Shown here: piece after piece, positions 1-64,000 of the stretch | Position numbering within the stretch: the stretch's first letter is position 1 | Layout of the letters: each line of letters begins with the position of its first letter | From: Haloferax mucosum ATCC BAA-1512 | GTDB lineage: Archaea > Halobacteriota > Halobacteria > Halobacteriales > Haloferacaceae | Length of the DNA stretch: 64,000 bases | Direction: 5' to 3' | Assembly: GCF_000337815.1 (NCBI RefSeq) | Contig: NZ_AOLN01000018.1 | Span: 434,001 to 498,000 of the forward strand | The notes under the pieces: generated by a model | Told to the model about the DNA's origin: nothing | The model's input: only the letters and a program-made list of their open reading frames with translations | Database searches by the model: none | Made by a program: the position numbers and the translations under genes

Positions 1-1
1 C

Positions 2-766
2 GGCATCGCCATGGGCAAACGGGGCACGCAGGTCGCACAGGGCGCGTCCGACGTGGTGCTCCGAGACGACAACTTCGTCACCATCCGCGACGCCATCGCC
101 GAGGGGCGCGGCATCTTCGACAACATCCGCAAGTTCGTCAACTACCTCCTCTCTGCGAACGCCGGTGAGGTGCTCGTCGTGTTCCTCGGGACGCTCCTCG
201 GCGCGTTCTTTTTTCCCGACGCGTTCAGCACCGAATCCGCGCTCGTCATCACACCCGTCGCGCTCTTGTGGCTTAATCTCGTCACCGACGGCTTTCCCGC
301 GCTCGCACTCGGCGCGGACCCGAAGTCGGACGACGTGATGAATCGCCCGCCGCGACCGCGACACGAGGGCGTTCTCGACGCTCGAACCATCGTCTCGATT
401 CTTGGCATCGGCGTGGCGCTCACCGCGACTGGACTGGCCGTGTTCTTCTACGCGCTCGCCGAGACAGGCGACCTCGTCGTCGCTCAGACGGTTCTGTTTA
501 CGTTCCTCGTGACCGGCGAGTTAGTCCGCACTCAGTCGGTTCGGCTTCGGTATCGGCTCTCTCCGACCTCGAACCCGTGGCTTCTCGGTGCAGTCGGGCT
601 TTCGCTCGCGCTCCAGCTCGTGTTGCTTTACACGCCGGCGGCGTCGATTTTCGGCGTCGTCCCGCTCGGACTCGAAGCGTGGGGGTGGATCGCCGGGGCG
701 TTCGTCCCCTTCCTCGTCGCAAACCTGCTTCTCGTCCGCCTCAACGACCGAGTGTTCGAGTCGTGA
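2..766 (+). CDS. P-type cation-transporting ATPase, C-terminal fragment
   Basis: The reading frame is open from the first bases of the window, so the gene starts upstream and only the last 254 codons are seen. The visible part opens with the end of the P-domain hinge (GIAMGKRGT, then GASDVVLRDDNF), where type II P-type ATPases coordinate phosphate and Mg, and continues with about six hydrophobic segments matching the cation-ATPase C-terminal domain. It probably pumps Ca or another cation across the membrane using ATP. The substrate cannot be decided because the CPC/PEGL-type M4 segment lies outside. The last 26 bases overlap the end of the convergent TVP38-like gene. Confidence 0.9.
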   Translation, partial: GIAMGKRGTQVAQGASDVVLRDDNFVTIRDAIAEGRGIFDNIRKFVNYLLSANAGEVLVVFLGTLLGAFFFPDAFSTESALVITPVALLWLNLVTDGFPALALGADPKSDDVMNRPPRPRHEGVLDARTIVSILGIGVALTATGLAVFFYALAETGDLVVAQTVLFTFLVTGELVRTQSVRLRYRLSPTSNPWLLGAVGLSLALQLVLLYTPAASIFGVVPLGLEAWGWIAGAFVPFLVANLLLVRLNDRVFES

Positions 767-1466
767 CCGTCGAGACGGCCGAGAGTAACTGGTCTCGATA
801 GAGATACCCGAGGACCGAGGCGGCGACGAGAAGCGTGAGGAGGACGGCGGTCAAAAACGGGTCGCCGTCGGCGGCCGCGGCACCCGCCGAGTTGACGAGG
901 AAAAAGCCCGGAAAGCGACCGATTGCGGCCACGAGAACGATTCGTCGAACCGGGATGTCGGTGAGTCCGGCGGCGAAACAGAGGGCGTCGTCGGGGAGTC
1001 CCGGGACGAGAAAGACGAGGAAGATGACGGCAAGACCGTGGTTGGCCATCATGCCGTCGAAGGACGCGAGCGCGTCGGCGGTGATGACGCGCTCGACGTA
1101 CGGGCGGCCGAACAACCGGGCGAGACTGATAGCGAGGGCCGTGCCGACGACGATACCGACCATACTGTACAGCGTCCCCCATAGTGCGCCGAAGAGATAC
1201 CCACTTGCGAATCCGAGCGCCTGTCCGGGGACGGGGGCGACGAGCACCTGCGCGATTTGCACCGCGATGAACGCGAGCGGAGCGACCGCGCCGTACCCGA
1301 GAAGCCACGTTCGGAGCGCACGCGGGTCGGCGAGAAACGGGAACTGCTCGACGAGCACCGACCCGCCGAGGACCGCGACGGCGACGAGAATCGTCGCAAA
1401 CAGGATCGTCCGCCAGCGGTCGGCCGCCGACTCGAAGAGGACGGGTACGCGAAACACGGATGACAT
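741..1466 (-). CDS. TVP38/TMEM64 (SNARE-associated/DedA-type) membrane protein
   Basis: This is a 241-residue polytopic membrane protein. The core has the family features: a PGQALGFASGYLFG stretch near residue 90, then a small-residue helix, FGRPYVERVI, and the loop FLVFLVPGLPDDALCFAAGLTDI near residues 150-175, a re-entrant-loop motif of TVP38/DedA proteins. The ATG at 1466 was chosen because it directly precedes the conserved part; the frame stays open to 1703, but that stretch is Arg-rich and overlaps the divergent stress-protein gene. Members are thought to move or scramble lipids, or act in envelope homeostasis; the substrate here is unknown. It converges on and overlaps the ATPase gene. 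Confidence 0.85.
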   Translation of the reverse strand: MSSVFRVPVLFESAADRWRTILFATILVAVAVLGGSVLVEQFPFLADPRALRTWLLGYGAVAPLAFIAVQIAQVLVAPVPGQALGFASGYLFGALWGTLYSMVGIVVGTALAISLARLFGRPYVERVITADALASFDGMMANHGLAVIFLVFLVPGLPDDALCFAAGLTDIPVRRIVLVAAIGRFPGFFLVNSAGAAAADGDPFLTAVLLTLLVAASVLGYLYRDQLLSAVSTVTTRTLGR

Positions 1467-1532
1467 AACGACCGCCACGGGCAAAAATCCAACCGCGGGA
1501 ACGTTTTGTGCCGAGCACACGTACCGTCTCCC

Positions 1533-1976
1533 ATGGCAGAGACCATCCTCGTCGCCGTCGATGGGTCCCCGCTGTCCAAGCGAGCGTTCGAAAACGCGGT
1601 CGCTGACGCCGGCTCGACGGTCGTCGCACTGCATGTCATCGACCCGACCGGTCCGGGGTACAGCGCGCCAATCGACGTGGATGTGAGCATGGAACCGCTT
1701 CACGGGTCAGCGGCGTGGTACCAGAAGGCAGAAGCCGTCGCCGACGCGATATTCGAGGCACTCACGGCACTCGCCGACGGAACCGGCGTCGAAATCGAGA
1801 CCGAAACCGTGCGGGGCGACCCAACCCGCGCAATCGTTAGACACGCCCGCGAGAACGACATCGACGCGATATACGTCGGCGGCCACGGCCGCTCCGGCGA
1901 GACAGATATCCTCTTCGGCAGCGTCGCCGAACTCGTCACCGAGCGGTCGCCGGTCAGCGTTACGGTCGTTCGGTGA
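1533..1976 (+). CDS. Universal stress protein, UspA family
   Basis: This 147-residue protein has a single UspA alpha/beta fold. It begins with MAETILVAVDGSPLSKRAF and ends with the ATP-binding signature: GGHGRSGETDILFGS near residues 112-126 matches G-x2-G-x9-G-S/T, followed by the hydrophobic last strand VSVTVV. The ATP-binding type is therefore likely. The ATG at 1533 is preferred over an in-frame ATG at 1506 because the fold starts right there. It is divergent from the TVP38-like gene with a 66-base gap and stands alone. The physiological role cannot be read from sequence. Confidence 0.9.
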   Translation: MAETILVAVDGSPLSKRAFENAVADAGSTVVALHVIDPTGPGYSAPIDVDVSMEPLHGSAAWYQKAEAVADAIFEALTALADGTGVEIETETVRGDPTRAIVRHARENDIDAIYVGGHGRSGETDILFGSVAELVTERSPVSVTVVR

Positions 1977-2018
1977 CCGACAGTCGGTGCCGAAACCACC
2001 GCCTCGGCGTGGTGGCCG

Positions 2019-2681
2019 TTAGCCGTCGGACAGACAATCGGACGCGAGCGTTGACGAGACCAATTGGTCGATGCCACGTCGGAGGCGTTCTGACGTCGAT
2101 TGCGGCGAGATTCCCAGTTCCTCGGCGAGGTCTGAAAGCGCCACGTCACGCGGAACGTCGAAGTAGCCCTGTTCGGCCGCGAGAGTGAGTACGCGTCGCT
2201 GTTTGTCGCTCAGTCCGTAGCGCGTCGAATCGCCGCTATCGCCGCGATAGATTCGCCGAACGGACATCTCCAGCCCCATCTCTCCACAGAGTTCGCGGTA
2301 TCGAATCAACGCGTTGCGGTCGGGAAACCGCATTCGTGTGTGGACGCCGTCGGATGTGACCGTCACGTCGAGACGCGAGGCACCGACCTCGACATCGTTC
2401 GGATAGATGACCGCTTCGGCGTGCTCCGAGACCTGTACGCGATACAGACGGCGGTCGGGGAACGACTCCAGCAGTTCGGGAGTGCCGACGGTTTCGTCGT
2501 CTTCCATCGCGGATTCGAAGTTATCGAAGTCGCCGCCGCACGCCCACACGAAAAGGAGCGGACGCTCCGGGTCGGTCGCGATGGTCTGCTCGACTTCGAG
2601 TCGCACCGCTGGAGCGCGCTCCATAGCGGCCGCCAGCGGCAGGTCCGGACTTCGAATGATAAAATCCGCGATACAACTCAT
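2019..2681 (-). CDS. Bat-like (bacterio-opsin activator type) HTH transcription regulator
   Basis: A 220-residue regulator. The C-terminal 60 residues form the HTH_10 domain typical of haloarchaeal Bat-like proteins: YGLSDKQRRVLTLAAEQGYFDVPRD, then LSDLAEELGISPQSTSERLRRGIDQLV. The N-terminal 150 residues are an alpha/beta region like the Bat-associated sensory region, without a PAS or GAF motif I can name. The ATG at 2681 fits the family start; the open frame upstream to 2828 is rejected because it has no such homology. It is transcribed away from trm5, and the 259-base intergenic region carries several palindromes that could be its own sites. The target genes are unknown. Confidence 0.85.
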   Translation of the reverse strand: MSCIADFIIRSPDLPLAAAMERAPAVRLEVEQTIATDPERPLLFVWACGGDFDNFESAMEDDETVGTPELLESFPDRRLYRVQVSEHAEAVIYPNDVEVGASRLDVTVTSDGVHTRMRFPDRNALIRYRELCGEMGLEMSVRRIYRGDSGDSTRYGLSDKQRRVLTLAAEQGYFDVPRDVALSDLAEELGISPQSTSERLRRGIDQLVSSTLASDCLSDG

Positions 2682-2799
2682 CAGTATGATGGTCTCTCCC
2701 CGATGGTGTAAAAACCCATACATTAGAGTCGGAGAATGGAGGACCGAATGAATGGGCCCGGGCAAGGCCCAAAACGTTGTCAGAGGCACGCCCACTGGC

Positions 2800-2813
2800 A
2801 CGACAATTGTCGT
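2800..2813. promoter_or_regulatory. 14-bp perfect palindrome upstream of the Bat-like regulator
   Basis: ACGACAA followed by TTGTCGT reads identically on both strands. It lies about 120 bases upstream of the regulator start codon and 140 bases upstream of trm5, in noncoding DNA. A perfect 14-mer of this kind suits a homodimeric DNA-binding protein. The role is inferred; chance palindromes of this length are uncommon but possible. Confidence 0.4.
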
Positions 2814-2861
2814 TTGGTTTGTGGGCAAATGAGGCTACTCGCTCGGGGAACCTATGCGTAC

Positions 2862-2912
2862 GCCCTGACTAATCAGGGCATTATATGTCCCCCCACGCGT
2901 GAAGCGTCACGC
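2862..2912 (+). promoter_or_regulatory. trm5 promoter with a TATA box between two inverted repeats
   Basis: A TATA-like element (ATTATATG, about 2880-2887) sits between two perfect inverted repeats: GCCCTGA-CTAA-TCAGGGC at 2862-2879 and GCGTGA-AGCG-TCACGC at 2897-2912. Transcription would start near 2908-2912, about 30 bases before the ATG at 2941. The first repeat occupies the BRE position and the second the start region, so a protein bound to either could block TFB/TBP or polymerase. The second could alternatively be a 5' leader hairpin. Confidence 0.5.
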
Positions 2913-2940
2913 TTACTCGGAGTCGCGGAGTGGTGAAACT

Positions 2941-3924
2941 ATGAACGTCCCCTGCGTCCGCGTCGCCCGCGAATCCGGGGAAGCGACGCGCAGACGCCTC
3001 GCCGACGCCGACCTACTGGACCACGACCACGAGATAACCGTCTCTGAAGGCCACCTCTATATCCCTATCGTCGATGCCGACGCCGTACCGGCCGACTTCG
3101 AAGTCGTCGATTACGAGCCGCCAACCCGAGAGACACAGACCACACCCACCGACATTCTCGGATTCGAGCCGTCCTACGAGCGCCTCGGCGAGATAGTCAT
3201 CCTCGACGAGGACGACCCCGAGCGCGCACGCGAAATCGCCAACGCAATCGTCGCCTCCGACCTCACGGCTGACACCGTCGTCAACCGCGCGTCGAAAATC
3301 AAAGGCGAGCTTCGTATCCGCGACTGGGACGTGCTCGTCGGCGACTCGACAGAGACGGTCCACCGCGAGTACGGCCACGAGTTCCACCTCGACATCGATA
3401 CGGTCTACTTTTCACCACGGCTCGCAACCGAACGTCACCGCATCGTCGAACAGATTCACCCCGACGAGCGCGTCTTCGATATGTTCGCCGGCGTCGGTCC
3501 CTTCGCAATCCCGGCCGCGGCCGCCGGTGCCGAGGTCGTCGCCTGCGACCTGAACGCCGCCGCCGTCGAGTTCCTGCGCGAGAATGCGGTCCGAAACGAC
3601 GTGAGTGACCGACTCACTGCGATTCACGGCGACGTCCGCACGGTCGCAGACGACTACGAAGGCTGGGCCGACCGTCTCGTCATGAACCTCCCGCACAGCG
3701 CCAACGAGTTCCTCGACACGGCCGTTCTGCTCGCCGGCGACGAGTGTCTCATCCACCTCTACGACATCCAGCACGAAGACGACCCGTTCGGACCCGGACT
3801 CGAAGCCGTCCGCGCCGCCGCCGAACCCGCCTACGAAGTTGCCGTCGTCGAAGAGCGAATCGTCCGCTCGTACGCCCCACACGAGTACAACGTCTGTTTG
3901 GACGTTCGCCTGACGAAAGCGTAG
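2941..3924 (+). CDS. trm5: tRNA (guanine(37)-N1)-methyltransferase, Trm5 family
   Basis: This 327-residue class I methyltransferase makes m1G37 next to the anticodon, which prevents frameshifting. The sequence shows a Trm5 N-terminal domain (MNVPCVRVARESGEATRRRL), a linker with the VNRASKIKGELRIRDWDVLVGD region, the SAM-binding motif DMFAGVGPFAIP at residues 180-191, an acidic residue after the second strand (VVACDLNAAAVEF), and the catalytic NLPH motif at 249-252. The ATG at 2941 was selected because the Trm5 fold begins there. The promoter region is rich in palindromes. Archaea can have several Trm5 types, including ones that also modify wyosine intermediates; I cannot assign the subtype with certainty. 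Confidence 0.92.
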   Translation: MNVPCVRVARESGEATRRRLADADLLDHDHEITVSEGHLYIPIVDADAVPADFEVVDYEPPTRETQTTPTDILGFEPSYERLGEIVILDEDDPERAREIANAIVASDLTADTVVNRASKIKGELRIRDWDVLVGDSTETVHREYGHEFHLDIDTVYFSPRLATERHRIVEQIHPDERVFDMFAGVGPFAIPAAAAGAEVVACDLNAAAVEFLRENAVRNDVSDRLTAIHGDVRTVADDYEGWADRLVMNLPHSANEFLDTAVLLAGDECLIHLYDIQHEDDPFGPGLEAVRAAAEPAYEVAVVEERIVRSYAPHEYNVCLDVRLTKA

Positions 3925-4017
3925 CGCCGCGTGCTGACGACCGGCAGACACCGGGTTGATTCGCAAGTCTTAATTACGTAACCGGGGTACGAGAGAATGC
4001 GTTCGAAAGCCCACCGC

Positions 4018-4090
4018 GCCGGTGTAGCTCAGCTGGCAGAGCGATTCCTTCGTAAGGAATAGGCCGAGGGTTCAAATCCCTCCACCGGCT
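4018..4090 (+). tRNA. tRNA-Thr (anticodon CGT)
   Basis: The cloverleaf folds well. The acceptor stem GCCGGTG pairs with CACCGGC and the discriminator base is T. The D arm includes AGCTGGCAGA. The anticodon stem ATTCC pairs with GGAAT around the loop TTCGTAA, giving anticodon CGT (reads ACG, threonine). The T arm is GAGGG-TTCAAAT-CCCTC. There is no intron. A TATA-like CTTAATTACG lies about 40 bases upstream and a short T-run follows the 3' end. CCA is not encoded. An apparent reverse-strand ORF over this gene is only antisense tRNA. Confidence 0.97.
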
Positions 4091-4519
4091 TACTTTTCCC
4101 GCGAACTCACGTCCCGAGCACCCTGTGTGCTCGGCACTCGTGAGTGGGTGAGTCCGTGACTGGAGGAATTTGAACGAGGGGGCGACTGCAAGGAGCGACC
4201 GTAGTTCACAATCCTCTCTACCGGTTTTTCTAGAACTTAGTAACCACGAGTGAAACGAACAAAACGATCGTAGCTCACACCGAACCATCAATTTCAGTCA
4301 ATTTCTTCACCATGCTATAACCCAACAGCCGAGAAACAGATGCTCGCTAGAAGCGGGCCCATCCTCTGAATCAGTTTGCAATGCTACAGTAAGATGAGGT
4401 TGCCGTCTCGGAGACTGCCAATAATATTGAAACCCACTACGTCTCGCTCGATGCGATTTCTGTCACGGGATAAGATTTATTAATTGACAGAATCATGCCA
4501 GGAATGGAGTCTGTCAACA
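4091..4519. other. Noncoding low-GC gap with decayed tRNA-like fragments
   Basis: These 429 bases lack a convincing gene. They are visibly richer in A and T than the flanks. Two stretches resemble pieces of the adjacent tRNA-Thr: 4161-4180 looks like an inverted copy of the T arm (its complement reads GTTCAAATTCCTCCA, against GTTCAAATCCCTCCA in the tRNA), and 4208-4228 resembles the tRNA 3' end in direct orientation (AATCCTCTCTACCGG against AATCCCTCCACCGG). Such remnants are left by integrases that use tRNA 3' ends. A TATA-like GATTTATTAATTG at about 4469-4481 probably drives the next gene. Confidence 0.5.
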
Positions 4520-4948
4520 ATGAGAAGACCAAATGTAATACTACTCACCATCATGGTTATCGGAGGGTTACTCGTTGCCTCGGCCGCTCCAGCGGCCGCT
4601 GCCTCGGCAGACAGTAAGAAAGACGATATTACGTGCGAGTACAACCCTGGTTATACGACCGCAGTCATCGACTTCTCGGATGCGTCGAACACCGAACTAT
4701 GGAACGACGCCAGAGCGTTCGCAAAGGCGAGTCTCGAAAAGTGTGGACTCGACGGTCGAGAGGAGACCGAACTCGCCGGTGAGGTCAGAGCCCACGCTCT
4801 CGGCGAACACGCGCCCGGGGACCTCAATCCCGGTCAGACGATCGATATGGCCGGGTCCGGACACGACCCACAGGAAGACAAATACGGCTGGTTGATGGGT
4901 GACGTTCCGGGATGGATTCCGATTCCAGGCGACCCGTCTACATCATAA
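4520..4948 (+). CDS. Small secreted protein of unknown function
   Basis: This is a 142-residue protein I do not recognise. It begins MRRPNVILLTIMVIGGLLVASAAPAAAA, a Sec-type signal peptide with a plausible cleavage after AAA near residue 28. The mature part is about 114 residues and acidic, with two cysteines (in DITCEY and EKCGLD) that could form one disulfide, and a C-terminal GWLMGDVPGWIPIPGD rich in Gly, Pro and Trp. The ATG at 4520 was chosen because the signal peptide starts there and GGAG lies a little upstream; the longer frame from 4484 would bury it. It sits in a tRNA-flanked, atypical islet, so horizontal origin is possible. Confidence 0.65.
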   Translation: MRRPNVILLTIMVIGGLLVASAAPAAAASADSKKDDITCEYNPGYTTAVIDFSDASNTELWNDARAFAKASLEKCGLDGREETELAGEVRAHALGEHAPGDLNPGQTIDMAGSGHDPQEDKYGWLMGDVPGWIPIPGDPSTS

Positions 4949-5099
4949 CCGCGCCAGCAGTTTCAATCGGACTGTTCGTTTCCGAACGGCGCGAACCACA
5001 CGCAGTTACTTGACTGCTGTCGAACCAGTCTCAATTCGAACGCTTTTTTCACCGACCGGGTGTCTAAGAAGTCTGCCCGCGAGAACAACGACAAGTCGT

Positions 5100-5300
5100 T
5101 CAGTTATCGGGGATTCCGCACACGCCGGCTTCGTTGCCCATCTTCTCGACACCGGATGCGAACTGACCCAACTCCCAGACCGCTTCGTGTCCGGTCTCTT
5201 CACGGTGGTTCTCGATGCGCATCCGAGCCGCGGCGAGTTTCGAGAACGCCTCTTCGAGTTCGCACTCCGGGCACGAGACTGTCGCTCGGTGGGCCGTCAT
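5100..5300 (-). CDS. Small zinc-finger-like haloarchaeal protein
   Basis: A 66-residue protein beginning MTAHRATVSCPECELEE. The CPEC pair, followed by HREETGH about 20 residues later, gives a possible C2H2-type zinc site in one small domain, with a further Cys in GVCGIPDN near the end. The pattern and the phrase ETGHEAVWELG recur in small haloarchaeal proteins I remember (DUF7542-like, from memory). Function is unknown; nucleic-acid or protein binding is a fair guess. It is divergent from diphthine synthase, with 132 bases between start codons. The overlapping plus-strand frames have no recognisable product. Confidence 0.7.
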   Translation of the reverse strand: MTAHRATVSCPECELEEAFSKLAAARMRIENHREETGHEAVWELGQFASGVEKMGNEAGVCGIPDN

Positions 5301-5432
5301 CGTCCGAACAGAACAGGGCCTGCGAGAAAACCTCGTCGGTCAGGTCGGTCGAGAGAAGTCGAACAGGCAAGCGTCACCTCACCCCTCATCCGAGGTCACG
5401 CCGCTTATGACCGCCCACGACAGAACACAGGC

Positions 5433-6239
5433 ATGCTCACCTTCATCGGTCTCGGTCTGTACGACGAACAGTCGGTTACGGTCGAGGGCAAGGAAGCGCT
5501 GGCCGATGCCGACCGTGCGTTCGCGGAGTTCTACACGAGCCACCTCGTGGGGGCGACCGTAGAGGACCTCGAAACGTACCACGATATCGATATCGAGGTC
5601 CGCGACCGCGCGGGCGTCGAACAGGACCCTGAAGCGATTCTCGACGCCGCGGAAGACGAACATATCGCGTTCCTCACCGCCGGCGATACGATGATTTCGA
5701 CGACGCACGTGGACCTCCGACTGCGCGCCGAAGAACGCGGCATCGAAACCCGCCTCATCCACGGTGTAACCGCCCAGTCCGCCGCAAGCGGGTTGACCGG
5801 CCTGCAAAACTACCGTTTCGGAAAGGCGGTCACGCTTCCGTTTCCGTACGTCCACGGCGGCGACCCAGTTCCAAAGAGCGTTATCGACTCGCTCGAAGCG
5901 AACCGCGAGCGAGGACTCCACACGCTCGTCTACTTAGACATCAAAGTCGATTGGGAGGGCCGCCGCGGCGTCGAAGTCGAGGGCGACAAATACATGTCCG
6001 CCGAGTACGCGGCCGACCTGTTCGCAACGCACTGGGACGCCGATGCTCTCGGTGTCGCAGTCTGTCGCGCGGGAAGTCCGAACCCCGTCGTCGTCGCTGA
6101 CCGACTGTCCGAACTCGCCGAGCGAGACTTTGGCGAGCCGCTCCACATGCTCGTTATTCCCGGCGAGGTCCACCACGTCGAAGCCGATGCGCTGAGTGCT
6201 CTCGGCGGCGCATCCGAGTCGCTTTTCGACTACGAATAG
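5433..6239 (+). CDS. dphB: Diphthine synthase (elongation factor 2 diphthamide biosynthesis)
   Basis: A 268-residue member of the tetrapyrrole-methylase-fold SAM enzymes. It methylates the modified histidine of aEF2 during diphthamide synthesis. Visible features are the N-terminal strand MLTFIGLGLYDEQSVTVEG, the second-motif region FLTAGDTMISTTHVDLRL where the family has GDPxxATTH, IHGVTAQSAASGLTGLQNYRFGKAVTLPFP, and a C-terminal VIPGEVHHVEADAL. Length fits the family. The frame is open back to 4899, but the conserved start is the ATG at 5433; the upstream part lies opposite the zinc-finger gene and is noncoding. It converges with artA, with only 60 bases between the two stop codons. Confidence 0.95.
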   Translation: MLTFIGLGLYDEQSVTVEGKEALADADRAFAEFYTSHLVGATVEDLETYHDIDIEVRDRAGVEQDPEAILDAAEDEHIAFLTAGDTMISTTHVDLRLRAEERGIETRLIHGVTAQSAASGLTGLQNYRFGKAVTLPFPYVHGGDPVPKSVIDSLEANRERGLHTLVYLDIKVDWEGRRGVEVEGDKYMSAEYAADLFATHWDADALGVAVCRAGSPNPVVVADRLSELAERDFGEPLHMLVIPGEVHHVEADALSALGGASESLFDYE

Positions 6240-6299
6240 AGAACGAGAGCCGAAACGCCCGCAAGAACGAAAATCAGCGTGAGGTGCCGAGCCAGACGC

Positions 6300-7232
6300 T
6301 TACGCGCGGCGGTTACGCGGTGCGTCGAGGCCAAGTTCGTTTCGGAGGTCGTACTCCTCACCAGTGACCATGTACAACACGTCCTCGATAATCGTGAGGA
6401 GCTCCGGTACTTCCTGGACGACTAAGTACGTGATACCGATGAGTGCGACGACGGCGAGCACCTGGCTGATGATGCGGTCGGAAATAAAGAACGACACCAT
6501 GTACGGGTCGGACGACCCGAACAAGAACAGAATTTCGTCAACGAACAGGTGGAAGTACTGCTTTCCGACAGAAATCGTGATGAACGTCGTTCGGAGTAGG
6601 TTCAGCGCGTAGATAATCGGGACGGCAATAGCCAGTCCGCGAATCTTCCGCCGAATCGGTGCATCGACGGCCGCGATGAGGCCCGCAAAGATAGCGATAC
6701 TTCCGAGACCGGTACACGCAAGGACGACCGAAATCTCGATTCGGTGCGAGCCTTGCATCCACAGGAAGGTGTTATCGTAGCCTTGCGACCCGATAATCAT
6801 CTCCGGCGAGTACCCGAGTAGATTGATGAGGAAGTGCGTCTGTGCCGCGACGGTCTCCATCAGGATACCGCGCGGTGCAGGTATCGTCGTTCCGAGAAGT
6901 GTGAACGCAGGAATCGTCTCGAAGGGGAGGTAGACGACACCCATCGCCGCGACCGCTCGGGAGAGCACAAAGAGGGTGTCCCGCCCCGTAAACAGGAGCC
7001 AACCGGCGTAGAGACACGCCGGGACGGCCGCAATCGTCAGCAATCCCTCGACGTAGCTCTTGTGGACGAGCGTGAAGTGTGGGATGAGTTGTAACCAGAA
7101 GATAGCAAAAAGCACCCACGCCGCGGCCATCACCCGACGTCCGAGTTTGCGGTCACGCCCGCTGGCGACCGCACCCGCAACGAAGGTGGCGATGACTACC
7201 CACGCAAGGACATCGGAGAGTAGTCCGGGCAT
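6300..7232 (-). CDS. artA: Archaeosortase A
   Basis: A 310-residue multi-span membrane transpeptidase that recognises PGF-CTERM tails of secreted proteins, cuts them and passes them on for C-terminal lipid anchoring. Numbering from the ATG at 7232 puts the catalytic Cys at 173 (in LACTGLGS), Arg at 214 (in NLLRTTF) and Arg at 253 (in SDRIIS). These are the triad positions I recall for the Haloferax volcanii enzyme, which supports this start over one at 7256. About eight hydrophobic segments are visible. The next gene downstream of its promoter region encodes an S-layer protein with a PGF-CTERM tail, so enzyme and likely substrate are adjacent. Confidence 0.97.
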   Translation of the reverse strand: MPGLLSDVLAWVVIATFVAGAVASGRDRKLGRRVMAAAWVLFAIFWLQLIPHFTLVHKSYVEGLLTIAAVPACLYAGWLLFTGRDTLFVLSRAVAAMGVVYLPFETIPAFTLLGTTIPAPRGILMETVAAQTHFLINLLGYSPEMIIGSQGYDNTFLWMQGSHRIEISVVLACTGLGSIAIFAGLIAAVDAPIRRKIRGLAIAVPIIYALNLLRTTFITISVGKQYFHLFVDEILFLFGSSDPYMVSFFISDRIISQVLAVVALIGITYLVVQEVPELLTIIEDVLYMVTGEEYDLRNELGLDAPRNRRA

Positions 7233-7421
7233 ACATGTGGGAACACGTGGACCCAATAAATCCCTTGCCGTTCCGTGCGTCGAGGCTGCGAGACCGTCTG
7301 AGTATCCGAATTATCTGGTGTTAGTGACTATCCCGTCGGGTTCGAATATTGGATTCGACGAGAGAACCAGAGGTGGCGGCGCTATCGCTCGGGCGACAGC
7401 GTCAATAAAGAAGTTGAGGGG

Positions 7422-7439
7422 ACCGGGAACGAACCCGGT
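7422..7439 (-). terminator. Hairpin downstream of the S-layer gene
   Basis: On the minus strand ACCGGG, a 6-base loop and CCCGGT form a perfect 6-bp GC-rich stem beginning 15 bases past the S-layer stop codon. A C/T-rich tract ending TTCTTTATT follows. The position and fold suit transcription termination or 3' end stabilisation of a very abundant mRNA. It also lies between the S-layer gene and artA, so it would limit read-through into artA. Confidence 0.6.
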
Positions 7440-7453
7440 AGTTAAGACGTATT

Positions 7454-10030
7454 TTAGTCGCGGCGGACGGCGAGGAGTGCCGCGGCGACGAGCGCGACGA
7501 GAGCGACCGAGATACCGAAGCCAGGCGTGCTGGACTCGGTGGTCTCTTCGGACTCATCAGTCGGCTCTTCGGTTGCGGTTGCCGTCTCCGTGGATTCCTC
7601 GGTCGTCGGCTCTTCGGTTGCGGTTGCCGTCTCCGTGGATTCCTCGGTTGCCGTTTCTTCAGTCGTCGTTTCTGCGACAGCACCGACGGTACCGTCAGCG
7701 GTGGCGTCCGATGCGGTGCCCTTGTCGGCAGAGACGGTCACTTCGAACGTATCGTTCAGCTTCTGCTCCGAGAAGTCAAATGCAGAGGAGAACGTACCAT
7801 CAGCCTGGACGTAGACCGTCCCGGTCTTGAGGAAGCGCGGCTGGGTGTCGTCGGTAGACTTCACGCGGACCGTGAGCGCCGTACCGGGGGACACGGAGAC
7901 CGTTCCCGAGATGGTCTGTTCGGCGGCGTTCTGGACGCCGAATTCGTCCTTGTCGAGGTTGAGTTCGGGCTTGACGACTTCGAATTCGGCGGACGTGGAT
8001 TCGCCGTCTTCGGTGTCGGTCAGGTTACCGTCCTCTATGACGTGGAACGTCGCGTTGAACGCGTCGTCGTCCTCGACGAGAGACTGTTCGGATGCACCGT
8101 CGTAGTAGTCCGTACGGGAGGCAGAGACGTCATTCAGATCGTACGCGATGAAGTACGTGTCGTTCTCGCCGTCAGCGATGACCGTGGCGCTGGTGCTGTT
8201 GACGCCCAGGACCTTGGATTCGCGGTTTGGACCGGGGTTCGACTGTTCAACGGTGAGGTTGAACTCGTTGCCCGTGAGCGTGTCGAAGTCCTTCACGTCG
8301 AAGGCACCTTCGAGACCCGTCGCGCTGACCTGGTGGACGACGAAGTCGCCGTTTGCGACCTCGTCAGCTTCCGTCAGGTTCTCGTTTTCGATTGCCTCGT
8401 AGACGTCTTCGGAGTCAGCGAGGTCTGCGCCCGTCGGGGCCGTCCAGATCGTCTGACTGTTCGTGCTACGCTCTTCGAGGACGAGCGTTGCAACGTTGTC
8501 TGCTTCGCCGTCGGTTGCGACTTCGACACCGTAGTCACCGGCGTCGAGAAGAGCGCCCTTTGCGATCTCCGTCGTGATGTCGTCAACCGTGTAGTCGTCG
8601 TCGCCGTCATCAACGTCGAACGAGGCCGTCTTCTTCGGTTCGTACGTGTTGAAGAGGAGCGTGACGACGCCGTCGTCGTTACCGTCTTCGACGGTGATGT
8701 TAGCGCTGTAACCGAGCTTCGCTTCACCGACCGTAACCGTGGCGGTGTCCGTCCCTTCGAGGGTCACGTTGATTTCGGCGATGTCGCCGACCTCTTCGTT
8801 AATCACGGAGGACGTGAAGTCGGACGTGGAGTCCTTGGCCTTCGTGACGGAGACCGTGTCGGACTCGACGCTGACACCCGAGTAGGCGTCAGTTACTTCG
8901 ACCGTGTAGTCATCTGCATCAAGCGTGCTGAGGTTGAAGTCGCCTTCACCCTGGCCGTTGAGCGTGATGGTTTCCGTTGCGCCGTCAACCTCGTCACCGT
9001 CGCTGTCGAGCGCGACAACGTCGATGGTTCGGCCGTTAGCCTGTGCGGCGACCGAGCCTTCGAGGGCGTCGTCGGTGGAGATGTTCAGGTCGTCAACGCT
9101 GACCTCGAGACCGAGGTCGCGGACGTCAACTTCAGCGTCCTGCGTGCCACCGATGGTGAAGTCGTAGGTGTCGAGCTGCTGGCCGTCGGTGTCGAAGACG
9201 AAGACCTGGCTGTTGTCGCCAGTGGAACCAGCGAACTGGTAGTTGCTGTCGTCGTCAGTGCCTTCAACTTCGACCGAAACGCCGGTCGAACCAGCATCGA
9301 CTGCGACTTTCGAACCCTTGTACGCCGTGTTGTTGGACTTGCTAGCGACGTAGACGGGTGCGAACGTGACGTCTTCCGTGGCGGAGGCCGTGTTACCGGA
9401 GCCGTCCGTCACCTTGTACGTGACTTCGAGGTCGTCCGTGTAGACCTTCGAGAGCGTGACCACAAGCTGGCCACCGTTCTTGGTGAAGCTCTGCGTCAGG
9501 TTGGATTCGCCGTCCGTGACGTTCAGCTTGCTGACGCTGACCGTCTCGTCGAAGGCGACTTCAACCTTCGGCGTTCCGTCGTCGTAGTGAACTGCCGAAG
9601 AGAATTCCGGCTTCTCGGAGGCAGTGACGGTGAGCTCGGCACCCTTTTTAACACCAGCAGCAGCTCCATCAGTGAAGCTACCAGTCTCAAGAGCAGAAAC
9701 GTTGTAGGTTCCTGTAGAGACATCGGCAAGGTCAAGAGCAGTAGGGAAGTTGCTCGCGTCACCAGAAGTGACATTCGGTTCAGATGTGTTATAGTAGCCA
9801 TCACCGTTGATGTCTACCCACACTTGGAACGTTCCAGCAGAGCCGTCATTATCGTTAACAGACGTAACGCCGACAGACGCACTCGAACCTGCTTCAACAG
9901 AAGTGGTGTCGAGCGTAACGTCATCGACAGTCGCGGCAGCCGTACCCGTGAACGCGATGGACCCGGCAAAGACCGAGAAGACCATCAGCGCAGCGAGTAG
10001 GACCGCGCGGATTTGTTTGTTTTGTGTCAT
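7454..10030 (-). CDS. S-layer-like surface glycoprotein with PGF-CTERM anchor
   Basis: An 858-residue secreted protein. The signal peptide is MTQNKQIRAVLLAALMVFSVFAGSIAFTGTAAA, very like Haloferax S-layer pre-proteins. The mature protein is highly acidic and beta-rich, with repeated Ig-like stretches and many N-x-S/T sequons for N-glycosylation. Near residue 785 begins a Thr/Glu/Ser-rich stalk (likely O-glycosylated) with two near-identical 15-residue repeats, then STPGFGISVALVALVAAALLAVRRD: a PGF motif, a TM helix and basic residues, the archaeosortase A signal. It is probably the major S-layer glycoprotein or a paralogue of it. Codon usage in roughly the first 130 codons is less GC-biased than in the rest. 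Confidence 0.88.
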   Translation of the reverse strand: MTQNKQIRAVLLAALMVFSVFAGSIAFTGTAAATVDDVTLDTTSVEAGSSASVGVTSVNDNDGSAGTFQVWVDINGDGYYNTSEPNVTSGDASNFPTALDLADVSTGTYNVSALETGSFTDGAAAGVKKGAELTVTASEKPEFSSAVHYDDGTPKVEVAFDETVSVSKLNVTDGESNLTQSFTKNGGQLVVTLSKVYTDDLEVTYKVTDGSGNTASATEDVTFAPVYVASKSNNTAYKGSKVAVDAGSTGVSVEVEGTDDDSNYQFAGSTGDNSQVFVFDTDGQQLDTYDFTIGGTQDAEVDVRDLGLEVSVDDLNISTDDALEGSVAAQANGRTIDVVALDSDGDEVDGATETITLNGQGEGDFNLSTLDADDYTVEVTDAYSGVSVESDTVSVTKAKDSTSDFTSSVINEEVGDIAEINVTLEGTDTATVTVGEAKLGYSANITVEDGNDDGVVTLLFNTYEPKKTASFDVDDGDDDYTVDDITTEIAKGALLDAGDYGVEVATDGEADNVATLVLEERSTNSQTIWTAPTGADLADSEDVYEAIENENLTEADEVANGDFVVHQVSATGLEGAFDVKDFDTLTGNEFNLTVEQSNPGPNRESKVLGVNSTSATVIADGENDTYFIAYDLNDVSASRTDYYDGASEQSLVEDDDAFNATFHVIEDGNLTDTEDGESTSAEFEVVKPELNLDKDEFGVQNAAEQTISGTVSVSPGTALTVRVKSTDDTQPRFLKTGTVYVQADGTFSSAFDFSEQKLNDTFEVTVSADKGTASDATADGTVGAVAETTTEETATEESTETATATEEPTTEESTETATATEEPTDESEETTESSTPGFGISVALVALVAAALLAVRRD
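7561..7648. repeat. Tandem 45-bp repeat coding for the Thr-rich stalk
   Basis: Two in-frame copies, 7561-7605 and 7606-7648 (the second differs at its edge), encode TEESTETATATEEPT-type 15-residue units on the minus strand. The copies are essentially identical at DNA level, including third positions, which points to recent duplication. Copy number could vary between strains and would lengthen or shorten the spacer between the folded domains and the membrane anchor. Confidence 0.8.
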
Positions 10031-10252
10031 TGTTATAGATTGATCTATAAGCGGCGAAACAGCTTTCTGCCCTCGTGCCCGGGGGTAGGACCGGGCTAGG
10101 GATTACTTGCTGAGATCACCTTGGGTAGGGGTACGAAAGCGAGTCACTGGAGTCACGATAAATACTTTGTGGAATGTCTTGGTCACTAGAACGTCACGGG
10201 TGCCAAAATATCAAAATTAGAATACTACTCAATAGTTGTAGTATATATTACT
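10031..10252 (-). promoter_or_regulatory. S-layer promoter and structured mRNA leader
   Basis: This 222-base noncoding region lies upstream of the S-layer gene. A TATA-like TATTTATC (minus strand) at 10157-10164 predicts a start near 10135 and a leader of about 105 bases, similar in length to the long S-layer leader I recall in Haloferax volcanii. The leader holds two hairpins: GCCCGG/CCGGGC at 10077-10096, and TTATAGAT-TG-ATCTATAA at 10033-10050, which ends two bases before the start codon. The second would cover the ribosome-binding region and may tune translation or mRNA stability. Confidence 0.6.
10205..10244 (-). terminator. Hairpin plus T-rich tract after the glyoxalase-fold gene
   Basis: On the minus strand, nine bases past the stop codon of the glyoxalase-fold gene, ATACTAC and GTAGTAT pair as a 7-bp stem (10222-10244), followed by TTCTAATTTTGATATTTTGG. 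Stem plus T-rich stretch is a good archaeal termination signal, and it separates that gene from the S-layer promoter just downstream. Confidence 0.6.
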
Positions 10253-11032
10253 CTATTCTGGTGACTCGAAATCGGCCGGGAGAATTTCGACTTCGTGTCC
10301 GTCTTGGTCTTTAGTAAACGCGAACATGTCGTCACACGACTCGGGAGTGCGGTACGCTTCGGCCTCGCGTTCCATGAGCGTCTCCCAGTATTCGTTGAGG
10401 TCGTCGGCACGGACAGCGAGATGCCCCCAGGCATCGCCCATCTCGTAGGACCGGCCGTCGTAGTTGTACGTGAGTTCGACCGCCATCGCCTCTTCTGCGG
10501 CGTCTTCCGGCTTCACAAAGTAGTTTGCGAAGGTATCGGATTCCCAGCGGCCGGTGTGTTCGTATTCGAACTTTCGAGTCCAGAAGCCGAGCGCTTCGTC
10601 GGCGTCTTCGACACGAATCATCGTGTGGTCGAGACTCCACTTGGCACCGTAGTCGCGCTTGACAATTTCGACTTCGTGCCCGTCTGGGTCTTTCACGAAC
10701 GCGTAGCGGCCACCACATGATTCGGGGTCGCGGTAGTCGTCAACGCCTTCGTCCAACAACTGTTGATACGACGATTCCAGTTCGTCCTCGGGGACACGAA
10801 CGGCGATGTGCCCCCAGGCATCGCCCATCTCGTAAGTGTGGTTGCCGTGGTTGTACGTGAGTTCGAGCACCGCGCCGTCCTCGTGAAGTTCTTCGGGACC
10901 GAGATAGACGTTAGTGAACGTATCGGCTTCCCAGCGGCCTTTCTCTTCATAATTGAGGTGGGTCGTGTACCAGTCGAGCGATTCTTCGAGGTCCTCAACA
11001 CGAAGCATTACGTGGTCGAGCGTTCCGGACAT
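10253..11032 (-). CDS. Glyoxalase/VOC-fold protein with two tandem domains
   Basis: A 259-residue protein made of two VOC domains in series. Domain 1 (about 1-130) starts GTLDHVMLRVEDLEESLDWY and ends DPDGHEVEIVKRD. Domain 2 (about 135-255) starts WSLDHTMIRVEDADEALGFW and ends DQDGHEVEILPAD. Both retain the His and Glu positions of the metal site, and both have an ELTYN-x-GDAWGH block like lactoylglutathione lyase. It may detoxify methylglyoxal with a haloarchaeal thiol such as gamma-glutamylcysteine; that substrate is inferred. Methylglyoxal synthase is encoded at 37906-38289. The ATG at 11032 is used rather than the TTG six bases upstream. Confidence 0.88.
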   Translation of the reverse strand: MSGTLDHVMLRVEDLEESLDWYTTHLNYEEKGRWEADTFTNVYLGPEELHEDGAVLELTYNHGNHTYEMGDAWGHIAVRVPEDELESSYQQLLDEGVDDYRDPESCGGRYAFVKDPDGHEVEIVKRDYGAKWSLDHTMIRVEDADEALGFWTRKFEYEHTGRWESDTFANYFVKPEDAAEEAMAVELTYNYDGRSYEMGDAWGHLAVRADDLNEYWETLMEREAEAYRTPESCDDMFAFTKDQDGHEVEILPADFESPE

Positions 11033-11169
11033 ATCCAACAGGTGAGGCGTACGGGCGAAAAAACGTACCGAACGCGGAACTCACCGTCGAGAGTTGTTAC
11101 GGGGGTGTAAACCGGAAGAGACGGGTCGTTACGTGTCTCATAAGTACCCTGAACGATTACGAGTTGGTC

Positions 11170-12618
11170 GTGCCTTCGGTCCCCAACCCAGTCCGACTCC
11201 TCATTCTCGGTATCGGACTCGCGCTCTCACGAATTGGGTATCTCGACCGTGAGCGTGCCATCCGCATTTCCGACCTCGCGTGGCCCCGTGTCGTGACCGG
11301 TCTCGCCCGGATGTCGAAAAACGCCGTTGACGTGGCGATGGTCGGGATTGCCTCCGGAACCGGCGCAATCACGGGTGTCGGGATTGCCGGACCGTACTGG
11401 GGGCTCGCGTTCGCACTCGGCGGCGGTGTCGCAGGCGGAACAATCGCGCTCGTCTCACAACGATTCGGCGCGGACGCAATGGACGAGTTAGGGCTTGCAG
11501 TTCGGTCGAGCGCACTGCTCACCGTCGTTGCAACACTCCCCGTGATGGTCGTCTTCTGGCTGTTTCCGACCGAGTTAATTTCGCTCCTCAGCAACAATCC
11601 CGAGGCGATCGAACTCGGAGCTGAGTACCTCCGAATCGTCGGACTCGGTGTCCCGTTCGCCGGGTTAAACCTCATCGGCAGTCGCGTCCTCGTCGGGACC
11701 GACGACGCCTACACGGCGATGGTTCTCCGCGCGAGCGGCGCGGTCGTGAACATTGGTGTCAACGCGGTTCTCATCTTCGGCTTCGATATGGGCGTCGAAG
11801 GTGCAGCGCTCGGGACCGTTCTCTCCAACGTCGTCGTCACCAGTGCGTTCGCTATCGGCCTGTCGTACGGCTCACTGCCGGGAGTCGGTGCGTTCCCCGT
11901 CACCATCGACCCCTTCGGTTCGTTCGTCGATTTCGAGACGCTTTCCGACCTGGTCACAATCGGCCTTCCGGTGATGGGGCGCGGGCTCGTCTGGACCGTC
12001 GCCGAGTTTCCGATGCTTGCGATTCTCGATATGTTCGGGGCGGACGTGGTCGCGGCGTTCGTCATCGTCCGGCGCATCTGGGGGCTGATGAACACTCCCG
12101 GTTGGGGCTTCGGTCTGGCGTCTTCGAGTCTCGTTGGACAGGCACTCGGAAAAGGCGACGAGGAGACGGCGGAAGCCTACGGAAACGAAGTGATTCGCTT
12201 CGCCGTGGCAACGTACATCATCTCCGCGATTCTCGTCGCGCTATTCGCCCGACCAATCGTCCTCGGATTCGTCAAAGACCCAAGTACGAGCGGCATGGTT
12301 GTCTCGACTGCCGTCAATTTAGTCTACGTCGCCTGTATCGCCGTCGTGTTACAGGGTGTTTCGGGCGGTGCGGCGGGGCCGCTCGACGCGAGTGGCGACA
12401 CCGCGTGGACGTTCGGAAGCCAGTTCGTCGGCATGTTCTTCTGTTCGATTCCACTCACCTACGTTGGGTCCGTGACCGAACTGGGAATCACCGGACTCTA
12501 TCTGGCGTTCCTCGCCGAAACCACGATTCCAGCGGTGCTGAACTTCTATCGGTTCCGTACTGGGACGTGGAAGGTCGTCAGCCGAGGCTACCGACCAGAG
12601 ACTGTCGCAGACGACTGA
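11170..12618 (+). CDS. MATE family efflux transporter
   Basis: A 482-residue membrane protein with about 12 hydrophobic segments in two similar halves, the usual size for MATE/DinF exporters. The N-terminal half has LAWPRVVTGLARMSKNAVDVAMVG and IAGPYWGLAFALGGGVAGGTIALVSQRFGA; the repeat half has LVTIGLPVMGRGLVWTVAEFPMLAILDMFGADVVAAFVIVRRIW. It should export drugs or metabolites using a Na or H gradient; the cargo is unknown. No ATG precedes the conserved part, so GTG at 11170 (V-P-S-V-P-N-P-V) is the preferred start; TTG at 11164 is possible. It is divergent from the glyoxalase-fold gene. Confidence 0.88.
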   Translation: MPSVPNPVRLLILGIGLALSRIGYLDRERAIRISDLAWPRVVTGLARMSKNAVDVAMVGIASGTGAITGVGIAGPYWGLAFALGGGVAGGTIALVSQRFGADAMDELGLAVRSSALLTVVATLPVMVVFWLFPTELISLLSNNPEAIELGAEYLRIVGLGVPFAGLNLIGSRVLVGTDDAYTAMVLRASGAVVNIGVNAVLIFGFDMGVEGAALGTVLSNVVVTSAFAIGLSYGSLPGVGAFPVTIDPFGSFVDFETLSDLVTIGLPVMGRGLVWTVAEFPMLAILDMFGADVVAAFVIVRRIWGLMNTPGWGFGLASSSLVGQALGKGDEETAEAYGNEVIRFAVATYIISAILVALFARPIVLGFVKDPSTSGMVVSTAVNLVYVACIAVVLQGVSGGAAGPLDASGDTAWTFGSQFVGMFFCSIPLTYVGSVTELGITGLYLAFLAETTIPAVLNFYRFRTGTWKVVSRGYRPETVADD

Positions 12619-12821
12619 GTTCGAGCGTTCGTGGAAGGTGAATGGCGTGCTCACGGACGCGCGTAGACAAATACAACACGGGAGACCTCACAACGGGAGC
12701 AACACAGTAACGCGCCAGTACCCACAGCCCAACAACACGCAGTGATTTAACACGTGAAAATCGACGGCTCCGACCGATTAGGGCGACACGTCGAGTACTC
12801 GGGGCGGCGTCGAACAGGTGA

Positions 12822-13310
12822 TTACACCTCAGACGCGTCAGTGTACGACCAGTAGAGGTAGGACGCAACAGCCCACAAAAAGACCGTCCCGACCGGCCAC
12901 GCGGTTCGGTTCGGTTGAACCGAGAACCCACGAGCGACTTCTAATTGTGTTACACCCGCGAGAACGAGCCCTGCGACCGTAATCCGAACGTCCGAGCGCC
13001 CGAACAGATACCCCGAGAGCGCGCTCCCGAGAGAGACGAGAAAACACACGACTCCAAGCGGCCACGCGAGAATAAAGTCTGGAAGCCCCATCGTGAGATG
13101 AAAGAGGAAGTCGGTAATCGTCGTGACGCTCAGCGTGGACGGCGAGACGAGTCCCCACGGAAACAAAAGCGCCGTGGTACCCGTCGAGAACGTCTGGACA
13201 GACCACGGAACGAGTCCGAGAACTGAAACGAGGAGTAACGTGATTCGACGCCGACGCCGAATCGCGCCTGTGTGAAGACCGTCAGCGCGCTCCGGCGTAT
13301 CCGACGTCAC
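12822..13310 (-). CDS. Small polytopic membrane protein, TIGR04206-like
   Basis: A 162-residue hydrophobic protein with about five TM segments after a basic N-terminus (GAIRRRRRITLLL). It resembles the haloarchaeal TIGR04206 family, which I recall being named for its occurrence near archaeosortase A; here artA is about 6 kb away. The GTG start at 13310 overlaps the DRG stop codon in a GTGA arrangement, so the two genes are co-transcribed and probably translationally coupled. No catalytic motif is visible and the function is unknown. Confidence 0.75.
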   Translation of the reverse strand: MTSDTPERADGLHTGAIRRRRRITLLLVSVLGLVPWSVQTFSTGTTALLFPWGLVSPSTLSVTTITDFLFHLTMGLPDFILAWPLGVVCFLVSLGSALSGYLFGRSDVRITVAGLVLAGVTQLEVARGFSVQPNRTAWPVGTVFLWAVASYLYWSYTDASEV

Positions 13311-14416
13311 CGTTGGGAGATAATGCGAAGCACGTCTTCGTCGGCGAGTTCGTGGTCGCGGCCGACCTGTTGTTCGTCGTGTTTGGCGCTCGGTCCCGAC
13401 ACGCGGGCGAACCGGAACCGGTTGTCGAGTTTCGCGCCCAGTTTGTGTACGGCGTCGTCGATAGTGTCGCCTTCGCGGAGGATAAGCGGTTCTTCGTAAT
13501 CGACGCCGCGACCGGGTTTATCCATGTAGATTCGGATAAGGCCGAGTGCCTCCCAAATCTCGTCTTTCAGCGCGTCAAGGCCCTTTTCGGCTTCGGCGCT
13601 GATGAACGTCACTTCGTCGGGGTTGAGACCGACTTCTCGAAGGTTCTCTTCGACCGTCGGAAGGTAGTCCTTGTCGATGAGGTCGGCCTTGTTGACGGCG
13701 ACGATAGACGGCAGGTAGACGCGGTTTTTCATGATGCCGTCAACGAGTTCGTCGATAGTCGTCTCACCGCGAAGCGTCACTTCGGCGTTGACGAAGCCGT
13801 GCTCGCGGAGAATTCCCTTTATCGTGTCCTCTTCGAGGTCAACGCTGTCGCTTTTGGTCACGCGGATGCCGCCTTTCCCACGCTTCGTGATAGAGAGGTT
13901 CGGCGGCGACGTGTCCAGACGAATCTTGTTGGCGTAGAGTTCCTGTTGCAGTCGCTCGTAGCGCTCGATTTCGAACACGGACAACATGAAGACGACGAGG
14001 TCGGCGGTGCGAACGACAGATAAAACTTCTTTACCGCCGCCGCGACCGCCAGCGGCACCTTCGATGAGGCCGGGAACGTCCAGTATCTGGATGTTTGCGC
14101 CTTTGTATTTGAGCATTCCCGGATTCACGTCGAGCGTGGTGAATTCGTACTCGCCAGTCTCACTGTCCGCGTTGGTGAGCGCGTTGATGAGCGTCGATTT
14201 CCCGACGCTGGGGAATCCGACCAGGGCGACTGTCGCATCGCCGGTCTTCTCGACGGCGTAGCCTTGGCCGCCACCGGCCGAACTCTGGTTTTCGAGTTTC
14301 TCTTTCAACTCCGCGAGTTTCGCCTTCAACCGACCGATGTGCGCCTCGGTCGATTTGTTGTACGGCGTATTAGATATCTCCTCGCGGATATCTTCGATCT
14401 CCTCCTCCAGTCCCAT
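13307..14416 (-). CDS. DRG family (Obg-related) GTP-binding protein
   Basis: A 369-residue translation-associated GTPase of the developmentally regulated GTP-binding type. In order: an N-terminal helical region (MGLEEEIEDIREEISNTPYN), the G domain with Walker A GFPSVGKST at residues 67-75, switch region EFTTLDVNPG, DVPGLIEGAAGG from 112, NKAD for guanine recognition, an inserted S5D2L-type domain, and a C-terminal TGS domain (IRIYMDKPGRGVDYEEPLILREGDTIDDAVHKLG). The family binds ribosomes. The start is ATG at 14416, not the TTG six bases upstream. It is the first gene of a two-gene operon with the TIGR04206-like protein. Confidence 0.95.
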   Translation of the reverse strand: MGLEEEIEDIREEISNTPYNKSTEAHIGRLKAKLAELKEKLENQSSAGGGQGYAVEKTGDATVALVGFPSVGKSTLINALTNADSETGEYEFTTLDVNPGMLKYKGANIQILDVPGLIEGAAGGRGGGKEVLSVVRTADLVVFMLSVFEIERYERLQQELYANKIRLDTSPPNLSITKRGKGGIRVTKSDSVDLEEDTIKGILREHGFVNAEVTLRGETTIDELVDGIMKNRVYLPSIVAVNKADLIDKDYLPTVEENLREVGLNPDEVTFISAEAEKGLDALKDEIWEALGLIRIYMDKPGRGVDYEEPLILREGDTIDDAVHKLGAKLDNRFRFARVSGPSAKHDEQQVGRDHELADEDVLRIISQR

Positions 14417-14627
14417 CGTCAACAGTTCCGCCGCGTCAGTCGAAAAACCCTTTCCTTCCGCCGCGCAGATTCACATCGGAAGAAAACACGGACAGAAAGC
14501 GACAGCGCCCGGCACTATCGAGCGAACACCACTAGTAGTGCCTTTGACATGATTGGGTTTCGCACGCGTGCGCAGAGAACTTCCGGCACGATTATACAGG
14601 GGGCATCCGACCGGCCAATGGAGACTG

Positions 14628-14831
14628 ATGTCGGACCCCAGAACGCTCCGCGACAGCACGCAAATCGTGCTTCCGTGTGCGGTTCTGGATAGTATACGCG
14701 ACGAGATCGAAGCCGAGTTCGTCGTCTCTATCCACGCCCAGACCGAAGAGATGTGTCGAATTATCGGGAGTCCAGTGGAGATTCGGGCGGTGAGTGATTT
14801 TCTCACCCGTCAGGGTATCTCGCTCCGGTAG
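14628..14831 (+). CDS. Small conserved haloarchaeal protein, VNG_1110C-like
   Basis: A 67-residue protein, MSDPRTLRDSTQIVLPCAVLDSIRDEIE, ending VEIRAVSDFLTRQGISLR. The pattern (a short basic start, IVLP, an alpha/beta stretch and a closing I-GSPVEI-x-F-RxG-S) matches a family I remember as VNG_1110C. It looks like a single small alpha/beta domain with no metal site. The start at 14628 is chosen on that homology. Function is unknown. It precedes the cox-neighbourhood genes but with its own spacing, so operon membership is unclear. Confidence 0.75.
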   Translation: MSDPRTLRDSTQIVLPCAVLDSIRDEIEAEFVVSIHAQTEEMCRIIGSPVEIRAVSDFLTRQGISLR

Positions 14832-14876
14832 CCGTCGTTCCGAAGGGCTTGTTACGCCACAGGCCAACGGACCTGT

Positions 14877-15242
14877 ATGGACGAAGCGCCGGGACTCTCC
14901 GACCAGTACCGCACGGCCAGTCCGTGGCCGGTGTTCATCGCGCTTGGAATCCCCATCTCGGAATTGGGTCTGCTTTTCGGCCTGTTTCCGCTCGCCGTTG
15001 GCGGACTGCTCCTCTTCGGCGGTAGCGTCGTCGGTATGCTCAGCGAATCCGGATACGTGAACTCGACGATGTGGGCATCGGTCGTGTTTTCGGTGCTTCT
15101 GTTCGCATTCGGGAGCGCACTGGCGTTCACCGAAGTCAACCTCGTCGTCCGCGGATACGCGACTATCGCTGCGGCCGCGTTGCTCGTCGTTGGTGGCGTC
15201 GTCTTCGAACTGTTCGTCCGCGAGCAACGAGACGCGTTCTAA
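14877..15242 (+). CDS. Small cox-cluster membrane protein
   Basis: A 121-residue protein with a short soluble N-terminus (MDEAPGLSDQYRTASPWPVFIALG) and four hydrophobic segments. The opening LSDQYRTASPWPVF-x-ALG is characteristic of small haloarchaeal proteins encoded next to cytochrome oxidase subunit I, annotated only as cox cluster proteins (DUF7541-like, from memory). It could be an accessory subunit or assembly factor of the oxidase; no haem or copper ligands stand out. The next gene follows after 88 bases in the same direction. Confidence 0.75.
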   Translation: MDEAPGLSDQYRTASPWPVFIALGIPISELGLLFGLFPLAVGGLLLFGGSVVGMLSESGYVNSTMWASVVFSVLLFAFGSALAFTEVNLVVRGYATIAAAALLVVGGVVFELFVREQRDAF

Positions 15243-15330
15243 GCCCGGAAGGCCGCTCGGTCACGCCGGTGGCTTCGAGACGAACGAGAAACCAACAATC
15301 TATTTGAACGGCGTCCCCGAGTGTCTCGAT

Positions 15331-15690
15331 ATGGCAACCAAGACGTTCGACAAGGAGACGCTCCTCGACTTGACGGTCAACATGGTACCGTTAGTCATCA
15401 TCCTGTTCTTCGTGGTGGCATTCGCCATTGCCAACCCGTTCGGGTTCGAATCGCTCACCTCGGGGATTCAGTACGGCCTGTTAATCGCGCCGTTCGTTCT
15501 CTTGGCAGTACTTACGTACCTCTCGGGGAAGGCAATCGCTGGTGCCGAACAGTCCGGTACCGTCTACCCGCCGGGTCAGGCGACGGTTCCCGGCGTCGGT
15601 CCGCTCCACGAAGAGGAAGCGACTGAAGCGTCCGAACTCGAAGAATCGGACAGCCCCGGCGCAGTCGAAGCGGCCGAAGAGACGGCTTAA
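15331..15690 (+). CDS. Small two-helix membrane protein of the cox region
   Basis: A 119-residue protein: MATKTFDKETLLDLTVNMVPLVIILFFVVAFAI gives one TM helix, and YGLLIAPFVLLAVLTYLSGKAIA a second. The last 40 residues form an acidic Glu/Ala-rich tail. It resembles the DUF6684 family, found by haloarchaeal coxA genes and suspected to be a small oxidase subunit. The ATG at 15331 is preferred; the longer open frame upstream is not conserved-looking. It lies 62 bases upstream of the subunit I gene, probably in one transcript. Confidence 0.75.
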   Translation: MATKTFDKETLLDLTVNMVPLVIILFFVVAFAIANPFGFESLTSGIQYGLLIAPFVLLAVLTYLSGKAIAGAEQSGTVYPPGQATVPGVGPLHEEEATEASELEESDSPGAVEAAEETA

Positions 15691-15752
15691 AACACCTCGA
15701 ATCGCAGGGCGGTCCCGAATCTTTCATTACCCTGCACTACTCAGGCACATCC

Positions 15753-17546
15753 ATGGAGGTTAACGGACAGTTAGCACTGACGGTACTCATGGGGGTCTTC
15801 CTCATTGCCGTCGCCGCGTGGCTCGCGCGGGTCGAAGACTGGCGGTCGTACACCCCGCTCGCGGGCGGTGGAACCGTCGGTGGTACTGCAGAGCAGTACG
15901 TCTCGGAAGAGAAACCATCCGGGGTCATCCGTTGGTTGACAACGGTTGACCACAAGGACATCGGGATACTCTACGGCGCGTACGCGCTCGTCGCATTCGC
16001 CGTGGGTGGACTCATGGTCGTCGTGATGCGTATCGAACTCGCTGACCCGGCGTCAACGGTCATCTCGAACACGTTCTACAACTCGTTGCTCACCAGCCAC
16101 GGGATTACGATGCTTTTCTTGTTCGGGACGCCGATAATCGCCGCGTTCTCGAACTACTTCATCCCGCTTCTCATCGGTGCCGACGACATGGCGTTCCCGC
16201 GTATCAACGCCATCGCCTTTTGGCTCCTGCCGCCGGCGGCGCTTCTCATCTGGGCCGGGTTCTTCCCGATTCCGGATGTCATCCCGGCGCAGACGGCATG
16301 GACGATGTACACGCCACTTTCCGCTGGTGCCGGCTCTGGAAACCAGATGAACGCCGGTGTGGACCTGATGCTCCTCGGCCTGCACCTCTCCGGTGTCTCG
16401 GCGACGATGGGTTCGATCAACTTCATCGCGACCATCTTCACGGAGCGTGACGAGAAGGTCTCGTGGGCCAACCTCGACATCTTCTCGTGGACGGTTCTCA
16501 CTCAGTCTGGCCTCATCCTGTTCGCGTTCCCGCTCCTCGGGAGCGCGATTCTCATGTTGCTCCTCGACCGGAACTTCGGGACGATGTTCTTCTCGGTCGA
16601 TGGCGGTGCGATTCTCTGGCAACACCTGTTTTGGTTCTTCGGTCACCCCGAAGTGTACATTCTCGTGTTACCCCCGATGGGTATCGTGAGCCTCGTGCTC
16701 CCCCGCTTTGCGGGGCGTCGCCTCTTCGGGTTCAAGTTCGTCGTGTACTCCACGCTCGCCATCGGCGTCCTCTCGTTCGGTGTCTGGGCGCACCACATGT
16801 TCGCAACGGGCATCGACCCGCGCCTTCGGGCGTCGTTCATGGCGGTCTCACTCGCCATTGCGATTCCGAGTGCGGTGAAGACGTTCAACTGGATTACGAC
16901 GATGTGGAACGGGAAGATTCGCCTCACGACGCCGATGCTCTTCTGTATCGGCTTCGTGTCGAACTTCATTCTCGGTGGCGTGACGGGCGTCTTCCTCGCG
17001 TCGATTCCGGTGGACCTCATCCTCCACGACACGTACTACGTCGTCGGTCACTTCCACTACATCGTCATGGGTGCCATCGCCTTCGCTGGCTTCGCTGGCA
17101 TCTACTACTGGTTCCCCATCTACACCGGCCGGATGTACCAGGTCACGCTCGGTAAGTGGCACTTCTGGCTCTCGATGATTGGGACCAACGTGACGTTCTT
17201 CGCAATGATTCTGCTGGGCTACGGCGGCATGCCGCGTCGCTACGCGACGTACCTGCCCCAGTTCGCAACGCTCCACCAGATTGCGACGGTCGGCGCACTC
17301 ATCCTGCTCGCCGGTCAGATCATCTTCGTCTGGAACTTCGTCCAGTCGTGGCTCGAAGGCCGCAAGGTCGAAGACGGCGACCCGTGGGGTCTCGCTGAGG
17401 AAAACCTCGTTACCGCCGAGTGGACCTGGTTCGAACGGAAACTCCAGACCGCTGTCACCGACGGCGGCGAAGAAGAGGAACTCGCAACCGACGGTGGAAA
17501 CCCGGTTGCCGACGCGGACGCTGAATCTGCGGCCGACGACGAGTAA
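15753..17546 (+). CDS. coxA: Cytochrome c oxidase subunit I
   Basis: A 597-residue haem-copper oxidase catalytic subunit. An extra N-terminal TM segment (residues 1-25) precedes the canonical DHKDIGILY start. Haem and copper ligands are visible: the His in SHGITMLFLFGTP, GHPEVYILVLPPMG (CuB His cross-linked to Tyr), the pair in WAHHMFATG, and the two His of VVGHFHYIVMG. About 13 TM helices are followed by an acidic tail of about 45 residues. It reduces O2 to water in the membrane and pumps protons. No subunit II or III gene is present in the window, so those must be elsewhere; the neighbours are small membrane proteins. Confidence 0.97.
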   Translation: MEVNGQLALTVLMGVFLIAVAAWLARVEDWRSYTPLAGGGTVGGTAEQYVSEEKPSGVIRWLTTVDHKDIGILYGAYALVAFAVGGLMVVVMRIELADPASTVISNTFYNSLLTSHGITMLFLFGTPIIAAFSNYFIPLLIGADDMAFPRINAIAFWLLPPAALLIWAGFFPIPDVIPAQTAWTMYTPLSAGAGSGNQMNAGVDLMLLGLHLSGVSATMGSINFIATIFTERDEKVSWANLDIFSWTVLTQSGLILFAFPLLGSAILMLLLDRNFGTMFFSVDGGAILWQHLFWFFGHPEVYILVLPPMGIVSLVLPRFAGRRLFGFKFVVYSTLAIGVLSFGVWAHHMFATGIDPRLRASFMAVSLAIAIPSAVKTFNWITTMWNGKIRLTTPMLFCIGFVSNFILGGVTGVFLASIPVDLILHDTYYVVGHFHYIVMGAIAFAGFAGIYYWFPIYTGRMYQVTLGKWHFWLSMIGTNVTFFAMILLGYGGMPRRYATYLPQFATLHQIATVGALILLAGQIIFVWNFVQSWLEGRKVEDGDPWGLAEENLVTAEWTWFERKLQTAVTDGGEEEELATDGGNPVADADAESAADDE

Positions 17547-17771
17547 GCGACTGTCACTCGTCAACGTCGGTTTCGCGCACTTCTTTCGACACTCGGTTCG
17601 AGAGCCAACGCGTTCGACGTGTCGTCTATTGTTGGCTGGACACGGGACGAGTGTGAGTACGACGAGAGACAGCGAAGCGACCGATAGCCCGGTATCGACC
17701 GACGACGCTCGAATATCAGACAGCGCACCCGCTCGTCGTGGCTAACGACTGCACTGGAGAAACAGACGCGT

Positions 17772-17855
17772 TCAGACGACGAGGAGGATACCCGTCACAA
17801 ACATCAGTATTGCGATGCCCCCGAGGATGATGCCGAGGATATCGGTATCCGACAT
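17772..17855 (-). CDS. Possible 27-residue single-span membrane protein
   Basis: A very short ORF, MSDTDILGIILGGIAILMFVTGILLVV, is nearly all one TM helix with an acidic N-terminus. It sits in the 354-base gap between coxA and the next small cox-region membrane gene, on the opposite strand. Single-span proteins of this size are known oxidase and respiratory-complex subunits, which makes it plausible. The evidence is only hydrophobic pattern, a clean ATG and location. Confidence 0.45.
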   Translation of the reverse strand: MSDTDILGIILGGIAILMFVTGILLVV

Positions 17856-17900
17856 ACCGACCGCTTGCAACCGTGCGGCAAAAGGTGCATCGGTGCGCGG

Positions 17901-18203
17901 ATGGGAACGGAAACCCCTAACAGCGTGGAAGTCGGACCTGCGCCCGTGAGTTCGAACGTTCGCGGCCACCGATTCGTCCTCGGATTATACGTCATCCTCG
18001 TCGCCGCCGCCGGGACCGCCGGCTTCCTCGCAGGGACATTCGTCCGAGACCTCACCGCGCCGAGATTTCTCTTCGTCATTCCGTTTCCGGCGACGCCAGT
18101 CGGCTTCGCCGCCTACGGTGCATTGACGATCGCACTCGTCTTGGGACTGCCACTCGTGCTCGTCGTCTACGTCTCGTCCGAGCTTGACGACGACGCGGTG
18201 TAA
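17901..18203 (+). CDS. Small membrane protein of the cox region
   Basis: A protein of about 100 residues with two clear TM segments, LYVILVAAAGTAGFLAGTFV and AAYGALTIALVLGLPLVLVVYV, and a basic stretch (NVRGHRF) before the first. It resembles haloarchaeal cox-cluster proteins (DUF7520-like, from memory). The ATG at 17901 is used; GTG at 17946 (VSSNVRGHRFV) would give an 85-residue protein starting nearer the first helix and is equally plausible. It may be an oxidase accessory factor; no metal ligands are visible. Confidence 0.7.
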   Translation: MGTETPNSVEVGPAPVSSNVRGHRFVLGLYVILVAAAGTAGFLAGTFVRDLTAPRFLFVIPFPATPVGFAAYGALTIALVLGLPLVLVVYVSSELDDDAV

Positions 18204-18252
18204 TCGTCCGACCCGTCACAAATACTAAGCGTGGTCGATGGGACGTGGTAGT

Positions 18253-18660
18253 ATGTACCAGGTAGTGATTGGCGTTGACGACGACGCGGAACACGCGCTC
18301 GCCTGCGTCGAGGCGGTTGCGGAACTCCCTGGAGATGCTTCCGACAAGACGGTCACGCTGGTTCACAGTTTCACAGACAACCCAAGCGGCGCATCAGCGA
18401 CGCAGATTCACTCGGTCCGAAAAGCGGGAGAGTCCCTCGACGACCACGGAATCGACTACAACGTGACCGAGTCATCTGGCGACCCGGCTGAGGTTATCGT
18501 CGAGTTCGCCGAAGACGAGAACGCGGACCTCATCGTTACCGCCGGGCGCAAACGGTCGCCCGCCGGGAAGGCACTTTTCGGAAGCGTCACACAATCGGTG
18601 ATTCTGAACACCGACTTGCCGGTGATGGTTTCGGGGACGACGAAACGGGCCAGCGAGTAA
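18253..18660 (+). CDS. Universal stress protein, UspA family
   Basis: A 135-residue single UspA domain. It starts MYQVVIGVDDDAEHALACVEAVAEL and ends with the nucleotide-binding motif TAGRKRSPAGKALFGSVTQSVI, where G-x2-K and G-S replace the more canonical G-x2-G, and a final strand LPVMVSGT. ATP binding is likely but less certain than for the UspA at 1533. The ATG at 18253 is preferred because the fold begins there. The gene stands alone between the cox region and a small unknown gene. Confidence 0.88.
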   Translation: MYQVVIGVDDDAEHALACVEAVAELPGDASDKTVTLVHSFTDNPSGASATQIHSVRKAGESLDDHGIDYNVTESSGDPAEVIVEFAEDENADLIVTAGRKRSPAGKALFGSVTQSVILNTDLPVMVSGTTKRASE

Positions 18661-18798
18661 CGACCAAACAGGGCAGTCGCAACCGCAACTACGTAGCACT
18701 CTATTCTGACAATACCGCTCACAATCTCCCGCTAGCGACTATATTACTACCCAAACTATACAAGAAAATAACTTATCTGCGGAGTTCGTACCGTCGGT

Positions 18799-19044
18799 AT
18801 GGCCCTTTCGGATTACACCGGCCGGTCACCGACGGGTGGGGACGACACCATCGTCCGTGTCGTACCGCACAGACTGTGGCGGCCCGGTGACGAGCGAATC
18901 GAACCCTGCACGTACAGCGGCGAAGAGATTCGTCTCTCGGAGAAACACCTGCTCGTCGTCCTCGAACGCGACGGCGTCCGCGAGCGGTTATATTTCCGTA
19001 ACGAACGGTCGCTGTCTGCGTGGTTAGAAGAACTCGAACGGTGA
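18799..19044 (+). CDS. Small conserved protein of unknown function
   Basis: An 81-residue protein, MALSDYTGRSPTGGDDTIVRVVPHRLWRPGDERIEPCTYSGEEIRLSEKHLLVVLERDGVRERLYFRNERSLSAWLEELER. Strand-rich spacing and a charged C-terminal helix suggest one compact domain; HRLWRP and CTYSGEEI are distinctive. I cannot name it. An A/T-rich promoter region (ACTATATTACTAC, about 18737-18749) lies upstream. It converges on acs, with 12 bases between the stop codons. Confidence 0.6.
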   Translation: MALSDYTGRSPTGGDDTIVRVVPHRLWRPGDERIEPCTYSGEEIRLSEKHLLVVLERDGVRERLYFRNERSLSAWLEELER

Positions 19045-19056
19045 CGGTGCGGGTCG

Positions 19057-21045
19057 CTACTCGCGTTCTGCTTCTCGCTGAATCGCGCTGACGATTTCCG
19101 GGTTGCGGAGCGTCGTCGTGTCACCGAGTTCTTCGCCGTTCGCAATCTCTTCGAGAAGCCGTCGCATAATCTTCCCCGAGCGGGTCTTCGGGAGTTCCGG
19201 GGTGAAGACGACCTGTTCGGGACGTGCAATCGGACCGATTGCGTCTTCGACGCCCGCGATGATACGCTCGCGCATCTCCTCGTCTTCGGTTTGGCCCTCT
19301 TCGGTGATGACGTACGCGTAGACGGCTTCGCCTTTCACTTCGTGATTGCCACCGACGACGGCCGCCTCGGCGACGCCTTCGACGCCGACGATTGCGGATT
19401 CGATTTCCATCGTCCCGAGACGGTGGCCGGAGACGTTGATCACGTCGTCAACGCGGCCGAGGATGGTGATGTACTCGTCTTGGTCGATTTTCGCGCCGTC
19501 TTCGGGGAAGTAGACCCAGTCGTCGGGGTCGTCGCTGTCGGTGTCGGAGTACTCCTGCCAGTACTCTTGGACGAACCGCTCGTCGTTCTCGTAGAGCGTC
19601 CGGAGCATCCCCGGCCACGGCTTGCCGACCGTGAGGTAGCCCGCTCTGCCAGCATCGACCTCCGTTCCGCTCGTATCGACGATTTTCGCGTCGATACCCG
19701 GAAGCGCCGGCCCCGCGGACCCCGGTTTCATCCCCTTGATTCCCGGGAGCGTCGTAATCATCATTCCGCCCGTCTCCGTCTGCCACCACGTGTCCACGAC
19801 CGGGCACTCCTCGTTGCCGATGTGTTTGTAGTACCACTTCCACGCGCGCGGGTTAATCGGCTCACCCACCGTTCCAAGCAGGCGAAGACTCGACAGGTCG
19901 TGTTGCTCGGGGTACCTGCTTCCCCATTTCATGAAGGCTCGAATCGCCGTCGGCGCGGTGTAGAAGATATCGACCGAGTACTTTTCGACGAGTTCCCACA
20001 GACGGTCGCGGTTGGGGAAGTCGGGCGTCCCTTCGTACATCACGGTTGACGTGCCGAGCGCCAGTGGGCCGTAGACGATGTACGAATGACCCGTAATCCA
20101 GCCGATATCCGCAGAACACCAGTAGGTGTCTTGCTTTTCGATGTCCAAGACGGCGTGTGAGGTCCACGCCGCGTAGGCGAGATACCCACCGGTCGTGTGT
20201 TTGACACCTTTGGGTTGGCCCGTCGTTCCCGAGGTATACATCAAAAAGAGCATGTCCTCGGCGTCGCGCTGGACGGGGTCGATGCGCTCGCCAGCGTGCT
20301 CGGCCAACAAGTCGTCCCAGTCGTGTTGGTTGCCGCGCAGGTCGTGGCCGAAGCCGTCGTCTCCGAGTCGGTCGACGACGACGGTCGAATCGACGCCGTG
20401 GGCAACGCTGTCGAGACCTTCGTTCGCTTTGTCGAGGTGGTCGAGTGCGTCGCCGCGGCGGTAGTACCCATCACAGGTAACGAGATACTGAGAGTCGGCG
20501 GCGTTCATCCGTGTCGCAAGTGCCTCGGCGGAGAACCCGGCGAAAACGACCGAGTGCGGCGCGCCGATTCGGGCGCAAGCCAGCATCGCAATCGGCAACT
20601 CGGGAACCATCGGCATGTAGAGCGTAACGACGTCGTCTTCTTCGACGCCGAGGTCCGAGAGCGCGGCCGCGAACTCGTTTACCTCGCGGTAGAGGTCTTG
20701 GTACGTGTACGTTCGTGTGTCACCGTGTTCGCCTTCCCATTTGATGGCGACGCGGTTCTTATCGCCGTTTTCGACGTGTCTATCGACGCAGTTGTACGAA
20801 ACGTTCAGTTTGCCGCCGGTAAACCACTTGTAGAACGGCGGGTTCGAATCGTCGAGGACCGTATCGTAATCAACGTCCCAATCGAGCATCTCCGCGGCCC
20901 GCTCCCAACACTCGGGCCAGTTTTCGTCGAATTCGTCGTAAATCGCCGGGTCAGAAACGTTCGCCTGTTCGACGAACTCCGCAGAGGGTTCGAACTCCTC
21001 TTGTTCCACTAACCGTGCCTCTAGTTCACTGTCACCGTCTGCCAT
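19057..21045 (-). CDS. acs: Acetyl-CoA synthetase (AMP-forming)
   Basis: A 662-residue enzyme of the ANL superfamily that activates acetate with ATP and CoA. Visible motifs: the P-loop-like YTSGTTGQPKGVKHTTGGYL, the WWQTETGG block, DVINVSGHRLGTMEIESA at the hinge, and the C-terminal KTRSGKIMRRLL, where the Lys is the catalytic and acetylation-controlled residue. Length and order match full-size Acs. The ATG at 21045 is directly preceded by a promoter with an inverted repeat around its TATA box. The methylmalonyl-CoA mutase gene lies upstream on the same strand, 118 bases away with its own promoter, so short-chain acyl-CoA metabolism is grouped here. Confidence 0.96.
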   Translation of the reverse strand: MADGDSELEARLVEQEEFEPSAEFVEQANVSDPAIYDEFDENWPECWERAAEMLDWDVDYDTVLDDSNPPFYKWFTGGKLNVSYNCVDRHVENGDKNRVAIKWEGEHGDTRTYTYQDLYREVNEFAAALSDLGVEEDDVVTLYMPMVPELPIAMLACARIGAPHSVVFAGFSAEALATRMNAADSQYLVTCDGYYRRGDALDHLDKANEGLDSVAHGVDSTVVVDRLGDDGFGHDLRGNQHDWDDLLAEHAGERIDPVQRDAEDMLFLMYTSGTTGQPKGVKHTTGGYLAYAAWTSHAVLDIEKQDTYWCSADIGWITGHSYIVYGPLALGTSTVMYEGTPDFPNRDRLWELVEKYSVDIFYTAPTAIRAFMKWGSRYPEQHDLSSLRLLGTVGEPINPRAWKWYYKHIGNEECPVVDTWWQTETGGMMITTLPGIKGMKPGSAGPALPGIDAKIVDTSGTEVDAGRAGYLTVGKPWPGMLRTLYENDERFVQEYWQEYSDTDSDDPDDWVYFPEDGAKIDQDEYITILGRVDDVINVSGHRLGTMEIESAIVGVEGVAEAAVVGGNHEVKGEAVYAYVITEEGQTEDEEMRERIIAGVEDAIGPIARPEQVVFTPELPKTRSGKIMRRLLEEIANGEELGDTTTLRNPEIVSAIQREAERE

Positions 21046-21056
21046 AGTACATTCTA

Positions 21057-21090
21057 ACTACATTAATCCTCCATGATAAATCTATGTAGT
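21057..21090 (-). promoter_or_regulatory. acs promoter: inverted repeat around the TATA box
   Basis: ACTACAT at 21057-21063 and ATGTAGT at 21084-21090 form a perfect 7-bp inverted repeat. Between them, on the minus strand, is ATTTATC (21075-21081), a TATA-like element that would start transcription near 21050, just before the ATG. A dimer bound across both arms would sit on the promoter, giving simple repression or substrate control. The assignment is inferred from position. Confidence 0.45.
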
Positions 21091-21163
21091 GACGCAGTAT
21101 GGACGGGCGATTTTTGCCTCATCACGAACTGATGAATCGAAAGAATAGTCGGCTGGCTGAGTT

Positions 21164-22864
<1,701 letters not shown>

Positions 22865-22884
22865 GCTCGTGAATCAGTATGGAC

Positions 22885-22940
22885 AATGATTAATTATTCG
22901 GGTGGTCTGCACACCGTGGCGCTTCGACGGACAGACCACC
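22885..22940. promoter_or_regulatory. Divergent mcmA/nosD-like promoter region with inverted repeat
   Basis: The mcmA TATA-like element (minus strand ATAATTAATC, about 22888-22897) is followed by a perfect 9-bp inverted repeat: GGTGGTCTG at 22901-22909 and CAGACCACC at 22932-22940. The arm centres are 31 bases apart, about three helical turns, as expected for a protein binding two half-sites on one face. It lies between mcmA and the small ORF in front of the NosD-like gene, so it could control either direction. As RNA it would form a stem with a 22-base loop. Confidence 0.5.
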
Positions 22941-22974
22941 GTGCATATCACCCCTCGAAGACCTACCACCGGGC

Positions 22975-23061
22975 ATGTACGACTTCGAGAACGACACGGG
23001 CCACCCGAGGGACGCGACTCAACCGGTCGAAGCGGCTGAGTTCGCCCCGTTCGGATTCTAA
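22975..23061 (+). CDS. Possible 28-residue leader peptide or small protein
   Basis: A short ORF starting at ATG 22975 encodes MYDFENDTGHPRDATQPVEA followed by AEFAPFGF and a stop. It ends 5 bases before the ATG of the NosD-like gene and its composition (acidic, GC-biased third positions) looks haloarchaeal. There is no TM segment and there are no cysteines. It could be a genuine small protein, or a translated leader that couples to the downstream gene. The evidence is position and codon quality only. Confidence 0.4.
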   Translation: MYDFENDTGHPRDATQPVEAAEFAPFGF

Positions 23062-23066
23062 ACTCG

Positions 23067-24992
23067 ATGGCACTCGTCACACCCGCGACGACCCGGTGGG
23101 CCGCCGTCGCCGTCGCGCTCGTGTTCGTTCTCGCAAGCGTCTCGTTCGTCGTTCCCGCCGCAGGCACCGTCTCGCCGGTCCCGTTCGACGACACGGTGAA
23201 AACCGGCGGCACGTCGGTTGACGTTCGACTCTCCGAAGTCGAGGGCTTCGAAGTCCCCGTCGCGCAGGCGCACTTTTCGCGGTATCGCTACGTTATCGGC
23301 TACTACGACGTGGCGACCGCCGCCGCCGACGTTTCGACCAAAGAGAGCGCCCGGCAGTTCGGCGACCCGCTCGCGGTGTTCGTCACCGACTACGCGACGG
23401 TCGCACCCACAATCGACGAAGACGGCTATCTCCGCACGAAACACAATCGCCACCCCGGGTGGGTCAAAGCGACAGACGCCGCGTTCGTCGTCGATTCGGG
23501 CGCTCGCGTCCCGTCCGGACCCATCGCCGTTCCGTTTTCAGATGCCGACGCCGCACGGTCGTTCGCCGACGAACACGGCGGCGACGTCGTCGATTGGCGT
23601 CGTCTCAAGGACCGAACCGACAGTCCGCTCTCGTCTCGAATCGACGCGTTCGAATCGTCCGTCGCGTCCCACCACGACTGGGCCAACCAGACCGTCACTG
23701 CGAGTGATGCACTGTTCGACCGCCCGGTTTCGACCGTCGTCGGCGAAGATGTACCCACCGTCGAGGCGGCCGTCGAGGCGGCACCGAACGACACCGCCGT
23801 CTACGTCCCTGCGGGCACCTATGCGGTCGAGTCCGTCGATGTGAACCGCTCGATTACGCTCGTCGGCGACGGCAACGAGACGACACTCGTCGGCGACGGC
23901 AACGATACCGTCGTCCACGTCCGCGCCGACCACGCCGCCGTGGCAGACCTCTCGATTGCCGGCGTCGGCGATGTCGGAACCCGCAGGATTCGGGCGACGA
24001 ACGAGTCAGTCGATTGGGACACCCGCGTCGAACTCGCATACGGCCGCGGTGACGCCGGTATCGTCCTCGACGGCGCGAACGAATCGGCGGTCCGAAACGT
24101 CCGCATCGACACGCCCGCAAGCGGCGTCATCGTCCGCGAGAGCGCGAACAGCGTCCTGAAGAACCTGACCGTTCAGGGCGCTTCGGAACCCTCCGACGGA
24201 TTCATGGGCGTCGTGCTCATCGGTGAGCGCTCGGTCGTCGAAGACTCCACGTTTCTCGACGGCCGTGACGGCGTCTACACCCACCGCGCCGACGGGAGCG
24301 TCATCAGAGACAACCACATGGAAAGCGGCCGCTACGGCGTCCACGAGATGTACACCTCGAACGTCCTCATCGCCGACAACGTCGTCCGCGACAACCGTAT
24401 CGGGGTTATCATCATGACTCGCCCCGTCGGCAATCTCGTGGTCGGAAACGACGTTCGGAACTCGAATTTCGGCTTCATTCCCGCCGGAAGCGACACCTAC
24501 GTCGCCGACAACGTCTTCGCAGACGGCGAGTACGGCATGGACGTCAGCGGCGACAGGCAAGTGTACGTTCGGAACGTCGTCGTCGGAAACGACATCGGCG
24601 TCCGCGGAAGTTCGACGTTCCCGACGAACGTCGTCGTCCGCAACGATATCGTCGGAAACGACGTCCAGGTAGAATCCTCGCTCGGTCCCATGCGGACGTG
24701 GACCCGCGAGGGCGACGGCAACTACTGGGGCGACTTACCGCTCGAAGACGCCAACGACGACGGCGTGTACGACAGAGCATACCAGCCGACCGGCCCGGTC
24801 GATTCCGCGCTCGGTCGGGACCCCGCGGCGCTCGCTCTCTCTCGGTCGCCTGTGATGGGCGCGCTCCGGCGCGCCCGCGACGACGTGTCCGGCCTTCGTG
24901 GGTCCGGTGTCGTCGATGCCGCGGCCCGAACGAAACCGGTGCAACCGGACGTACTCGCAGACCGCAACGCGACGGAGACCGAAGATGTCTGA
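23067..24992 (+). CDS. Secreted NosL-like/NosD-like fusion protein
   Basis: A 641-residue exported protein. Residues 1-33 are a Sec-type signal peptide. About 35-200 contain a NosL-like segment: KATDAAFVVDSGARVPSGPIAVPFSDADAARSFADEHGGDVVDW matches the core of that copper-chaperone family. From about 220 to 590 there is a right-handed beta-helix of the NosD/CASH type, beginning PTVEAAVEAAPNDTAVYVPAGTYAVESV and followed by repeated VV-DN, SN-V and GIGV turns. I see no cysteine at all, so the lipobox and Cys copper ligands of lipoprotein NosL are missing. With the next two genes it forms a NosDFY-like module, but no nosZ is in the window; the cargo is unknown. Confidence 0.85.
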   Translation: MALVTPATTRWAAVAVALVFVLASVSFVVPAAGTVSPVPFDDTVKTGGTSVDVRLSEVEGFEVPVAQAHFSRYRYVIGYYDVATAAADVSTKESARQFGDPLAVFVTDYATVAPTIDEDGYLRTKHNRHPGWVKATDAAFVVDSGARVPSGPIAVPFSDADAARSFADEHGGDVVDWRRLKDRTDSPLSSRIDAFESSVASHHDWANQTVTASDALFDRPVSTVVGEDVPTVEAAVEAAPNDTAVYVPAGTYAVESVDVNRSITLVGDGNETTLVGDGNDTVVHVRADHAAVADLSIAGVGDVGTRRIRATNESVDWDTRVELAYGRGDAGIVLDGANESAVRNVRIDTPASGVIVRESANSVLKNLTVQGASEPSDGFMGVVLIGERSVVEDSTFLDGRDGVYTHRADGSVIRDNHMESGRYGVHEMYTSNVLIADNVVRDNRIGVIIMTRPVGNLVVGNDVRNSNFGFIPAGSDTYVADNVFADGEYGMDVSGDRQVYVRNVVVGNDIGVRGSSTFPTNVVVRNDIVGNDVQVESSLGPMRTWTREGDGNYWGDLPLEDANDDGVYDRAYQPTGPVDSALGRDPAALALSRSPVMGALRRARDDVSGLRGSGVVDAAARTKPVQPDVLADRNATETEDV

Positions 24993-25794
24993 AGGAGATA
25001 CCGCAGTTCGAGACGCGACAGAGGACGAATCGACGACCGAGAGCACCGGGGCCGCGCGGCCGGCTATCGAAGCGACCGACCTCTCGCACGCGTTTGGCGA
25101 CATTCACGTGCTCGAAGGCGTCTCGCTCTCGGTCGAACCCGGTGAAATCGTCGCGCTCGTCGGGCCGAACGGCTCGGGTAAATCGACGCTCCTCCGATTT
25201 TTGGCGCGGGTGCGAACCCCCGACGAAGGAACCGTGTCTGTCGGCGCGAGCGGACAAGGAGAAGACGACAGACGCGAGGGCCAAGGCGGCCACAACCGCG
25301 TCGGCTATCTCCCCCAGCAACCCGGCTTCAGAGACGGCTTTTCGGCGGCCGACACGCTCCGATTCTACGCACAGTTCGCCGACGGCGACGTGGACGTCTC
25401 GGAGATACTGACCCACGTCGGTCTCGTCGAGGCGTCGGACCGCCGCGTCGATGCGCTCTCCGGGGGGATGACGCGCCTGCTTGGACTCGGCCGTGCGCTC
25501 ATCGGCGACCCGGCGGTCCTCGTCCTCGACGAACCCGCGAGCGGACTCGACCCCGGAATGGTCGAACGACTGTTCGATATCGTCTCGGAACTCGCCGATT
25601 CGGGCGTCGCGGTCGTCCTCTCGTCGCATAACCTCGGTCCCGTCGAGCGTACCGCAGACCGCGTCGCCGTCCTCGACGGCGGCCGGTTCGTCGCCGACGG
25701 TCCACCAGGTGAGTTGGTCGAAGCAGTCAGTGCGGCCGACCTCCAGACGGCATTCGGCGAGTTCGTCTCGACCGAGGAGGTCGAAGGGAGATGA
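24985..25794 (+). CDS. ABC transporter ATP-binding protein, NosF-like
   Basis: A 269-residue ATPase. Walker A is GPNGSGKST near residue 64, the Q-loop is YLPQQPGF, the signature is ALSGGMTRLLGLGRAL, Walker B is VLVLDEPASGLDPG, and the switch His lies in LSSHNLGPVERTADRVAVLDGGRFVADGPP. Its N-terminal 30 residues are an acidic extension. The ATG at 24985 overlaps the stop codon of the NosL/NosD gene by 8 bases and its own stop overlaps the permease start (ATGA), so the three genes form a tightly coupled operon. It should power the permease encoded next. Confidence 0.93.
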   Translation: MSEGDTAVRDATEDESTTESTGAARPAIEATDLSHAFGDIHVLEGVSLSVEPGEIVALVGPNGSGKSTLLRFLARVRTPDEGTVSVGASGQGEDDRREGQGGHNRVGYLPQQPGFRDGFSAADTLRFYAQFADGDVDVSEILTHVGLVEASDRRVDALSGGMTRLLGLGRALIGDPAVLVLDEPASGLDPGMVERLFDIVSELADSGVAVVLSSHNLGPVERTADRVAVLDGGRFVADGPPGELVEAVSAADLQTAFGEFVSTEEVEGR

Positions 25795-26597
25795 GCGACG
25801 TCGAAGACCTGTTCGCCATCGCGGCGCGCGAACTCCGGACGGTCGTCCGAACGCCCGCCGTCGTCGCGCTCGCGGTCGTCTTTGGTCTCACCGTCGTCGC
25901 CGTCGCGGCCGCGGGAACCGGCGCTCGCGGCGGGTATGTCCCGCTCGTTCTCGACCTCGTGCCGTTTGTCGAGGCGCTCGTGCCGCTTCTCGCGTTCGCG
26001 CTCTGTTATCGGGCCGTCCTTTCGGACCGACAAACCGGCGAGTTGGACGTGCTCCGGACGTTCGACGTGTCTCGTCTCTCGTACGTCGGCGGCGTCTACC
26101 TCGGGCGGAGCATCGCGCTCGTCGTGGTCGTCTTCGGTTCGCTTCTCGTCGCGGCCGCGACCGTGCCGGTGTTGTCACCGGCGAAACCGACGTTTCTCGC
26201 GCTGAACGCGGCCGCCGATTCGCCCGTCGCGTTCGTCCGCTTTGCCGTGCTCGCGGTGGTGTTCGCGCTCGCGGTTGCCGCCGTCGCGCTCGCCGTCTCT
26301 GCCGCGGCGCGGACCGCCCGGCAGGCTATCGCGCTCGCCGTCGGCTTACTCGTCGCCTTCGTCGTCGGGGTCGATGCCACGGCAGTTGCCGGTCTCGCTT
26401 CGGGTACGTTCGGCATCGACGCGGTGCCGCTGGTGCTCGCGCTCAGCCCGAACGGGGCGTTTCGCTCGCTCGTCTTCGGCGTCGCCGTCGAGACTGGGAG
26501 CCAAAGGCCGCCGCTTGCGGCGCTCGTCGGACTCGTCGGGTGGGTCGCCGCGGCGCTCGTCGTCGCGGTACTGACTGCGTGGAAACCGGTCGAATAG
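25791..26597 (+). CDS. ABC transporter permease, NosY-like
   Basis: A 268-residue membrane protein with about six TM helices, the size and layout of ABC-2/NosY permeases: a soluble start (MSDVEDLFAIAARELRTVVRTPAVVAL), LPFVEALVPLLAFALCYRAVLSDRQTGELDVLRTFDVSRLSYVGGVYLG including the coupling helix, and later helices ending AALVVAVLTAWKPVE. Its ATG overlaps the ATPase stop by four bases. It is the last gene of the NosD-like operon and is followed 24 bases later by a convergent oxidoreductase. The transported or extruded substrate is not known. Confidence 0.88.
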   Translation: MSDVEDLFAIAARELRTVVRTPAVVALAVVFGLTVVAVAAAGTGARGGYVPLVLDLVPFVEALVPLLAFALCYRAVLSDRQTGELDVLRTFDVSRLSYVGGVYLGRSIALVVVVFGSLLVAAATVPVLSPAKPTFLALNAAADSPVAFVRFAVLAVVFALAVAAVALAVSAAARTARQAIALAVGLLVAFVVGVDATAVAGLASGTFGIDAVPLVLALSPNGAFRSLVFGVAVETGSQRPPLAALVGLVGWVAAALVVAVLTAWKPVE

Positions 26598-26621
26598 ACT
26601 GCGACGAAACGCAGGGTCGGG

Positions 26622-27266
26622 TCAGCCGAAGTTCTCGACTTTCGCCGCGTCAGCGTCGCCGTCGGCGGTCTCGATGGCGTCGGTGGCGGCTTCGACGAAT
26701 CCCGCGAAGCCGTAGACGAACACCTGCTCTCCCTCGACACCAGTCAGTGCATCGGCGACTGCATCTGCGAGGGCCGCGTCGTCGTCGGTGACGACCACAC
26801 TCGCGCCACCGTCGCGGAGCGCGTCGAGTCGGTCTTCGTGCGCGGGCGCGTCGTCGAGATAGACGACCGCGGCGTCGTTGTCGTCGGCGACGGCCGCTTC
26901 TGCGATGCCGACCGCCGGGCCGATTCCGGGACCGCCAGCGAGGACGACCACGCGGGCGTCGCCATCGTAGTAGCTGTCTCCGAACGGGCCGGAGAGGTCG
27001 ATGGTGTCACCGTCGGCCAACGATTCGAGATGCTGGCTGAACGGGCCGGCCTCGTCGGGGTCGATGCCGACGGTTACCTCGAAGGTGTCGCCGACGCCGG
27101 GCGACGACAGCGTGTAGAAGCGAGCGTACGATTCGCCGTCCACTTCGGCGGCGAGTTTTACGAACTGTCCCGGCTCGGCTTCGAAGCCAGTCGGCGTCTC
27201 GAACTCGATAGCGACCGTTCCGGGGCCGACACTGCGGGCCGCAGAGACGGTGACGGTTGCGTCCAT
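26622..27266 (-). CDS. FAD/NAD-binding oxidoreductase of the ferredoxin reductase type
   Basis: A 214-residue flavoprotein. The FAD domain (1-95) has ARFYTLSSPG, the R-x-Y-T/S-L-S flavin-binding motif, with EPGQFVKL before it. The NAD(P) domain has VVLAGGPGIGPAVGIAEAA and the C-terminal VFVYGFAGFVEAATDAIE. It lacks a 2Fe-2S domain. It probably moves electrons between ferredoxin or another carrier and NAD(P)H. Its gene is divergent from korAB, so a link with ferredoxin reduced by KorAB is attractive but inferred. Confidence 0.85.
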   Translation of the reverse strand: MDATVTVSAARSVGPGTVAIEFETPTGFEAEPGQFVKLAAEVDGESYARFYTLSSPGVGDTFEVTVGIDPDEAGPFSQHLESLADGDTIDLSGPFGDSYYDGDARVVVLAGGPGIGPAVGIAEAAVADDNDAAVVYLDDAPAHEDRLDALRDGGASVVVTDDDAALADAVADALTGVEGEQVFVYGFAGFVEAATDAIETADGDADAAKVENFG

Positions 27267-27550
27267 GTGTGGCGGTTCGTCGTAGGCTCACAAGGGCCTT
27301 GCCTTCCCGGATGCCGTGGCCGGTGCGACCGCGACTCGAAACCGGATGTGATTGCCGCGAGCGGCCGAATTCGGAAACAATTGGACATTTGTCCACCACA
27401 TTCGAAAACAGTGACTAATCGAATCGAATGAGTCGGTGAAAAATACACTCTCGCGGCTTGTATGCCGAGGTTTCGTTTATGACCGACAGCGGAGTTTTAC
27501 ACAAATTTTCAGAAGGCTTTTGACCCGCCTATGGGTAGATTTCACTCAGC
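27267..27550. promoter_or_regulatory. Divergent promoter region of the flavin reductase and korAB
   Basis: This 284-base intergenic region holds a perfect 14-base inverted repeat, TGGACA-TT-TGTCCA, at 27382-27395, and a 10-base palindrome CCGAATTCGG at 27367-27376. A TATA-like TTTATG at about 27476-27481, preceded by a CGAGGTTTCG that suits a BRE, would start the korA mRNA roughly 45 bases before its ATG. The inverted repeats lie nearly midway and could serve both directions. No ORF in this gap is convincing. Confidence 0.45.
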
Positions 27551-29311
27551 ATGCCTGCGGACTTCAACTGGGCCATCGGCGGCGAGGCTGGCGATGGCAT
27601 CGACTCCACGGGGAAGATTTTCGCTCAGGCGCTCTCCCGGGCTGGACGGCACGTGTTCACTTCCAAGGATTTCGCTTCGCGGATCCGCGGTGGCTACACT
27701 GCTTACAAAGTTCGGACGGCAATCGACCCCGTACAGAGCGTCGTCGATAGACTCGACGTCCTCATCGCACTCACACCACGAACCATCGAGGAGAATCTCG
27801 ACGAACTCCACGACGGTTCCGTCATCATCTACGACGGCGACCGCTCGACGATGGCAGACGTGGAGATTCCCGACGGGATGGTCGGGCTTGACGTTCCGCT
27901 TCAGGCGCTCGCCGAGGAAGCCGGTGGCGCAATCATGCGCAACGTCGTCGCACTCGGCGCGGCGTGTGCCGTCACCGACTTCCCCATCGAGAGCCTCGAC
28001 AGCGCGCTCCAGAAGCGCTTCGGCGGGAAGGGCGAGGCAATCGTCGAGAACAACAAGGAAGCCGCCCGCGCGGGACGCGACTACGTTCACGAAGAGTACG
28101 ACCACGAGTTCGAGTACGAACTCGAAACGACCGACGAAGATTACGTGCTTCTCAACGGCGACGAGGCCATCGGCATGGGCGCAATCGCCGCCGGTTGTCG
28201 GTTCTACGCCGGCTATCCAATCACGCCGGCCACGAACGTCATGGAGTACCTTACCGGGCGAATCGAACGCTACGGTGGACACGTCGTGCAGGCAGAAGAC
28301 GAACTCGCCGCCATCAACCTCGCACTCGGTGCCGCACGCGCCGGCGCGCGCTCGATGACGGCGACCTCCGGTCCGGGTATCGACCTCATGGCGGAGACGT
28401 TCGGTCTCGTCGCCACCTCCGAGACGCCGCTCGTCATCGTTGACGTGATGCGCTCGGGTCCCTCGACAGGGATGCCGACAAAACAAGAACAGGGTGACCT
28501 GAACATGATGCTTCAGGGCGGCCACGGCGAGATTCCGCGCTTCGTCGTCGCGCCGACGACCATCTCCGAGTGCTTCTGGAAGACGGTGGAGGCGTTCAAC
28601 CTCGCCGAGAAATACCAGCTTCCGGTCTACGTCGCCGCCGACCTCGCAATGGCGGTCACAGAACAGACCTTCTCGCCCGACGCGTTCGACATGGACGCCG
28701 TCGAAATCGACCGCGGCAAGGTCGTTGACGACGACACCATCGACGAATGGCTCGACGAGAAGGATCGCTTCCAGCCCCACGCGCTCACCGACGACGGAAT
28801 CAGTCCGCGGGCGTTCCCCGGCACGGAACGGGGCGCACACATGTCTACCGGTCTCGAACACGACGAACTCGGTCGCCGGACCGAAGACACCTCGATGCGT
28901 GTCGAACAGGTCGAAAAGCGTGACCGGAAGGTCGAGACGGCGGAGGAAACCGAAGACTTCGAGCCGCGCGAGTTCGGCAACTCCGACTCCGATGTACTTG
29001 TCGTCTCGTGGGGGTCCAACGAGGGTGCCCTCGTCGAAGCGATGGACTTCCTCGAAGCGGACGGCATCGACATCCGCTTCCTCTCGGTCCCGTATATGTT
29101 CCCGCGCCCGGACCTCACCGAGGATATCGAGGCGGCGGACGAAGTTATCGTGGTCGAGTGTAACGCCACCGGACAGTTCGCAAACGTCGTCGAGCACGAC
29201 ACATTGACCCGTGTCAAGCGCATCAACAAATACGACGGCGTCCGCTTCAAGGCGGACGAACTCGCAGACGAAATCAAAGCCACCCTCGACACAGAGGAGG
29301 TTTCAGCATGA
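27551..29311 (+). CDS. korA: 2-oxoacid:ferredoxin oxidoreductase, alpha (fused gamma-alpha) subunit
   Basis: A 586-residue subunit. Residues 1-185 are the gamma domain (WAIGGEAGDGIDSTGKIFAQALSRAGRHVFTSKDFASRIRGGYTAYKVR). From about 195 the alpha domain follows, with LLNGDEAIGMGAIAAGCRFYAGYPITPATNVMEYL, including the YPITPA thiamine-domain motif, and a C-terminal domain with VLVVSWGSNEGALVEA. With KorB it oxidises 2-oxoglutarate, or other 2-oxoacids, to the acyl-CoA and reduces ferredoxin; haloarchaea use such enzymes in place of dehydrogenase complexes. The substrate is assigned by analogy. The stop overlaps the korB start (ATGA), so the two are coupled. Confidence 0.94.
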   Translation: MPADFNWAIGGEAGDGIDSTGKIFAQALSRAGRHVFTSKDFASRIRGGYTAYKVRTAIDPVQSVVDRLDVLIALTPRTIEENLDELHDGSVIIYDGDRSTMADVEIPDGMVGLDVPLQALAEEAGGAIMRNVVALGAACAVTDFPIESLDSALQKRFGGKGEAIVENNKEAARAGRDYVHEEYDHEFEYELETTDEDYVLLNGDEAIGMGAIAAGCRFYAGYPITPATNVMEYLTGRIERYGGHVVQAEDELAAINLALGAARAGARSMTATSGPGIDLMAETFGLVATSETPLVIVDVMRSGPSTGMPTKQEQGDLNMMLQGGHGEIPRFVVAPTTISECFWKTVEAFNLAEKYQLPVYVAADLAMAVTEQTFSPDAFDMDAVEIDRGKVVDDDTIDEWLDEKDRFQPHALTDDGISPRAFPGTERGAHMSTGLEHDELGRRTEDTSMRVEQVEKRDRKVETAEETEDFEPREFGNSDSDVLVVSWGSNEGALVEAMDFLEADGIDIRFLSVPYMFPRPDLTEDIEAADEVIVVECNATGQFANVVEHDTLTRVKRINKYDGVRFKADELADEIKATLDTEEVSA

Positions 29312-30171
29312 GCTCAGACGTCCGCTTCACCGACTTCAAATCAGACAAGCAACCGACCTGGTGTCCCGGCTGTGGGGACTTCGGGACGATGAACGGTATT
29401 ATGAAAGCACTCGCCAACTCCGGCAACGACCCGGACAACACGTTCCTCGTCGCCGGTATCGGCTGTTCCGGCAAAATCGGGACGTACATGCACTCGTACG
29501 CCATCCACGGCGTCCACGGGCGCTCGCTCCCCGTCGCCGCCGGTGCCAAACTGGCGAACCCCAACCTGACCGTCGTCGCCGCTGGTGGCGACGGTGACGG
29601 GTACTCCATCGGTGCGGGTCACTTCATCCACGCCGTTCGCCGCAACGTCGATATGGCCTACGTCGTCATGGACAACCGCATCTACGGGCTGACGAAGGGA
29701 CAGGCGTCCCCGACCTCGCGCGAGGACTTCGAGACCTCGACGACGCCAGAAGGGCCGAAACAGCCCCCGGTCAACCCGCTCGCGCTCTCGCTGGCCGCCG
29801 GTGGGACGTTCATCGCGCAGTCCTTTGCGACCGACCACAAGCGCCACGCCGAAATCGTTCAAGAAGCTATCGAGCACGACGGCTTCGGCTTCGTGAACGT
29901 GTTCAGCCCGTGTGTGACGTTCAACGACGTGGACACCTACGACTACTTCCGCGACAACCTCGTTGACCTCGCAGACACGGACCACGACCCGACCGACTAC
30001 GACGACGCCAAAGACAAGATTCTCGACTCCTCGAAGGAGTACGAGGGCGTCATCTACAAAGACGAGGATTCGGTCTCCTACGAGCAGAAGTTCGGCGTCA
30101 CGGAGAACATGTCCGACATCCCGTCGGGCGCGCCCGACGACGCGATGGACCTCGTCCGCGAGTTCTACTGA
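29308..30171 (+). CDS. korB: 2-oxoacid:ferredoxin oxidoreductase, beta subunit
   Basis: A 287-residue subunit carrying the thiamine diphosphate site and cluster-associated cysteines: CPGCGDFGTMNGIMKAL with Cys19 and Cys22, CSGKIGTYMHSYAIHGVHGRSLPVAAGAKLANPNLTV, and the TPP/Mg motif GDGDGYSIGAGHFIHAVRRNVDMAYVVMDNRIYGLTKGQASPTS. The start overlaps korA by four bases. Its last seven bases overlap the end of the convergent lipoprotein gene. Partner to KorA. Confidence 0.95.
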   Translation: MSSDVRFTDFKSDKQPTWCPGCGDFGTMNGIMKALANSGNDPDNTFLVAGIGCSGKIGTYMHSYAIHGVHGRSLPVAAGAKLANPNLTVVAAGGDGDGYSIGAGHFIHAVRRNVDMAYVVMDNRIYGLTKGQASPTSREDFETSTTPEGPKQPPVNPLALSLAAGGTFIAQSFATDHKRHAEIVQEAIEHDGFGFVNVFSPCVTFNDVDTYDYFRDNLVDLADTDHDPTDYDDAKDKILDSSKEYEGVIYKDEDSVSYEQKFGVTENMSDIPSGAPDDAMDLVREFY

Positions 30172-30896
30172 ACCGCGTTCGACTCGTTCGCACCGACCGT
30201 TTTTTCGACCGTTCCCGGATGTTCGACAGCCGCCGCGAGCGCCGCGACCGCGTCTGTTTCGTCCATCCCGGCCCCGTGAACCGCGATGACGACGACGATA
30301 TCGCTCTCGTGTTCGACGGTTGCGACGTGGATTCGAACGTCAGCGGTGCCGCCGTCGGAGGCGAGAGGCTCACCATCGACAGTCATCTCACCTGGTTCGA
30401 CTTCGACCGTTCCGGCGTAGGTGACGAGTTCCGTCTCCGCGCCGAGCATCGTCACGTTTCGAGCGCCGACCTCGCGGACACCGTTGACCTCCGAGACGTT
30501 ACCGAGAGCTTGTGCGTCCGCGAGAAGGTCGAGCCCGGTTCTGACGAGTTCGCGGTTCCCCACGTTCGAAAGCGGGTTCACCGACTGTCCCGCGACGGTT
30601 GCGTCAGGCGACGAAACAACGGCGAGCGCCGAGATGTCGCCGTCTGCGGTCGTCTTCGAGTACCCCGACACCCACGTTTCGACGCCGACCGTCCGGGTGG
30701 CAGGGCCGACGCCGACCTCGTAGGAAAGCGGGATGACGGTGCTGTTGCCGTAGACGTAGCCGTGTGACTCGTAGGCTGTCGGCGGGATAGTAGCCGGGTC
30801 GGCGGAGAACGTCGTTCCCCCGCCGAGACAGCCAGCGAAGACGACGACGAGTACGACCGCGAGAGTCGGTGAGAGCGTCGAACGAACAGAGCGCAT
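30165..30896 (-). CDS. Predicted lipoprotein, DUF6517-like
   Basis: A 243-residue exported protein. The signal peptide MRSVRSTLSPTLAVVLVVVFAGC ends in a lipobox (FAGC) with Cys23 as the lipidation site, followed by a GGG linker. The rest is beta-rich, with PPTAYESHGYVYGNSTVIPLSYEVGVGPATRTVGVETWVSGYSK typical of a haloarchaeal lipoprotein family I recall as DUF6517. Anchored outside the cell; role unknown. The gene converges on and overlaps korB by seven bases. Confidence 0.8.
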   Translation of the reverse strand: MRSVRSTLSPTLAVVLVVVFAGCLGGGTTFSADPATIPPTAYESHGYVYGNSTVIPLSYEVGVGPATRTVGVETWVSGYSKTTADGDISALAVVSSPDATVAGQSVNPLSNVGNRELVRTGLDLLADAQALGNVSEVNGVREVGARNVTMLGAETELVTYAGTVEVEPGEMTVDGEPLASDGGTADVRIHVATVEHESDIVVVIAVHGAGMDETDAVAALAAAVEHPGTVEKTVGANESNAVQ

Positions 30897-31011
30897 GACG
30901 TCTCTAGAGGCGCGCTACGAACATGTAGTCTCGCTAGTCGCGGTAGTCGTGGACAGTCCGGCTTGGAAGAGTTGTGGACCTTGGAATCGGAGTCCGAAAC
31001 GATAACAGACG

Positions 31012-31209
31012 TTACTCGACCGTCTCGATGTGGAGTCGGTACCGAGTCCCGCAGTCGAGACACCGGGCATCGTCGGACTCGATGAGTTCGGTGACAAGTA
31101 CCTCTCCGAACTCGCAGTGTGGACACTCGTAGACGAGCGAGTCACCCGCGATGCGGTGTGCGAATGCGTTCGTGTTCTCTTCTGTCAACGGCTCCGAGGC
31201 AGACGACAT
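31012..31209 (-). CDS. Small zinc-ribbon-like protein
   Basis: A 65-residue protein with two Cys pairs: ECPHCEFGEVLVTEL and ARCLDCGTRYRLHIE, a classical CxxC-x(~20)-CxxC zinc ribbon. The N-terminal 25 residues are unstructured-looking (MSSASEPLTEENTNAFAHRIAGDS). It likely binds one Zn and contacts nucleic acid or protein. The start at ATG 31209 is favoured by an A/T-rich promoter (CATATCTATATTGG on its strand, about 31217-31230). It is divergent from the aldo/keto reductase gene. Confidence 0.75.
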   Translation of the reverse strand: MSSASEPLTEENTNAFAHRIAGDSLVYECPHCEFGEVLVTELIESDDARCLDCGTRYRLHIETVE

Positions 31210-31335
31210 TCATGACCACCAATATAGATATGCTACCACATGTCATATAAATATGTACCCCTGACCGGCGCGTCAAAGCCGGAAAATCCCTACCCTTCCG
31301 GAACGGCTTTTCAACTCGCGGCCGTCGCATTCCCT

Positions 31336-32166
31336 ATGACAGAGCACCTACCCTCGGCAGACGACGTGCCAGTGACGAACGGGATGCCGATGCTCGGCCT
31401 CGGAACGTGGGAGAACACGGACCCCGACGAGTGTACGAACGCCGTGAAGACGGCGCTGGAGATGGGATACCGACACATCGACACCGCCCAAATCTACGGG
31501 AACGAAGCCGAGGTCGGTGAGGGAATCGCCGCCGCCGACGTTGACCGCGACGATATCTTCCTCGCCACCAAGGTCTGGATCGACGAACTCTCTCACGACG
31601 ACGTTATCGAGAGCACACGGGAGAGTCTCGACAAACTCGGCGTCGAGTACGTAGACCTGCTGTACGTCCACTGGCCGGCCGGCGAGTACGACGCCGAAGC
31701 GACGCTCAGCGCCTTCGACGAACTCGTCGAAGACGGCCTGACGAAGCGCGTCGGCGTCTCGAACTTCGAGCCCGAACAACTCCGCGAAGCGGTCGAACTG
31801 TCCGAATCGGGGATTTTTGCCAACCAAGTCGAGCTTCACCCGCTCCTCCAGCAGGACGAACTGCGCGACGTCTGTGCCGACGAAGGCGTCGAAATCGTCG
31901 CGTACTCGCCGCTCGCCCGGGGAACGGTGTTCGATGTGGACGTGCTCTCCGACATCGCCGAGAAACACGACGTGAGCGAGGCGCAAGTCTCCCTCGCGTG
32001 GCTTCGTGAAAACGGTGTGACGGCGATTCCGAAGGCGACGAGCGAGGGCCACATCCGGGACAACTGGGAGTCGCTCGAACTGACACTCGACGACGAAGAC
32101 ATCGCGGCCATCGACGCTATCGAAACGACCGACCGGCGTGTTGACCCCGGCTTCGCGCCATGGTAA
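31336..32166 (+). CDS. Aldo/keto reductase
   Basis: A 276-residue NAD(P)H-dependent reductase with a TIM-barrel fold. The catalytic tetrad is complete when numbered from ATG 31336: Asp49 and Tyr54 in RHIDTAQIYGNE, Lys79 in FLATKVW and His112 in LLYVHWP. The cofactor-binding end has AIPKATSEGHIRDNWESLELTLDDEDIAAI. It reduces aldehydes or ketones; the substrate is unknown, with 2,5-diketogluconate reductase-type enzymes the closest in pattern. The frame extends upstream to 31240, but the family start is at 31336. Confidence 0.93.
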   Translation: MTEHLPSADDVPVTNGMPMLGLGTWENTDPDECTNAVKTALEMGYRHIDTAQIYGNEAEVGEGIAAADVDRDDIFLATKVWIDELSHDDVIESTRESLDKLGVEYVDLLYVHWPAGEYDAEATLSAFDELVEDGLTKRVGVSNFEPEQLREAVELSESGIFANQVELHPLLQQDELRDVCADEGVEIVAYSPLARGTVFDVDVLSDIAEKHDVSEAQVSLAWLRENGVTAIPKATSEGHIRDNWESLELTLDDEDIAAIDAIETTDRRVDPGFAPW

Positions 32167-32319
32167 CGACGCAGTAGCAACCGAGCACCTCGAAGAGACG
32201 ATTCAACGCGCCTCTTTTATTCGCTTTTTGCGCGTTCTTGTGCGGCATCCGTCGTTCCGTCCGCCGTATCCTGGTTTGAAGTCGCAACCGATTTGTCGAT
32301 TCGGTCCCGACAGAAGAAC

Positions 32320-32511
32320 ATGGAGTTCGACCTGACCAAGACAGTCGCGTTGCTCGTCGCGCTCGTCGCCCTCGGAACCGCGGGACTCATCGGCGGCAGG
32401 ATGATGAGAACGAATATCGTCTTGATGATGGTGACGCCGTCGATGCTCGTCTTCGGAGCCATCTGTCTCGCACTCGGCGTCAAACACGGTGAATACCGAG
32501 CCGCAAACTAA
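32320..32511 (+). CDS. Small two-helix membrane protein, DUF7333-like
   Basis: A 63-residue protein: MEFDLTKTVALLVALVALGTAGLIGG forms a first TM helix, then the basic turn RMMRTNIV, then VLMMVTPSMLVFGAICLALGV as a second helix, and a short polar tail. The GGRMMRTN-x-VLMMV-PS-x-FG-x-x-LA-GVKHGE pattern is conserved in small haloarchaeal proteins (DUF7333, from memory). No function is known. It converges on the DUF373 gene. Confidence 0.75.
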   Translation: MEFDLTKTVALLVALVALGTAGLIGGRMMRTNIVLMMVTPSMLVFGAICLALGVKHGEYRAAN

Positions 32512-32552
32512 GCGTCTCGCGCTCTCACGGCGTCTCGGAAACGTCCAGCGAC

Positions 32553-33686
32553 CTAACTCTCGTTTTGCCGCCGGCTCTCGACGACATCTTCGAGCGTCTC
32601 GTCCGAAACGGTCGCCGAGATGCGCGCCCCGACGAGGCTGATAACGATGCCCGCGAAGATGAACATCGCCAGCCGTTGTGTCGGGGAGAGCCGAACCCAG
32701 CCGAGGAGTTCGAGTTGCGACAGTTCGCCCTGCCGTTCGAGCAGGAACCCGGCGACCCCGCGGACGACAAGCCCGATAGCGATGACGCCGAACGGGAGAT
32801 TCATGTACGACGTCGAGATGCGTTCGCTACCGATGAGTTCGTCGAGGAGGCGACCCGCGCTAGCGGTGAGCGCCGAAAGCGCCAGCCACGGAACGCTGTG
32901 ATAGACGAACAGAAGCGACGGGACGAACAACTCGTCGCCGCCGATGCTCGGTGTCTGCACTTCGAGCGCACCGATAAACAGGCCGACGATGGCGAGACCC
33001 GCCGCCACCGCGTACGTGACGACGGAGACCTGCCCGGAGTAAAGCGAGTCGCGGACCTGTTCGGGAACGTCTGAGAGGAACTCGTCGATGGCCAGTCCTT
33101 TGTAGAGGAGGACCGCTCCGAGAAGGGCCGCAACTCCCGCCATCGCCACCGCGGGTTCGAACTGAACAAGCAACAGCGGGACGAGAAGCAAGCCAACGCC
33201 GACGGGAACGAGCACCGTCGAGCGGAGTTCCTCGTCGGCGAGAAACTGCTTGAGGAGGTAGTACGTCGATTCGATGTCGTGGGCCTGCCGGACGACCACG
33301 CGGTCAACCGCGTCCACGCGCAGTCGGCTCTCGATGACGGGCACGAGTCGCTCGTCTTCCGCACTGTCGGTGACGACGACCGCGGACTCGACATCGTATA
33401 ACTCGACCAGCTCGTCCAGTTGCCGCGCGACGGCTCTGTCCGCGCCGACGGTGGTTTCGCTCGCTCCCGAGATAACGGCGACTTCGGCGTCCTCGCGCTC
33501 GTCTCGGAGTTCGCGGGTGACGCGCAAGGCTTCGAGCAGGCAGTTGACGCTCGAATCCTCCGGGTCAGCGAGTCCAACGTCGGTGACGAGCGACCGAACC
33601 GCCTCCCAGCCGACCACGGGCGTCGAGAGTCCCGACTTGCGGCCGATGTCGTTCGCTCGATCGACACAGAGGACGAGCGTGGTCAC
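32553..33686 (-). CDS. DUF373 family membrane protein
   Basis: A 377-residue archaeal protein. It starts (GTG at 33686) with MTTLVLCVDRANDIGRKSGLSTPVVGWEAVRSLV, the signature of DUF373, and has an alpha/beta domain of about 130 residues with D-rich loops, then about six TM helices from residue 160 on. The N-terminal domain resembles nucleotide or phosphate-binding folds, and the acid-rich VDRAND loop could hold a metal. Function is undescribed in the family as far as I know. It lies just downstream of sppA on the same strand, 43 bases away. Confidence 0.88.
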   Translation of the reverse strand: MTTLVLCVDRANDIGRKSGLSTPVVGWEAVRSLVTDVGLADPEDSSVNCLLEALRVTRELRDEREDAEVAVISGASETTVGADRAVARQLDELVELYDVESAVVVTDSAEDERLVPVIESRLRVDAVDRVVVRQAHDIESTYYLLKQFLADEELRSTVLVPVGVGLLLVPLLLVQFEPAVAMAGVAALLGAVLLYKGLAIDEFLSDVPEQVRDSLYSGQVSVVTYAVAAGLAIVGLFIGALEVQTPSIGGDELFVPSLLFVYHSVPWLALSALTASAGRLLDELIGSERISTSYMNLPFGVIAIGLVVRGVAGFLLERQGELSQLELLGWVRLSPTQRLAMFIFAGIVISLVGARISATVSDETLEDVVESRRQNES

Positions 33687-33729
33687 GTGGAAGACGAATG
33701 CGGCCGCGGGCTAAAAAGCCTCCCAGTCA

Positions 33730-34731
33730 TCAGAACCGAAACGTGAAGCCGTCGTCCACATCGACCGCCGACGCGAGTCCCGCACCGAACGAGTACGCGG
33801 CGGTTTCGACGCCGCCGCGGAGCCGGTCAGCGAGTCCGACCTCGGGCGTGAACTCCTCGACGGACACTTCGTCGCGGTCGAGGAGGTCGGCGAGCCTGGA
33901 TTCGACGTCGTCGCGGGTGCCGAGCGAATCGACCAAGCCGAGTTCGTGGGCCTCGTCGCCGAGATAGATGCGGGCTTCTGTGTCGCGTATCGCCCCCGGG
34001 TCCATGTCTCGGCCCTCGGCAACGCGTTCGACGAAGTCGTCGTAGTAGTCGTCGATGAGTCCCTGAAGGTACTCGCGTTCGTCTTCTGTCGGCTCTTTGA
34101 GGGCGTTTCCGGCGTCCTTGTACTTCCCCGCGGCGAACCGCTCGTACGACACGCCGAGTTTGTCCGCGAGTTCGGATGCGTTGACGGACGACCCGATGAC
34201 GCCGATAGAGCCGACGACGCTTGCGTCGTGAGACCACAGTTCGTCGCATCCGCTGGCAATCCAGTATCCGCCGGAGGCGCACACGTCAGTCGCGTAGGCG
34301 ACGGTCGGCCCGTCGAACGCCGCGGCCGCTCTCCGAATGTCGTCGCTCGGAAGCACCTCGCCACCCGGCGTGTTGAGTTTGAGCAAGAGCGCCTCGGCGT
34401 GTTCGTCGTCCGCCGCGCTATCTATCTGCTCGACGATATCGTCCGCTGGCATGCCGCTTCCGCGACCCGGAAGCGGTCCTCTGCCCCCGTCGCGCGAAAT
34501 CGGCCCTTCGACGGCGACTTCGGCCACGTCGTAGCTCGGGAACGCAGACGAGGCGATTTGCCCCCCGATACGGAGTCCGACGAGGACGGTCCCGATGACG
34601 AGAAGGATACCGAGGAGTTCGACGAGCGACCGCGGCGTGGCATAAAAAAGCGCCCAGCCGACGAGCGCGGCCACGACGGCGGCCACGAGAACGATAGCGA
34701 GTTGTAAGAGACGCGTCAGTCGGTCGTTCAC
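33730..34731 (-). CDS. sppA: Signal peptide peptidase SppA, S49 family
   Basis: A 333-residue membrane-bound serine peptidase. Two TM helices at residues 8-30 and 38-58 anchor it; the catalytic domain outside has LLLKLNTPGGEVLPSDDI, then ATDVCASGGYWIASGCDELW with Ser153 as likely nucleophile, and FAAGKYKDAGNALKEPTEDER with Lys205 as likely base. It degrades signal peptides and membrane-protein fragments. The start is GTG at 34731; a strong TATA (ATTTTTATAC on the minus strand, 34769-34778) sits about 40 bases upstream. Confidence 0.92.
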   Translation of the reverse strand: MNDRLTRLLQLAIVLVAAVVAALVGWALFYATPRSLVELLGILLVIGTVLVGLRIGGQIASSAFPSYDVAEVAVEGPISRDGGRGPLPGRGSGMPADDIVEQIDSAADDEHAEALLLKLNTPGGEVLPSDDIRRAAAAFDGPTVAYATDVCASGGYWIASGCDELWSHDASVVGSIGVIGSSVNASELADKLGVSYERFAAGKYKDAGNALKEPTEDEREYLQGLIDDYYDDFVERVAEGRDMDPGAIRDTEARIYLGDEAHELGLVDSLGTRDDVESRLADLLDRDEVSVEEFTPEVGLADRLRGGVETAAYSFGAGLASAVDVDDGFTFRF

Positions 34732-34825
34732 AGTGAATCACCCATGGCAGTCGCTCAGGGCGCAACCAGTATAAAAATGGGACGTCGCGTGACGCGACTG
34801 AAAGAGAGAAAGAAAGGTGCCGGGC

Positions 34826-35749
34826 TTAGAGCAGGCCGGACTTCTGGAGCTTCATGAGGTCCTCGGTCTCGAGGGTCTCGCCTTCCTTGAACTTCTGGTA
34901 GATTTCCTCGGCCTCGGCCTTGGCGGCTTCGCGCTCTTCGGCGCGGGAGTCCTTGCGCTGGCGCTCTTCTTTCTTGTCCAGTTCGCGGAGGCGCTTCTGG
35001 ACGCGAACGAAGTCTTCGTGGTGACGGTCGGCCGCTTCCTGAGCTTCGACGAAGAGTTCGTGCATCTCGTCGGCCTTGTCACGGATGTCGTCGGCCTCAC
35101 GGTAGGCCTCGATCATCTGGTTGTGGTGTTCTTGGGCGTCGTCTGCCAGCTCGGTCACCTTCTGGTGGTGCTGGGACGCCTCGGAGCGGACCTCTTCTGC
35201 CTCTTCGATGAGTTCTTCGAGGTCACCGCTCTCTTCGACCTTGTCCTTTTTTTGACGGAGTTCTTCGCGCTTGTTCTCGATCTTCTCGATAAGCTCGCGC
35301 TCGTCTTCCGTCGAGAGAACTTCGGTCTGCTGGCGGAACTCGAGTTGCTCGATCTCCTCTTTGAGCTCGTCGATATCTTTGCCGTCGTCGAGCTCGAGGT
35401 CGCTTTTCATTTCATCGACCTCGTCGAACAGCTCGTTAGCTTTCGCGTTGAGCTCGTTGCGCTTGTTCTTGTGCTCCTGGACCTGCGAGTTCATCTCGTC
35501 GCGCTGCTCGCGGTGGTTCTGCGCCTCGTCAACCTTCTCGCGTGTCATCGCGTTGAGGTCGTCACGCTTGGAGGCGCGCTCAGAAGCCATTTGGTTCAGT
35601 TCGTTACGGCGGTCTCGGAGTTGACCGGCGAGCTTGATGAGTTCGCCTTTCGAGCCGTTTTCGAGCTTTTCGTCTGGGAGATCGATGTTTCGTGCCTCGT
35701 CGAGTTCCTGCACGTCGAACTCGCTAAGTACTTCCTGCTTCGTTACCAT
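34826..35749 (-). CDS. Archaeal coiled-coil protein of unknown function
   Basis: A 307-residue, almost entirely alpha-helical coiled-coil protein, very rich in Glu, Lys, Arg and Gln with heptad spacing from about residue 35 to 295. It contains no cysteine and no TM segment. The start MVTKQEVLSEFDVQELDEARNIDLPDEKLENGSKGELIKLAGQLRDRRNELNQ and the end FKEGETLETEDLMKLQKSGLL match a family present across haloarchaea and annotated simply as coiled-coil protein; older labels as phosphoserine phosphatase are not supported by any visible motif. It may act as a scaffold or in cell structure. The promoter-proximal leader is about 130 bases. Confidence 0.85.
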   Translation of the reverse strand: MVTKQEVLSEFDVQELDEARNIDLPDEKLENGSKGELIKLAGQLRDRRNELNQMASERASKRDDLNAMTREKVDEAQNHREQRDEMNSQVQEHKNKRNELNAKANELFDEVDEMKSDLELDDGKDIDELKEEIEQLEFRQQTEVLSTEDERELIEKIENKREELRQKKDKVEESGDLEELIEEAEEVRSEASQHHQKVTELADDAQEHHNQMIEAYREADDIRDKADEMHELFVEAQEAADRHHEDFVRVQKRLRELDKKEERQRKDSRAEEREAAKAEAEEIYQKFKEGETLETEDLMKLQKSGLL

Positions 35750-36046
35750 GCGTAATCAATCCTCGATACCATCACCACTCCGTGCGTGGCGGCTGCTCTT
35801 TGGAGTGCGACCGACCGTGGATAAGAATTCCCGATCATTCTGCGTGCTATGCCGCCGGAACGCCGGAGGCGCTCAGGTACATGTTCATACAGGCGTCCAA
35901 CTAATAAATACTTCGGTGGTGAAACGGGTGAAAACAGTTACCACACCGCTCGTATCGCCGATTTCTACCATGTTAGTCAACTGCATAGATATATAAATGC
36001 CATCGAAATCGAGGGGGCTAAACCGGACCGAGACCGAGGGCGTTCT
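35750..36046. promoter_or_regulatory. Divergent promoters of the coiled-coil and DUF371 genes
   Basis: A 297-base gap. For the coiled-coil gene, TATTTATTAG on the minus strand (about 35903-35912) would give a start near 35880 and a leader of some 130 bases. For the DUF371 gene, GATATATAAATG at about 35987-35998 would start transcription near 36022, about 25 bases before its ATG. The long leader of the coiled-coil gene has no clear hairpin or ORF. Confidence 0.45.
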
Positions 36047-36472
36047 ATGCGAGAAGTCATTCGCGCCCGTGGCCACGAACACGTGAGCGCCGAGCACGCG
36101 AGCACGTTCGAAGTGACGAGTGACGACTGGCTCACTCCCGCCGGCGACTGTATCCTCGCAATCGAGGCGGACCGAACACCGGCGGATTTCGACCCGGCGT
36201 TCGTCGAAGCCTGCCAATCTCACGATGCGACGATTATTATCTCCGTGCGCGTGGAGACGGACGAGACCACCCACGAACAGACTGTCAGTGGACGCGGCCA
36301 TCCCGACCTCAGCTTCGAGGGCGACCGGAGCATCGTCTTTCGGACGAGCGACTACGTAGACGACAGAACGGGTGCTGTCGGCACCCAGCACGCCGCCGCC
36401 GGGTTCGACCGCGACCTCGTGTCGGCACTCGCCGCTGGCGCGGACCTCACCGCGACCATCGAAGTCGAATAA
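36047..36472 (+). CDS. DUF371 family protein
   Basis: A 141-residue archaeal protein, MREVIRARGHEHVSAEHASTFEVTSDDWLTPAGDCILAIEADRTPADF, closing with GFDRDLVSALAAGADLTATIEV. The GHENV/GHEHV start, TPxGDCI and the RxSD-x-D-RT phrase (here FRTSDYVDDRTGAVG) define DUF371, whose beta-rich fold is conserved but uncharacterised. The ATG at 36047 is the conserved start; the longer open frame includes the promoter. It stands 132 bases upstream of nth, probably as a separate unit. Confidence 0.88.
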   Translation: MREVIRARGHEHVSAEHASTFEVTSDDWLTPAGDCILAIEADRTPADFDPAFVEACQSHDATIIISVRVETDETTHEQTVSGRGHPDLSFEGDRSIVFRTSDYVDDRTGAVGTQHAAAGFDRDLVSALAAGADLTATIEVE

Positions 36473-36604
36473 CGCCGAGAGGCGAGAGACAGAAAACGAG
36501 AGCCAAAAGACGAGAACCGAAAACGAAACACGAGAGCGGTCGGTGGCGATTCGACGCGACCGCGACGGGATGCGCTTTTTGCGGCGCGGTCGTAACGTCA
36601 GCGT

Positions 36605-37411
36605 ATGCCCGAAGAGCCGTCCGAAAACATCAGCGGCGGACCCGGTGGCGGCGGTCAAGACGCGATATTCGAGCCTGCCGACCCGGAGACCGCGACGCGC
36701 GCCGAAGTGGTCGTTGACCGACTCGGGGAACGCTACTGGCGGAAGGCCTACGGCGGGCAAGGCGGCTTCGAGTGTCTCGTTCGAACCATCCTCAGCCAGA
36801 ACACGAGCGACAAGGCCAGCCAGCCAGCCCACGACACGTTGTTAGAGCGGTACGGCCGCGGCGACCTCGCGGAGTCACTCGCCGCGGCCGACCGAGAAGG
36901 CATTATCGACGCCATCCGGTCGGGCGGTCTCTACAATCGAAAGTCGAAGCTCATCCAAGGCGTCGCCGAAGACGTGCTCACCAACTTCGGGAGCGAAGCC
37001 GATTTCGACCGCTACGTCCGCGAGGAAGACCCCTCGACGGTCCGCGACCGCCTCTTGGAGATGAACGGAGTCGGGCCGAAGACCGCAGACTGCGTGCTTC
37101 TCTTCGCGGGCGGGCGCGGCGGTGTCTTTCCGGTTGACACGCACGTCCACCGAATCGCCCGCAGACTCGGTATCGCCTCCGTCGACGCCGACCACGAAGC
37201 CGTCCGCGCGACGCTCGAACGCGAGGTCCCCGCCGAGAAGTGCGGCTTCGGCCATACGGCGATGATTCAGTTCGGCCGTGAGTTCTGCACGGCGAGAAGC
37301 CCGGTCTGTCTCGACGATGACGACGAGTGCCCGATGGCGGACGTGTGCGAGCAGGTCGGTATCGACACCGAGCGTCAATCAGTCGTAGACCCCGCCGCCG
37401 CGGACGACTAA
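36605..37411 (+). CDS. nth: Endonuclease III (DNA glycosylase/AP lyase)
   Basis: A 268-residue base-excision repair enzyme for oxidised pyrimidines. The helix-hairpin-helix MNGVGPKTADCVLLF contains catalytic Lys159, and Asp178 lies in FPVDTHVHRIARRLG. The C-terminal cluster has Cys228, 235, 242 and 248. The spacing is C-x6-C-x6-C-x5-C, four residues longer in the middle than the usual C-x6-C-x2-C-x5-C, with an acidic LDDDDE insert. The first 30 residues are a Gly/Glu-rich extension. The stop overlaps that of the convergent gene by four bases. Confidence 0.94.
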   Translation: MPEEPSENISGGPGGGGQDAIFEPADPETATRAEVVVDRLGERYWRKAYGGQGGFECLVRTILSQNTSDKASQPAHDTLLERYGRGDLAESLAAADREGIIDAIRSGGLYNRKSKLIQGVAEDVLTNFGSEADFDRYVREEDPSTVRDRLLEMNGVGPKTADCVLLFAGGRGGVFPVDTHVHRIARRLGIASVDADHEAVRATLEREVPAEKCGFGHTAMIQFGREFCTARSPVCLDDDDECPMADVCEQVGIDTERQSVVDPAAADD

Positions 37412-37839
37412 CAGTGCTTCGTCCGAAGGCCGCTCACCGGTGAGCCGTCCGCCTCGTACGACGAATCGACGCCAGTGTCTGCGAACATCGGAAGCGACAT
37501 CGAGTAGTCGTAGACGACGCTAAAACGCGAAAACGGGTTCGAGACGAATTCGGTCGCGGGACCGACGCCGTCGAAGGCGACGCCCGCGCGGAGCTGGATA
37601 ATCGACTGGTTCCCGATAGCGCCGTTTGCTTCGATTCCGAACCCACCCGCACCACCGAGATTCTCGAACATCGAGAGGAAGACCACGAGGTCGATACCCG
37701 CCCCTTGGTCGCCGATATCGAACTGGTGGCCCTCGCCGGGGAAACACGGCGATGTCGGGCCGGTCGCGGCCGCGACGGGCGCGGTTGCGACGACGAGAAT
37801 CAAAAACAATGTCGAGCAGACACGTTTCGCGGCGTCCAT
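37408..37839 (-). CDS. Secreted protein of unknown function, DUF7332-like
   Basis: A 143-residue protein with a signal peptide (MDAAKRVCSTLFLILVVATAPVAAATG) and a small mature domain of about 118 residues containing PCFPGEGHQFDIGDQGAGIDLVVFLSMFENLGG and a final TKHC. The two mature cysteines, one near the start and one as the last residue, could make a disulfide joining the ends. The PC-PGEGHQ and FDIGDQG phrases recall a haloarchaeal family I remember as DUF7332. Function unknown. It is convergent with nth. Confidence 0.75.
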   Translation of the reverse strand: MDAAKRVCSTLFLILVVATAPVAAATGPTSPCFPGEGHQFDIGDQGAGIDLVVFLSMFENLGGAGGFGIEANGAIGNQSIIQLRAGVAFDGVGPATEFVSNPFSRFSVVYDYSMSLPMFADTGVDSSYEADGSPVSGLRTKHC

Positions 37840-37905
37840 ACGTTTGCTACTGCGTTCTGCTAATTAAGCCTAGGTAGAAATTCTCACGGATGATACGAAC
37901 GTCGC

Positions 37906-38289
37906 CTACGCGTCACCGTCTAACTGCTCGACGAGTTCGTCGAGCACGGCGTCGGCGCTAGCGAGGTTGGTCGCAAGCGGCGTCTGGTGAACGTCGCAGA
38001 TACGCAGTAGTGCGGAGATGTCTGGTTCGTGGGGCTGTGCGGTCAGCGGGTCGCGGAGGAAGATGACGCCGTCGCAGGTTTCACCGGCGATTTCCGCGCC
38101 GATTTGCATGTCGCCGCCGAGTGGTCCCGACTGCTTGCGCTCGATGTCGAGACCGGTGGCGTCGATGAGTCGCTGCCCGGTCGTGCCCGTCGCGATGAGT
38201 TCGAAACGTTCGAGGTCGGCCTTCCGCTCTTCGGCGAACGAGATGAGGTCCGGCTTCTTCTCGTCGTGAGCAATAAGTGCGAGACGCAT
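37906..38289 (-). CDS. mgsA: Methylglyoxal synthase
   Basis: A 127-residue MGS-domain enzyme converting dihydroxyacetone phosphate to methylglyoxal and phosphate. It starts [19 protein letters not shown], which holds the conserved HDxKK, and contains [38 protein letters not shown] with the phosphate-binding TGTT and the GPxGGDxQ motif, then [37 protein letters not shown]. Length and motifs fit a stand-alone synthase. ATG at 38289 is preferred over upstream in-frame starts at 38316 and 38352. A glyoxalase-fold protein that could remove the product is encoded at 10253-11032. Confidence 0.93.
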
Positions 38290-38449
38290 ACCGGAGACTC
38301 GTTCGAGCGTCGTCATGAATCTTCGGCCTTCGAAAGCGGGCCGAAACCGCAACCAGATAGCAAACAGCCAATCCCGGAGGGACCAGTCCGCCGGAAGCGT
38401 ACGAAAACGTTGCAGTTGAGAGCTGGTCTACAGACGACCGCCGGGAACG

Positions 38450-40372
38450 CTACTTGAAGCGGAACGTTTCGAGGTTCTTCGGGGCGAACGTTCGCATGTT
38501 GTAGTTGTGATAGAGCGCGGACGAGAGGTCCTGTACGGAGCGTTCGTCACCGTGAACGCAGAGTACTTTCTCTGGGCGCGGGTTCATCGTCTTGACGAAG
38601 TTTTCGAGTCCTTCGCGGTCGGCGTGGCCGGAGAAGCCATCCACCGTCTCGACGTCCATCTCGAGCTTGAGCGTGTTAGACCGACCGCGGCCGTTATCAT
38701 CGTTGACGGGTATCTCGTCCCACCCGCTCTGGATGCGACGACCGAGCGTCCCCTGTGCCTGGTAGCCGACGAAGACGAGACGGGAGTCCGGGTCGGGACC
38801 GATGTGGCGGAGCCACGACATGATGGGGCCGCCAGTGACCATCCCTGACGTGGAGAGGATGATTGCCTGGTCGTCGTCGGCGACCTCCTGTCGCTCTTCT
38901 TCGCCGCCGTCGATGTGGTTGAACTCCTCTGCGAGGAACGGGTTTTCGTCCTCGTGGAAGATGCGGTCGCGGAGGTCGTCGCGGAGATATTCGGGGTAGG
39001 TCGTGTGAATGGCCGTCGCCTCCCAAATCATCCCGTCGAGGTGGACCGGCATCTTCGGAATCTTGCCGGAGCGCATCGCCTCTTCGAGGACGAGCATAAT
39101 CTCTTGGGAGCGACCGACTGCGAACGCTGGGATGACGACCTTGCCGCCGCGCTCGTAGGTCTCGTTGATGACCTCGATGAGTCGCTCTTCGGAGTGTTGC
39201 TGGTCGGTCTGGTAGTCGTTGCGACCGCCGTAGGTCGATTCGAGGACGAGCGTCTCCACGCGCGGGAAGTCGTTGACCGCGCCGTTGAACAGGCGGGTGT
39301 CCTCGTAGTGAATGTCGCCGGAGAACGCGACGTTGTAGAGACCGTCACCGATGTGGAAATGTGTGACTGCGGAGCCGAGAATGTGGCCCGCGTTGTGGAA
39401 CGTGAGCTTCACGTCGGGGGCGATGTCGGTCACGTCGCCGTATTCGAGCGGGATGGTGTGCTTGATGGCTTCGCGGACCATCTCGGACTCGTACGGCGGC
39501 GCACGACCTTCCTTCGACGCCACGTCGAGGTAGTCGAGCGTCAGCAGACCCATGAGGTCGCGGGTCGGCTCGGTCGTATAAATCGGGCCGTCGTAACCGT
39601 ATTTGAACAACAGCGGGATAAGCGCCGAGTGGTCGAGGTGAGCGTGCGTCAAAACGACCGCATCGAGCGAGTTCGCGCCCGACCCGAGCGCTTCGGGGAC
39701 TTGGAGATACGGCACGTCGTCGGACCCCGGTTTGTCGCCGCAATCGACGAGGATGCGCGTTTCGGGCGTCGAGACGATAAAGGAAGCACGCCCGACCTCT
39801 CGACAGCATCCGAGCGTCGTGATGCGGACCCACTCGTCGTCGGAGAGCTGTTCGCGGTGAATCTGCCGCCCGGTTCGTTCGAGGATGCGGCGGCGGTCGT
39901 CACGTTCCTGTTTCAGGAAGTTGCGGACGTTCGAGACCGTGGACGACTGAATCGGAGGAGTGCGGACGACCTCGGGAGTCCATCCGACCTGTTGTGTGAT
40001 TTCGCGGAGCGTCGAGCCGTGTCGGCCGATGACCATCCCGGGCTTTTCGGCTTCGATGACAACCTCACCCGTGTCGATGTGGAAATCGAGGTCGGTGACA
40101 CCGGCTTCTTCGGGGATAACGTCCAGAATAGCGGGTTCCGCTTCGCGCGGGTCGGACAATACGTCGGGGTCCGGCCGGACCGTGATTCGTTTTCGGAGCT
40201 TGCTCGCAAGTTTCCGAATGAGGTCGCCGTTCTTGGCGAACTTCTTGGGGTCACGCGTGTAAACGACGAGTTCGGGCCCCTCGTATTTGACGTCGGAAAC
40301 CGAGATGTCGCGCGGGAGTTCGTTCGTAATCTCTGCCTTCAAATTCTCGAGTTGTTTATCTACGGAGCTCAT
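38450..40372 (-). CDS. aCPSF1: beta-CASP ribonuclease with KH domains, transcription terminator
   Basis: A 640-residue archaeal CPSF1. Residues 1-145 are two KH-like RNA-binding domains (GMVIGRHGSTLREITQQVGW shows the GxxG loop). The metallo-beta-lactamase part begins around 180 with CCREVGRASFIVSTPETRILVDCG, and the zinc motif VLTHAHLDHSALIP falls near residues 241-254. The beta-CASP insert follows, ending with GFSGHADREGLENFV and LCVHGDE. It cuts RNA 3' ends and acts as the general termination factor in archaea. All catalytic motifs are present. Confidence 0.96.
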   Translation of the reverse strand: MSSVDKQLENLKAEITNELPRDISVSDVKYEGPELVVYTRDPKKFAKNGDLIRKLASKLRKRITVRPDPDVLSDPREAEPAILDVIPEEAGVTDLDFHIDTGEVVIEAEKPGMVIGRHGSTLREITQQVGWTPEVVRTPPIQSSTVSNVRNFLKQERDDRRRILERTGRQIHREQLSDDEWVRITTLGCCREVGRASFIVSTPETRILVDCGDKPGSDDVPYLQVPEALGSGANSLDAVVLTHAHLDHSALIPLLFKYGYDGPIYTTEPTRDLMGLLTLDYLDVASKEGRAPPYESEMVREAIKHTIPLEYGDVTDIAPDVKLTFHNAGHILGSAVTHFHIGDGLYNVAFSGDIHYEDTRLFNGAVNDFPRVETLVLESTYGGRNDYQTDQQHSEERLIEVINETYERGGKVVIPAFAVGRSQEIMLVLEEAMRSGKIPKMPVHLDGMIWEATAIHTTYPEYLRDDLRDRIFHEDENPFLAEEFNHIDGGEEERQEVADDDQAIILSTSGMVTGGPIMSWLRHIGPDPDSRLVFVGYQAQGTLGRRIQSGWDEIPVNDDNGRGRSNTLKLEMDVETVDGFSGHADREGLENFVKTMNPRPEKVLCVHGDERSVQDLSSALYHNYNMRTFAPKNLETFRFK

Positions 40373-40571
40373 AGTTACGAGCGACCCGTCCGGTCCTGCG
40401 CCGGCAGGTCTCGGGAACCCCTACCTCAGGAGTGGTAACGCGAGACGGTTCACATTGCGGAGTGCCAGTCTCGGCCAACTGCAGAGAGAGCATAGTGAAC
40501 TGAATACGGTGGTATCTCAACTGCGGGAAGAGGCAGGGAAAACCCGCTTACCCGACAGTACCATGTCGTCA

Positions 40572-40579
40572 GTATAAAA
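40572..40579 (+). promoter_or_regulatory. TATA box of the unknown gene at 40621
   Basis: GTATAAAA lies 41 bases before the ATG, predicting a start around 40603 and a leader of about 18 bases. It stands in the 248-base gap divergent from the aCPSF1 gene; the rest of that gap has no ORF or convincing repeat. Confidence 0.55.
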
Positions 40580-40620
40580 CCCTTCGCAAAGTCGAAGCGT
40601 CTGCCGTCCAACCAACGGAC

Positions 40621-41103
40621 ATGGAACTCACGCCGACGGCTGTTTCCGAAGAGCGACGATGGGTCCGCGACCGGGCCGATGTCGTGGTCCCGCTCATCAA
40701 CGAGACCCGAGCGCGACTCGGCGAACTGTTCGAAACGGAGGTCGCCGAGGTAGACGAGCCAGCCTACTGCGACGCCGTAGACGAGGTGTTCGCGCGCGGC
40801 GACGTCGCCGTCAACATCGCGGCGTACATCCGAATCCTCCGGGAGTTGGACGTCGAAGGCGACTACCCGGGCTTCATCGTTGACGAGGTGCTCGGCCGCG
40901 AACTGGCGGCGACGATCGCGGGCGGCGAACCTCTCCGACTCCTCGCGCAGGCGACGTTTCACTTCGCAGATGTCGCGGTGCACACCGACGGACCCGCCGG
41001 ACTCGACGACCTCGACGCCGCGCTCGCGGCCGGCTTTCAGACGCGGCTTCCGGGATGGTCGTGGCGCGAGCGCGATTCCCCGTTCGACACCGTCCCTGAG
41101 TAG
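40621..41103 (+). CDS. Conserved soluble protein of unknown function
   Basis: A 160-residue acidic protein I do not recognise: MELTPTAVSEERRWVRDRADVVVPLINETRARLGELFETEVAEVDEP, then YCDAVDEVFARGDVAVNIAAYIRILRELDVEGDYPGFIVDEVLGRELA and a tail WSWRERDSPFDTVPE. It looks all-alpha, with no Cys pair, signal peptide or TM helix. A good promoter and haloarchaeal codon use support it being a real gene. It could belong with the regulator-like gene at 41177-41668, with which it converges. Confidence 0.7.
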   Translation: MELTPTAVSEERRWVRDRADVVVPLINETRARLGELFETEVAEVDEPAYCDAVDEVFARGDVAVNIAAYIRILRELDVEGDYPGFIVDEVLGRELAATIAGGEPLRLLAQATFHFADVAVHTDGPAGLDDLDAALAAGFQTRLPGWSWRERDSPFDTVPE

Positions 41104-41176
41104 GCCACCCTCGGCTACGACGGCGCGAAACGTCGCTCGTGGCGTCGAAAAACAGTAAAAATCGGACGCCGAGAGG

Positions 41177-41668
41177 CTACCACTTGAGACGAAGCGGCTC
41201 AGACGACGACGCTGGTTCGACGGCCGAATCGAGCGCGTGGAGTCGAGAGCGAAGCGCGCCAACGCACTCCTCGCACGCGGTTACGTGCGTGAGAATGCCG
41301 TCTTCGTACTCCGCCATAACCGCTCGCGGAGTGCGCCGTGTCACACGCTCGGGACCCATCCGACCAACGCCTCTCACCACGGGGTCGCCCAACCCCGAAA
41401 GCTCCTCGCCGTGGGTCGCCGCCCACCGCGCGTACGACGAGAGTCGCTCACGAATACGTGACTCTCTGGGCGTCAACTCCCCCGAGAGGTCGATGAATCG
41501 GTTCCACGTCTCGACATCGTACGTCTCGACGGTGCCGCGTTCGGCGACCTCGTCCAACCGCTGGATAACGGGTTCGAACTCGTCGTGCTTCCCGTTGGGA
41601 ATCCAAAGCTCTACCCTGACCGGGTCCCGCTGCGGCGTTGCTCGCTCACCGCTCACAGTAGTGTCCAT
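41177..41668 (-). CDS. HTH-domain-containing haloarchaeal protein
   Basis: A protein of about 163 residues. The N-terminal half, VRVELWIPNGKHDEFEPVIQRLDEVAERGTVETYDVETWNRFIDLSGELTPRES, resembles haloarchaeal proteins annotated as HTH domain-containing, with the RIRERLSSYARWAATHG block typical of them. A CEEC pair (ACEECVGAL) could bind a metal, or act as a redox site. Three in-frame ATGs (41689, 41677, 41668) are possible; a TATA-like ACATATCC near 41711 suits a short leader to any of them. I give the shortest. Likely regulatory; target unknown. Confidence 0.7.
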   Translation of the reverse strand: MDTTVSGERATPQRDPVRVELWIPNGKHDEFEPVIQRLDEVAERGTVETYDVETWNRFIDLSGELTPRESRIRERLSSYARWAATHGEELSGLGDPVVRGVGRMGPERVTRRTPRAVMAEYEDGILTHVTACEECVGALRSRLHALDSAVEPASSSEPLRLKW

Positions 41669-41833
41669 TGCTAACATACCAACCACCATTTCGGAACTAC
41701 GCCAGCCGAGGATATGTAACTATGCGTCCGCCGGAACCCCCGAACGTCGGGGGCGATTGGAGATGCGGACGACAGGTCGGGTCGCCCGCCCCCTTCGGGG
41801 CGTTTAAGGGTTCGCTACGGCTATCGATGGACA

Positions 41834-43300
41834 ATGAGCGACGAGCAGGAACTCGGTATTACCGAGTCGAAGGAGTACAACACCGGCGAGTGGTACGCCG
41901 AGGTCGTCCAGAAGGCGGGCCTTGCGAACTACGGTCCGGAGGGGATGAGCGGCTTTATCGTGACGCGGCCGCGCGGATACGCTCTCTGGGAAGCCGTCCA
42001 GAACTATCTCGACGGCGAGTTCAAGAAGACGGGCGTCCAGAACGCGTATTTCCCGCTTTTCATCCCCGAGAGCTATCTCGAACGTGAAAAGGACATCGTC
42101 GAAGGCTTCGACCCCGAAGTCGCGTGGGTCACCCACGGCGGCCACGAGGAACTCGAAGAACGATTGGCCGTCCGTCCGACCTCCGAGTCTATCATCGCGC
42201 CGTACATGGCCCAGTGGGTCCGAAGCCACCGCGACCTGCCGCTTCGCGTGAACCAGTGGGCGTCCGTCGTTCGATGGGAGGCCACCGAAACGAAGCCGTT
42301 CTTCCGCACGAAGGAGTTCCTCTGGCAGGAAGGCCACACGGCCCACCAGACCCGCGATGGCGCGTGGGACGAGACGATGACCCGTCTCTCGCAGTACCAG
42401 TCGCTCTACGAGGACGTGCTTGCTATCCCCGTGCTCCGCGGCGCGAAACCCGAACACGACAAGTTCCCCGGCGCTGATACAACCACGACGGTCGAGGCGC
42501 TCATGCCCGACGGCAAGTCCGTCCAGGCCGGAACGTCTCACTATCTCGGCACCTCGTTCGCCGACGCGTTCGACCTTACCTACACGACCGAAGCTGAAGA
42601 GGAAGAACCCGCACACACGACCTCGTGGGGTCTCTCCTGGCGCTCGCTCGGCGCGCTCATCATGACGCACTCTGACGACCAGGGGCTCATCTTGCCGCCG
42701 ACGGTCGCACCCGAACAGGTCGTCATCGTCCCCATCTGGCAGGCAGACACACAAGAGAAGGTCCTCGACTACGCCGAAGGAATCGCCGACGAACTCGAAG
42801 ACGCCGGCGTCCGAGTCGAACTCGACGACCGCGACGAGCGCAATCCCGGCTTCAAGTTCAACGAGTGGGAACTCAAGGGCGTCCCGGTTCGCTTCGAAAT
42901 CGGACCGAACGAGGTCGATGACGAAGTCGTCACGGCTGTCCACCGACCCGACGGCGAATCGGTCGAACTCGACCGCGAGAACATCGCCGAAGCCGTCCAA
43001 GAGCAGTTCGACGAGGTGTACGCGAAACTCTACGCCGCCGCCGAAGCGAACCTCGAATCGAACGTCCGCGAAGCGTCCGCTCGAAACGAGATTCTCGGCA
43101 CCATCGGCCAACACGGCGGCTACGTGAAAGCACCGTGGTGCGGCGACGAGTCCTGCGAGGAAGAAATAAAAGACCAAATCGCCGCGGAAATCGTGATGGT
43201 TCCCTTGAACGACGAGGACGCAGAGATTCACGACGGCGAAGACTGCGCTATCTGTGGTGAGAGCGCAACCGAGACCGCGTACTTCGCTAAATCGTACTAA
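41834..43300 (+). CDS. proS: Prolyl-tRNA synthetase (archaeal/eukaryotic type)
   Basis: A 488-residue class II synthetase. It starts MSDEQELGITESKEYNTGEWYAEVVQKAGLANYGPEGMSGFIVTRPRGYALWEAVQNYL, holds motif 2 around VVRWEATETKPFFRTKEFLWQEGHTAH, motif 3 with WGLSWRSLGALIMTHSDDQGLILPP, an anticodon-binding domain (VVIVPIWQ onward), and a C-terminal zinc-like domain with cysteines in WCGDESCEE and CAICGES, ending in Tyr as is usual for this ProRS group. It charges tRNA-Pro. Bacterial editing INS domain is absent, as expected. Confidence 0.97.
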   Translation: MSDEQELGITESKEYNTGEWYAEVVQKAGLANYGPEGMSGFIVTRPRGYALWEAVQNYLDGEFKKTGVQNAYFPLFIPESYLEREKDIVEGFDPEVAWVTHGGHEELEERLAVRPTSESIIAPYMAQWVRSHRDLPLRVNQWASVVRWEATETKPFFRTKEFLWQEGHTAHQTRDGAWDETMTRLSQYQSLYEDVLAIPVLRGAKPEHDKFPGADTTTTVEALMPDGKSVQAGTSHYLGTSFADAFDLTYTTEAEEEEPAHTTSWGLSWRSLGALIMTHSDDQGLILPPTVAPEQVVIVPIWQADTQEKVLDYAEGIADELEDAGVRVELDDRDERNPGFKFNEWELKGVPVRFEIGPNEVDDEVVTAVHRPDGESVELDRENIAEAVQEQFDEVYAKLYAAAEANLESNVREASARNEILGTIGQHGGYVKAPWCGDESCEEEIKDQIAAEIVMVPLNDEDAEIHDGEDCAICGESATETAYFAKSY

Positions 43301-43390
43301 CGCACCGAGAGCAGTTTTTTCACACGGTCGTTCGACGTGTTCGTCGTCTGTCGAATCATATCTAGTCTCTATACCAACACTGGATATGTC

Positions 43391-43461
43391 CTTATATGAT
43401 ATTGTAACACCCTTATGGTTTCAGGAAAAGTTGCTTATGGTGGTAGTGAATCTACCGGGGT
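43391..43461 (+). promoter_or_regulatory. gltB promoter and leader with phased CTTAT repeats
   Basis: CTTATAT at 43391 is a TATA-like element. CTTATGG recurs at 43412-43418 and 43434-43440, so the three CTTAT starts are 21 and 22 bases apart, two helical turns each. The first match is the promoter; the two downstream copies lie around the start site and in the leader. They could be operator half-sites for nitrogen control, or coincidence in A/T-rich DNA. A T-run at 43315-43320 just after proS probably ends that transcript. Confidence 0.4.
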
Positions 43462-46400
43462 ATGACCAAGCCACACATAGACGCACCCTCCGCTCAGGCC
43501 GGGTTAGCCGACCCGACCGACGAGCGGTCGAACTGCGGCGTTGGGGCCGTCGTTGACCTCGAAAACGGCGCTTCGCACCAAGTCGTCGCCGACAGCCTCG
43601 AACTCCTCGAAAACCTCGAACACCGCGGCACCACCGGAGCCGAAGAAAACACCGGTGACGGCGCTGGCATCCTGTTTCAGCGACCAGACGCGTTCTTCGA
43701 CGCGGTCGTCGAAGGCGACCTTCCCGACTGCTACGCGGTTGGGTCGGTCTTCATGCCGACCGACGACGAGGTCCGCGAACGCGTTTCGGCGGTTGTCGAG
43801 GATGCGCTCGCCGCTCACGACCTCTCTGTGTTCCACTGGCGCGACGTCCCGACAGATAACTCAGAACTTGGTGCGACCGCGCTCGAATCGGAACCCGACG
43901 TTTGGCAGATGTTTGTCGAACCGGCGGCGAACGCCGAGATGGACGCCGACGCGTTCGACCGCGCGCTCTACGTCGCGCGCCGCGCCGCCGAGAAAGCGGT
44001 CGAGGCGCTCGCCGTTCCGGGCGCGCGGCGATTTTACGTCTGTTCGCTCGACCGCAAGACCATCGTCTACAAGGGACTTCTTACGGCCGAACAACTCCCG
44101 GCCTACTACCCCGACCTCGGCGACGAGCGCATCGAGACCGAACTGGCGCTCGTCCACGCGCGCTTTTCGACCAACACGCTCGGCGCGTGGCACCTCGCTC
44201 ACCCATACCGGAAGGTCATCCACAACGGCGAGATAAACACCATCCGCGGCAACGTGAACTGGATGCGCGCCCGCGAGACGGACCTCCAACACGAGGCGTT
44301 CGGCGACGACATCGAGACGCTCACGCCCATCACGAAGGCCGACCAGTCCGACACCGCGAGCGTCGATAACGTGGTCGAACTCCTCCTGAAGACGGACCGC
44401 GAACTCCCGCACGTCCTTCGGATGCTCATCCCCGAGGCGTACCGCAACGACGACGCGATGGACCAATCGCGCCGCAACTGGTACGACTTCCACGCCTCGC
44501 TCGTCGAGCCGTGGGACGGTCCCGCACTCGTCGCGGCCACTGACGGCGACCGCATCGCCGCCGTCCTCGACCGCAACGGGCTTCGCCCGTGTCGCTACGA
44601 GGTGACGACCGACGGCCGCCTCGTCGTCGCCAGCGAAGTCGGCGCGCTCGACAACGACCCCGCCGAAATCGAGTCGCGCGGGCGTCTCCGACCGGGTGAA
44701 ATCTTCATGGCCGACCCCGAGGAAGGTCGCGTCATCCCCGACGCCGAAGTGTTCGAATCGCTCACCGACGACAAGTACGGCGAGTGGGTCCACGACCAAC
44801 AGCGCGACCTCGACGACCTCGTCGGCGACGCGGATTCGACGTCCCGCGGCGAGGTCGAATCGCTCCGCGCGACGCAAGCGGCCTTCGGCTACACCCACGA
44901 CCAACTCAATCACATGATAGAGCCGATGGCCAGAGACGGCAAAGACCCCGTCGGCTCGATGGGTGACGACACGCCGCTGTCGGTGCTATCAGACCTCAAC
45001 CGCCCGCTTTTCACGTACTTCAAACAGCTGTTCGCACAGGTGTCGAACCCGCCTATCGACTACATCCGCGAAAAGCTGGTGACGAGCCTCGAAGCGCGCC
45101 TTGGCTACCAGCGTAACCTGCTCGACGAGTCCCCCGACCACGCGCGGCAACTCGTCCTCGACTCACCGGTCCTCACCGACGTCGAGACGGCCGCAATCAA
45201 GGACCTCGACGACGACATGCGGAGCGCCGTCGTCGATACCACGTACGAAAAAGAAACCGACCTCCGTGACGCCATCGAAGCCGTCCGCGACGAGGCCAAG
45301 GCGGTCATCGAAGACGGTGCGGACATCGTCGTCCTCTCCGACCGCAACGTCGGACCCGACCGCGTTGCAATTCCGAGTCTCCTTGCGACGGGCGCGGTCC
45401 ACCACAGCCTCGTCCGCAACGGCCTGCGCAACCACGCCGGACTCGTCGTCGAGTCCGGCGACCCCCGCGAGGTCCACCACCTTGCGACGCTCGTCGGCTA
45501 CGGCGCGGGGGCGGTGAACCCCTACCTCGCCTACCAGACCATCGAGGACGTTGTCGCCGGTCCCGACGGAGCCGACGAGACGGCCGCAATCGACGCCTAC
45601 GTCACCGCGCTCGAAGACGGGCTTCTCAAAACGATGGCCAAGATGGGCATCTCGACGGTCGAGAGCTACCGCGGCGCACAAATCTTCGAGGCGGTCGGCC
45701 TCGGCTCCGACTTCGTCGCCGAGTACTTCGAGGGCACGGAGATTCGCACCGAGGGTATCGGACTCGACGTCATCGAGTCCGACCTGCTCACGCGCCACAC
45801 CGCCGCGTTCGGCGCGGACCCGAAGCTCGACCGCCACGGCGAGTTCGAAAACCGCTCTGCGGGCCTGCACCACGGCTGGAATCCCCAGACCGTCGGCACG
45901 CTCCAGCAGTCGGTTCGTGCCGGCGACTACGAGAAGTACAAGGAGTTCGCCGAACTCGTCAACGACCAGTCCGAGCAGTTGCAGGCGCTCCGCGGCCTCC
46001 TCGAATTCGACTCCGACCGCGAGTCCGTGGACATCGACGCGGTCGAGTCCGTCGAATCAATCGTCGAGCGGTTCTCGACGGCCGCGATGTCGCTCGGCAG
46101 TCTCTCGCCAGAAGCACACGAGAACAACTCGATTGCCATGAACCGCATCGGCGGTAAGTCGAACTCCGGCGAGGGCGGCGAGCCGCCGGAGCGCTTCGGC
46201 ACCGAAAAAGAATGCAACGTCAAGCAGGTCGCCTCGGGGCGGTTCGGCGTCACCTCGCACTACCTCTCGTCGGCAGACGAGATTCAGATCAAGATGGCGC
46301 AGGGTTCGAAGCCCGGCGAGGGCGGCCACCTCCCCGGCAAGAAGGTAAACGAGATGATTGCCCACGTCCGCTATGCGACGCCGGGCGTCGGTCTCATCTC

Positions 46401-48003
46401 GCCGCCACCGCTACACGACATCTACTCCATCGAGGACCTGAAACAGCTCATCTTCGACCTGAAGTCCGCGAACCCCGACGCCGACATCAACGTAAAGCTC
46501 GTCTCCGAGGCGGGTATCGGAACCATCGCCGCCGGTGTCTCGAAGGCGAAAGCGGACGTCGTCCACATCTCCGGTCACGACGGCGGCACCGGCGCGTCTC
46601 CCAAAACGTCAATCAAGAACGCCGGTCTCCCGTGGGAACTCGGCCTCGCCGAAGCGAACCAGATGCTCCGCGCGACCGGCCTTCGTTCCCGCATCCGCGT
46701 CTCCGTTGACGGCGGCATGAAGACCGGACGGGACGTGGCTATCGCCGCGCTCCTCGGCGGAGAAGAGTACGTCTTCGGGACGGCGTCGCTCGTCACGTCC
46801 GGCTGTGTGATGGCCCGCCAGTGCCACGAAAACACCTGCCCGGTCGGCGTCGCCACCCAAGACGAGAACCTGCGCCGCCGCTTCCCCGGCGAACCCGACC
46901 ACGTCATCAACTACATGACGTTTATCGCGCAGGAACTCCGCGAGATTATGGCCGAACTCGGCTTCACCTCGCTCGACGAGATGATCGGCCGTCCCTCGCT
47001 TCTCCGCCAGCGCGAGACGGACCACGAGAAGGCCAAACACCTCGACCTCTCGGCCGTGCTCGCCGAACCTGAGTCGGGCGCGCGCCGCAAGACCGAATCC
47101 CAAGTTCACACCGACGTAGCCACGCATATCGACCACAAACTCATCGAGGAGGCGGGCGACGCAATCGAGAACCACGAGCCGGTCGTCATCCACCGCGACC
47201 TCTCGAACGTTGACCGCGCGGTCGGCGCGATGCTCTCGAACCGCATCTCCACCGTCCACGGCGGCGACGGACTCTCCGACGACACCATCCGCTGTGAGTT
47301 CACGGGAATCGCGGGCCAGACCTTCGGTGGCTTCCTCGCTCGCGGCGTCACCATGCGCCTGTCGGGTGCCGCAAACGACTACGTCGGCAAGGGCCTCTCG
47401 GGTGGCCGCGTCGTCGTCCAGACGCCCGCAGAGGCGAACTACGAGGCCGCAGAGAACATCCTCATCGGCAACGTCGCGCTCTACGGTGCGACCCAAGGCG
47501 AGTGTTACGTCAACGGTCTCGCGGGCGAGCGCTTTGCCGTCCGCAACTCGGGCGTCAAAGCCGTCGTCGAAGGCGTCGGCGACCATGGCTGTGAGTACAT
47601 GACCGGCGGCGTGGTCGCCGTCCTCGGCGAGACCGGCCGCAACTTCGCCGCGGGCATGTCCGGCGGTGTCGCGTACGTCTACGACCCAGACGACGAACTC
47701 GCGGCGAAAGCGAACACCGAGATGGTGACGCTCGAATCCGCGCTCGCCGATACCGACGAGGCGATGCTCACTCGACTCGTCGAAAACCACCTCGCGTACA
47801 CCGACTCCGACCGCGCCGCGGAACTCCTCGCGGACTGGGAGTCCGTCGTCAACGACTTCGTGAAGGTCATGCCCGACGCCTACGCCGACGTCATCGCCGA
47901 CGACGGCCGCGAGGACGTTCGCACTGAACTCCCCGCGAAAGCGGGCAGTGTCGTCGATGTCGGAGCGGACCGCATCGGCGCGGCGACGACGAGCGACGAC
48001 TGA
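43462..48003 (+). CDS. gltB: Glutamate synthase, large subunit
   Basis: A 1513-residue enzyme transferring glutamine amide nitrogen to 2-oxoglutarate. Order: N-terminal amidotransferase with nucleophile Cys25 in ERSNCGVGAVVDLE (the 24 residues before it would be removed as a propeptide), a central domain, the FMN-binding synthase domain with IKMAQGSKPGEGGHLPGKKVNEMIAHVRYATPGVGLISPPPLHDIYSIEDL and VHISGHDGGTGASPKTSIKNAGLPWELGL, the 3Fe-4S cysteines CVMARQCHENTCPVG, and a GXGXG beta-helix C-terminal domain. No gltD is nearby, so the electron donor may be ferredoxin; KorAB is a plausible source, by inference. Confidence 0.97.
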   Translation: MTKPHIDAPSAQAGLADPTDERSNCGVGAVVDLENGASHQVVADSLELLENLEHRGTTGAEENTGDGAGILFQRPDAFFDAVVEGDLPDCYAVGSVFMPTDDEVRERVSAVVEDALAAHDLSVFHWRDVPTDNSELGATALESEPDVWQMFVEPAANAEMDADAFDRALYVARRAAEKAVEALAVPGARRFYVCSLDRKTIVYKGLLTAEQLPAYYPDLGDERIETELALVHARFSTNTLGAWHLAHPYRKVIHNGEINTIRGNVNWMRARETDLQHEAFGDDIETLTPITKADQSDTASVDNVVELLLKTDRELPHVLRMLIPEAYRNDDAMDQSRRNWYDFHASLVEPWDGPALVAATDGDRIAAVLDRNGLRPCRYEVTTDGRLVVASEVGALDNDPAEIESRGRLRPGEIFMADPEEGRVIPDAEVFESLTDDKYGEWVHDQQRDLDDLVGDADSTSRGEVESLRATQAAFGYTHDQLNHMIEPMARDGKDPVGSMGDDTPLSVLSDLNRPLFTYFKQLFAQVSNPPIDYIREKLVTSLEARLGYQRNLLDESPDHARQLVLDSPVLTDVETAAIKDLDDDMRSAVVDTTYEKETDLRDAIEAVRDEAKAVIEDGADIVVLSDRNVGPDRVAIPSLLATGAVHHSLVRNGLRNHAGLVVESGDPREVHHLATLVGYGAGAVNPYLAYQTIEDVVAGPDGADETAAIDAYVTALEDGLLKTMAKMGISTVESYRGAQIFEAVGLGSDFVAEYFEGTEIRTEGIGLDVIESDLLTRHTAAFGADPKLDRHGEFENRSAGLHHGWNPQTVGTLQQSVRAGDYEKYKEFAELVNDQSEQLQALRGLLEFDSDRESVDIDAVESVESIVERFSTAAMSLGSLSPEAHENNSIAMNRIGGKSNSGEGGEPPERFGTEKECNVKQVASGRFGVTSHYLSSADEIQIKMAQGSKPGEGGHLPGKKVNEMIAHVRYATPGVGLISPPPLHDIYSIEDLKQLIFDLKSANPDADINVKLVSEAGIGTIAAGVSKAKADVVHISGHDGGTGASPKTSIKNAGLPWELGLAEANQMLRATGLRSRIRVSVDGGMKTGRDVAIAALLGGEEYVFGTASLVTSGCVMARQCHENTCPVGVATQDENLRRRFPGEPDHVINYMTFIAQELREIMAELGFTSLDEMIGRPSLLRQRETDHEKAKHLDLSAVLAEPESGARRKTESQVHTDVATHIDHKLIEEAGDAIENHEPVVIHRDLSNVDRAVGAMLSNRISTVHGGDGLSDDTIRCEFTGIAGQTFGGFLARGVTMRLSGAANDYVGKGLSGGRVVVQTPAEANYEAAENILIGNVALYGATQGECYVNGLAGERFAVRNSGVKAVVEGVGDHGCEYMTGGVVAVLGETGRNFAAGMSGGVAYVYDPDDELAAKANTEMVTLESALADTDEAMLTRLVENHLAYTDSDRAAELLADWESVVNDFVKVMPDAYADVIADDGREDVRTELPAKAGSVVDVGADRIGAATTSDD

Positions 48004-48165
48004 GCGACACTGCAGACTGCGACCAGTTTTCACCGACGCGAAGCCTTTCGTTGTCGATGCGCGCTATGGCGAACCGACCGGTAGACAGCTACGTGTCTAC
48101 GAAGAGGCACGGCAGATAAAACTAGTCAGCTAGTCTATAAGTATGTAGGAGCCATACAGCAGTGT

Positions 48166-48387
48166 ATGAGTGACGCCGAAGCGCCCGAAACGCGTATCGA
48201 CGAAACGACCACTTGGCCAGACCTCGCAATTAGCCTCTACGACCGACTCACTGGACGTAACGCCGAGATTACCTACGCATTCGAAGACATGGCTGTTGAC
48301 GTTCCGAGTGGCACTGGCGATGACGCCGAACACGCCCACTGGCGACTCGACGGAACGGTCCGAGTCACCACCCGTGAGCGAGAGTAA
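48166..48387 (+). CDS. Small acidic protein of unknown function
   Basis: A 73-residue protein, MSDAEAPETRIDETTTWPDLAISLYDRLTGRNAEITYAFEDMAVDVPSGTGDDAEHAHWRLDGTVRVTTRERE. The pattern (T-W-P-D-L-A-I-x-LYD-x-LTGR-x-AEI-Y-F) seems conserved among haloarchaea, from memory. Beta-strand character dominates the second half; no Cys or TM. A TATA-like CTATAAGTATG at about 48135-48145, and a short inverted repeat ACTAG-TCAG-CTAGT at 48121-48134, lie upstream. The next gene overlaps its end by 14 bases, suggesting a coupled pair. Confidence 0.65.
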   Translation: MSDAEAPETRIDETTTWPDLAISLYDRLTGRNAEITYAFEDMAVDVPSGTGDDAEHAHWRLDGTVRVTTRERE

Positions 48388-48757
48388 TCTGGTCGCTCCG
48401 CTGTCAGTTGACACGGACGACTTCACCCTGACCGTCGCAGGCGTGTCCATGCCGGTCTCCTCGACCGGAGACCGGTTGTTCGTAGAAGTGCCGACCTTGT
48501 GGAGTGCGATACAGGTCGCTCGTGCTGTCAACTTCGACGTGGGTGGACTCGCCCGCATGTTGACAACGACTGACTTGACGACTGAACTCAGGGTTCGAGG
48601 ACGAACTGTCGCGGTCGTCGGTACCGGTGCCCGGCCAGGGTTCGTCTCGCGCGAACTTGGTATCACCCCAGCGGAGTTCCGGGCCGGTGGCGCGCTCACA
48701 GCACTTGGCAATGGCGTGAGTGCCGCTGTCGGGCGTCTCGTTTCGGTGCTGCGCTGA
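48374..48757 (+). CDS. Unknown protein coupled to the preceding small gene
   Basis: A 127-residue protein from GTG 48374: VSESNLVAPLSVDTDDFTLTVAGVSMPVSSTGDRLFVEVPTLWSAIQVARAVNFDVGGLARMLTTTDLTTELRVRGRTVAVVGTGARPGFVSRELGITPAEFRAGGALTALGNGVSAAVGRLV. It is mildly hydrophobic at both ends and could associate with the membrane, with a soluble alpha/beta middle. I do not recognise it. A longer frame from 48170 exists but runs out of phase through the previous gene, so GTG is preferred. The overlap implies joint expression. Confidence 0.6.
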   Translation: MSESNLVAPLSVDTDDFTLTVAGVSMPVSSTGDRLFVEVPTLWSAIQVARAVNFDVGGLARMLTTTDLTTELRVRGRTVAVVGTGARPGFVSRELGITPAEFRAGGALTALGNGVSAAVGRLVSVLR

Positions 48758-48841
48758 GACCATAGCAGGTCCGTCGGGTGGCGACCGACCGACACCGACA
48801 ACCTCGACTCCTTTTAACATACCTCGCCGAGAGCATCCGGT

Positions 48842-49153
48842 ATGCCCCACAGATACGACAAGTTGGTCCGCGACGGCATCCCCGAGATAATCCATGACAC
48901 CGGCGAGACGCCCGTCACTCACGTCGCCGACGGCGACGAGTTCGACCGCAGACTCCGCGAGAAGTTGGTCGAAGAGGCGACCGAGTTCGCCGAAGACGGT
49001 ACACTCGACGAACTCGCAGACGTGTTTGCCGTCGTCGATGCCGTTCTCGACCGTCGCGGAGACGACTGGGAGACGCTCCGCGAACTCGCCGACGAAAAGG
49101 CCGCCGAGCGCGGTGGGTTCGAAGACGGAATCGTTCTCGAACGAGTCGAGTAG
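48842..49153 (+). CDS. MazG-like/phosphoribosyl-ATP pyrophosphohydrolase-type protein
   Basis: A 103-residue all-alpha protein. It starts MPHRYDKLVRDGIPEII, typical of the small nucleoside triphosphate pyrophosphohydrolase group, and has the metal-binding pattern EKLVEEATEFAEDGTLDELADVFAVVDAVL (E-x2-E with a later E-x3-D). It probably hydrolyses a non-canonical or aged nucleotide; the exact substrate is unknown. HisE itself is unlikely, because the leading K-LVRDGIPE block belongs to the other subgroup. Confidence 0.85.
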   Translation: MPHRYDKLVRDGIPEIIHDTGETPVTHVADGDEFDRRLREKLVEEATEFAEDGTLDELADVFAVVDAVLDRRGDDWETLRELADEKAAERGGFEDGIVLERVE

Positions 49154-49233
49154 TCGGGTGTCCGCTCCGGACCGCTCCGGAACCCGCCGCCGGTTCTCCC
49201 ACGTTTTTCACCGCGCGCGCCTTCGAGCGAGAT

Positions 49234-50223
49234 ATGGACAACGCACTCGTCATCGGCGGCACCCGGTTTATCGGCCGCCACCTCGTTTCCGACCTCCTCG
49301 ACAACGGCTACGCGGTGACGCTCTTCAATCGCGGCACTCACGACAATCCCTTCGAGGACGACCCGCGCGTCCAGCACGTACAGGGCGACCGAACCGACGA
49401 CAACGCCCTGCGGACGGCCAAACTGACGGTCGAACCCGACGCCGTCTTCGACTGTGTGGCGTACAAGCCGGGCGACGTCGCTTCCGCGGTCGATATCTTC
49501 GCCGACGTTGACGCCTACGTCTATATCTCCAGTGGGGCCGCCTACGGAACCGAAACGATTCCGAAACGTGAGGGCGTCACCGACCTCTGTGACTGCACCG
49601 ACGAGCAAGCGACCGACGACTCTCCCGAGAGCTACGGGCCCAGAAAGGCCGAAGGCGACCGCGTCGTCTTCGAGGCGGCGTCGCGCGGAATCAATGCGAT
49701 GTCGGTCCGGCCGTGTATCGTCTACGGCCCCCACGACTACACCGAGCGTCTCGACTACTGGATCGACCGCGTGCTGAACTACGACCGTCTCGTCGTCCCC
49801 GGTGACGGGACGAACGTTTGGCACCGCGCCTACGTCGAAGACGTTGCCAGCGCGATGCGTCTCGTCGCCGAGGAAGGCGAACCCGGTGAGGCGTACAACG
49901 TCGGCGACCGCCGCCTCGTGACGCTCGAAGAGATGGTCGAGGTCATCGCCGACGCCGCCGGAACCGATGTCGAGGTCGTCCACGCGGGCGAGCGCGAACT
50001 CGCGGCCGCCGGCCTCGATACGACCGACTTCGTCCTCTACCGCGAGTACCCACACGTCCTCTCGACCGACAAACTCGCCCGTCTCGGATGGGACTCGACG
50101 CCGGTCGAAGAAGCCATGCGGCGCTCTGTCGCCGCGCACCGCGACAGCGACCGCGACGGTTCGGAACACGACCCCGGACGCGACGCGGAAACGCGAGTCC
50201 TCTCGATTCTGGATACGCTCTGA
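49234..50223 (+). CDS. NAD-dependent epimerase/dehydratase
   Basis: A 329-residue extended SDR protein. The N-terminal Rossmann motif is ALVIGGTRFIGRHLVSDLLDNGYAVTLFNRGTHDNPF, and the catalytic Tyr-x3-Lys appears as YGPRKAEGD (Tyr then Lys four residues on), with SSGAAYG providing the Ser/Thr. A substrate-binding C-terminal domain follows (DYTERLDYWIDRVLNYDRLVVPGDGTNVWHRAYVEDVA). It resembles the GGT-x-F-IG group that includes chloroplast CSP41-like and sugar-nucleotide enzymes. Substrate unknown; a sugar nucleotide is likely. Confidence 0.88.
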   Translation: MDNALVIGGTRFIGRHLVSDLLDNGYAVTLFNRGTHDNPFEDDPRVQHVQGDRTDDNALRTAKLTVEPDAVFDCVAYKPGDVASAVDIFADVDAYVYISSGAAYGTETIPKREGVTDLCDCTDEQATDDSPESYGPRKAEGDRVVFEAASRGINAMSVRPCIVYGPHDYTERLDYWIDRVLNYDRLVVPGDGTNVWHRAYVEDVASAMRLVAEEGEPGEAYNVGDRRLVTLEEMVEVIADAAGTDVEVVHAGERELAAAGLDTTDFVLYREYPHVLSTDKLARLGWDSTPVEEAMRRSVAAHRDSDRDGSEHDPGRDAETRVLSILDTL

Positions 50224-50286
50224 CGGGACTCGCAGGTGCTCGACGACAGGTGGTGAAAAAATCGAGTGCAGGCGTCGAAGCCGGTG

Positions 50287-50979
50287 TCAGCGACTCAGAC
50301 TGCCGCCGTGGTCCATCTCCGGAACCTCGTCTTCGAGCCACTCGCGGAACCACTTGACGCGCTTGAGACGCTGGTGTGCGAGGCTCTGTGCCGTGTCTGA
50401 CACGAGTCTGCTCGACGCGTCGCGGCCGCGTTCGAAGACGCGTTCGACCATCTCCGCGGCGTCCATGTGCGTCCGCGCCTCGTAGCCCATCCGTAGGAGC
50501 ATCAACGCGGTGCCGTTGGCACCGATTTTGTCGAGGATATCGGCCTCGATGAGACACCGCGTCTCCAACGACACGTCAGTGAGCGGTCCCTGATAGGAGT
50601 GGTCGGCGACGACCTGACACACCTGTTCGATGAACGATTCGGGGTAGTCGCCGTGGGTGCCGAGGAATTCGCGGGCGACGCGTGCGCCCTCTTCGGCGTG
50701 AACCTCCTGTTCGGCTTCGAGTTTGGAGATGTCGTGGAAGAGCGCGGCGACCCGAACGACGTTCACGTCGGCACCCTCTTTCCGGGCGATGCGAGTCGCA
50801 ATATCGACGACGTTGAGGATATGGTTGAACCGGTACTCCGCGGAGTGCCACGGATACCAGCGCATCCGGCCGCCGTCGTCTTCGTTCTCGACGCTCGCGG
50901 CGAGGTAATCCGAGACGAACCGCTTCATGTCCTCGAATTCGGCGTCAGAGACCGCCGACTCTTTGATTTCAACGCCCAC
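50287..50979 (-). CDS. HD domain metal-dependent phosphohydrolase
   Basis: A 230-residue protein with a GTG start at 50979. Metal ligands of the HD superfamily are visible: the first His in YRFNHILNVVDIA, the pair in VAALFHDISKLE, the next His in VHAEEGARVAREFL, and later VVADHSYQG and an Asp in IEADILDKIG. Family members hydrolyse phosphate esters of nucleotides or RNA. HAEEGA and the long C-terminal helices resemble stand-alone HDIG proteins. Substrate unknown. Confidence 0.88.
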   Translation of the reverse strand: MGVEIKESAVSDAEFEDMKRFVSDYLAASVENEDDGGRMRWYPWHSAEYRFNHILNVVDIATRIARKEGADVNVVRVAALFHDISKLEAEQEVHAEEGARVAREFLGTHGDYPESFIEQVCQVVADHSYQGPLTDVSLETRCLIEADILDKIGANGTALMLLRMGYEARTHMDAAEMVERVFERGRDASSRLVSDTAQSLAHQRLKRVKWFREWLEDEVPEMDHGGSLSR

Positions 50980-51159
50980 GGTGCCGCCTCCATGGGTGTT
51001 GGCAAGTACGTATTCTCATTACACGGAATGAGGGTCGTTCCACTCTTAGGCGTTACGACACCCTGAGTCACGCACGCAGGGCCATTACTCGGCCTCGCGG
51101 CAGTTCGTGGAGAATACCCCCGAGTGGTACACCCTCAATAACCGCGGTCGGTGAGTCGG

Positions 51160-51936
51160 TTAGGCCGATTGCGGCGGCTCTTTTTTCGCGGGCGGTTCAC
51201 AAACCCAGCCCTCTCGAACCGGAACGAGGTTGTACCCCGCGTCGCGGAGGAGCGACTTCGCCGCCGCCTCGTCGTGGCTTCCGCGGGCGTCGTGCAGTTC
51301 GAAATACACTCTCGGGCGGTGCTCTCGGAGGACAGTCTCGGCTCCGCGGAGCACGTTCAAGCCGAAGCCTTCGACGTCGATTTTGACGTGGTCCGGCGGC
51401 GGCACCGTTCCCTCATCGACCAGCGAGTCGAGACTTCGCACGGAGACGGTGGTGGTATCGACGACGCGCGCTTCCCACGCGCTCGCATGCGCCAAGGAAA
51501 ACGACCCGAGTTCGTCGTAACTCGACAGGTGAAACTCCCGGGTCTCGTCGGACTGGCCGAGTCCGCAGTCGAGGAGTTCGACGCGAGAGCCGAAGTCGTT
51601 GACTTCGACGTTCGCCCGCAACTGCGAGACGACATCGGGGTTCGGTTCGACAGCGACGATGGTGGCGGTCGGTTCGGTCGCCGCGGCGGCGAGCGTGTAC
51701 GTCCCCGTGTTGGCACCGACATCGACAACGACGTCTTCGTCGCCGAGTCCGATGAGTAACGCTTCGAGGAGCGCGTCGTTGCCGTGGCGGTTGTATAGTT
51801 CGTAGCTTTTGAACGCCGCTCGTCCGACGTGTTTCTTCCGCGCGATGAGGTGTCGGTTGTAGTTCGCTCGGACGAGCGCGTAGTGAAGGGAGTACGCGGC
51901 GTGCCGAACGGCCGATACTGGATGTAGCAGGGACAC
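51160..51936 (-). CDS. FkbM family SAM-dependent methyltransferase
   Basis: A 258-residue methyltransferase of the FkbM group, GTG start at 51936. The SAM motif is VVVDVGANTGTYTLAAAATEPTATIVAVEPNPDVVSQL near residues 75-110; later blocks, DHVKIDVEGFGLNVLRGAETVLREHRPRVYFELHD, are the family hallmark. A Leu/Ala-rich N-terminus precedes the domain. It may O-methylate a sugar, for example in surface glycans; the substrate is inferred from family habits. It lies alone upstream of the tRNA-Gln region. Confidence 0.88.
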   Translation of the reverse strand: MSLLHPVSAVRHAAYSLHYALVRANYNRHLIARKKHVGRAAFKSYELYNRHGNDALLEALLIGLGDEDVVVDVGANTGTYTLAAAATEPTATIVAVEPNPDVVSQLRANVEVNDFGSRVELLDCGLGQSDETREFHLSSYDELGSFSLAHASAWEARVVDTTTVSVRSLDSLVDEGTVPPPDHVKIDVEGFGLNVLRGAETVLREHRPRVYFELHDARGSHDEAAAKSLLRDAGYNLVPVREGWVCEPPAKKEPPQSA

Positions 51937-52259
51937 GTTACGTAATTGTCAACCTGAGAGAGTAAAAATCACTCGGCAGGTTACGTTCTTCGTTAGACCC
52001 TATCTCCCGAGACCACAGATGTGTATCTGACGTGTATGAGAATCTACCTGCGAGAAATAGAGGTCCGAAGTTTGAGACGGTTACTGACAGTGGGTACAGT
52101 AGTGTGAAAAATGAGTTCAGAACCAGCTACTGATAGTTACTTCCTCGGGAAATATTGTAGAATAGAGTCCCAGGCGGATTCGAACCTCGGTCACTCCGCT
52201 TCGGGTCGTTCCCTGCTTCGAACCCGCGTCGTGACTACTTACTCACTGTCTTCGCAAAA
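51937..52259. other. Noncoding A/T-rich gap holding a duplicated tRNA 3' end
   Basis: A 323-base stretch between the FkbM gene and tRNA-Gln. Its FkbM-proximal part is A/T-rich with no ORF. The rest includes a copy of the tRNA-Gln 3' end (52166-52186), followed by GC-rich sequence with an inverted-looking pair near 52195-52222 (CCTCGGTC/TCGAACCC). No gene is visible. Confidence 0.6.
52166..52186 (-). repeat. Direct duplication of the tRNA-Gln 3' end (putative att site)
   Basis: The 21 bases at 52166-52186 equal those at 52261-52281, the 3' acceptor and T-arm part of the adjacent tRNA-Gln, in the same orientation 95 bases apart. Integrases of archaeal elements commonly insert at tRNA 3' ends and leave exactly this kind of duplication. 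Nothing else of an element remains between the copies, so this may be a scar, or an unused half of an att pair. Confidence 0.6.
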
Positions 52260-52332
52260 TAGTCCCAGGCGGATTCGAACCGCCGTCAGCGGCTCCAAAG
52301 GCCGCTATGATTGGCCACTACACCATGGGACT
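52260..52332 (-). tRNA. tRNA-Gln (anticodon TTG)
   Basis: On the minus strand the acceptor AGTCCCA pairs with TGGGACT and the discriminator is A. The D arm contains TAGTGGCCAA. The anticodon stem GCGGC pairs with GCCGC around CTTTGGA, giving anticodon TTG (reads CAA, glutamine). The T arm is GGCGG-TTCGAAT-CCGCC. There is no intron or encoded CCA. Its 3' end is repeated at 52166-52186. Confidence 0.97.
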
Positions 52333-52471
52333 TCGTTCACGTCGGTCACGTATCCCGGGTTCCCGCAATCTCTCCGAGATTACTCGCTACCGTGGGACTG
52401 TGCTCGACTTCGCACTCACCGCTTATCCGCAAGTAAATGAAAACGCTTCGATTCGGCTCGGCCGGGGACGG

Positions 52472-52924
52472 TCAGTCCGCGGCTTCCGTCTCAGTCTCCG
52501 CTTCCGACCCGCACACGTCGAGGTACTTACATGCGTCCGTCTCGGGGTCGAAACAGTCGGGACAGTCGGCGTTCCGGTCGATGATGGTGTCCAGTCGGTC
52601 CGCAATCATCCCATCGATGACGGGTTCGAGTTCGCGGGCCTCCGCGCGGAACTCCTCAACGTCGAGGACGTTCGAGAGGAATCGCTCGATGATGCAGTAG
52701 GTCTGGAGTGCGTCGCGGGCGCGGACGATACCGTCGTCGGTGAGCGTGACGCCTTTGTACTTTTCGTGCTCTGCGAGGCCGCGAGACTCCAGTTTGCCGA
52801 TCATCTCGTTGGCGCTCGCCGGGCTTACTTCCATCATGTCCGCGAGTGCGCCGGTGGAAGCCGGGCCGTTTTCCATCTGCTGCAGCAGGTAAATCGCTTT
52901 GACGTATTGGTCTGCCGTGTTCAT
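52472..52924 (-). CDS. sirR: SirR-like DtxR-family metal-dependent repressor
   Basis: A 150-residue regulator. The N-terminal winged helix MNTADQYVKAIYLLQQMENGPASTGALADMMEVSPASANEMIGKLESRGLAEHEKYKGVTLTDDG is typical of DtxR/MntR proteins, and the dimerisation and metal region VLDVEEFRAEARELEPVIDGMIADRL follows. A Cys cluster, CPDCFDPETDACKYLDVC, sits near the end, and the C-terminus is acidic without an SH3 domain. It should sense Fe or Mn. It starts four bases past the stop of the ferritin-like gene, so they share a transcript next to the Suf genes. Confidence 0.92.
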   Translation of the reverse strand: MNTADQYVKAIYLLQQMENGPASTGALADMMEVSPASANEMIGKLESRGLAEHEKYKGVTLTDDGIVRARDALQTYCIIERFLSNVLDVEEFRAEARELEPVIDGMIADRLDTIIDRNADCPDCFDPETDACKYLDVCGSEAETETEAAD

Positions 52925-52928
52925 CGTG

Positions 52929-53420
52929 TCACTCGCGTTCTTCCATGATCCGGGTCACTTCTTCGACGCCATCGGCTTCCTCTTCGCGGATCTCGGCGAG
53001 GGTTTCGACGAGTTCCTCGCGGTCGATGGTGAACTGTGCATCACTCGCCTCGATAGCCGTAATAACGTCGTCGTAGAACTTGTAGGCGGTCTCTTCGTTA
53101 CAGAGTTGGTCGTAGAGAACGCCATCGAAGTCCTCCGGCTTCGTCTGTCCGTACTGGGCTTCGACGAGCGCCTCGATTTCCTCGAACGGGACGCTATCGA
53201 CATCCAGCCGGTCGATGATGGCTTCGAGACGTTCCCGGTGGTCGGCGGACTCCTCGGCGGCGTGCGAGAGGAGGTCTCGAATCTCCTCGTCGAGTGTGTC
53301 TTCGTCGAGTTCTTCGTGGTGGTGGTAGGCGCGTGCCTCCACGACTTCTTCGAGGACGATACCGATCTGTAGGAGGCGGGCCAACTGATGGTCAGACGTG
53401 ACCTGATACCCGACGCTCAT
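52929..53420 (-). CDS. Ferritin-like domain protein
   Basis: A 163-residue helical protein: MSVGYQVTSDHQLARLLQIGIVLEEVVEARAYHHHEELDEDTLDEEIRDLLSHAAEESADHRERLEAIIDRLD holds E-x-x-E/H pairs (EEVVEARAYHHH and EESADHRERLE), the di-iron ligand pattern, with further ones in EEIEALVEAQYG and CNEETAYKFYDDVITAIE. The HHH run at its first helix is distinctive. It may bind or oxidise iron. The ATG at 53420 is preferred; the frame runs on to 53471. It is in an operon with sirR, four bases apart. Confidence 0.85.
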   Translation of the reverse strand: MSVGYQVTSDHQLARLLQIGIVLEEVVEARAYHHHEELDEDTLDEEIRDLLSHAAEESADHRERLEAIIDRLDVDSVPFEEIEALVEAQYGQTKPEDFDGVLYDQLCNEETAYKFYDDVITAIEASDAQFTIDREELVETLAEIREEEADGVEEVTRIMEERE

Positions 53421-53549
53421 GGATTCGTCCTCCACACTACTCGAAGACACGATACCACGACGTACATACACAACTGTCCGGGAGAGACTGACTTAAGCGG
53501 TTCCCTCGCGGGTCGTCAAATCGGTAAAAACGAGGTATCGAAGATGACG

Positions 53550-54758
53550 TTAGTGCAGGCGGGCGGCGATGAGTTCTTCGAGGTCGTCGCGGAACTCGTC
53601 AACTTCGATCTCTTCGAGGACGGGAACGAAGAAGCCCTCGACGAGCATGTTCCGTGCCTGCTGTTCCGGGATGGACCGTGAGACCATGTAGAAGAGGTCT
53701 TCTTTGTCCACCTGACCGACCGTCGCGGCGTGTGACGCTTCGGTGTCGTGGTTGTTGATGATGAGCTTCGGCGACGCGTCGGCCTCGGACTCGTCCGAGA
53801 GCATCAGCGTGTTCTCGCGCTGGTAGGAGTTCGTACTCCACGCGTCGCGGCCGACGTCTTGGACACCCTCGTAGACCGAGCGGGCCGCGTCGTCGAGGAC
53901 GCCGCGGGTCACGAGGTCCGCGGTTGTGTTCTCCGCTTGGTGCCAGACGCGGGCGTTGACGTCGATATGCTGGTCGTCGTGGCCGAAGAACGCGCCGACG
54001 ATCTTCGTCTCGGACGCCTCGCCGTTGAGTTCGGTCTCGACGTCACTGCGCGTGAGCCGTGAGCCGAGGTTGCCTTCGATCCAGTTGATGGTGGCGTAGG
54101 TGTCGGCGTCACCGCGCTTGAGCGAGTACGTGTACGTCTCTTCGTCGAGGTTCTGGAGCGACCCGTACTGGACGTACGAGTTCTCGCCTGCGGCGATTTC
54201 GACGAGGTTCGAGAAGTACCGTTCTTCGTCGCTTTTGTCGCCGGACTCGATGGCTTCGAGGATGGTGACAGACGAAGACTTCTCGGTGACGACGAGCGTG
54301 TGACTGAAGAGGGACCGAGAGTTCATCTCGGCACGAATCTTCACGTCCTCGGCGTTGACCTCCTCGGGGACGTAGACGAACGTCCCCGTCGTGAACAGCG
54401 CCGCAGAAAGCGCGGTGAGGTAGTTCGTTTCGAGGTCAACGACGGAGCCGAAGTGCTCTTCGATGAGGTCGCTGTACTCGTCGAGCGCCTCCGTGAAGGG
54501 GAGCACGACGACGTCCTCGGGAGCCTCGCGGGAGGTCTCGTCGGACTGATTCAGCGGATCGACGAGCGTCTCGAAGTCGAGCGCTTCGAGGTTCGTCCAC
54601 CGGCGACCGGGCGTCTGAATGACGTCCGGCAGTTCGAGCTCGTCGAGTGCTTCGAGGGCCGCTAAGCGGGCCTCAAGGAGCCACTCCGGCTCGTCCCGTG
54701 CGTCCGAAATCTCACGTACTGTCTCTGCGGACAGGTTTGCGGGAAGTTGCGCACTCAT
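53550..54758 (-). CDS. sufD: SufD, Fe-S cluster assembly protein
   Basis: A 402-residue beta-helix protein of the Suf scaffold. It has ISDARDEPEWLLEARLAALEALDELELPDVI, the shared SufB/SufD N-terminal block, a core of short strands (FGHDDQHIDVNARVWHQAENTTADLVTRGVLDDAARSVYEGVQDVGRDA), SYQRENTLMLSDESEADASPKLIINNHDTEASHAATVGQVDKEDLFYMVSRSIPEQQARNMLVEGF, and the conserved His of ASHAATVG. It pairs with SufB and SufC. SufB lies three bases upstream, so the cluster is one operon. Confidence 0.96.
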   Translation of the reverse strand: MSAQLPANLSAETVREISDARDEPEWLLEARLAALEALDELELPDVIQTPGRRWTNLEALDFETLVDPLNQSDETSREAPEDVVVLPFTEALDEYSDLIEEHFGSVVDLETNYLTALSAALFTTGTFVYVPEEVNAEDVKIRAEMNSRSLFSHTLVVTEKSSSVTILEAIESGDKSDEERYFSNLVEIAAGENSYVQYGSLQNLDEETYTYSLKRGDADTYATINWIEGNLGSRLTRSDVETELNGEASETKIVGAFFGHDDQHIDVNARVWHQAENTTADLVTRGVLDDAARSVYEGVQDVGRDAWSTNSYQRENTLMLSDESEADASPKLIINNHDTEASHAATVGQVDKEDLFYMVSRSIPEQQARNMLVEGFFVPVLEEIEVDEFRDDLEELIAARLH

Positions 54759-54761
54759 TGG

Positions 54762-56192
54762 TTATCCGAGGCTACCCTCCATTTCGAGTTCGACGAGTCG
54801 GTTGAGTTCGACTGCGTACTCGATGGGCAGTTCCTCCGTGATGGGTTCGATGAACCCCGAAACGATCATCTGCTTCGCGTCGTCGTCGTCGAGACCGCGC
54901 GACTGGAGGTAGAAGACGTCCTCGTCGCCGATCTTCCCGACGGTCGCCTCGTGGGCGACGTCCACCGTGGACTCGTTGATTTCCATGTAGGGCATGGTGT
55001 CCGAGGTGGACTCGTTGTCGAACATCAGCGCGTCACACTCGACCGACGTCGAGGAGTTCTTCGCGCCGTTGGCGATGTGGACGAGACCGCGGTAGTTCGT
55101 GCGGCCGCCGTCTTTCGAGATGGACTTCGACTCGATAGTCGATTTCGTCTCGGGGGCGTTGTGGTAGACCTTCGCACCGGTGTCGATGTTCTGGCCTTCG
55201 CCCGCGAAGGCGATGGTGATGTGGTTGTCGGAGGCGCCGCGGCCCTTCAGGATGGACGCGGGGTACAGCATGGTGGCCTTCGAGCCCATCGACCCCGAAA
55301 TCCACTCCATGCGACCGCCTTTCTCGACGATTGCGCGCTTGGTGTTGAGGTTGTAGGTGTTTTTCGACCAGTTCTGGACGGTCGAGTACTGCACGTGTGC
55401 GTCCTCGCCGACGAACACTTCGACGCCGCCGGAGTGGAGGTTGAACGCGGAGTACTTGGGTGCGGAACAGCCCTCAATGTAGTGGACTTCGGAGCCCTTC
55501 TCCGCGACGATGAGCGTGTGTTCGAACTGGCCCATCCCCTCGGAGTTCATGCGGAAGTACGCCTGAACCGGCATGTCGACTGTCGTGTCCTCGGGGACGT
55601 AGACGAACGATCCGCCGGACCAGATTGCGCCGTGAAGCGCGGCGAATTTGTTGTCGCTCGGGGGAACGCACTTCGTCATGAAGTACTCCTTGACGATGTC
55701 TTCGTGCTCTTGGACCGCTTGGTCCATGTTCATGAAGACGACGCCCTTCTCCTCCCAGCGCTCTTGCATGTTCTGGTAGACGACTTCGGACTCGTACTGG
55801 GCACCGACGCCCGAGAGGGCGTTCTTCTCGGCTTCCGGGATTCCCAGTTTGTCGAAGGTGTCCTTGATGTCGTCCGGCAGGTCACGCCAGTCGTCGACGC
55901 CGCCGCGGACTTCTACGTCGGGGCGGATGTATGGGACGATTTCGTCCACGTCAACTTCGGAGAGGTCGGGCTGGCCGGGCCAATCGGTCGGCATCGGCAT
56001 CTTCTGGAACTGCTTGAGCGCGCGCAGGCGACGCTCCAGCATCCATTCCGGCTCGTCTTTGTCCTCCGAGATGACGCGGATGGTCTCTTCGTTGAGACCC
56101 TTTTCGGCCGCGAACGCGGCCTTCTGCTCCTTCTTGAACTCGAAGCGAGCTTCCGTGTCTGTCTCTTTTAGGTGGTCTTGGTCGGAACTCAT
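54762..56192 (-). CDS. sufB: SufB, Fe-S cluster scaffold
   Basis: A 476-residue protein, the main scaffold on which SufBCD builds Fe-S clusters. GLNEETIRVISEDKDEPEWMLERRLRALKQFQKMPMPTDWPGQPDLSEVDVDEIVPYI is the N-terminal block; CSAPKYSAFNLHSGGVEVFVGEDAHVQYSTVQNWSKNTYNLNTKRAIVEKGGRMEWISGSMGSKATMLYPASILKGRGA contains the active cysteine region (EGCSAPKY); and VDVAHEATVGKIGDEDVFYLQSRGLDDDDAKQMIVSGFIEPI closes it. It starts 12 bases past sufC and ends three before sufD. Confidence 0.97.
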   Translation of the reverse strand: MSSDQDHLKETDTEARFEFKKEQKAAFAAEKGLNEETIRVISEDKDEPEWMLERRLRALKQFQKMPMPTDWPGQPDLSEVDVDEIVPYIRPDVEVRGGVDDWRDLPDDIKDTFDKLGIPEAEKNALSGVGAQYESEVVYQNMQERWEEKGVVFMNMDQAVQEHEDIVKEYFMTKCVPPSDNKFAALHGAIWSGGSFVYVPEDTTVDMPVQAYFRMNSEGMGQFEHTLIVAEKGSEVHYIEGCSAPKYSAFNLHSGGVEVFVGEDAHVQYSTVQNWSKNTYNLNTKRAIVEKGGRMEWISGSMGSKATMLYPASILKGRGASDNHITIAFAGEGQNIDTGAKVYHNAPETKSTIESKSISKDGGRTNYRGLVHIANGAKNSSTSVECDALMFDNESTSDTMPYMEINESTVDVAHEATVGKIGDEDVFYLQSRGLDDDDAKQMIVSGFIEPITEELPIEYAVELNRLVELEMEGSLG

Positions 56193-56204
56193 GATGTTGT
56201 GGGG

Positions 56205-57110
56205 TTACGCGGCTTCGTAGACTTCCTCACGGACCCAGTCGTAGCCCTTGTCCTCAAGCTCGGACGCGAGGGACGCGTCGCCGCTCTTGACGACTTTCCC
56301 GTCGAGCATGATGTGAACGTGGTCTGGCTCGACGTATTCGAGGATACGCTGGTAGTGAGTAATCTGGAGGATACCGGTGCCCTGCTCGTCGCGCAGTGCG
56401 TTGATACCCTTCGAGACGTCCTGCAGGCGGTCGATGTCGAGACCGGAGTCGATCTCGTCGAGCACCGCAATCGACGGTTCGAGGATTGCGGCCTGCAGAA
56501 CCTCGTTTTGTTTCTTCTCGCCGCCGGAGAAGCCGGCGTTGAGGTAGCGCTGCATGAACTTCTCGTCCATGTCGAGGAGTTCCATCTTCCCTTTGAGGAG
56601 CTTCTGGAACTCGGCGACACCGATTTCGCCGTCGTCAACGTTGCCCTCCATCGGGGAGGTGTCGTAGCCGACGTCTTCGTCGTCGTCTTCCTCGTCCTCG
56701 CCGAAGAGGAGTTCCTCGCGCTCGTCGATTTTCGCGTTGAGCGCGGTGCGGAGGAAGTTCGTCATCGTGACGCCCTCGATTTCCGCGGGGTACTGGAAGC
56801 CGAGGAAGATACCGAGCGCGGCGCGCTCGTTCGGTTCCAGGTCGAGGAGGTCCCATGAACGGGCGTCGGACGGAATGTCGAGACCGCCGAAGTCACCGTC
56901 CTCAAGGTGAAGGAGAATTTCTCCTTCGGTTACTTCGTAGGCGGGGTGGCCGGCGATAACTTTAGAAGTCGTAGATTTGCCGGACCCGTTCGGACCCATC
57001 AGTGCGTGGATCTCGCCGGATTTGACTTCCAGGTCGACACCTCGCAGAATCTGCTCACCATCGTCCTCCGCGACACGTGCGTGGAGGTTCTTGATCTCGA
57101 GAGTTGCCAT
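56205..57110 (-). CDS. sufC: SufC, ATPase of the Suf complex
   Basis: A 301-residue ABC-type ATPase driving SufBD. Walker A is MGPNGSGKSTTSKVIAGHP near residue 38, the signature is FSGGEKKQNEVLQAAIL, Walker B is IAVLDEIDSGLDIDRLQDV, and the switch is LQITHYQRILEYV. It is about 50 residues longer than bacterial SufC because of an acidic insert (FGEDEEDDDEDVGYDTSPMEGNVDDGEIG) between Q-loop and signature. The ATG at 57110 begins the fold, right after the upstream untranslated region. First gene of the sufCBD operon. Confidence 0.96.
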   Translation of the reverse strand: MATLEIKNLHARVAEDDGEQILRGVDLEVKSGEIHALMGPNGSGKSTTSKVIAGHPAYEVTEGEILLHLEDGDFGGLDIPSDARSWDLLDLEPNERAALGIFLGFQYPAEIEGVTMTNFLRTALNAKIDEREELLFGEDEEDDDEDVGYDTSPMEGNVDDGEIGVAEFQKLLKGKMELLDMDEKFMQRYLNAGFSGGEKKQNEVLQAAILEPSIAVLDEIDSGLDIDRLQDVSKGINALRDEQGTGILQITHYQRILEYVEPDHVHIMLDGKVVKSGDASLASELEDKGYDWVREEVYEAA

Positions 57111-57243
57111 CGTTGGTTCGTTGCCTCGTACTCGAAGGGTGGGGAGTATCACCCATAATGCTTGCGCATTCACCCCTGGCACCTTTTGTAGAAAGAAAAT
57201 TTGTTTTCAAAAGCACAAAGAACTGCAGTCTGTTCGTGACATA

Positions 57244-57260
57244 TGACTGAGTTTCAGTCA
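57244..57260. promoter_or_regulatory. 17-base inverted repeat between sufC and polB
   Basis: TGACTGA-GTT-TCAGTCA is a perfect 7-bp inverted repeat with a 3-base centre, 134 bases upstream of the sufC ATG and 73 bases past the polB stop. No T-run follows, so a binding site in the suf promoter region is more likely than a terminator, though a 3' mRNA hairpin of polB is possible. An A/T-rich tract at 57187-57215 lies between it and sufC. Confidence 0.4.
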
Positions 57261-57332
57261 GCCAAACGCAGTTACACACGAGAGGGCTACGTAACCGAAT
57301 ATAGTTTCAATAGCGGTGGACGGACTGTCGAG

Positions 57333-60038
57333 TTACATGAAGCTCCCGAGACCGGTCTGTTCTTGACCGCTTTTCACCTCGTCCCAGGACATGCCGAGCG
57401 CTTCGATAACACGGGCAATCGGGCCTTTCAGCGTCTTGTCGAGCATCGTATCCCAATCGACTTCGAACGCTTCGGGAATCTGGTCTGCGTACTCGAAGCT
57501 GATGACGTCCGGGTCGCGCTTGAATTCGCGGTAGAGGTCGTCAACCTGCGGGTCGAAGTCCCCCGTTTCCATCTCCCTGAACCACGACGGATGGACTTTT
57601 TCGAGGTAGACGCGCTTCGGCTTCGACCCGCGACCGAAGTTCGTTCCGAGAAAGGCGTTGGCGTACTGCGCCCCGCGAACGTGTGCGGTCGGCGTCTCGT
57701 AGGCAGTCAGGCGTTTCCCGATGCCGCCGGGGATACCGACTTCCTCAAGCGGTAGGTTCCCCGCTTGGAAGTCGGTGATGATGTCGTGGAGATACTCTTT
57801 GATATCCTCGGTGTCCTGCCCGTGGACGATCATGTCGATGACGTTCTTTTGGACTTCCTTCGTAATCTGGGCGATGTCGGAGCGTTTGTACTCGAAGCCC
57901 GTGATGTCGATGTCGTCAACGTCTTTCCCTTCTTTCCAAACGATGTGGCCGGCGTAGCGCTTCTTTTTTCCCGCTTGGAAGAACCGTCGGTAGAGTTTCT
58001 CGAACTCGATTTGGAAGCGGTGTTCGTCGGCACCGAGCGCCTCCTGTGCGAACTCGTCGTAGGCGGCGTTGATGTGCTCCTCGATGTCGAAAGACTGCTC
58101 GATTGCTTCCTCCGTGGACACGTCGGGACCGAGTTCGAGCATGACCGAGTCGGTGTCGCCATAGGCCACGTCGTATCCGATTTCGTTCGCCGCTTGCTCG
58201 GTGAACTCGATGACTTTGCGGCCGGTCGCCGTCACTGCCGCGCCCATCTCTTTGTCGTAGAGGCGGAAGCGGTCCCAACCTAGGACGCCGTACAGCGAGT
58301 TCATGATGACTTTGACGGCTTGCTGTTGGCGGTCAAACTGGTCGTATTCTGACGACCCCGGTTCGTGTTCGTTTCGGAGCCCCTTTTTCTCCTCGCGCTC
58401 GGTGAGGAGTTCATCGACCATCTCCCGAATCATGCCATCCGGCTCCTGTCGGAAGTGGGTCCCGTTGGGTGCGCGGAAGATATCGCCGTCGTAGGTCTCG
58501 GGGTCAACTTTCGTCTCCGGCGACGCGTTTATCGTCACCATACACATCGGGTACAGCGACTTCAGGTCGAGCACCGTGACGTTCTCTTTGACGCCCGTGA
58601 TGGGGTCGAACACGGCACCGCCCTCGTAGTCTTCCGACTCCTGTTTCCCTTTCGAGGGGAGTGCGAACTCGCCGTGGACCTTGTGCAGAACGTAGATGTC
58701 AACGGTGTCGCCCGGCGTCGGCGCGTCTTCGAGCTTACAGCCGACGAACGTCCGCACCTCGTCCCAGAAGGCGACGATATCCTGCTTGCGGTCGATTTCG
58801 ACACACAACTCCACGTCGCGGAGATTGTATTCGAGGAGTCGTTCGGGGTCCTGTTCCCACAGGTCGCCGATGTCTCCCGAGTAGCGTTCTTTGCCGACAT
58901 CGAGTTCGAGTTCGCCCACCGCGTCCAGTCGGTAGGATTCGAGTTCCGTGAACTGGGTGCGCTTGTACGCATAGAGCAAGTCGAAGACGACCCGACCTTT
59001 GATGTCCGGGCCGCCCCAACCGCCGCGCCAGACTTCACCGAGCCGGGACATGCGATTGTAATCGAGGTCGTAGTCGCTCGTCGGATTCAGTACGTCGAGT
59101 CTGTCGAGGAAGTACGGCGCGTCGAAGTCCTCGAAGTTCCAGCCCGTGAGCACGTCGGGGTCCGTCTTTTCGATGTACGTGACGAACGCGTCGAGCATCG
59201 CATCCTCGTCGTCGAACGTTCGGACTTCGACGTCGGCACCCTCTCGGAGGAAGTCGTAGTTCGGAAGCGCCTCGGGTCGCTTCCCGAGACCGTCTTCAGC
59301 GACCGCGTGCCAGACGATATATTCGTCTTCGTACGAATCGTGGCTGGTGAGACAGATAATCGGCTCCTCGCCGTCTTCGGGGAAGCCGTTGCGGTCGTTC
59401 ACCTCGATGTCGAAGGTGTTCACCCGGAGGTCCGCATCGACCGCGGTCGGTTCGATTTCCTGATGCGGGATTTGAATCGTGCCGTCGTCGAGGCGACGTG
59501 CGGGGACGCGAACGCCGCCGTTGATGTCCTTGTCGATGAGCAGACGGTTCGGGAAGAGGATGTCCGCTTCGTAGTGGTCGAACTCGTCACGAATCTGCCC
59601 GACGTCGCGGGGTGTTCGAGCGAATATCTTGGTCAGTTCCTCGCCGCGGATACTTTCGTACCCGGCGTCGGTGCCGGTGATAACGTCCTTGTCGAGTAGG
59701 TCGTCGTCGAGGCTGTCAGTGGGAGCGTAGAAGTACGGTCTGAACCCGAGGACGCGGACGTGTTCGGCCTCATTGTCCGCCGTCCGGCCGAAGAGGTGGA
59801 CGACCGGGTACTCGTTTCGTCCCGCACCTTCGATGGTGTAATCGACCTGGGTGACGGCGAGGTCTACCGTCCCGTCGGGGTCGGGAAAGCGTACCTCGTC
59901 CGTGTCGATGACGTCGGAGACGTGTTGTCCGGCGTCGCCGGCGACGATGGCGGCTTCCTCGTCGGGCCGCGTGTCGCCTGCTCCAGACCCGTTCTCGTCG
60001 AACTGGGCGAACGTAGATTGGTCCTCCCGGGTAGGCAT
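57333..60038 (-). CDS. polB: Family B DNA polymerase, replicative
   Basis: A 901-residue replicative polymerase with no intein. The 3'-5' exonuclease motifs are FDIEVNDRNGFP (Exo I), LTGWNFEDFDAPY (Exo II) and EYNLRDVELCV (Exo III). The polymerase motifs are VLDLKSLYPMCM (motif A), VIMNSLYGVLGWDRFRLY (motif B) and VAYGDTDSVMLEL (motif C, YGDTD), all uninterrupted. The C-terminal thumb continues to SFM. The ATG at 60038 is preferred over the longer frame to 60071, which adds LLPGGAEIPP without homology. It is the last gene before the small genes flanking rad50. Confidence 0.96.
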   Translation of the reverse strand: MPTREDQSTFAQFDENGSGAGDTRPDEEAAIVAGDAGQHVSDVIDTDEVRFPDPDGTVDLAVTQVDYTIEGAGRNEYPVVHLFGRTADNEAEHVRVLGFRPYFYAPTDSLDDDLLDKDVITGTDAGYESIRGEELTKIFARTPRDVGQIRDEFDHYEADILFPNRLLIDKDINGGVRVPARRLDDGTIQIPHQEIEPTAVDADLRVNTFDIEVNDRNGFPEDGEEPIICLTSHDSYEDEYIVWHAVAEDGLGKRPEALPNYDFLREGADVEVRTFDDEDAMLDAFVTYIEKTDPDVLTGWNFEDFDAPYFLDRLDVLNPTSDYDLDYNRMSRLGEVWRGGWGGPDIKGRVVFDLLYAYKRTQFTELESYRLDAVGELELDVGKERYSGDIGDLWEQDPERLLEYNLRDVELCVEIDRKQDIVAFWDEVRTFVGCKLEDAPTPGDTVDIYVLHKVHGEFALPSKGKQESEDYEGGAVFDPITGVKENVTVLDLKSLYPMCMVTINASPETKVDPETYDGDIFRAPNGTHFRQEPDGMIREMVDELLTEREEKKGLRNEHEPGSSEYDQFDRQQQAVKVIMNSLYGVLGWDRFRLYDKEMGAAVTATGRKVIEFTEQAANEIGYDVAYGDTDSVMLELGPDVSTEEAIEQSFDIEEHINAAYDEFAQEALGADEHRFQIEFEKLYRRFFQAGKKKRYAGHIVWKEGKDVDDIDITGFEYKRSDIAQITKEVQKNVIDMIVHGQDTEDIKEYLHDIITDFQAGNLPLEEVGIPGGIGKRLTAYETPTAHVRGAQYANAFLGTNFGRGSKPKRVYLEKVHPSWFREMETGDFDPQVDDLYREFKRDPDVISFEYADQIPEAFEVDWDTMLDKTLKGPIARVIEALGMSWDEVKSGQEQTGLGSFM

Positions 60039-60149
60039 AGGCGGGATTTCGGCACCACCCGGTAAAAGCAACCCCCTTCGGTGTTAGCGAACTCGTCGGC
60101 GAACCACGAAAAGACATATATTTGTGCATGACATTCGTTGCCACACGAT

Positions 60150-60335
60150 ATGACCGACCACGCATCACCAGGACGGTGGGACGGCACGATCGACGGCACC
60201 GGACCGACGGGTCCGACAGGAGCCGAGACGATCGAATCCTACGATATCGACGGTGGTGTGGTGTTCTACGATGCGGAGAACCCACTTGCATGGGTCGAGG
60301 CGACGCGGTCGATGCGCCTCGACGATTGCGCCTAA
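60150..60335 (+). CDS. Small conserved protein, DUF7331-like
   Basis: A 61-residue protein, MTDHASPGRWDGTIDGTGPTGPTGAETIESYDIDGGVVFYDAENPLAWVEATRSMRLDDCA. The close ETIE-YD-GGVVFYDAENPLAW-x-x-x is a hallmark of a small haloarchaeal family (DUF7331, from memory). A TATA (ACATATATTTG, about 60112-60122) sits about 30 bases upstream, suggesting a leaderless or near-leaderless mRNA. Function unknown. It is divergent from polB. Confidence 0.8.
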   Translation: MTDHASPGRWDGTIDGTGPTGPTGAETIESYDIDGGVVFYDAENPLAWVEATRSMRLDDCA

Positions 60336-60381
60336 CTCGTAAAACGGGCTTTTTTTCTCGGTACAGCGTCTCGACGCGAGC

Positions 60382-61017
60382 GTGACGGACGACGAGCGAC
60401 GCGAGGACGGTCGGAAGACGACGGAGCCGTCTTCTCCCAGCCATCAGGACCCAGCGCGTTCTGGTGACGACATTGCCTCCCGAATCGACCCCAAAAAGCG
60501 GTGGGGCGATCCGGAGGCTCGGTGGGGAGACCCCGAAACAGAACTTCCGAACATCCCGCGCGTTCGTATTCCGGGCGAAGACGACCCGGCGACCGAACCA
60601 GACGAAGACGACGAGGACCAATCGTTCTCCGCCGACATCGACCCCGAAGCGGCGCGACTCTTCTGGGCGAGCGTCGTCCTCGCAAACATTGGTGTGGGCG
60701 GCGTCGCCGTCGGCGCGATGCTTCTTTATTTCCGCGACGACCTGCTCGTCGGCGGCGGTCTCGTCCTCTTAGGTATCGGGTCGCTCGTCCGCGTCTACTT
60801 CACCTATAGGGAGTTCGAACGCGGCGAGTGGTCGGACGACGAAGTCGCGGACGCTGACGACGACACGACGACCATAGACGATACCGCCAACGCCGGTGAC
60901 CCCGACCGAATCGAATCCGGTGAGCCTGGCGGTTCCGACGGTTCTGACGGTTCCAGCGACCCCAGCGAATCCGGCGACCCCGACGACTCCGACAAACCCA
61001 ACGAACGCAACCGATAA
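60382..61017 (+). CDS. Membrane protein with acidic tails, DUF7322-like
   Basis: A 211-residue protein, GTG start at 60382. The N-terminal 90 residues are disordered and acidic, with a near repeat RWGDPEARWGDPETELPNIPRVRIPGEDDP. One hydrophobic block (SVVLANIGVGGVAVGAMLLYF, then LLVGGGLVLLGIGSLVRVYFTY) gives two TM helices, and a Ser/Asp/Gly-rich tail follows. The PKxRWGDPE and IP-RVRIP features suggest DUF7322, from memory. Role unknown; it sits between small DNA-repair neighbours and overlaps none. Confidence 0.7.
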   Translation: MTDDERREDGRKTTEPSSPSHQDPARSGDDIASRIDPKKRWGDPEARWGDPETELPNIPRVRIPGEDDPATEPDEDDEDQSFSADIDPEAARLFWASVVLANIGVGGVAVGAMLLYFRDDLLVGGGLVLLGIGSLVRVYFTYREFERGEWSDDEVADADDDTTTIDDTANAGDPDRIESGEPGGSDGSDGSSDPSESGDPDDSDKPNERNR

Positions 61018-61042
61018 CAGTCGCCGACGCGTTCGACCCGCC

Positions 61043-61471
61043 ATGCGAACCGTTCGCGCTCCCGACGGCCGACGCTACCTGCTCGTCAAGCGCTCCAGCG
61101 ACACGAGTCGCGTCCGCGACCCGGGGACTGGTGCGGAGCGACACATTCCGAACGACGAACTCGAATACCTACACGGCGAGTCGCCGCTCGAAACCGCCGC
61201 ACGCGCCGTCCCCGAGTCGGTTCGTCGAATTCTCGTTGCGGTTCCGACAGAGCGCGGTCTCGGACTGCTCGTTGACCTCGCCGACCGTGGACCGCTCCCC
61301 GTCGTCGAACTCCTCGACGCGTACGACCTCTGCGAGAGCGACCTCCACGGTCTCTTGACCGAATTCAAAATCGCAGGCCTCATCGAGGAAACGACGGTCT
61401 ACGGCGAGCGAGGCTACGAGGTGACCGACACCGCTAAAGATGGCGTCGAGCGATTACGCGCCGAAAGATAG
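61043..61471 (+). CDS. Winged-helix-like protein, DUF7346-like
   Basis: A 142-residue protein: MRTVRAPDGRRYLLVKRSSDTSRVRDPGTGAERHIPNDELEYLHGESPLETAARAVP, then LLVDLADRGPLPVVELLDAYDLCESDLHGLLTEFKIAGLIEETTVYGERGYEVTDTAKDGVERL. The second half reads as an HTH wing (an LLDAYDL / LLTEFKIAGLI recognition pair), so DNA or RNA binding is likely. Its neighbours are rad50 and polB, and I recall such genes beside rad50 in haloarchaea (DUF7346). Function not established. Confidence 0.75.
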   Translation: MRTVRAPDGRRYLLVKRSSDTSRVRDPGTGAERHIPNDELEYLHGESPLETAARAVPESVRRILVAVPTERGLGLLVDLADRGPLPVVELLDAYDLCESDLHGLLTEFKIAGLIEETTVYGERGYEVTDTAKDGVERLRAER

Positions 61472-61529
61472 CCCCGGTCCGTCGTTCTCGGCTGGGGTCG
61501 CCGTTGCCGGTTGGTTCGCCGCGCTCTGT

Positions 61530-64000
61530 TCAGTCGTCTGCGAGCGCGTTTTCGAGCGTCGGCGCGTCGGTCCGCTCGACGGTCGAACGGTTCGTCGTCG
61601 GGTTCTTTTCGACGCGAACGAGGTCGTCGGCCGCGCCGACCAGTTCGTCGTCGTGGCTGACGATGAGAATCTGCTTGACGCCGCGGTTCTGCATGTCTTC
61701 GACGAGGTCAACCAGCCGTGATACGTGTCCGGTGTCGAGGAACACGGTCGGTTCGTCGAGAATGAGCGGCGGAAGCGGGGCCGCGCCGTCGATACCCTCC
61801 GCGAGCAGTCGGTAGATGGCGCACCGCAGACTGAGGTTGAAGAGAGCGCGTTCGCCGCCGGACAGTTGCTCCGGTTCGAGCGCCGTCCCGTCTTTTTGGA
61901 ACACCGTCAGGCCGTACTCGCCGTCGAGTCGGATACGTGAGTAGGCGTCGTTGCCGTAGACGAGGTCGAACGTCTCGTTGAGCATCCGTTCGAGGACTTC
62001 GACGTTGCGCTGGCGGAGTTCCGCCCGGAGGTCGCCGTAGGTCGATTCGAGCGTCGAAACCTCGTCGTGGAGCGATTCGAGTGCGTCCACGCGCTCGGCG
62101 AGTCCCGCGCGGCGTTCGCGGAGTTCGTCGAGGCGTTCGAGGTCGGCGTTGACGCCGCCAATTTGACTCTGCAGGTCGTCGCGTTGCTCCCGCAAGTCCG
62201 GGAGGACCTCGGACTCGACTCGCTGGAGATACGTTTCGGCCTTTTCCTTGCTCGATTTGGCTTGTTCGACCGCCGCTTCATCGACCGTCTCGCGGAGTTC
62301 ATCGCGCCGGTTTTGACGCTCTTTGAGATGTTCGCGTCGTTCGCGGTTCACGTCCGCCAGCGTCTCGCGTTTCTCGCGCAGTCGCTCGCGGGCATCGACG
62401 GCGTCGGACCGCTCGTCGAGGAGCGATTCGACACGACGCAGTTGCTCCCGTCGCGCATCGAGCGCGTCGAGGTCCGCTTCGAGCGTTTCGACCGTCTCAC
62501 GCACCTCCGCCGCGCGCTCGGCCTGCGTGGTCGCGGCTTCGCGTTTCTCTGCCGCCTCGGTTTCGAGGGCTTCGGCCTCGTTGCGTTTCGTTTCGGCCGC
62601 CTCGCGCCGCGTTTCGACCGTTTCCTCGTGGTCGGCGATTCGCTCGTCGGCGAGTTCGAGTCTGTCTGCGTGGGAGTCGGCGCGGCTCTCGGCGTCCACC
62701 AGTGCTTCCGCTTTCTCGACGGCCGATTCCAGTGCTTCGAGGTCCGATTCGAGCGTGTCCCGCTCGGCTTCGAGAGATGCGATCGCGTCTTCGTGTTCGC
62801 TGATCGCGTCCACGTGCGGGGAGCCATCGACCGGCTGGCCGCACTCGGGACATTTCCCCGCGTCGCGGAGTTCCTCGGCTTCGGCGAGTCGCTCGCGGGC
62901 GTTTTTCAGTTCGGTCTCTGTCTCGGCGAGTCGCTCGCGGACCGCCGAACGGTCACCCCGACGTTCGTCGAGCAGGGCGGCCGCATCGCCGAGTTCGACG
63001 GGCGCGTCGGCGAACGACACCTCGATAGTTTCGAGCGAGGATTCGATATCCGCTCGGGTTTCGCGGACGGATTCGAGTTCACTCGCCGCTTTCTCCGCGG
63101 TCTGTTCGTCCGCGTCGGCCGCCTCGCGTTTCTCCGCGGCGCGCGCTTCGAGTTCGTCAGCGCGCTCTTCGAGCCGTTCAGCCTGCGCCGAAAGCCCTTG
63201 TGCTCGCGTTCGAGCCTCGGAGAGTTCGTCTCGAATCGCCGCCTCTCGGTCGTCGAGTGCCTCACGACGGGAGGCGATTGCATCCACGTTGGCGTCGGCG
63301 AGGTCCATCTCTTCGACCGCATCCTCGATTGTTCGGTCGAGGTCGTCGATGTCGTCGCCGAGTTCGCGGATGCGCGTCGTGAGTTTGTCGCGCTCGGATT
63401 CGTCCGCCGCGACTTTCGATTTGAGGTCGTCGATGGCGGACTCGACTTCGGCGAGTCGCTCGCGTTTTTCGGCGTGTTCATCCAGCGTCGATTGCGCGGC
63501 GTCGCGGGCCTGCTTGGCTTTGTCTCGTTGGGCCTCATAGTTCTCGATTTTCTCGTCTACGTCGGCGAGTTCGGATTCGAGCGCGTTGAGGCGAGCGTGG
63601 AGGTCCTCGTCTTCTTTCGCCGTGATTTGTGACTCGATATCTTCGAGGACGCTCCGCTTGCTCGTCAACACGTCTTCGACGCCGAGGCGAGCGTTTCCGG
63701 CCCGCTCTCGGTACTGTTCGAGTTTCCCGAGTTGCAGGAGGTCGTCTATCATGTCCTGCCGCTGGGTCGGCGTCGCGTTGATGAGTTTGTTCACCTCACC
63801 TTGCTGGACGTACGCGCAGTTGACGAACGCCTCGGCGTCCATCCGCAGCAGCGACCCGACGTGCCGCCGAACGTCCCGTGCGCCTTCGACGGAGCCGTCC
63901 GGCCCTTCGAGAACGCACTTTGCAGTGGTCGCGCGGTCGCCCGAAATTCGGATTCGACGGTCGATGCGGTACTGACCGCCGTCGTGAACGAATTCGAGCG
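61530..64000 (-). CDS. rad50: Rad50 DNA repair ATPase (N-terminus beyond the window)
   Basis: The frame is open to the end of the window, so only about 822 residues of the C-terminal part are visible. The first visible residues are [32 protein letters not shown], then [43 protein letters not shown], the Q-loop zone. A very long coiled coil follows, interrupted by the zinc hook [11 protein letters not shown] (coded at 62840-62851), then the return coil, the signature [24 protein letters not shown], and Walker [12 protein letters not shown]. It works with Mre11, expected just upstream outside the window, in double-strand break processing. Confidence 0.96.

Follow-up and report, generated by a model that had tools for sequence, protein, structure and literature searches.

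The question raised by this locus is why an S-layer glycoprotein gene lies directly beside the gene for the archaeosortase expected to process its product. The window, which is the whole 64,000-nucleotide stretch of Haloferax mucosum DNA that was analysed, carries the S-layer glycoprotein gene SLG1 (7454..10030, minus strand, 858 aa) upstream of artA (6300..7232, minus strand, 310 aa), with 221 bases from the SLG1 stop to the artA ATG. The pair is flanked by conserved genes, the syntenic diphthine synthase gene dph5 (5502..6239, plus strand, TIGR00522 213.9 bits) and a gene for a glyoxalase-type VOC protein (10253..11038, minus strand). A sequence-only reading of this DNA had proposed a specialised second S-layer, or a main S-layer gene that had moved beside its enzyme, with possible co-regulation of the two. 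We consider it very probable that SLG1 is instead one of two main S-layer glycoproteins, that it has been at the artA locus since before the genus arose, and that it has its own promoter and leader and forms no operon with artA.

Both genes were as that reading had described them, including their order and strand. ArtA was an ordinary member of the archaeosortase A family (TIGR04125, 344.5 bits against a cut-off of 75) with a full-length match, the catalytic residues and no differences. The conserved start is the ATG at 7232, the TTG start at 7256 of the listed open reading frame being less likely, and numbered from this ATG the residues Cys173, Arg214 and Arg253, which we take to be catalytic, were complete and invariant in 8/8 aligned Haloferax ArtA proteins. 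SLG1 matched NF041335, 'ArtA-dependent S-layer glycoprotein', over residues 1-858 with 1551.6 bits (curated cut-off 1100), while the HVO_2072-type family TIGR04216 gave 58.2 bits, below its cut-off of 400 and over the C-terminal part only. A signal peptide region spans residues 1-34 (9929..10030, minus strand; TIGR04207 surface-glycoprotein signal at residues 6-34). The PGF-CTERM sorting signal at residues 831-858 (7457..7540, minus strand) has the PGF motif, hydrophobic stretch and basic end of an ArtA substrate and scored above the cut-offs of TIGR04126 (45.6 bits) and PF18204 (27.9 bits). Several further genes in the same genome have C-terminal parts resembling that of SLG1. Residues 38-145 (9596..9919, minus strand) form a hypervariable N-terminal domain with 22-53% identity to other SLG1 proteins, against about 60-80% for most of the remaining protein, and third-codon-position GC was 0.48-0.62 in codons 1-150 against 0.68-0.88 further on. 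In these comparisons the domain behaves like a swapped module.

The SLG1 message was predicted to begin with a structured 5' leader of 104 bases (10031..10134, minus strand). The covariance model R1 matched this leader with 67.8 bits (E 1.3e-16) and matched nothing else in the window. SLG leaders share a layout in which a 13-base 5' signature, in SLG1 GTACCCCTACCCA (10122-10134, minus strand), precedes an RNA of two covarying helices with AGUA/GAAA as the internal loop. AGUA was invariant in 29/29 aligned leaders with GAAA opposite in most; the sarcin-ricin or loop E internal loop consists of AGUA opposite GAA, flanked by helices. A TATA-box-like TATTTA (10159..10164, minus strand) lies 24 bases before the signature, a spacing conserved in SLG leaders, which places the probable transcription start near 10134. 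Across 15 Haloferax genomes R1 gave 24 matches, all at S-layer genes and none at artA, and it detected the leader in 77 of 145 sampled haloarchaea. The R1 searches covered 89 sources for the window match and the A3 alignment and 54 loci for the volcanii-type score, out of about 293, selected because a leader or artA was known or likely to be there. The leader resembles known structured leader RNAs in standing before one gene type, but a search of positions 7200-10300 of the window gave no Rfam 15 family at E<=1, and at seven other leader loci only tRNAs reached the gathering score. Judged from Rfam and the open-licence literature, the leader seems to be uncatalogued.

The leader could also be a DNA element, either an extended initiator or a regulator site, with no functional RNA, and we regard this as rather unlikely. 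The highest conservation lies in the unpaired 13-mer at the putative transcription start, and single-sequence folds frequently failed to outdo shuffled sequences (z -3.34 for SLG1, at -33.2 kcal/mol, and -2.16, -1.40, -0.50, +0.41 and -1.05 for others). RNAalifold without a given structure kept few pairs (5 on A3); the two-helix structure was therefore built manually on the basis of the single folds and tested afterwards. For that test 76 collected leaders were reduced to 35 by dropping those above 140 bases, those containing N, three of the volcanii type and those 88% alike. Alignment A2 held 29 of the 35; several of the six omitted leaders (L021, L067, L108, L123, L292 and L293) fit the helices poorly and their omission favours the structure, although all six were recovered as model matches in A3, which was fitted to the covariance model, as A2 was not. 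Against a DNA element, covariation exceeded both the shuffled and the slid controls, as expected of a structured RNA, with 80.0% of paired cells against 66.8% and 34-57% and a score of 0.325 against 0.161 and 0.056-0.107, respectively. A sequence-only alignment was likewise above its shuffles (77.1% against 67.0%, score 0.301 against 0.171), and the invariance of AGUA also argues for an RNA. We tentatively entertain, at somewhat less than even chances, the further proposal that S-layer genes throughout the haloarchaeal class carry this leader as a regulatory RNA with a loop E-like AGUA/GAAA core, which would sense or bind something and set S-layer output. Its ligand could be an S-layer precursor, a protein (ribosomal or RNA-binding) or ions.

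The DNA between the two genes bears on whether they are expressed together. A TATA-box-like TTTATT (7255..7260, minus strand) about 22-25 bases before the artA ATG suggests a leaderless-type promoter, and the TATA block GGGATTTA, also present in the window, was kept in 11/11 aligned Haloferax loci including three without an SLG. An operon would leave artA with no promoter of its own, the opposite of what this sequence comparison found, and co-transcription is unlikely because the conserved artA TATA box is present even where SLG is absent. Just 3' of the SLG1 stop, a hairpin (ACCGGG/CCCGGT) with a pyrimidine-rich tail (7404..7439, minus strand), conserved in aligned relatives, is a possible transcription end; a scan for bacterial-type terminators did not call it, so some read-through from SLG1 into artA might occur.

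Such read-through, or a shared regulator, would be the means by which a functional linkage coupled ArtA expression to its bulk substrate. The short 221-base spacing with no terminator called and the retention of the pair over many genera of the family speak for this. The survey of the family took in 100 artA regions, 6 of them from Haloferax, out of 168 artA-bearing genomes; the first ten were chosen for an SLG already located nearby and the remainder were nearly all the other listed places, with genus g21 represented by only 16 of 52. Among the 94 further regions, 40 had an SLG-type gene as the immediate upstream neighbour of artA in the same orientation, and 36 of these genes had a recognised PGF-type tail (13 genera). 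Direct adjacency was absent from whole genera as sampled (0/12 regions in g17, 0/15 in g19 and 0/16 in g21), yet artA was retained in 168/170 genomes of the family; a PGF-type gene lay downstream of artA in one g17 and one g21 region. With the artA TATA block kept at SLG-less loci and the leader never found at artA in the 15 Haloferax genomes, functional linkage appears improbable, and the suggestion that shared location co-regulates substrate and enzyme gives way to separate conserved promoter elements and a leader that marks S-layer genes.

That SLG1 is a minor surface protein and no S-layer subunit is very improbable. The other genes with similar C-terminal parts would fit this explanation, but SLG1 has a full-length equivalog match and an S-layer leader, and Foldseek ranked 7ptp_A, the S-layer protein of H. 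volcanii, first for its predicted structure (pLDDT 68.4; E 2.4e-14). A PDB sequence search with the SLG found no match at E<=1. In published work on H. gibbonsii, the SLG that was identified is a homolog of HfgLR_04635 (PMC7921747), both HfgLR_04635 and HfgLR_11210 proteins occur in the S-layer band of strain LR2-5 (PMC7921747), and deletion of HfgLR_11210 left cells viable and blocked virus HFTV1 (PMC9973310). The second S-layer gene that the sequence-only reading had advised looking for was found at G000:C6:45932-48643 (SLG2), so that the window genome has the same two-paralog arrangement as H. gibbonsii (HfgLR_04635 / ABY42_04395 and HfgLR_11210; PMC7921747, PMC9973310). We infer that SLG1 is the HfgLR_04635 counterpart because in H. 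gibbonsii ATCC 33959 it is SLG2 that has a Thr-rich stretch, at 235-246, resembling the one published for HfgLR_11210 at 237-246. SLG1 of ATCC 33959 was 70% identical to window SLG1 and also artA-linked; neither the artA neighbourhood nor a leader is mentioned in the accessible portions of these accounts (PMC7921747, PMC9973310). Pilin genes beside SLG2, sought as a link to HfgLR_11210, were not found in a search with a pilin pattern.

Comparison of artA neighbourhoods largely brought out what the sequence-only reading had named as its own refutation. The pair was present in 12/15 Haloferax genomes, so close relatives mostly share the arrangement, and the three exceptions were the H. volcanii-type clade, in which the VOC gene directly adjoins artA. 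These three nest inside the genus in a tree of five flanking proteins and retain DNA resembling the SLG-artA spacer, and in the SLG tree SLG1 and the artA-linked genes of other genera split from SLG2 with support of 100. On this synteny and these trees the pair is ancestral, predating the genus Haloferax, and the volcanii-type clade is one that lost SLG1 and whose S-layer gene is of a different type at another locus. As the earlier reading had stated, the HVO_2072-type gene, unlike SLG1, is not at artA; its product (TIGR04216) shares with SLG1 a signal peptide, Ig-like domains, a PGF-CTERM and, by prediction for SLG1, the status of ArtA substrate. The 13-base signature was also present at HVO_2072-type genes in three relatives examined, but their leader is about 80 bases and scored only 15 bits with R1. 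The moved-gene proposal is reversed, since the pair is shared by these Haloferax and many other genera and the volcanii-type clade is the loser. Two S-layer paralogs in one genome might suggest a recent arrival or a specialised second S-layer, but the spread of the pair and the grouping of SLG1 with artA-linked genes make this scarcely credible.

Three side candidates were set aside. In-place replacement of SLG2 by the HVO_2072-type gene was rejected as the loci matched only briefly, inside genes (flanks of about 6-8 kb); a third SLG of H. elongans (G003:C5), considered as a pseudogene or donor cassette, was dropped because the stretch contains N; and an N-terminal SLG fragment (G007:C3) was dropped because a contig end cuts through it.

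In the explanation we prefer, SLG1 as an ancestral main S-layer gene, the protein would be exported by its signal peptide, fold into a chain of Ig-like domains and, judging from its family, be cut and lipid-anchored by ArtA at the PGF-CTERM tail as is the H. volcanii S-layer protein. SLG1 would have a TATA box and structured leader of its own for expression, artA would use its leaderless-type promoter, and their adjacency would be old synteny. The leader would belong to S-layer genes as such (SLG1, SLG2 and those across the class) and may act on translation or on message stability, raising or tuning it, for a transcript that is among the most abundant in the cell.

The survey makes the model species' clade the exception, as most Haloferax, including the window strain, have NF041335-type S-layer genes, one of which adjoins artA. 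The pairing is in itself ordinary, and the leader is of greater consequence. Most haloarchaeal messages lack a leader, and a class-wide folded leader on a usually very abundant message runs against this expectation. It is a simple marker by which the genuine S-layer gene of a haloarchaeon can be picked out, and it opens the control of S-layer synthesis to testing. If it is indeed a regulatory RNA, the leader persists while the protein behind it duplicates, swaps its outer domain or is replaced.

The window (G000:C18:434001-498000) belongs to a Haloferax-genus genome of 3.37 Mb in 20 contigs. Its minus strand carries, in transcription order, first a glyoxalase-type gene at 10253-11038, then SLG1, which encodes the S-layer glycoprotein (7454-10030), and last the archaeosortase gene artA (6300-7232), beyond which dph5 (5502-6239) is located on the strand opposite to artA. 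The NF041335 family ('ArtA-dependent S-layer glycoprotein') covered SLG1 from end to end at 1551.6 bits, and the signal peptide and PGF-CTERM models both scored above their cut-offs against its product in a profile search. artA matched TIGR04125 (344.5 bits) and is likely to start at the ATG at 7232. Numbered from this codon, the Cys173, Arg214 and Arg253 of ArtA reported by the sequence-only reading were present and invariant in 8/8 Haloferax sequences, and the SLG1 product would be processed by this enzyme.

A single artA match per genome was found in 15/15 Haloferax genomes, with SLG1 immediately upstream in 12, a count that includes G003, where the pair lies across a contig break, and G012, where the contig does not include the SLG start. 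The three genomes without the pair were H. denitrificans, H. sulfurifontis and H. massiliensis, where a glyoxalase-type gene directly precedes artA, a genome search found no NF041335 gene of the SLG1 type, and a TIGR04216 (HVO_2072-type) gene is located on a contig other than that of artA. In a tree of five flanking proteins these species nest inside Haloferax beside the H. gibbonsii group (joint-group support 100), and the approximately 100 bases 5' of their artA are still similar to the spacer between SLG and artA in H. gibbonsii relatives. Because the species nest inside the genus and spacer-like DNA remains before artA, SLG1 was most likely lost in these three volcanii-type genomes. The SLG1-artA pair is ancestral.

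Outside Haloferax, 94 artA regions of the family, sampled non-randomly, were compared. In 40 of them artA was immediately preceded, at no more than 1500 bases and in the same orientation, by an SLG-type gene, 36 of these genes carrying a recognised PGF-type tail (13 genera). Such a gene was nearby in six regions and absent from 48, including all sampled regions of genera g19 and g26. The pair was present in both Halogranum loci (2/2). Two tandem SLG-type genes precede artA in G169 (L140), each with its own leader (L140:7723-7842 and 10885-11001). The loci L067, L068 and L069, from Halomarina, Natronomonas and Haloglomus, have two artA genes, either adjacent or separated by about 1.3 kb.

The block GGGATTTA about 25 bases 5' of the artA ATG was kept in 11/11 Haloferax loci of the alignment, whether or not SLG1 is there. 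In most relatives the SLG stop was followed by a hairpin (ACCGGG/CCCGGT) and then by a pyrimidine-rich stretch. On the sequence evidence SLG1 and artA would not form an operon, and artA is probably transcribed on its own. A bacterial-type terminator scan of the region after the SLG stop called nothing, so read-through from SLG1 into artA may still occur.

The search for a second S-layer gene elsewhere in the genome, proposed from sequence alone, was successful: SLG2, also NF041335-type, is located at C6:45932-48643. In a conserved-core SLG tree, drawn midpoint-rooted, a split with support 100 set SLG2 apart from SLG1 and from the genes linked to artA in three other genomes, and the artA-near gene of G062 fell on the SLG1 side. 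Of 170 family genomes, 34 had NF041335-type and 46 TIGR04216-type genes at thresholds of 1e-100 and 1e-60, and about half had neither. The two types were almost mutually exclusive, occurring together at these thresholds only in G077, a 79% complete genome. The pattern resembles a replacement of one S-layer type by the other.

No PDB entry was similar to the SLG1 protein at E<=1 in a sequence search. An AlphaFold model built from 11 sequences (mean pLDDT 68.4) found the H. volcanii S-layer protein 7ptp_A as its best Foldseek match (E 2.4e-14, 11% identity). The TM-scores were low (0.28/0.32), which we put down to domains that are probably flexibly strung, and the next matches were other chains of Ig-like domains; the result therefore backs the SLG1 architecture more than its exact fold. 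For H. gibbonsii LR2-5, one paper reports both S-layer proteins in the S-layer band and, as the identified S-layer glycoprotein, a homolog 99% identical to HfgLR_04635 (PMC7921747). Another describes HfgLR_11210 as the likely, dispensable receptor of virus HFTV1 (PMC9973310), and its Thr-rich motif has been placed at 237-246. A similar Thr-rich stretch lies at 235-246 in the SLG2 protein of H. gibbonsii ATCC 33959, and on this basis SLG1 would correspond to HfgLR_04635 and SLG2 to HfgLR_11210.

The N-terminal domain (SLG residues 38-145) behaves like a cassette swapped among genes that are otherwise nearly identical; the SLG2 proteins of H. gibbonsii (L023) and G014 (L025) shared 92% identity in the signal region, 34% in this domain and 96% in the core. 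In H. prahovense and strain Q22 (L030, L031), SLG2 had no N-terminal domain and just 62-65% core identity to that of H. gibbonsii, the same pairs being 98-99% identical in the five artA-locus flanking proteins and 88-98% in the SLG1 core. This divergence is consistent with viruses driving the turnover of the paralog that is the likely HFTV1 receptor.

The SLG1 mRNA has a structured 5' leader (10031-10134, minus strand). Its 13-base signature, GTACCCCT(A/G)CCCA, was common to the upstream regions of SLG1, SLG2 and HVO_2072-type genes, where a TATA-like box precedes it by 24-25 bases and the start codon follows approximately 65-110 bases later, transcription start positions being predicted ones. 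The pattern GTACCCCTRCYCA occurred 30 times in the 15 Haloferax genomes, against six for its reversed control; compared with the positions of the S-layer family matches, 27 of the 30 fell where an S-layer gene or gene fragment begins. Fifty-three of 58 distinct signature sites in the loci examined preceded a surface-glycoprotein-type protein, one was cut by the locus end and four were unrelated. Combined with the TATA box, the signature was found in 135/391 haloarchaeal genomes and 40/86 genera, with 0 reversed-control occurrences among the matches listed. A surface-protein-type signal peptide stood right behind it in 30/30 fetched loci from other families, and 10/10 tested proteins matched TIGR04207 or NF041335, several weakly.

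The covariance model of the leader, R1, had 24 sites in the 15 Haloferax genomes. Each was at an S-layer gene or a fragment of one, and G000 had exactly two, at SLG1 and SLG2. Across the class R1 matched 77/145 haloarchaeal genomes, among them, weakly, G098 and G066, where a comparison of positions placed the sites shortly before TIGR04216-type genes. The three volcanii-type genomes gave no match at E<=0.01; their leader is about 80 bases and scored 15 bits with R1, one nonetheless folding to a comparable helix-loop-helix. No Rfam 15 family matched the leader, and literature searches, with most subscription papers beyond reach, found no earlier report of it or of the SLG-artA linkage.

The leader is conserved and covarying. 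Its fold, clearest outside SLG2, consists of the unpaired 5' signature, helix P1 (GGUGxCAG paired with CUGUCGCC), an internal loop with AGUA opposite GAAA, helix P2 and a variable hairpin. In a sequence-only alignment of 29 leaders 77.1% of cells were paired, versus 67.0% shuffled and 33-55% slid, with a covariation score of 0.301 versus 0.171 and 0.061-0.135. For the 87 R1 hits, an alignment that leans to the model, the values were 80.0% versus 66.8% and 34-57%, and 0.325 versus 0.161 and 0.056-0.107; the drawn structure was the one tested on both. Against this structure, RNAalifold alone retained five pairs, several upper P1 and P2 pairs were broken in 30-45% of sequences in both alignments, and single-sequence folding z-scores ranged from -3.34 to +0.41. 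As to what the leader may do, we think it most likely that it would keep translation or stability of the S-layer message high and adjustable; it might also act as a switch that binds a ligand or protein.

Follow-up and report, generated by a model that had tools for sequence, protein, structure and literature searches.

The window analysed here is a stretch of 64,000 nucleotides from Haloferax mucosum ATCC BAA-1512 (positions 434,001 to 498,000 of contig NZ_AOLN01000018.1), and it contains three closely packed genes on the plus strand. The first of these, called nosLD here (23067..24992), encodes a secreted protein of 641 amino acids with an N-terminal Sec-type signal peptide, in which a NosL-like domain is fused to a NosD beta-helix. 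It is followed by genes for a NosF-like ABC ATPase (24985..25794) and a NosY-like ABC-2 permease (25791..26597). nosLD overlaps nosF by 8 bases and nosF overlaps nosY by 4 bases; thus, the three genes are very likely to be translated together. A short gene for an FAD-binding oxidoreductase (26622-27266, minus strand) faces nosY; most loci of the syntenic clade discussed below have retained such a gene between nosY and korA.

The reading frames and the overlapping NosF-like and NosY-like pair had been proposed in a sequence-only reading of this DNA, and they hold up on comparison with known proteins. The permease carries an ABC2_membrane_2 domain (E 7.7e-8) and has a single match in the PDB, NosY (7o0y_D, E 1.7e-7). 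The ATPase matches ABC_tran (E 1e-29) and NosF (7o0y_B, E 2.5e-35), the latter being one among many ABC ATPases matched in the PDB.

Could the three genes encode an exporter of a lipid or of another unrelated substrate? The best PDB matches of the ATPase are the ABCA phospholipid transporters, as is typical of this class of ATPases. However, the permease matches NosY only, the fused protein is a NosD/NosL protein, and the neighbouring genes are copper genes and not lipid genes, which makes a lipid exporter highly improbable. The sequence-only reading had offered two possibilities, a lipid substrate, for which no evidence was found, and an export or assembly module for another extracellular metalloenzyme, which agrees with the explanation favoured here.

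The fused NosL-NosD protein

The two parts of the fusion are both recognised by Pfam profiles above the curated cut-offs, in agreement with the original proposal of a fused protein. The NosL-like domain (residues 58-181; 23238..23609, plus strand) matches PF05573 with an E-value of 1.3e-14 and a score of 55 bits (cut-off 24), and a search of the PDB by sequence matched nosLD to the NosL chain 2hpu_A (E 0.004). When 27 fused N-terminal domains were used as a profile, solved NosL chains were recovered, the best being 7og7_A (E 2.7e-9), and hhalign gave a probability of 98.9 for the match between these 27 domains and 26 stand-alone haloarchaeal NosL proteins; the likeness is strongest in the C-terminal half of NosL. 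An AlphaFold2 model built from a six-sequence alignment has a mean pLDDT of only 47, with most of the NosL region below 50, and a Foldseek search with this model returned generic beta-helices and NosD. On the evidence of the profiles, the NosL-like segment is real.

Has the fused domain kept the ability to bind copper? The CxM motif of NosL is regarded as binding Cu(I) (PMC6530538). In an alignment of stand-alone haloarchaeal NosL proteins, the motif Cys-x-x-Cys-x-Met and a second Met are nearly invariant. By contrast, the alignment of the fused family has neither the CxxCxM motif nor the second invariant Met in the NosL-like domain, and these positions are replaced by other residues. The nosLD translation contains no cysteine at all, as had been noticed earlier, and consequently the lipobox by which NosL is anchored to the membrane is absent as well. 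With its copper ligands lost, the fused NosL-like domain is best read as a fixed adaptor for docking or hand-off.

The NosD beta-helix domain occupies about residues 221-623 (23727..24935, plus strand). It is matched by PF05048 over residues 387-556 (E 1.6e-25, 90 bits against a cut-off of 23.6) and by NosD chain 7o0y_A over residues 330-623 (E 1.1e-17). Its subfamily score differs from that of a nosZ-linked NosD: against TIGR04247 (residues 327-621) the window protein scores 197.6 bits, below the cut-off of 300, whereas the nosZ-linked NosD of Haloferax scores 363 bits and exceeds it.

Five candidate metal residues, M380, H406, H426, M428, and M450 (24204..24416, plus strand), were found by aligning 75 fused proteins with 21 nosZ-linked NosD proteins and the NosD of P. 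stutzeri. H426, M428, and M450 are conserved in all but one of the 75 fused proteins, in all 21 nosZ-linked proteins, and in P. stutzeri NosD, while M380 and H406 typify only the fused family. The spacing of the candidate residues is about one turn of the beta-helix and, therefore, they may stack into a ladder. The earlier doubt about copper handling by the normal ligands is thus justified for the fused NosL-like domain but need not extend to the NosD part, which keeps its conserved His and Met residues; for this reason copper need not pass through the fused NosL segment.

Distribution and separation from the nosZ operon

The NosDFY(L) machine serves to assemble the copper centre in nitrous oxide reductase. 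Is nosLD a component of the haloarchaeal nosZ operon? The two systems share the D-F-Y gene order and belong to the same family. However, the 20 nosZ loci examined have the order nosZ-hypothetical-nosD-nosF-nosY with NosD unfused in every case, and nosZ is present at none of the 68 fused loci. This rules out the possibility that the fusion is simply the NosD of the haloarchaeal nosZ operon. In the NosD tree, fused and nosZ-linked proteins split with 100/100 support, placing nosLD in a clade apart from nosZ-linked NosD. The hypothetical gene of the haloarchaeal nosZ operons, lying between nosZ and nosD, encodes a membrane protein of some 250 amino acids (e.g., L124:8334-9089, minus strand) that has no name and no NCBIfam match.

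The window genome was also searched for nosZ and nirK. No nosZ was found, in keeping with its absence noted in the sequence-only reading; the three weak partial matches are all subunit II proteins of CuA oxidases, in which CuA motifs are present. nirK was not found at E 1e-40. A separate NosL gene is located on another contig.

The fusion is widespread among the sampled Halobacteria and is not unique to the window genome. At a threshold of E below 1e-60, with the boundary between fused and unfused proteins set by hand, it was called in 240 of 391 genomes, and nosZ was present in 113. Both were found in 88 genomes, the fusion only in 152, nosZ only in 25, and neither in 126. The two are therefore not strictly distributed together, and their association is weak (odds ratio 2.9, from raw genome counts that ignore shared descent). 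Sampling across the phylum gave no match at E 1e-30 or better outside Halobacteria. A scan of genome contigs returned close Haloferax only, together with one chance match.

Within Haloferax, all 15 sampled genomes carry an orthologue of nosLD, and only three of them carry nosZ. The locus is part of a syntenic group with the order acs-mut-[NosL]-NosLD-F-Y-FAD oxidoreductase-korA-korB, which forms one side of a single branch with 100/98 support among the labelled rows of the tree; two loci without the acs to korB synteny nest inside this branch. The orthologue in Haloferax volcanii is HVO_0890-0892, which does not differ in kind. Its locus number places HVO_0892 between acs1 (HVO_0894) and korAB (HVO_0888/0887), making it the nosLD orthologue by synteny; it has been described as H. 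volcanii nosD, a secreted protein with four N-glycosylation sites, detected with 193 spectra and annotated as 'probable substrate copper' (PMC8241124, PMC7746861, PMC8305020).

These data bear on whether the genes are merely the functionless remnant of a lost nos operon. Such an origin would account for the absence of nosZ and nirK from the window genome. However, the NosD part does not group with nosZ-linked NosD, the reading frame is intact in every sampled Haloferax (78-81% identity), and in H. volcanii the gene product is a glycoprotein that is detected in abundance. Such a remnant is accordingly very hard to credit.

Copper genes at the fused loci

Which other genes accompany the fusion? 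The most constant partner is a stand-alone NosL, present at 51 of the 68 fused loci and within 3 kb at 48 of the 68. The recurring order is NosL-NosLD-NosF-NosY, or else NosL lies just downstream on the opposite strand. A canonical stand-alone NosL was found in 231 of the 240 fusion genomes; 11 genomes have a canonical NosL without the fusion, all of which carry nosZ, and no genome has a canonical NosL without either one. The odds ratio for the fusion and canonical NosL is 327, again from raw genome counts in which shared descent is ignored. Since nearly all fusion genomes also hold the stand-alone protein, usually adjoining, the fusion does not replace NosL.

A second partner is SCO1/SenC, a known copper chaperone of CuA oxidases. 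SCO is present at 16 of the 68 fused loci, and within 5 kb at 15 of the 68, compared with 0.26 expected; in a subset of 194 genomes the odds ratio for the fusion and SCO is 11.8 (raw counts, shared descent ignored). The SCO-adjacent loci are a minority from few lineages, and SCO never occurs at the core locus of Haloferax. DsbD_2 membrane proteins also recur near fused loci, and a few of these loci contain cytochrome oxidase subunits, P-type ATPases, or cydB. One group of haloarchaea, family f4 (L115, L110, L111, L108, and L106), has an additional NosLD fusion, in most cases with no nosFY next to it; it adjoins SCO, DsbD_2, and another NosL-like lipoprotein, which carries a CxxCxM motif.

Haloferax departs from this pattern. 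In the syntenic group the local NosL is present in related genera and absent from Haloferax, where NosL is encoded remotely. In all 10 examined genomes that carry this remote orthologue, EDDQGGM replaces CDxCGM, so that both motif cysteines are lost while the Met residues and the lipobox are kept (e.g., L011:8305-8988, minus strand / G000:C4:14328-14774; also L143-L148, L150, L152, and L153). The loss of the local nosL, together with the cysteine-free motif of the remote NosL, points to an altered ligand chemistry in Haloferax. Here the misgivings about normal copper ligands were right, and they extend to the likely partner of the fused protein.

A proposed copper-delivery machine and its possible clients

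The explanation that best fits these observations is that the three genes, working with NosL, form a NosZ-independent copper-delivery ABC machine composed of NosLD, NosF, and NosY, in which the fused NosL serves as an adaptor. We give this explanation a probability of roughly 0.55. The usual Cu(I) donor would be the separate lipoprotein NosL, adjoining in most haloarchaea and remote in Haloferax, which would hand copper to the His and Met residues of the NosD part, the fused NosL-like domain acting as a fixed point of docking or transfer. Carried by the membrane engine of NosF and NosY, the NosD beta-helix would then pass copper to exported copper proteins, with ATP-driven motion of NosFY allowing NosD to dock and release its client. 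Homology, gene linkage, co-occurrence, the loss of ligands, and the separate clade are established by the present data; copper as the cargo and the direction of its transfer, as well as the adaptor role and the nature of the client, are inferred. The changes in Haloferax NosL weigh against this explanation, since the cargo or its ligands may differ there, and so do the small share of loci with SCO alongside and the loci that adjoin sulfur-handling genes.

Of the possible clients, CuA heme-copper oxidases, which would be loaded by the machine together with SCO, are the most likely class, albeit a tentative choice. Slightly more speculative is the fuller proposal that nosLD represents a copper-carrying, non-sulfur branch of NosDFY that supplies CuA oxidases or some copper protein other than NosZ, in which a pseudo-NosL became permanently fused as a docking adaptor and the relay became free of cysteine in Haloferax.

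Alternatively, the copper might be destined for NirK, halocyanin, or a multicopper oxidase instead of CuA oxidases. An orphan NosDFYL system in Parageobacillus resembles the haloarchaeal loci in combining NosL with NosDFY in the absence of nosZ, and a NirK-like protein has been proposed as its alternative copper recipient; it differs in that NosL is a separate lipoprotein and no fusion is described (PMC13068155). nirK is also commoner in genomes with the fusion (78/127) than in those without it (25/67), a weak association based on raw counts. On the other hand, 49 of the 127 fusion genomes lack nirK, and the association with SCO is the stronger one, so clients of this kind seem unlikely. NirK as the sole client is ruled out, given that the window genome is one of those without it.

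What is carried by NosDFY has itself been a matter of two published views, sulfide (PMC6530538) and copper (PMC13068155). By analogy with the sulfide supply proposed for CuZ, the fused system could export a sulfur species for another exported Cu-S or thiol-dependent protein. Some fused loci do adjoin sulfur-handling genes, several of them holding TusA, DsrE, YeeE, rhodanese, or persulfide-dioxygenase-like genes. Nevertheless, rhodanese is found at only 3 of the 68 loci and a metallo-beta-lactamase/rhodanese protein at 4, compared with 51 for NosL and 16 for SCO; 152 of the 240 fusion genomes lack the CuZ enzyme; and copper is the better fit for a system almost always paired with a copper chaperone. 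A sulfur exporter is, therefore, somewhat less probable still than delivery to NirK and its like.

The copper-delivery machine preferred here would resemble the P. stutzeri NosDFYL system (PDB 7o0y, 7osf) in its NosD beta-helix, NosF, NosY, and NosL partner, and in the conserved H-x-M and Met of NosD. It differs in the absence of NosZ, in the ligand-free NosL-like domain fused to NosD, in the additional His and Met of NosD, and in its separate clade. Parts of this picture have been glimpsed before: nosFY without nosZ was noted in H. volcanii (PMC9240420), and one GenBank record, an annotation within the same family, names the fusion "NosL/NosD". The plasmid NosD of H. mediterranei is listed in one paper under a NosL family label. 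No functional test of HVO_0890-0892 or of 'NosL/NosD' proteins was found in the literature searched. As far as that literature goes, the new findings are how the fusion is distributed, that it is nearly always paired with a separate NosL and is linked to SCO, that its NosL-like domain has lost the ligands, and that a set of His/Met residues is conserved.

The 145 sampled Halobacteria that have NosL and NosLD without NosZ bear directly on the choice between sulfide and copper as the cargo, because in the absence of NosZ there is no CuZ centre in these genomes. If the client is indeed a protein other than NosZ, a machine of the NosDFY type could have a second job.
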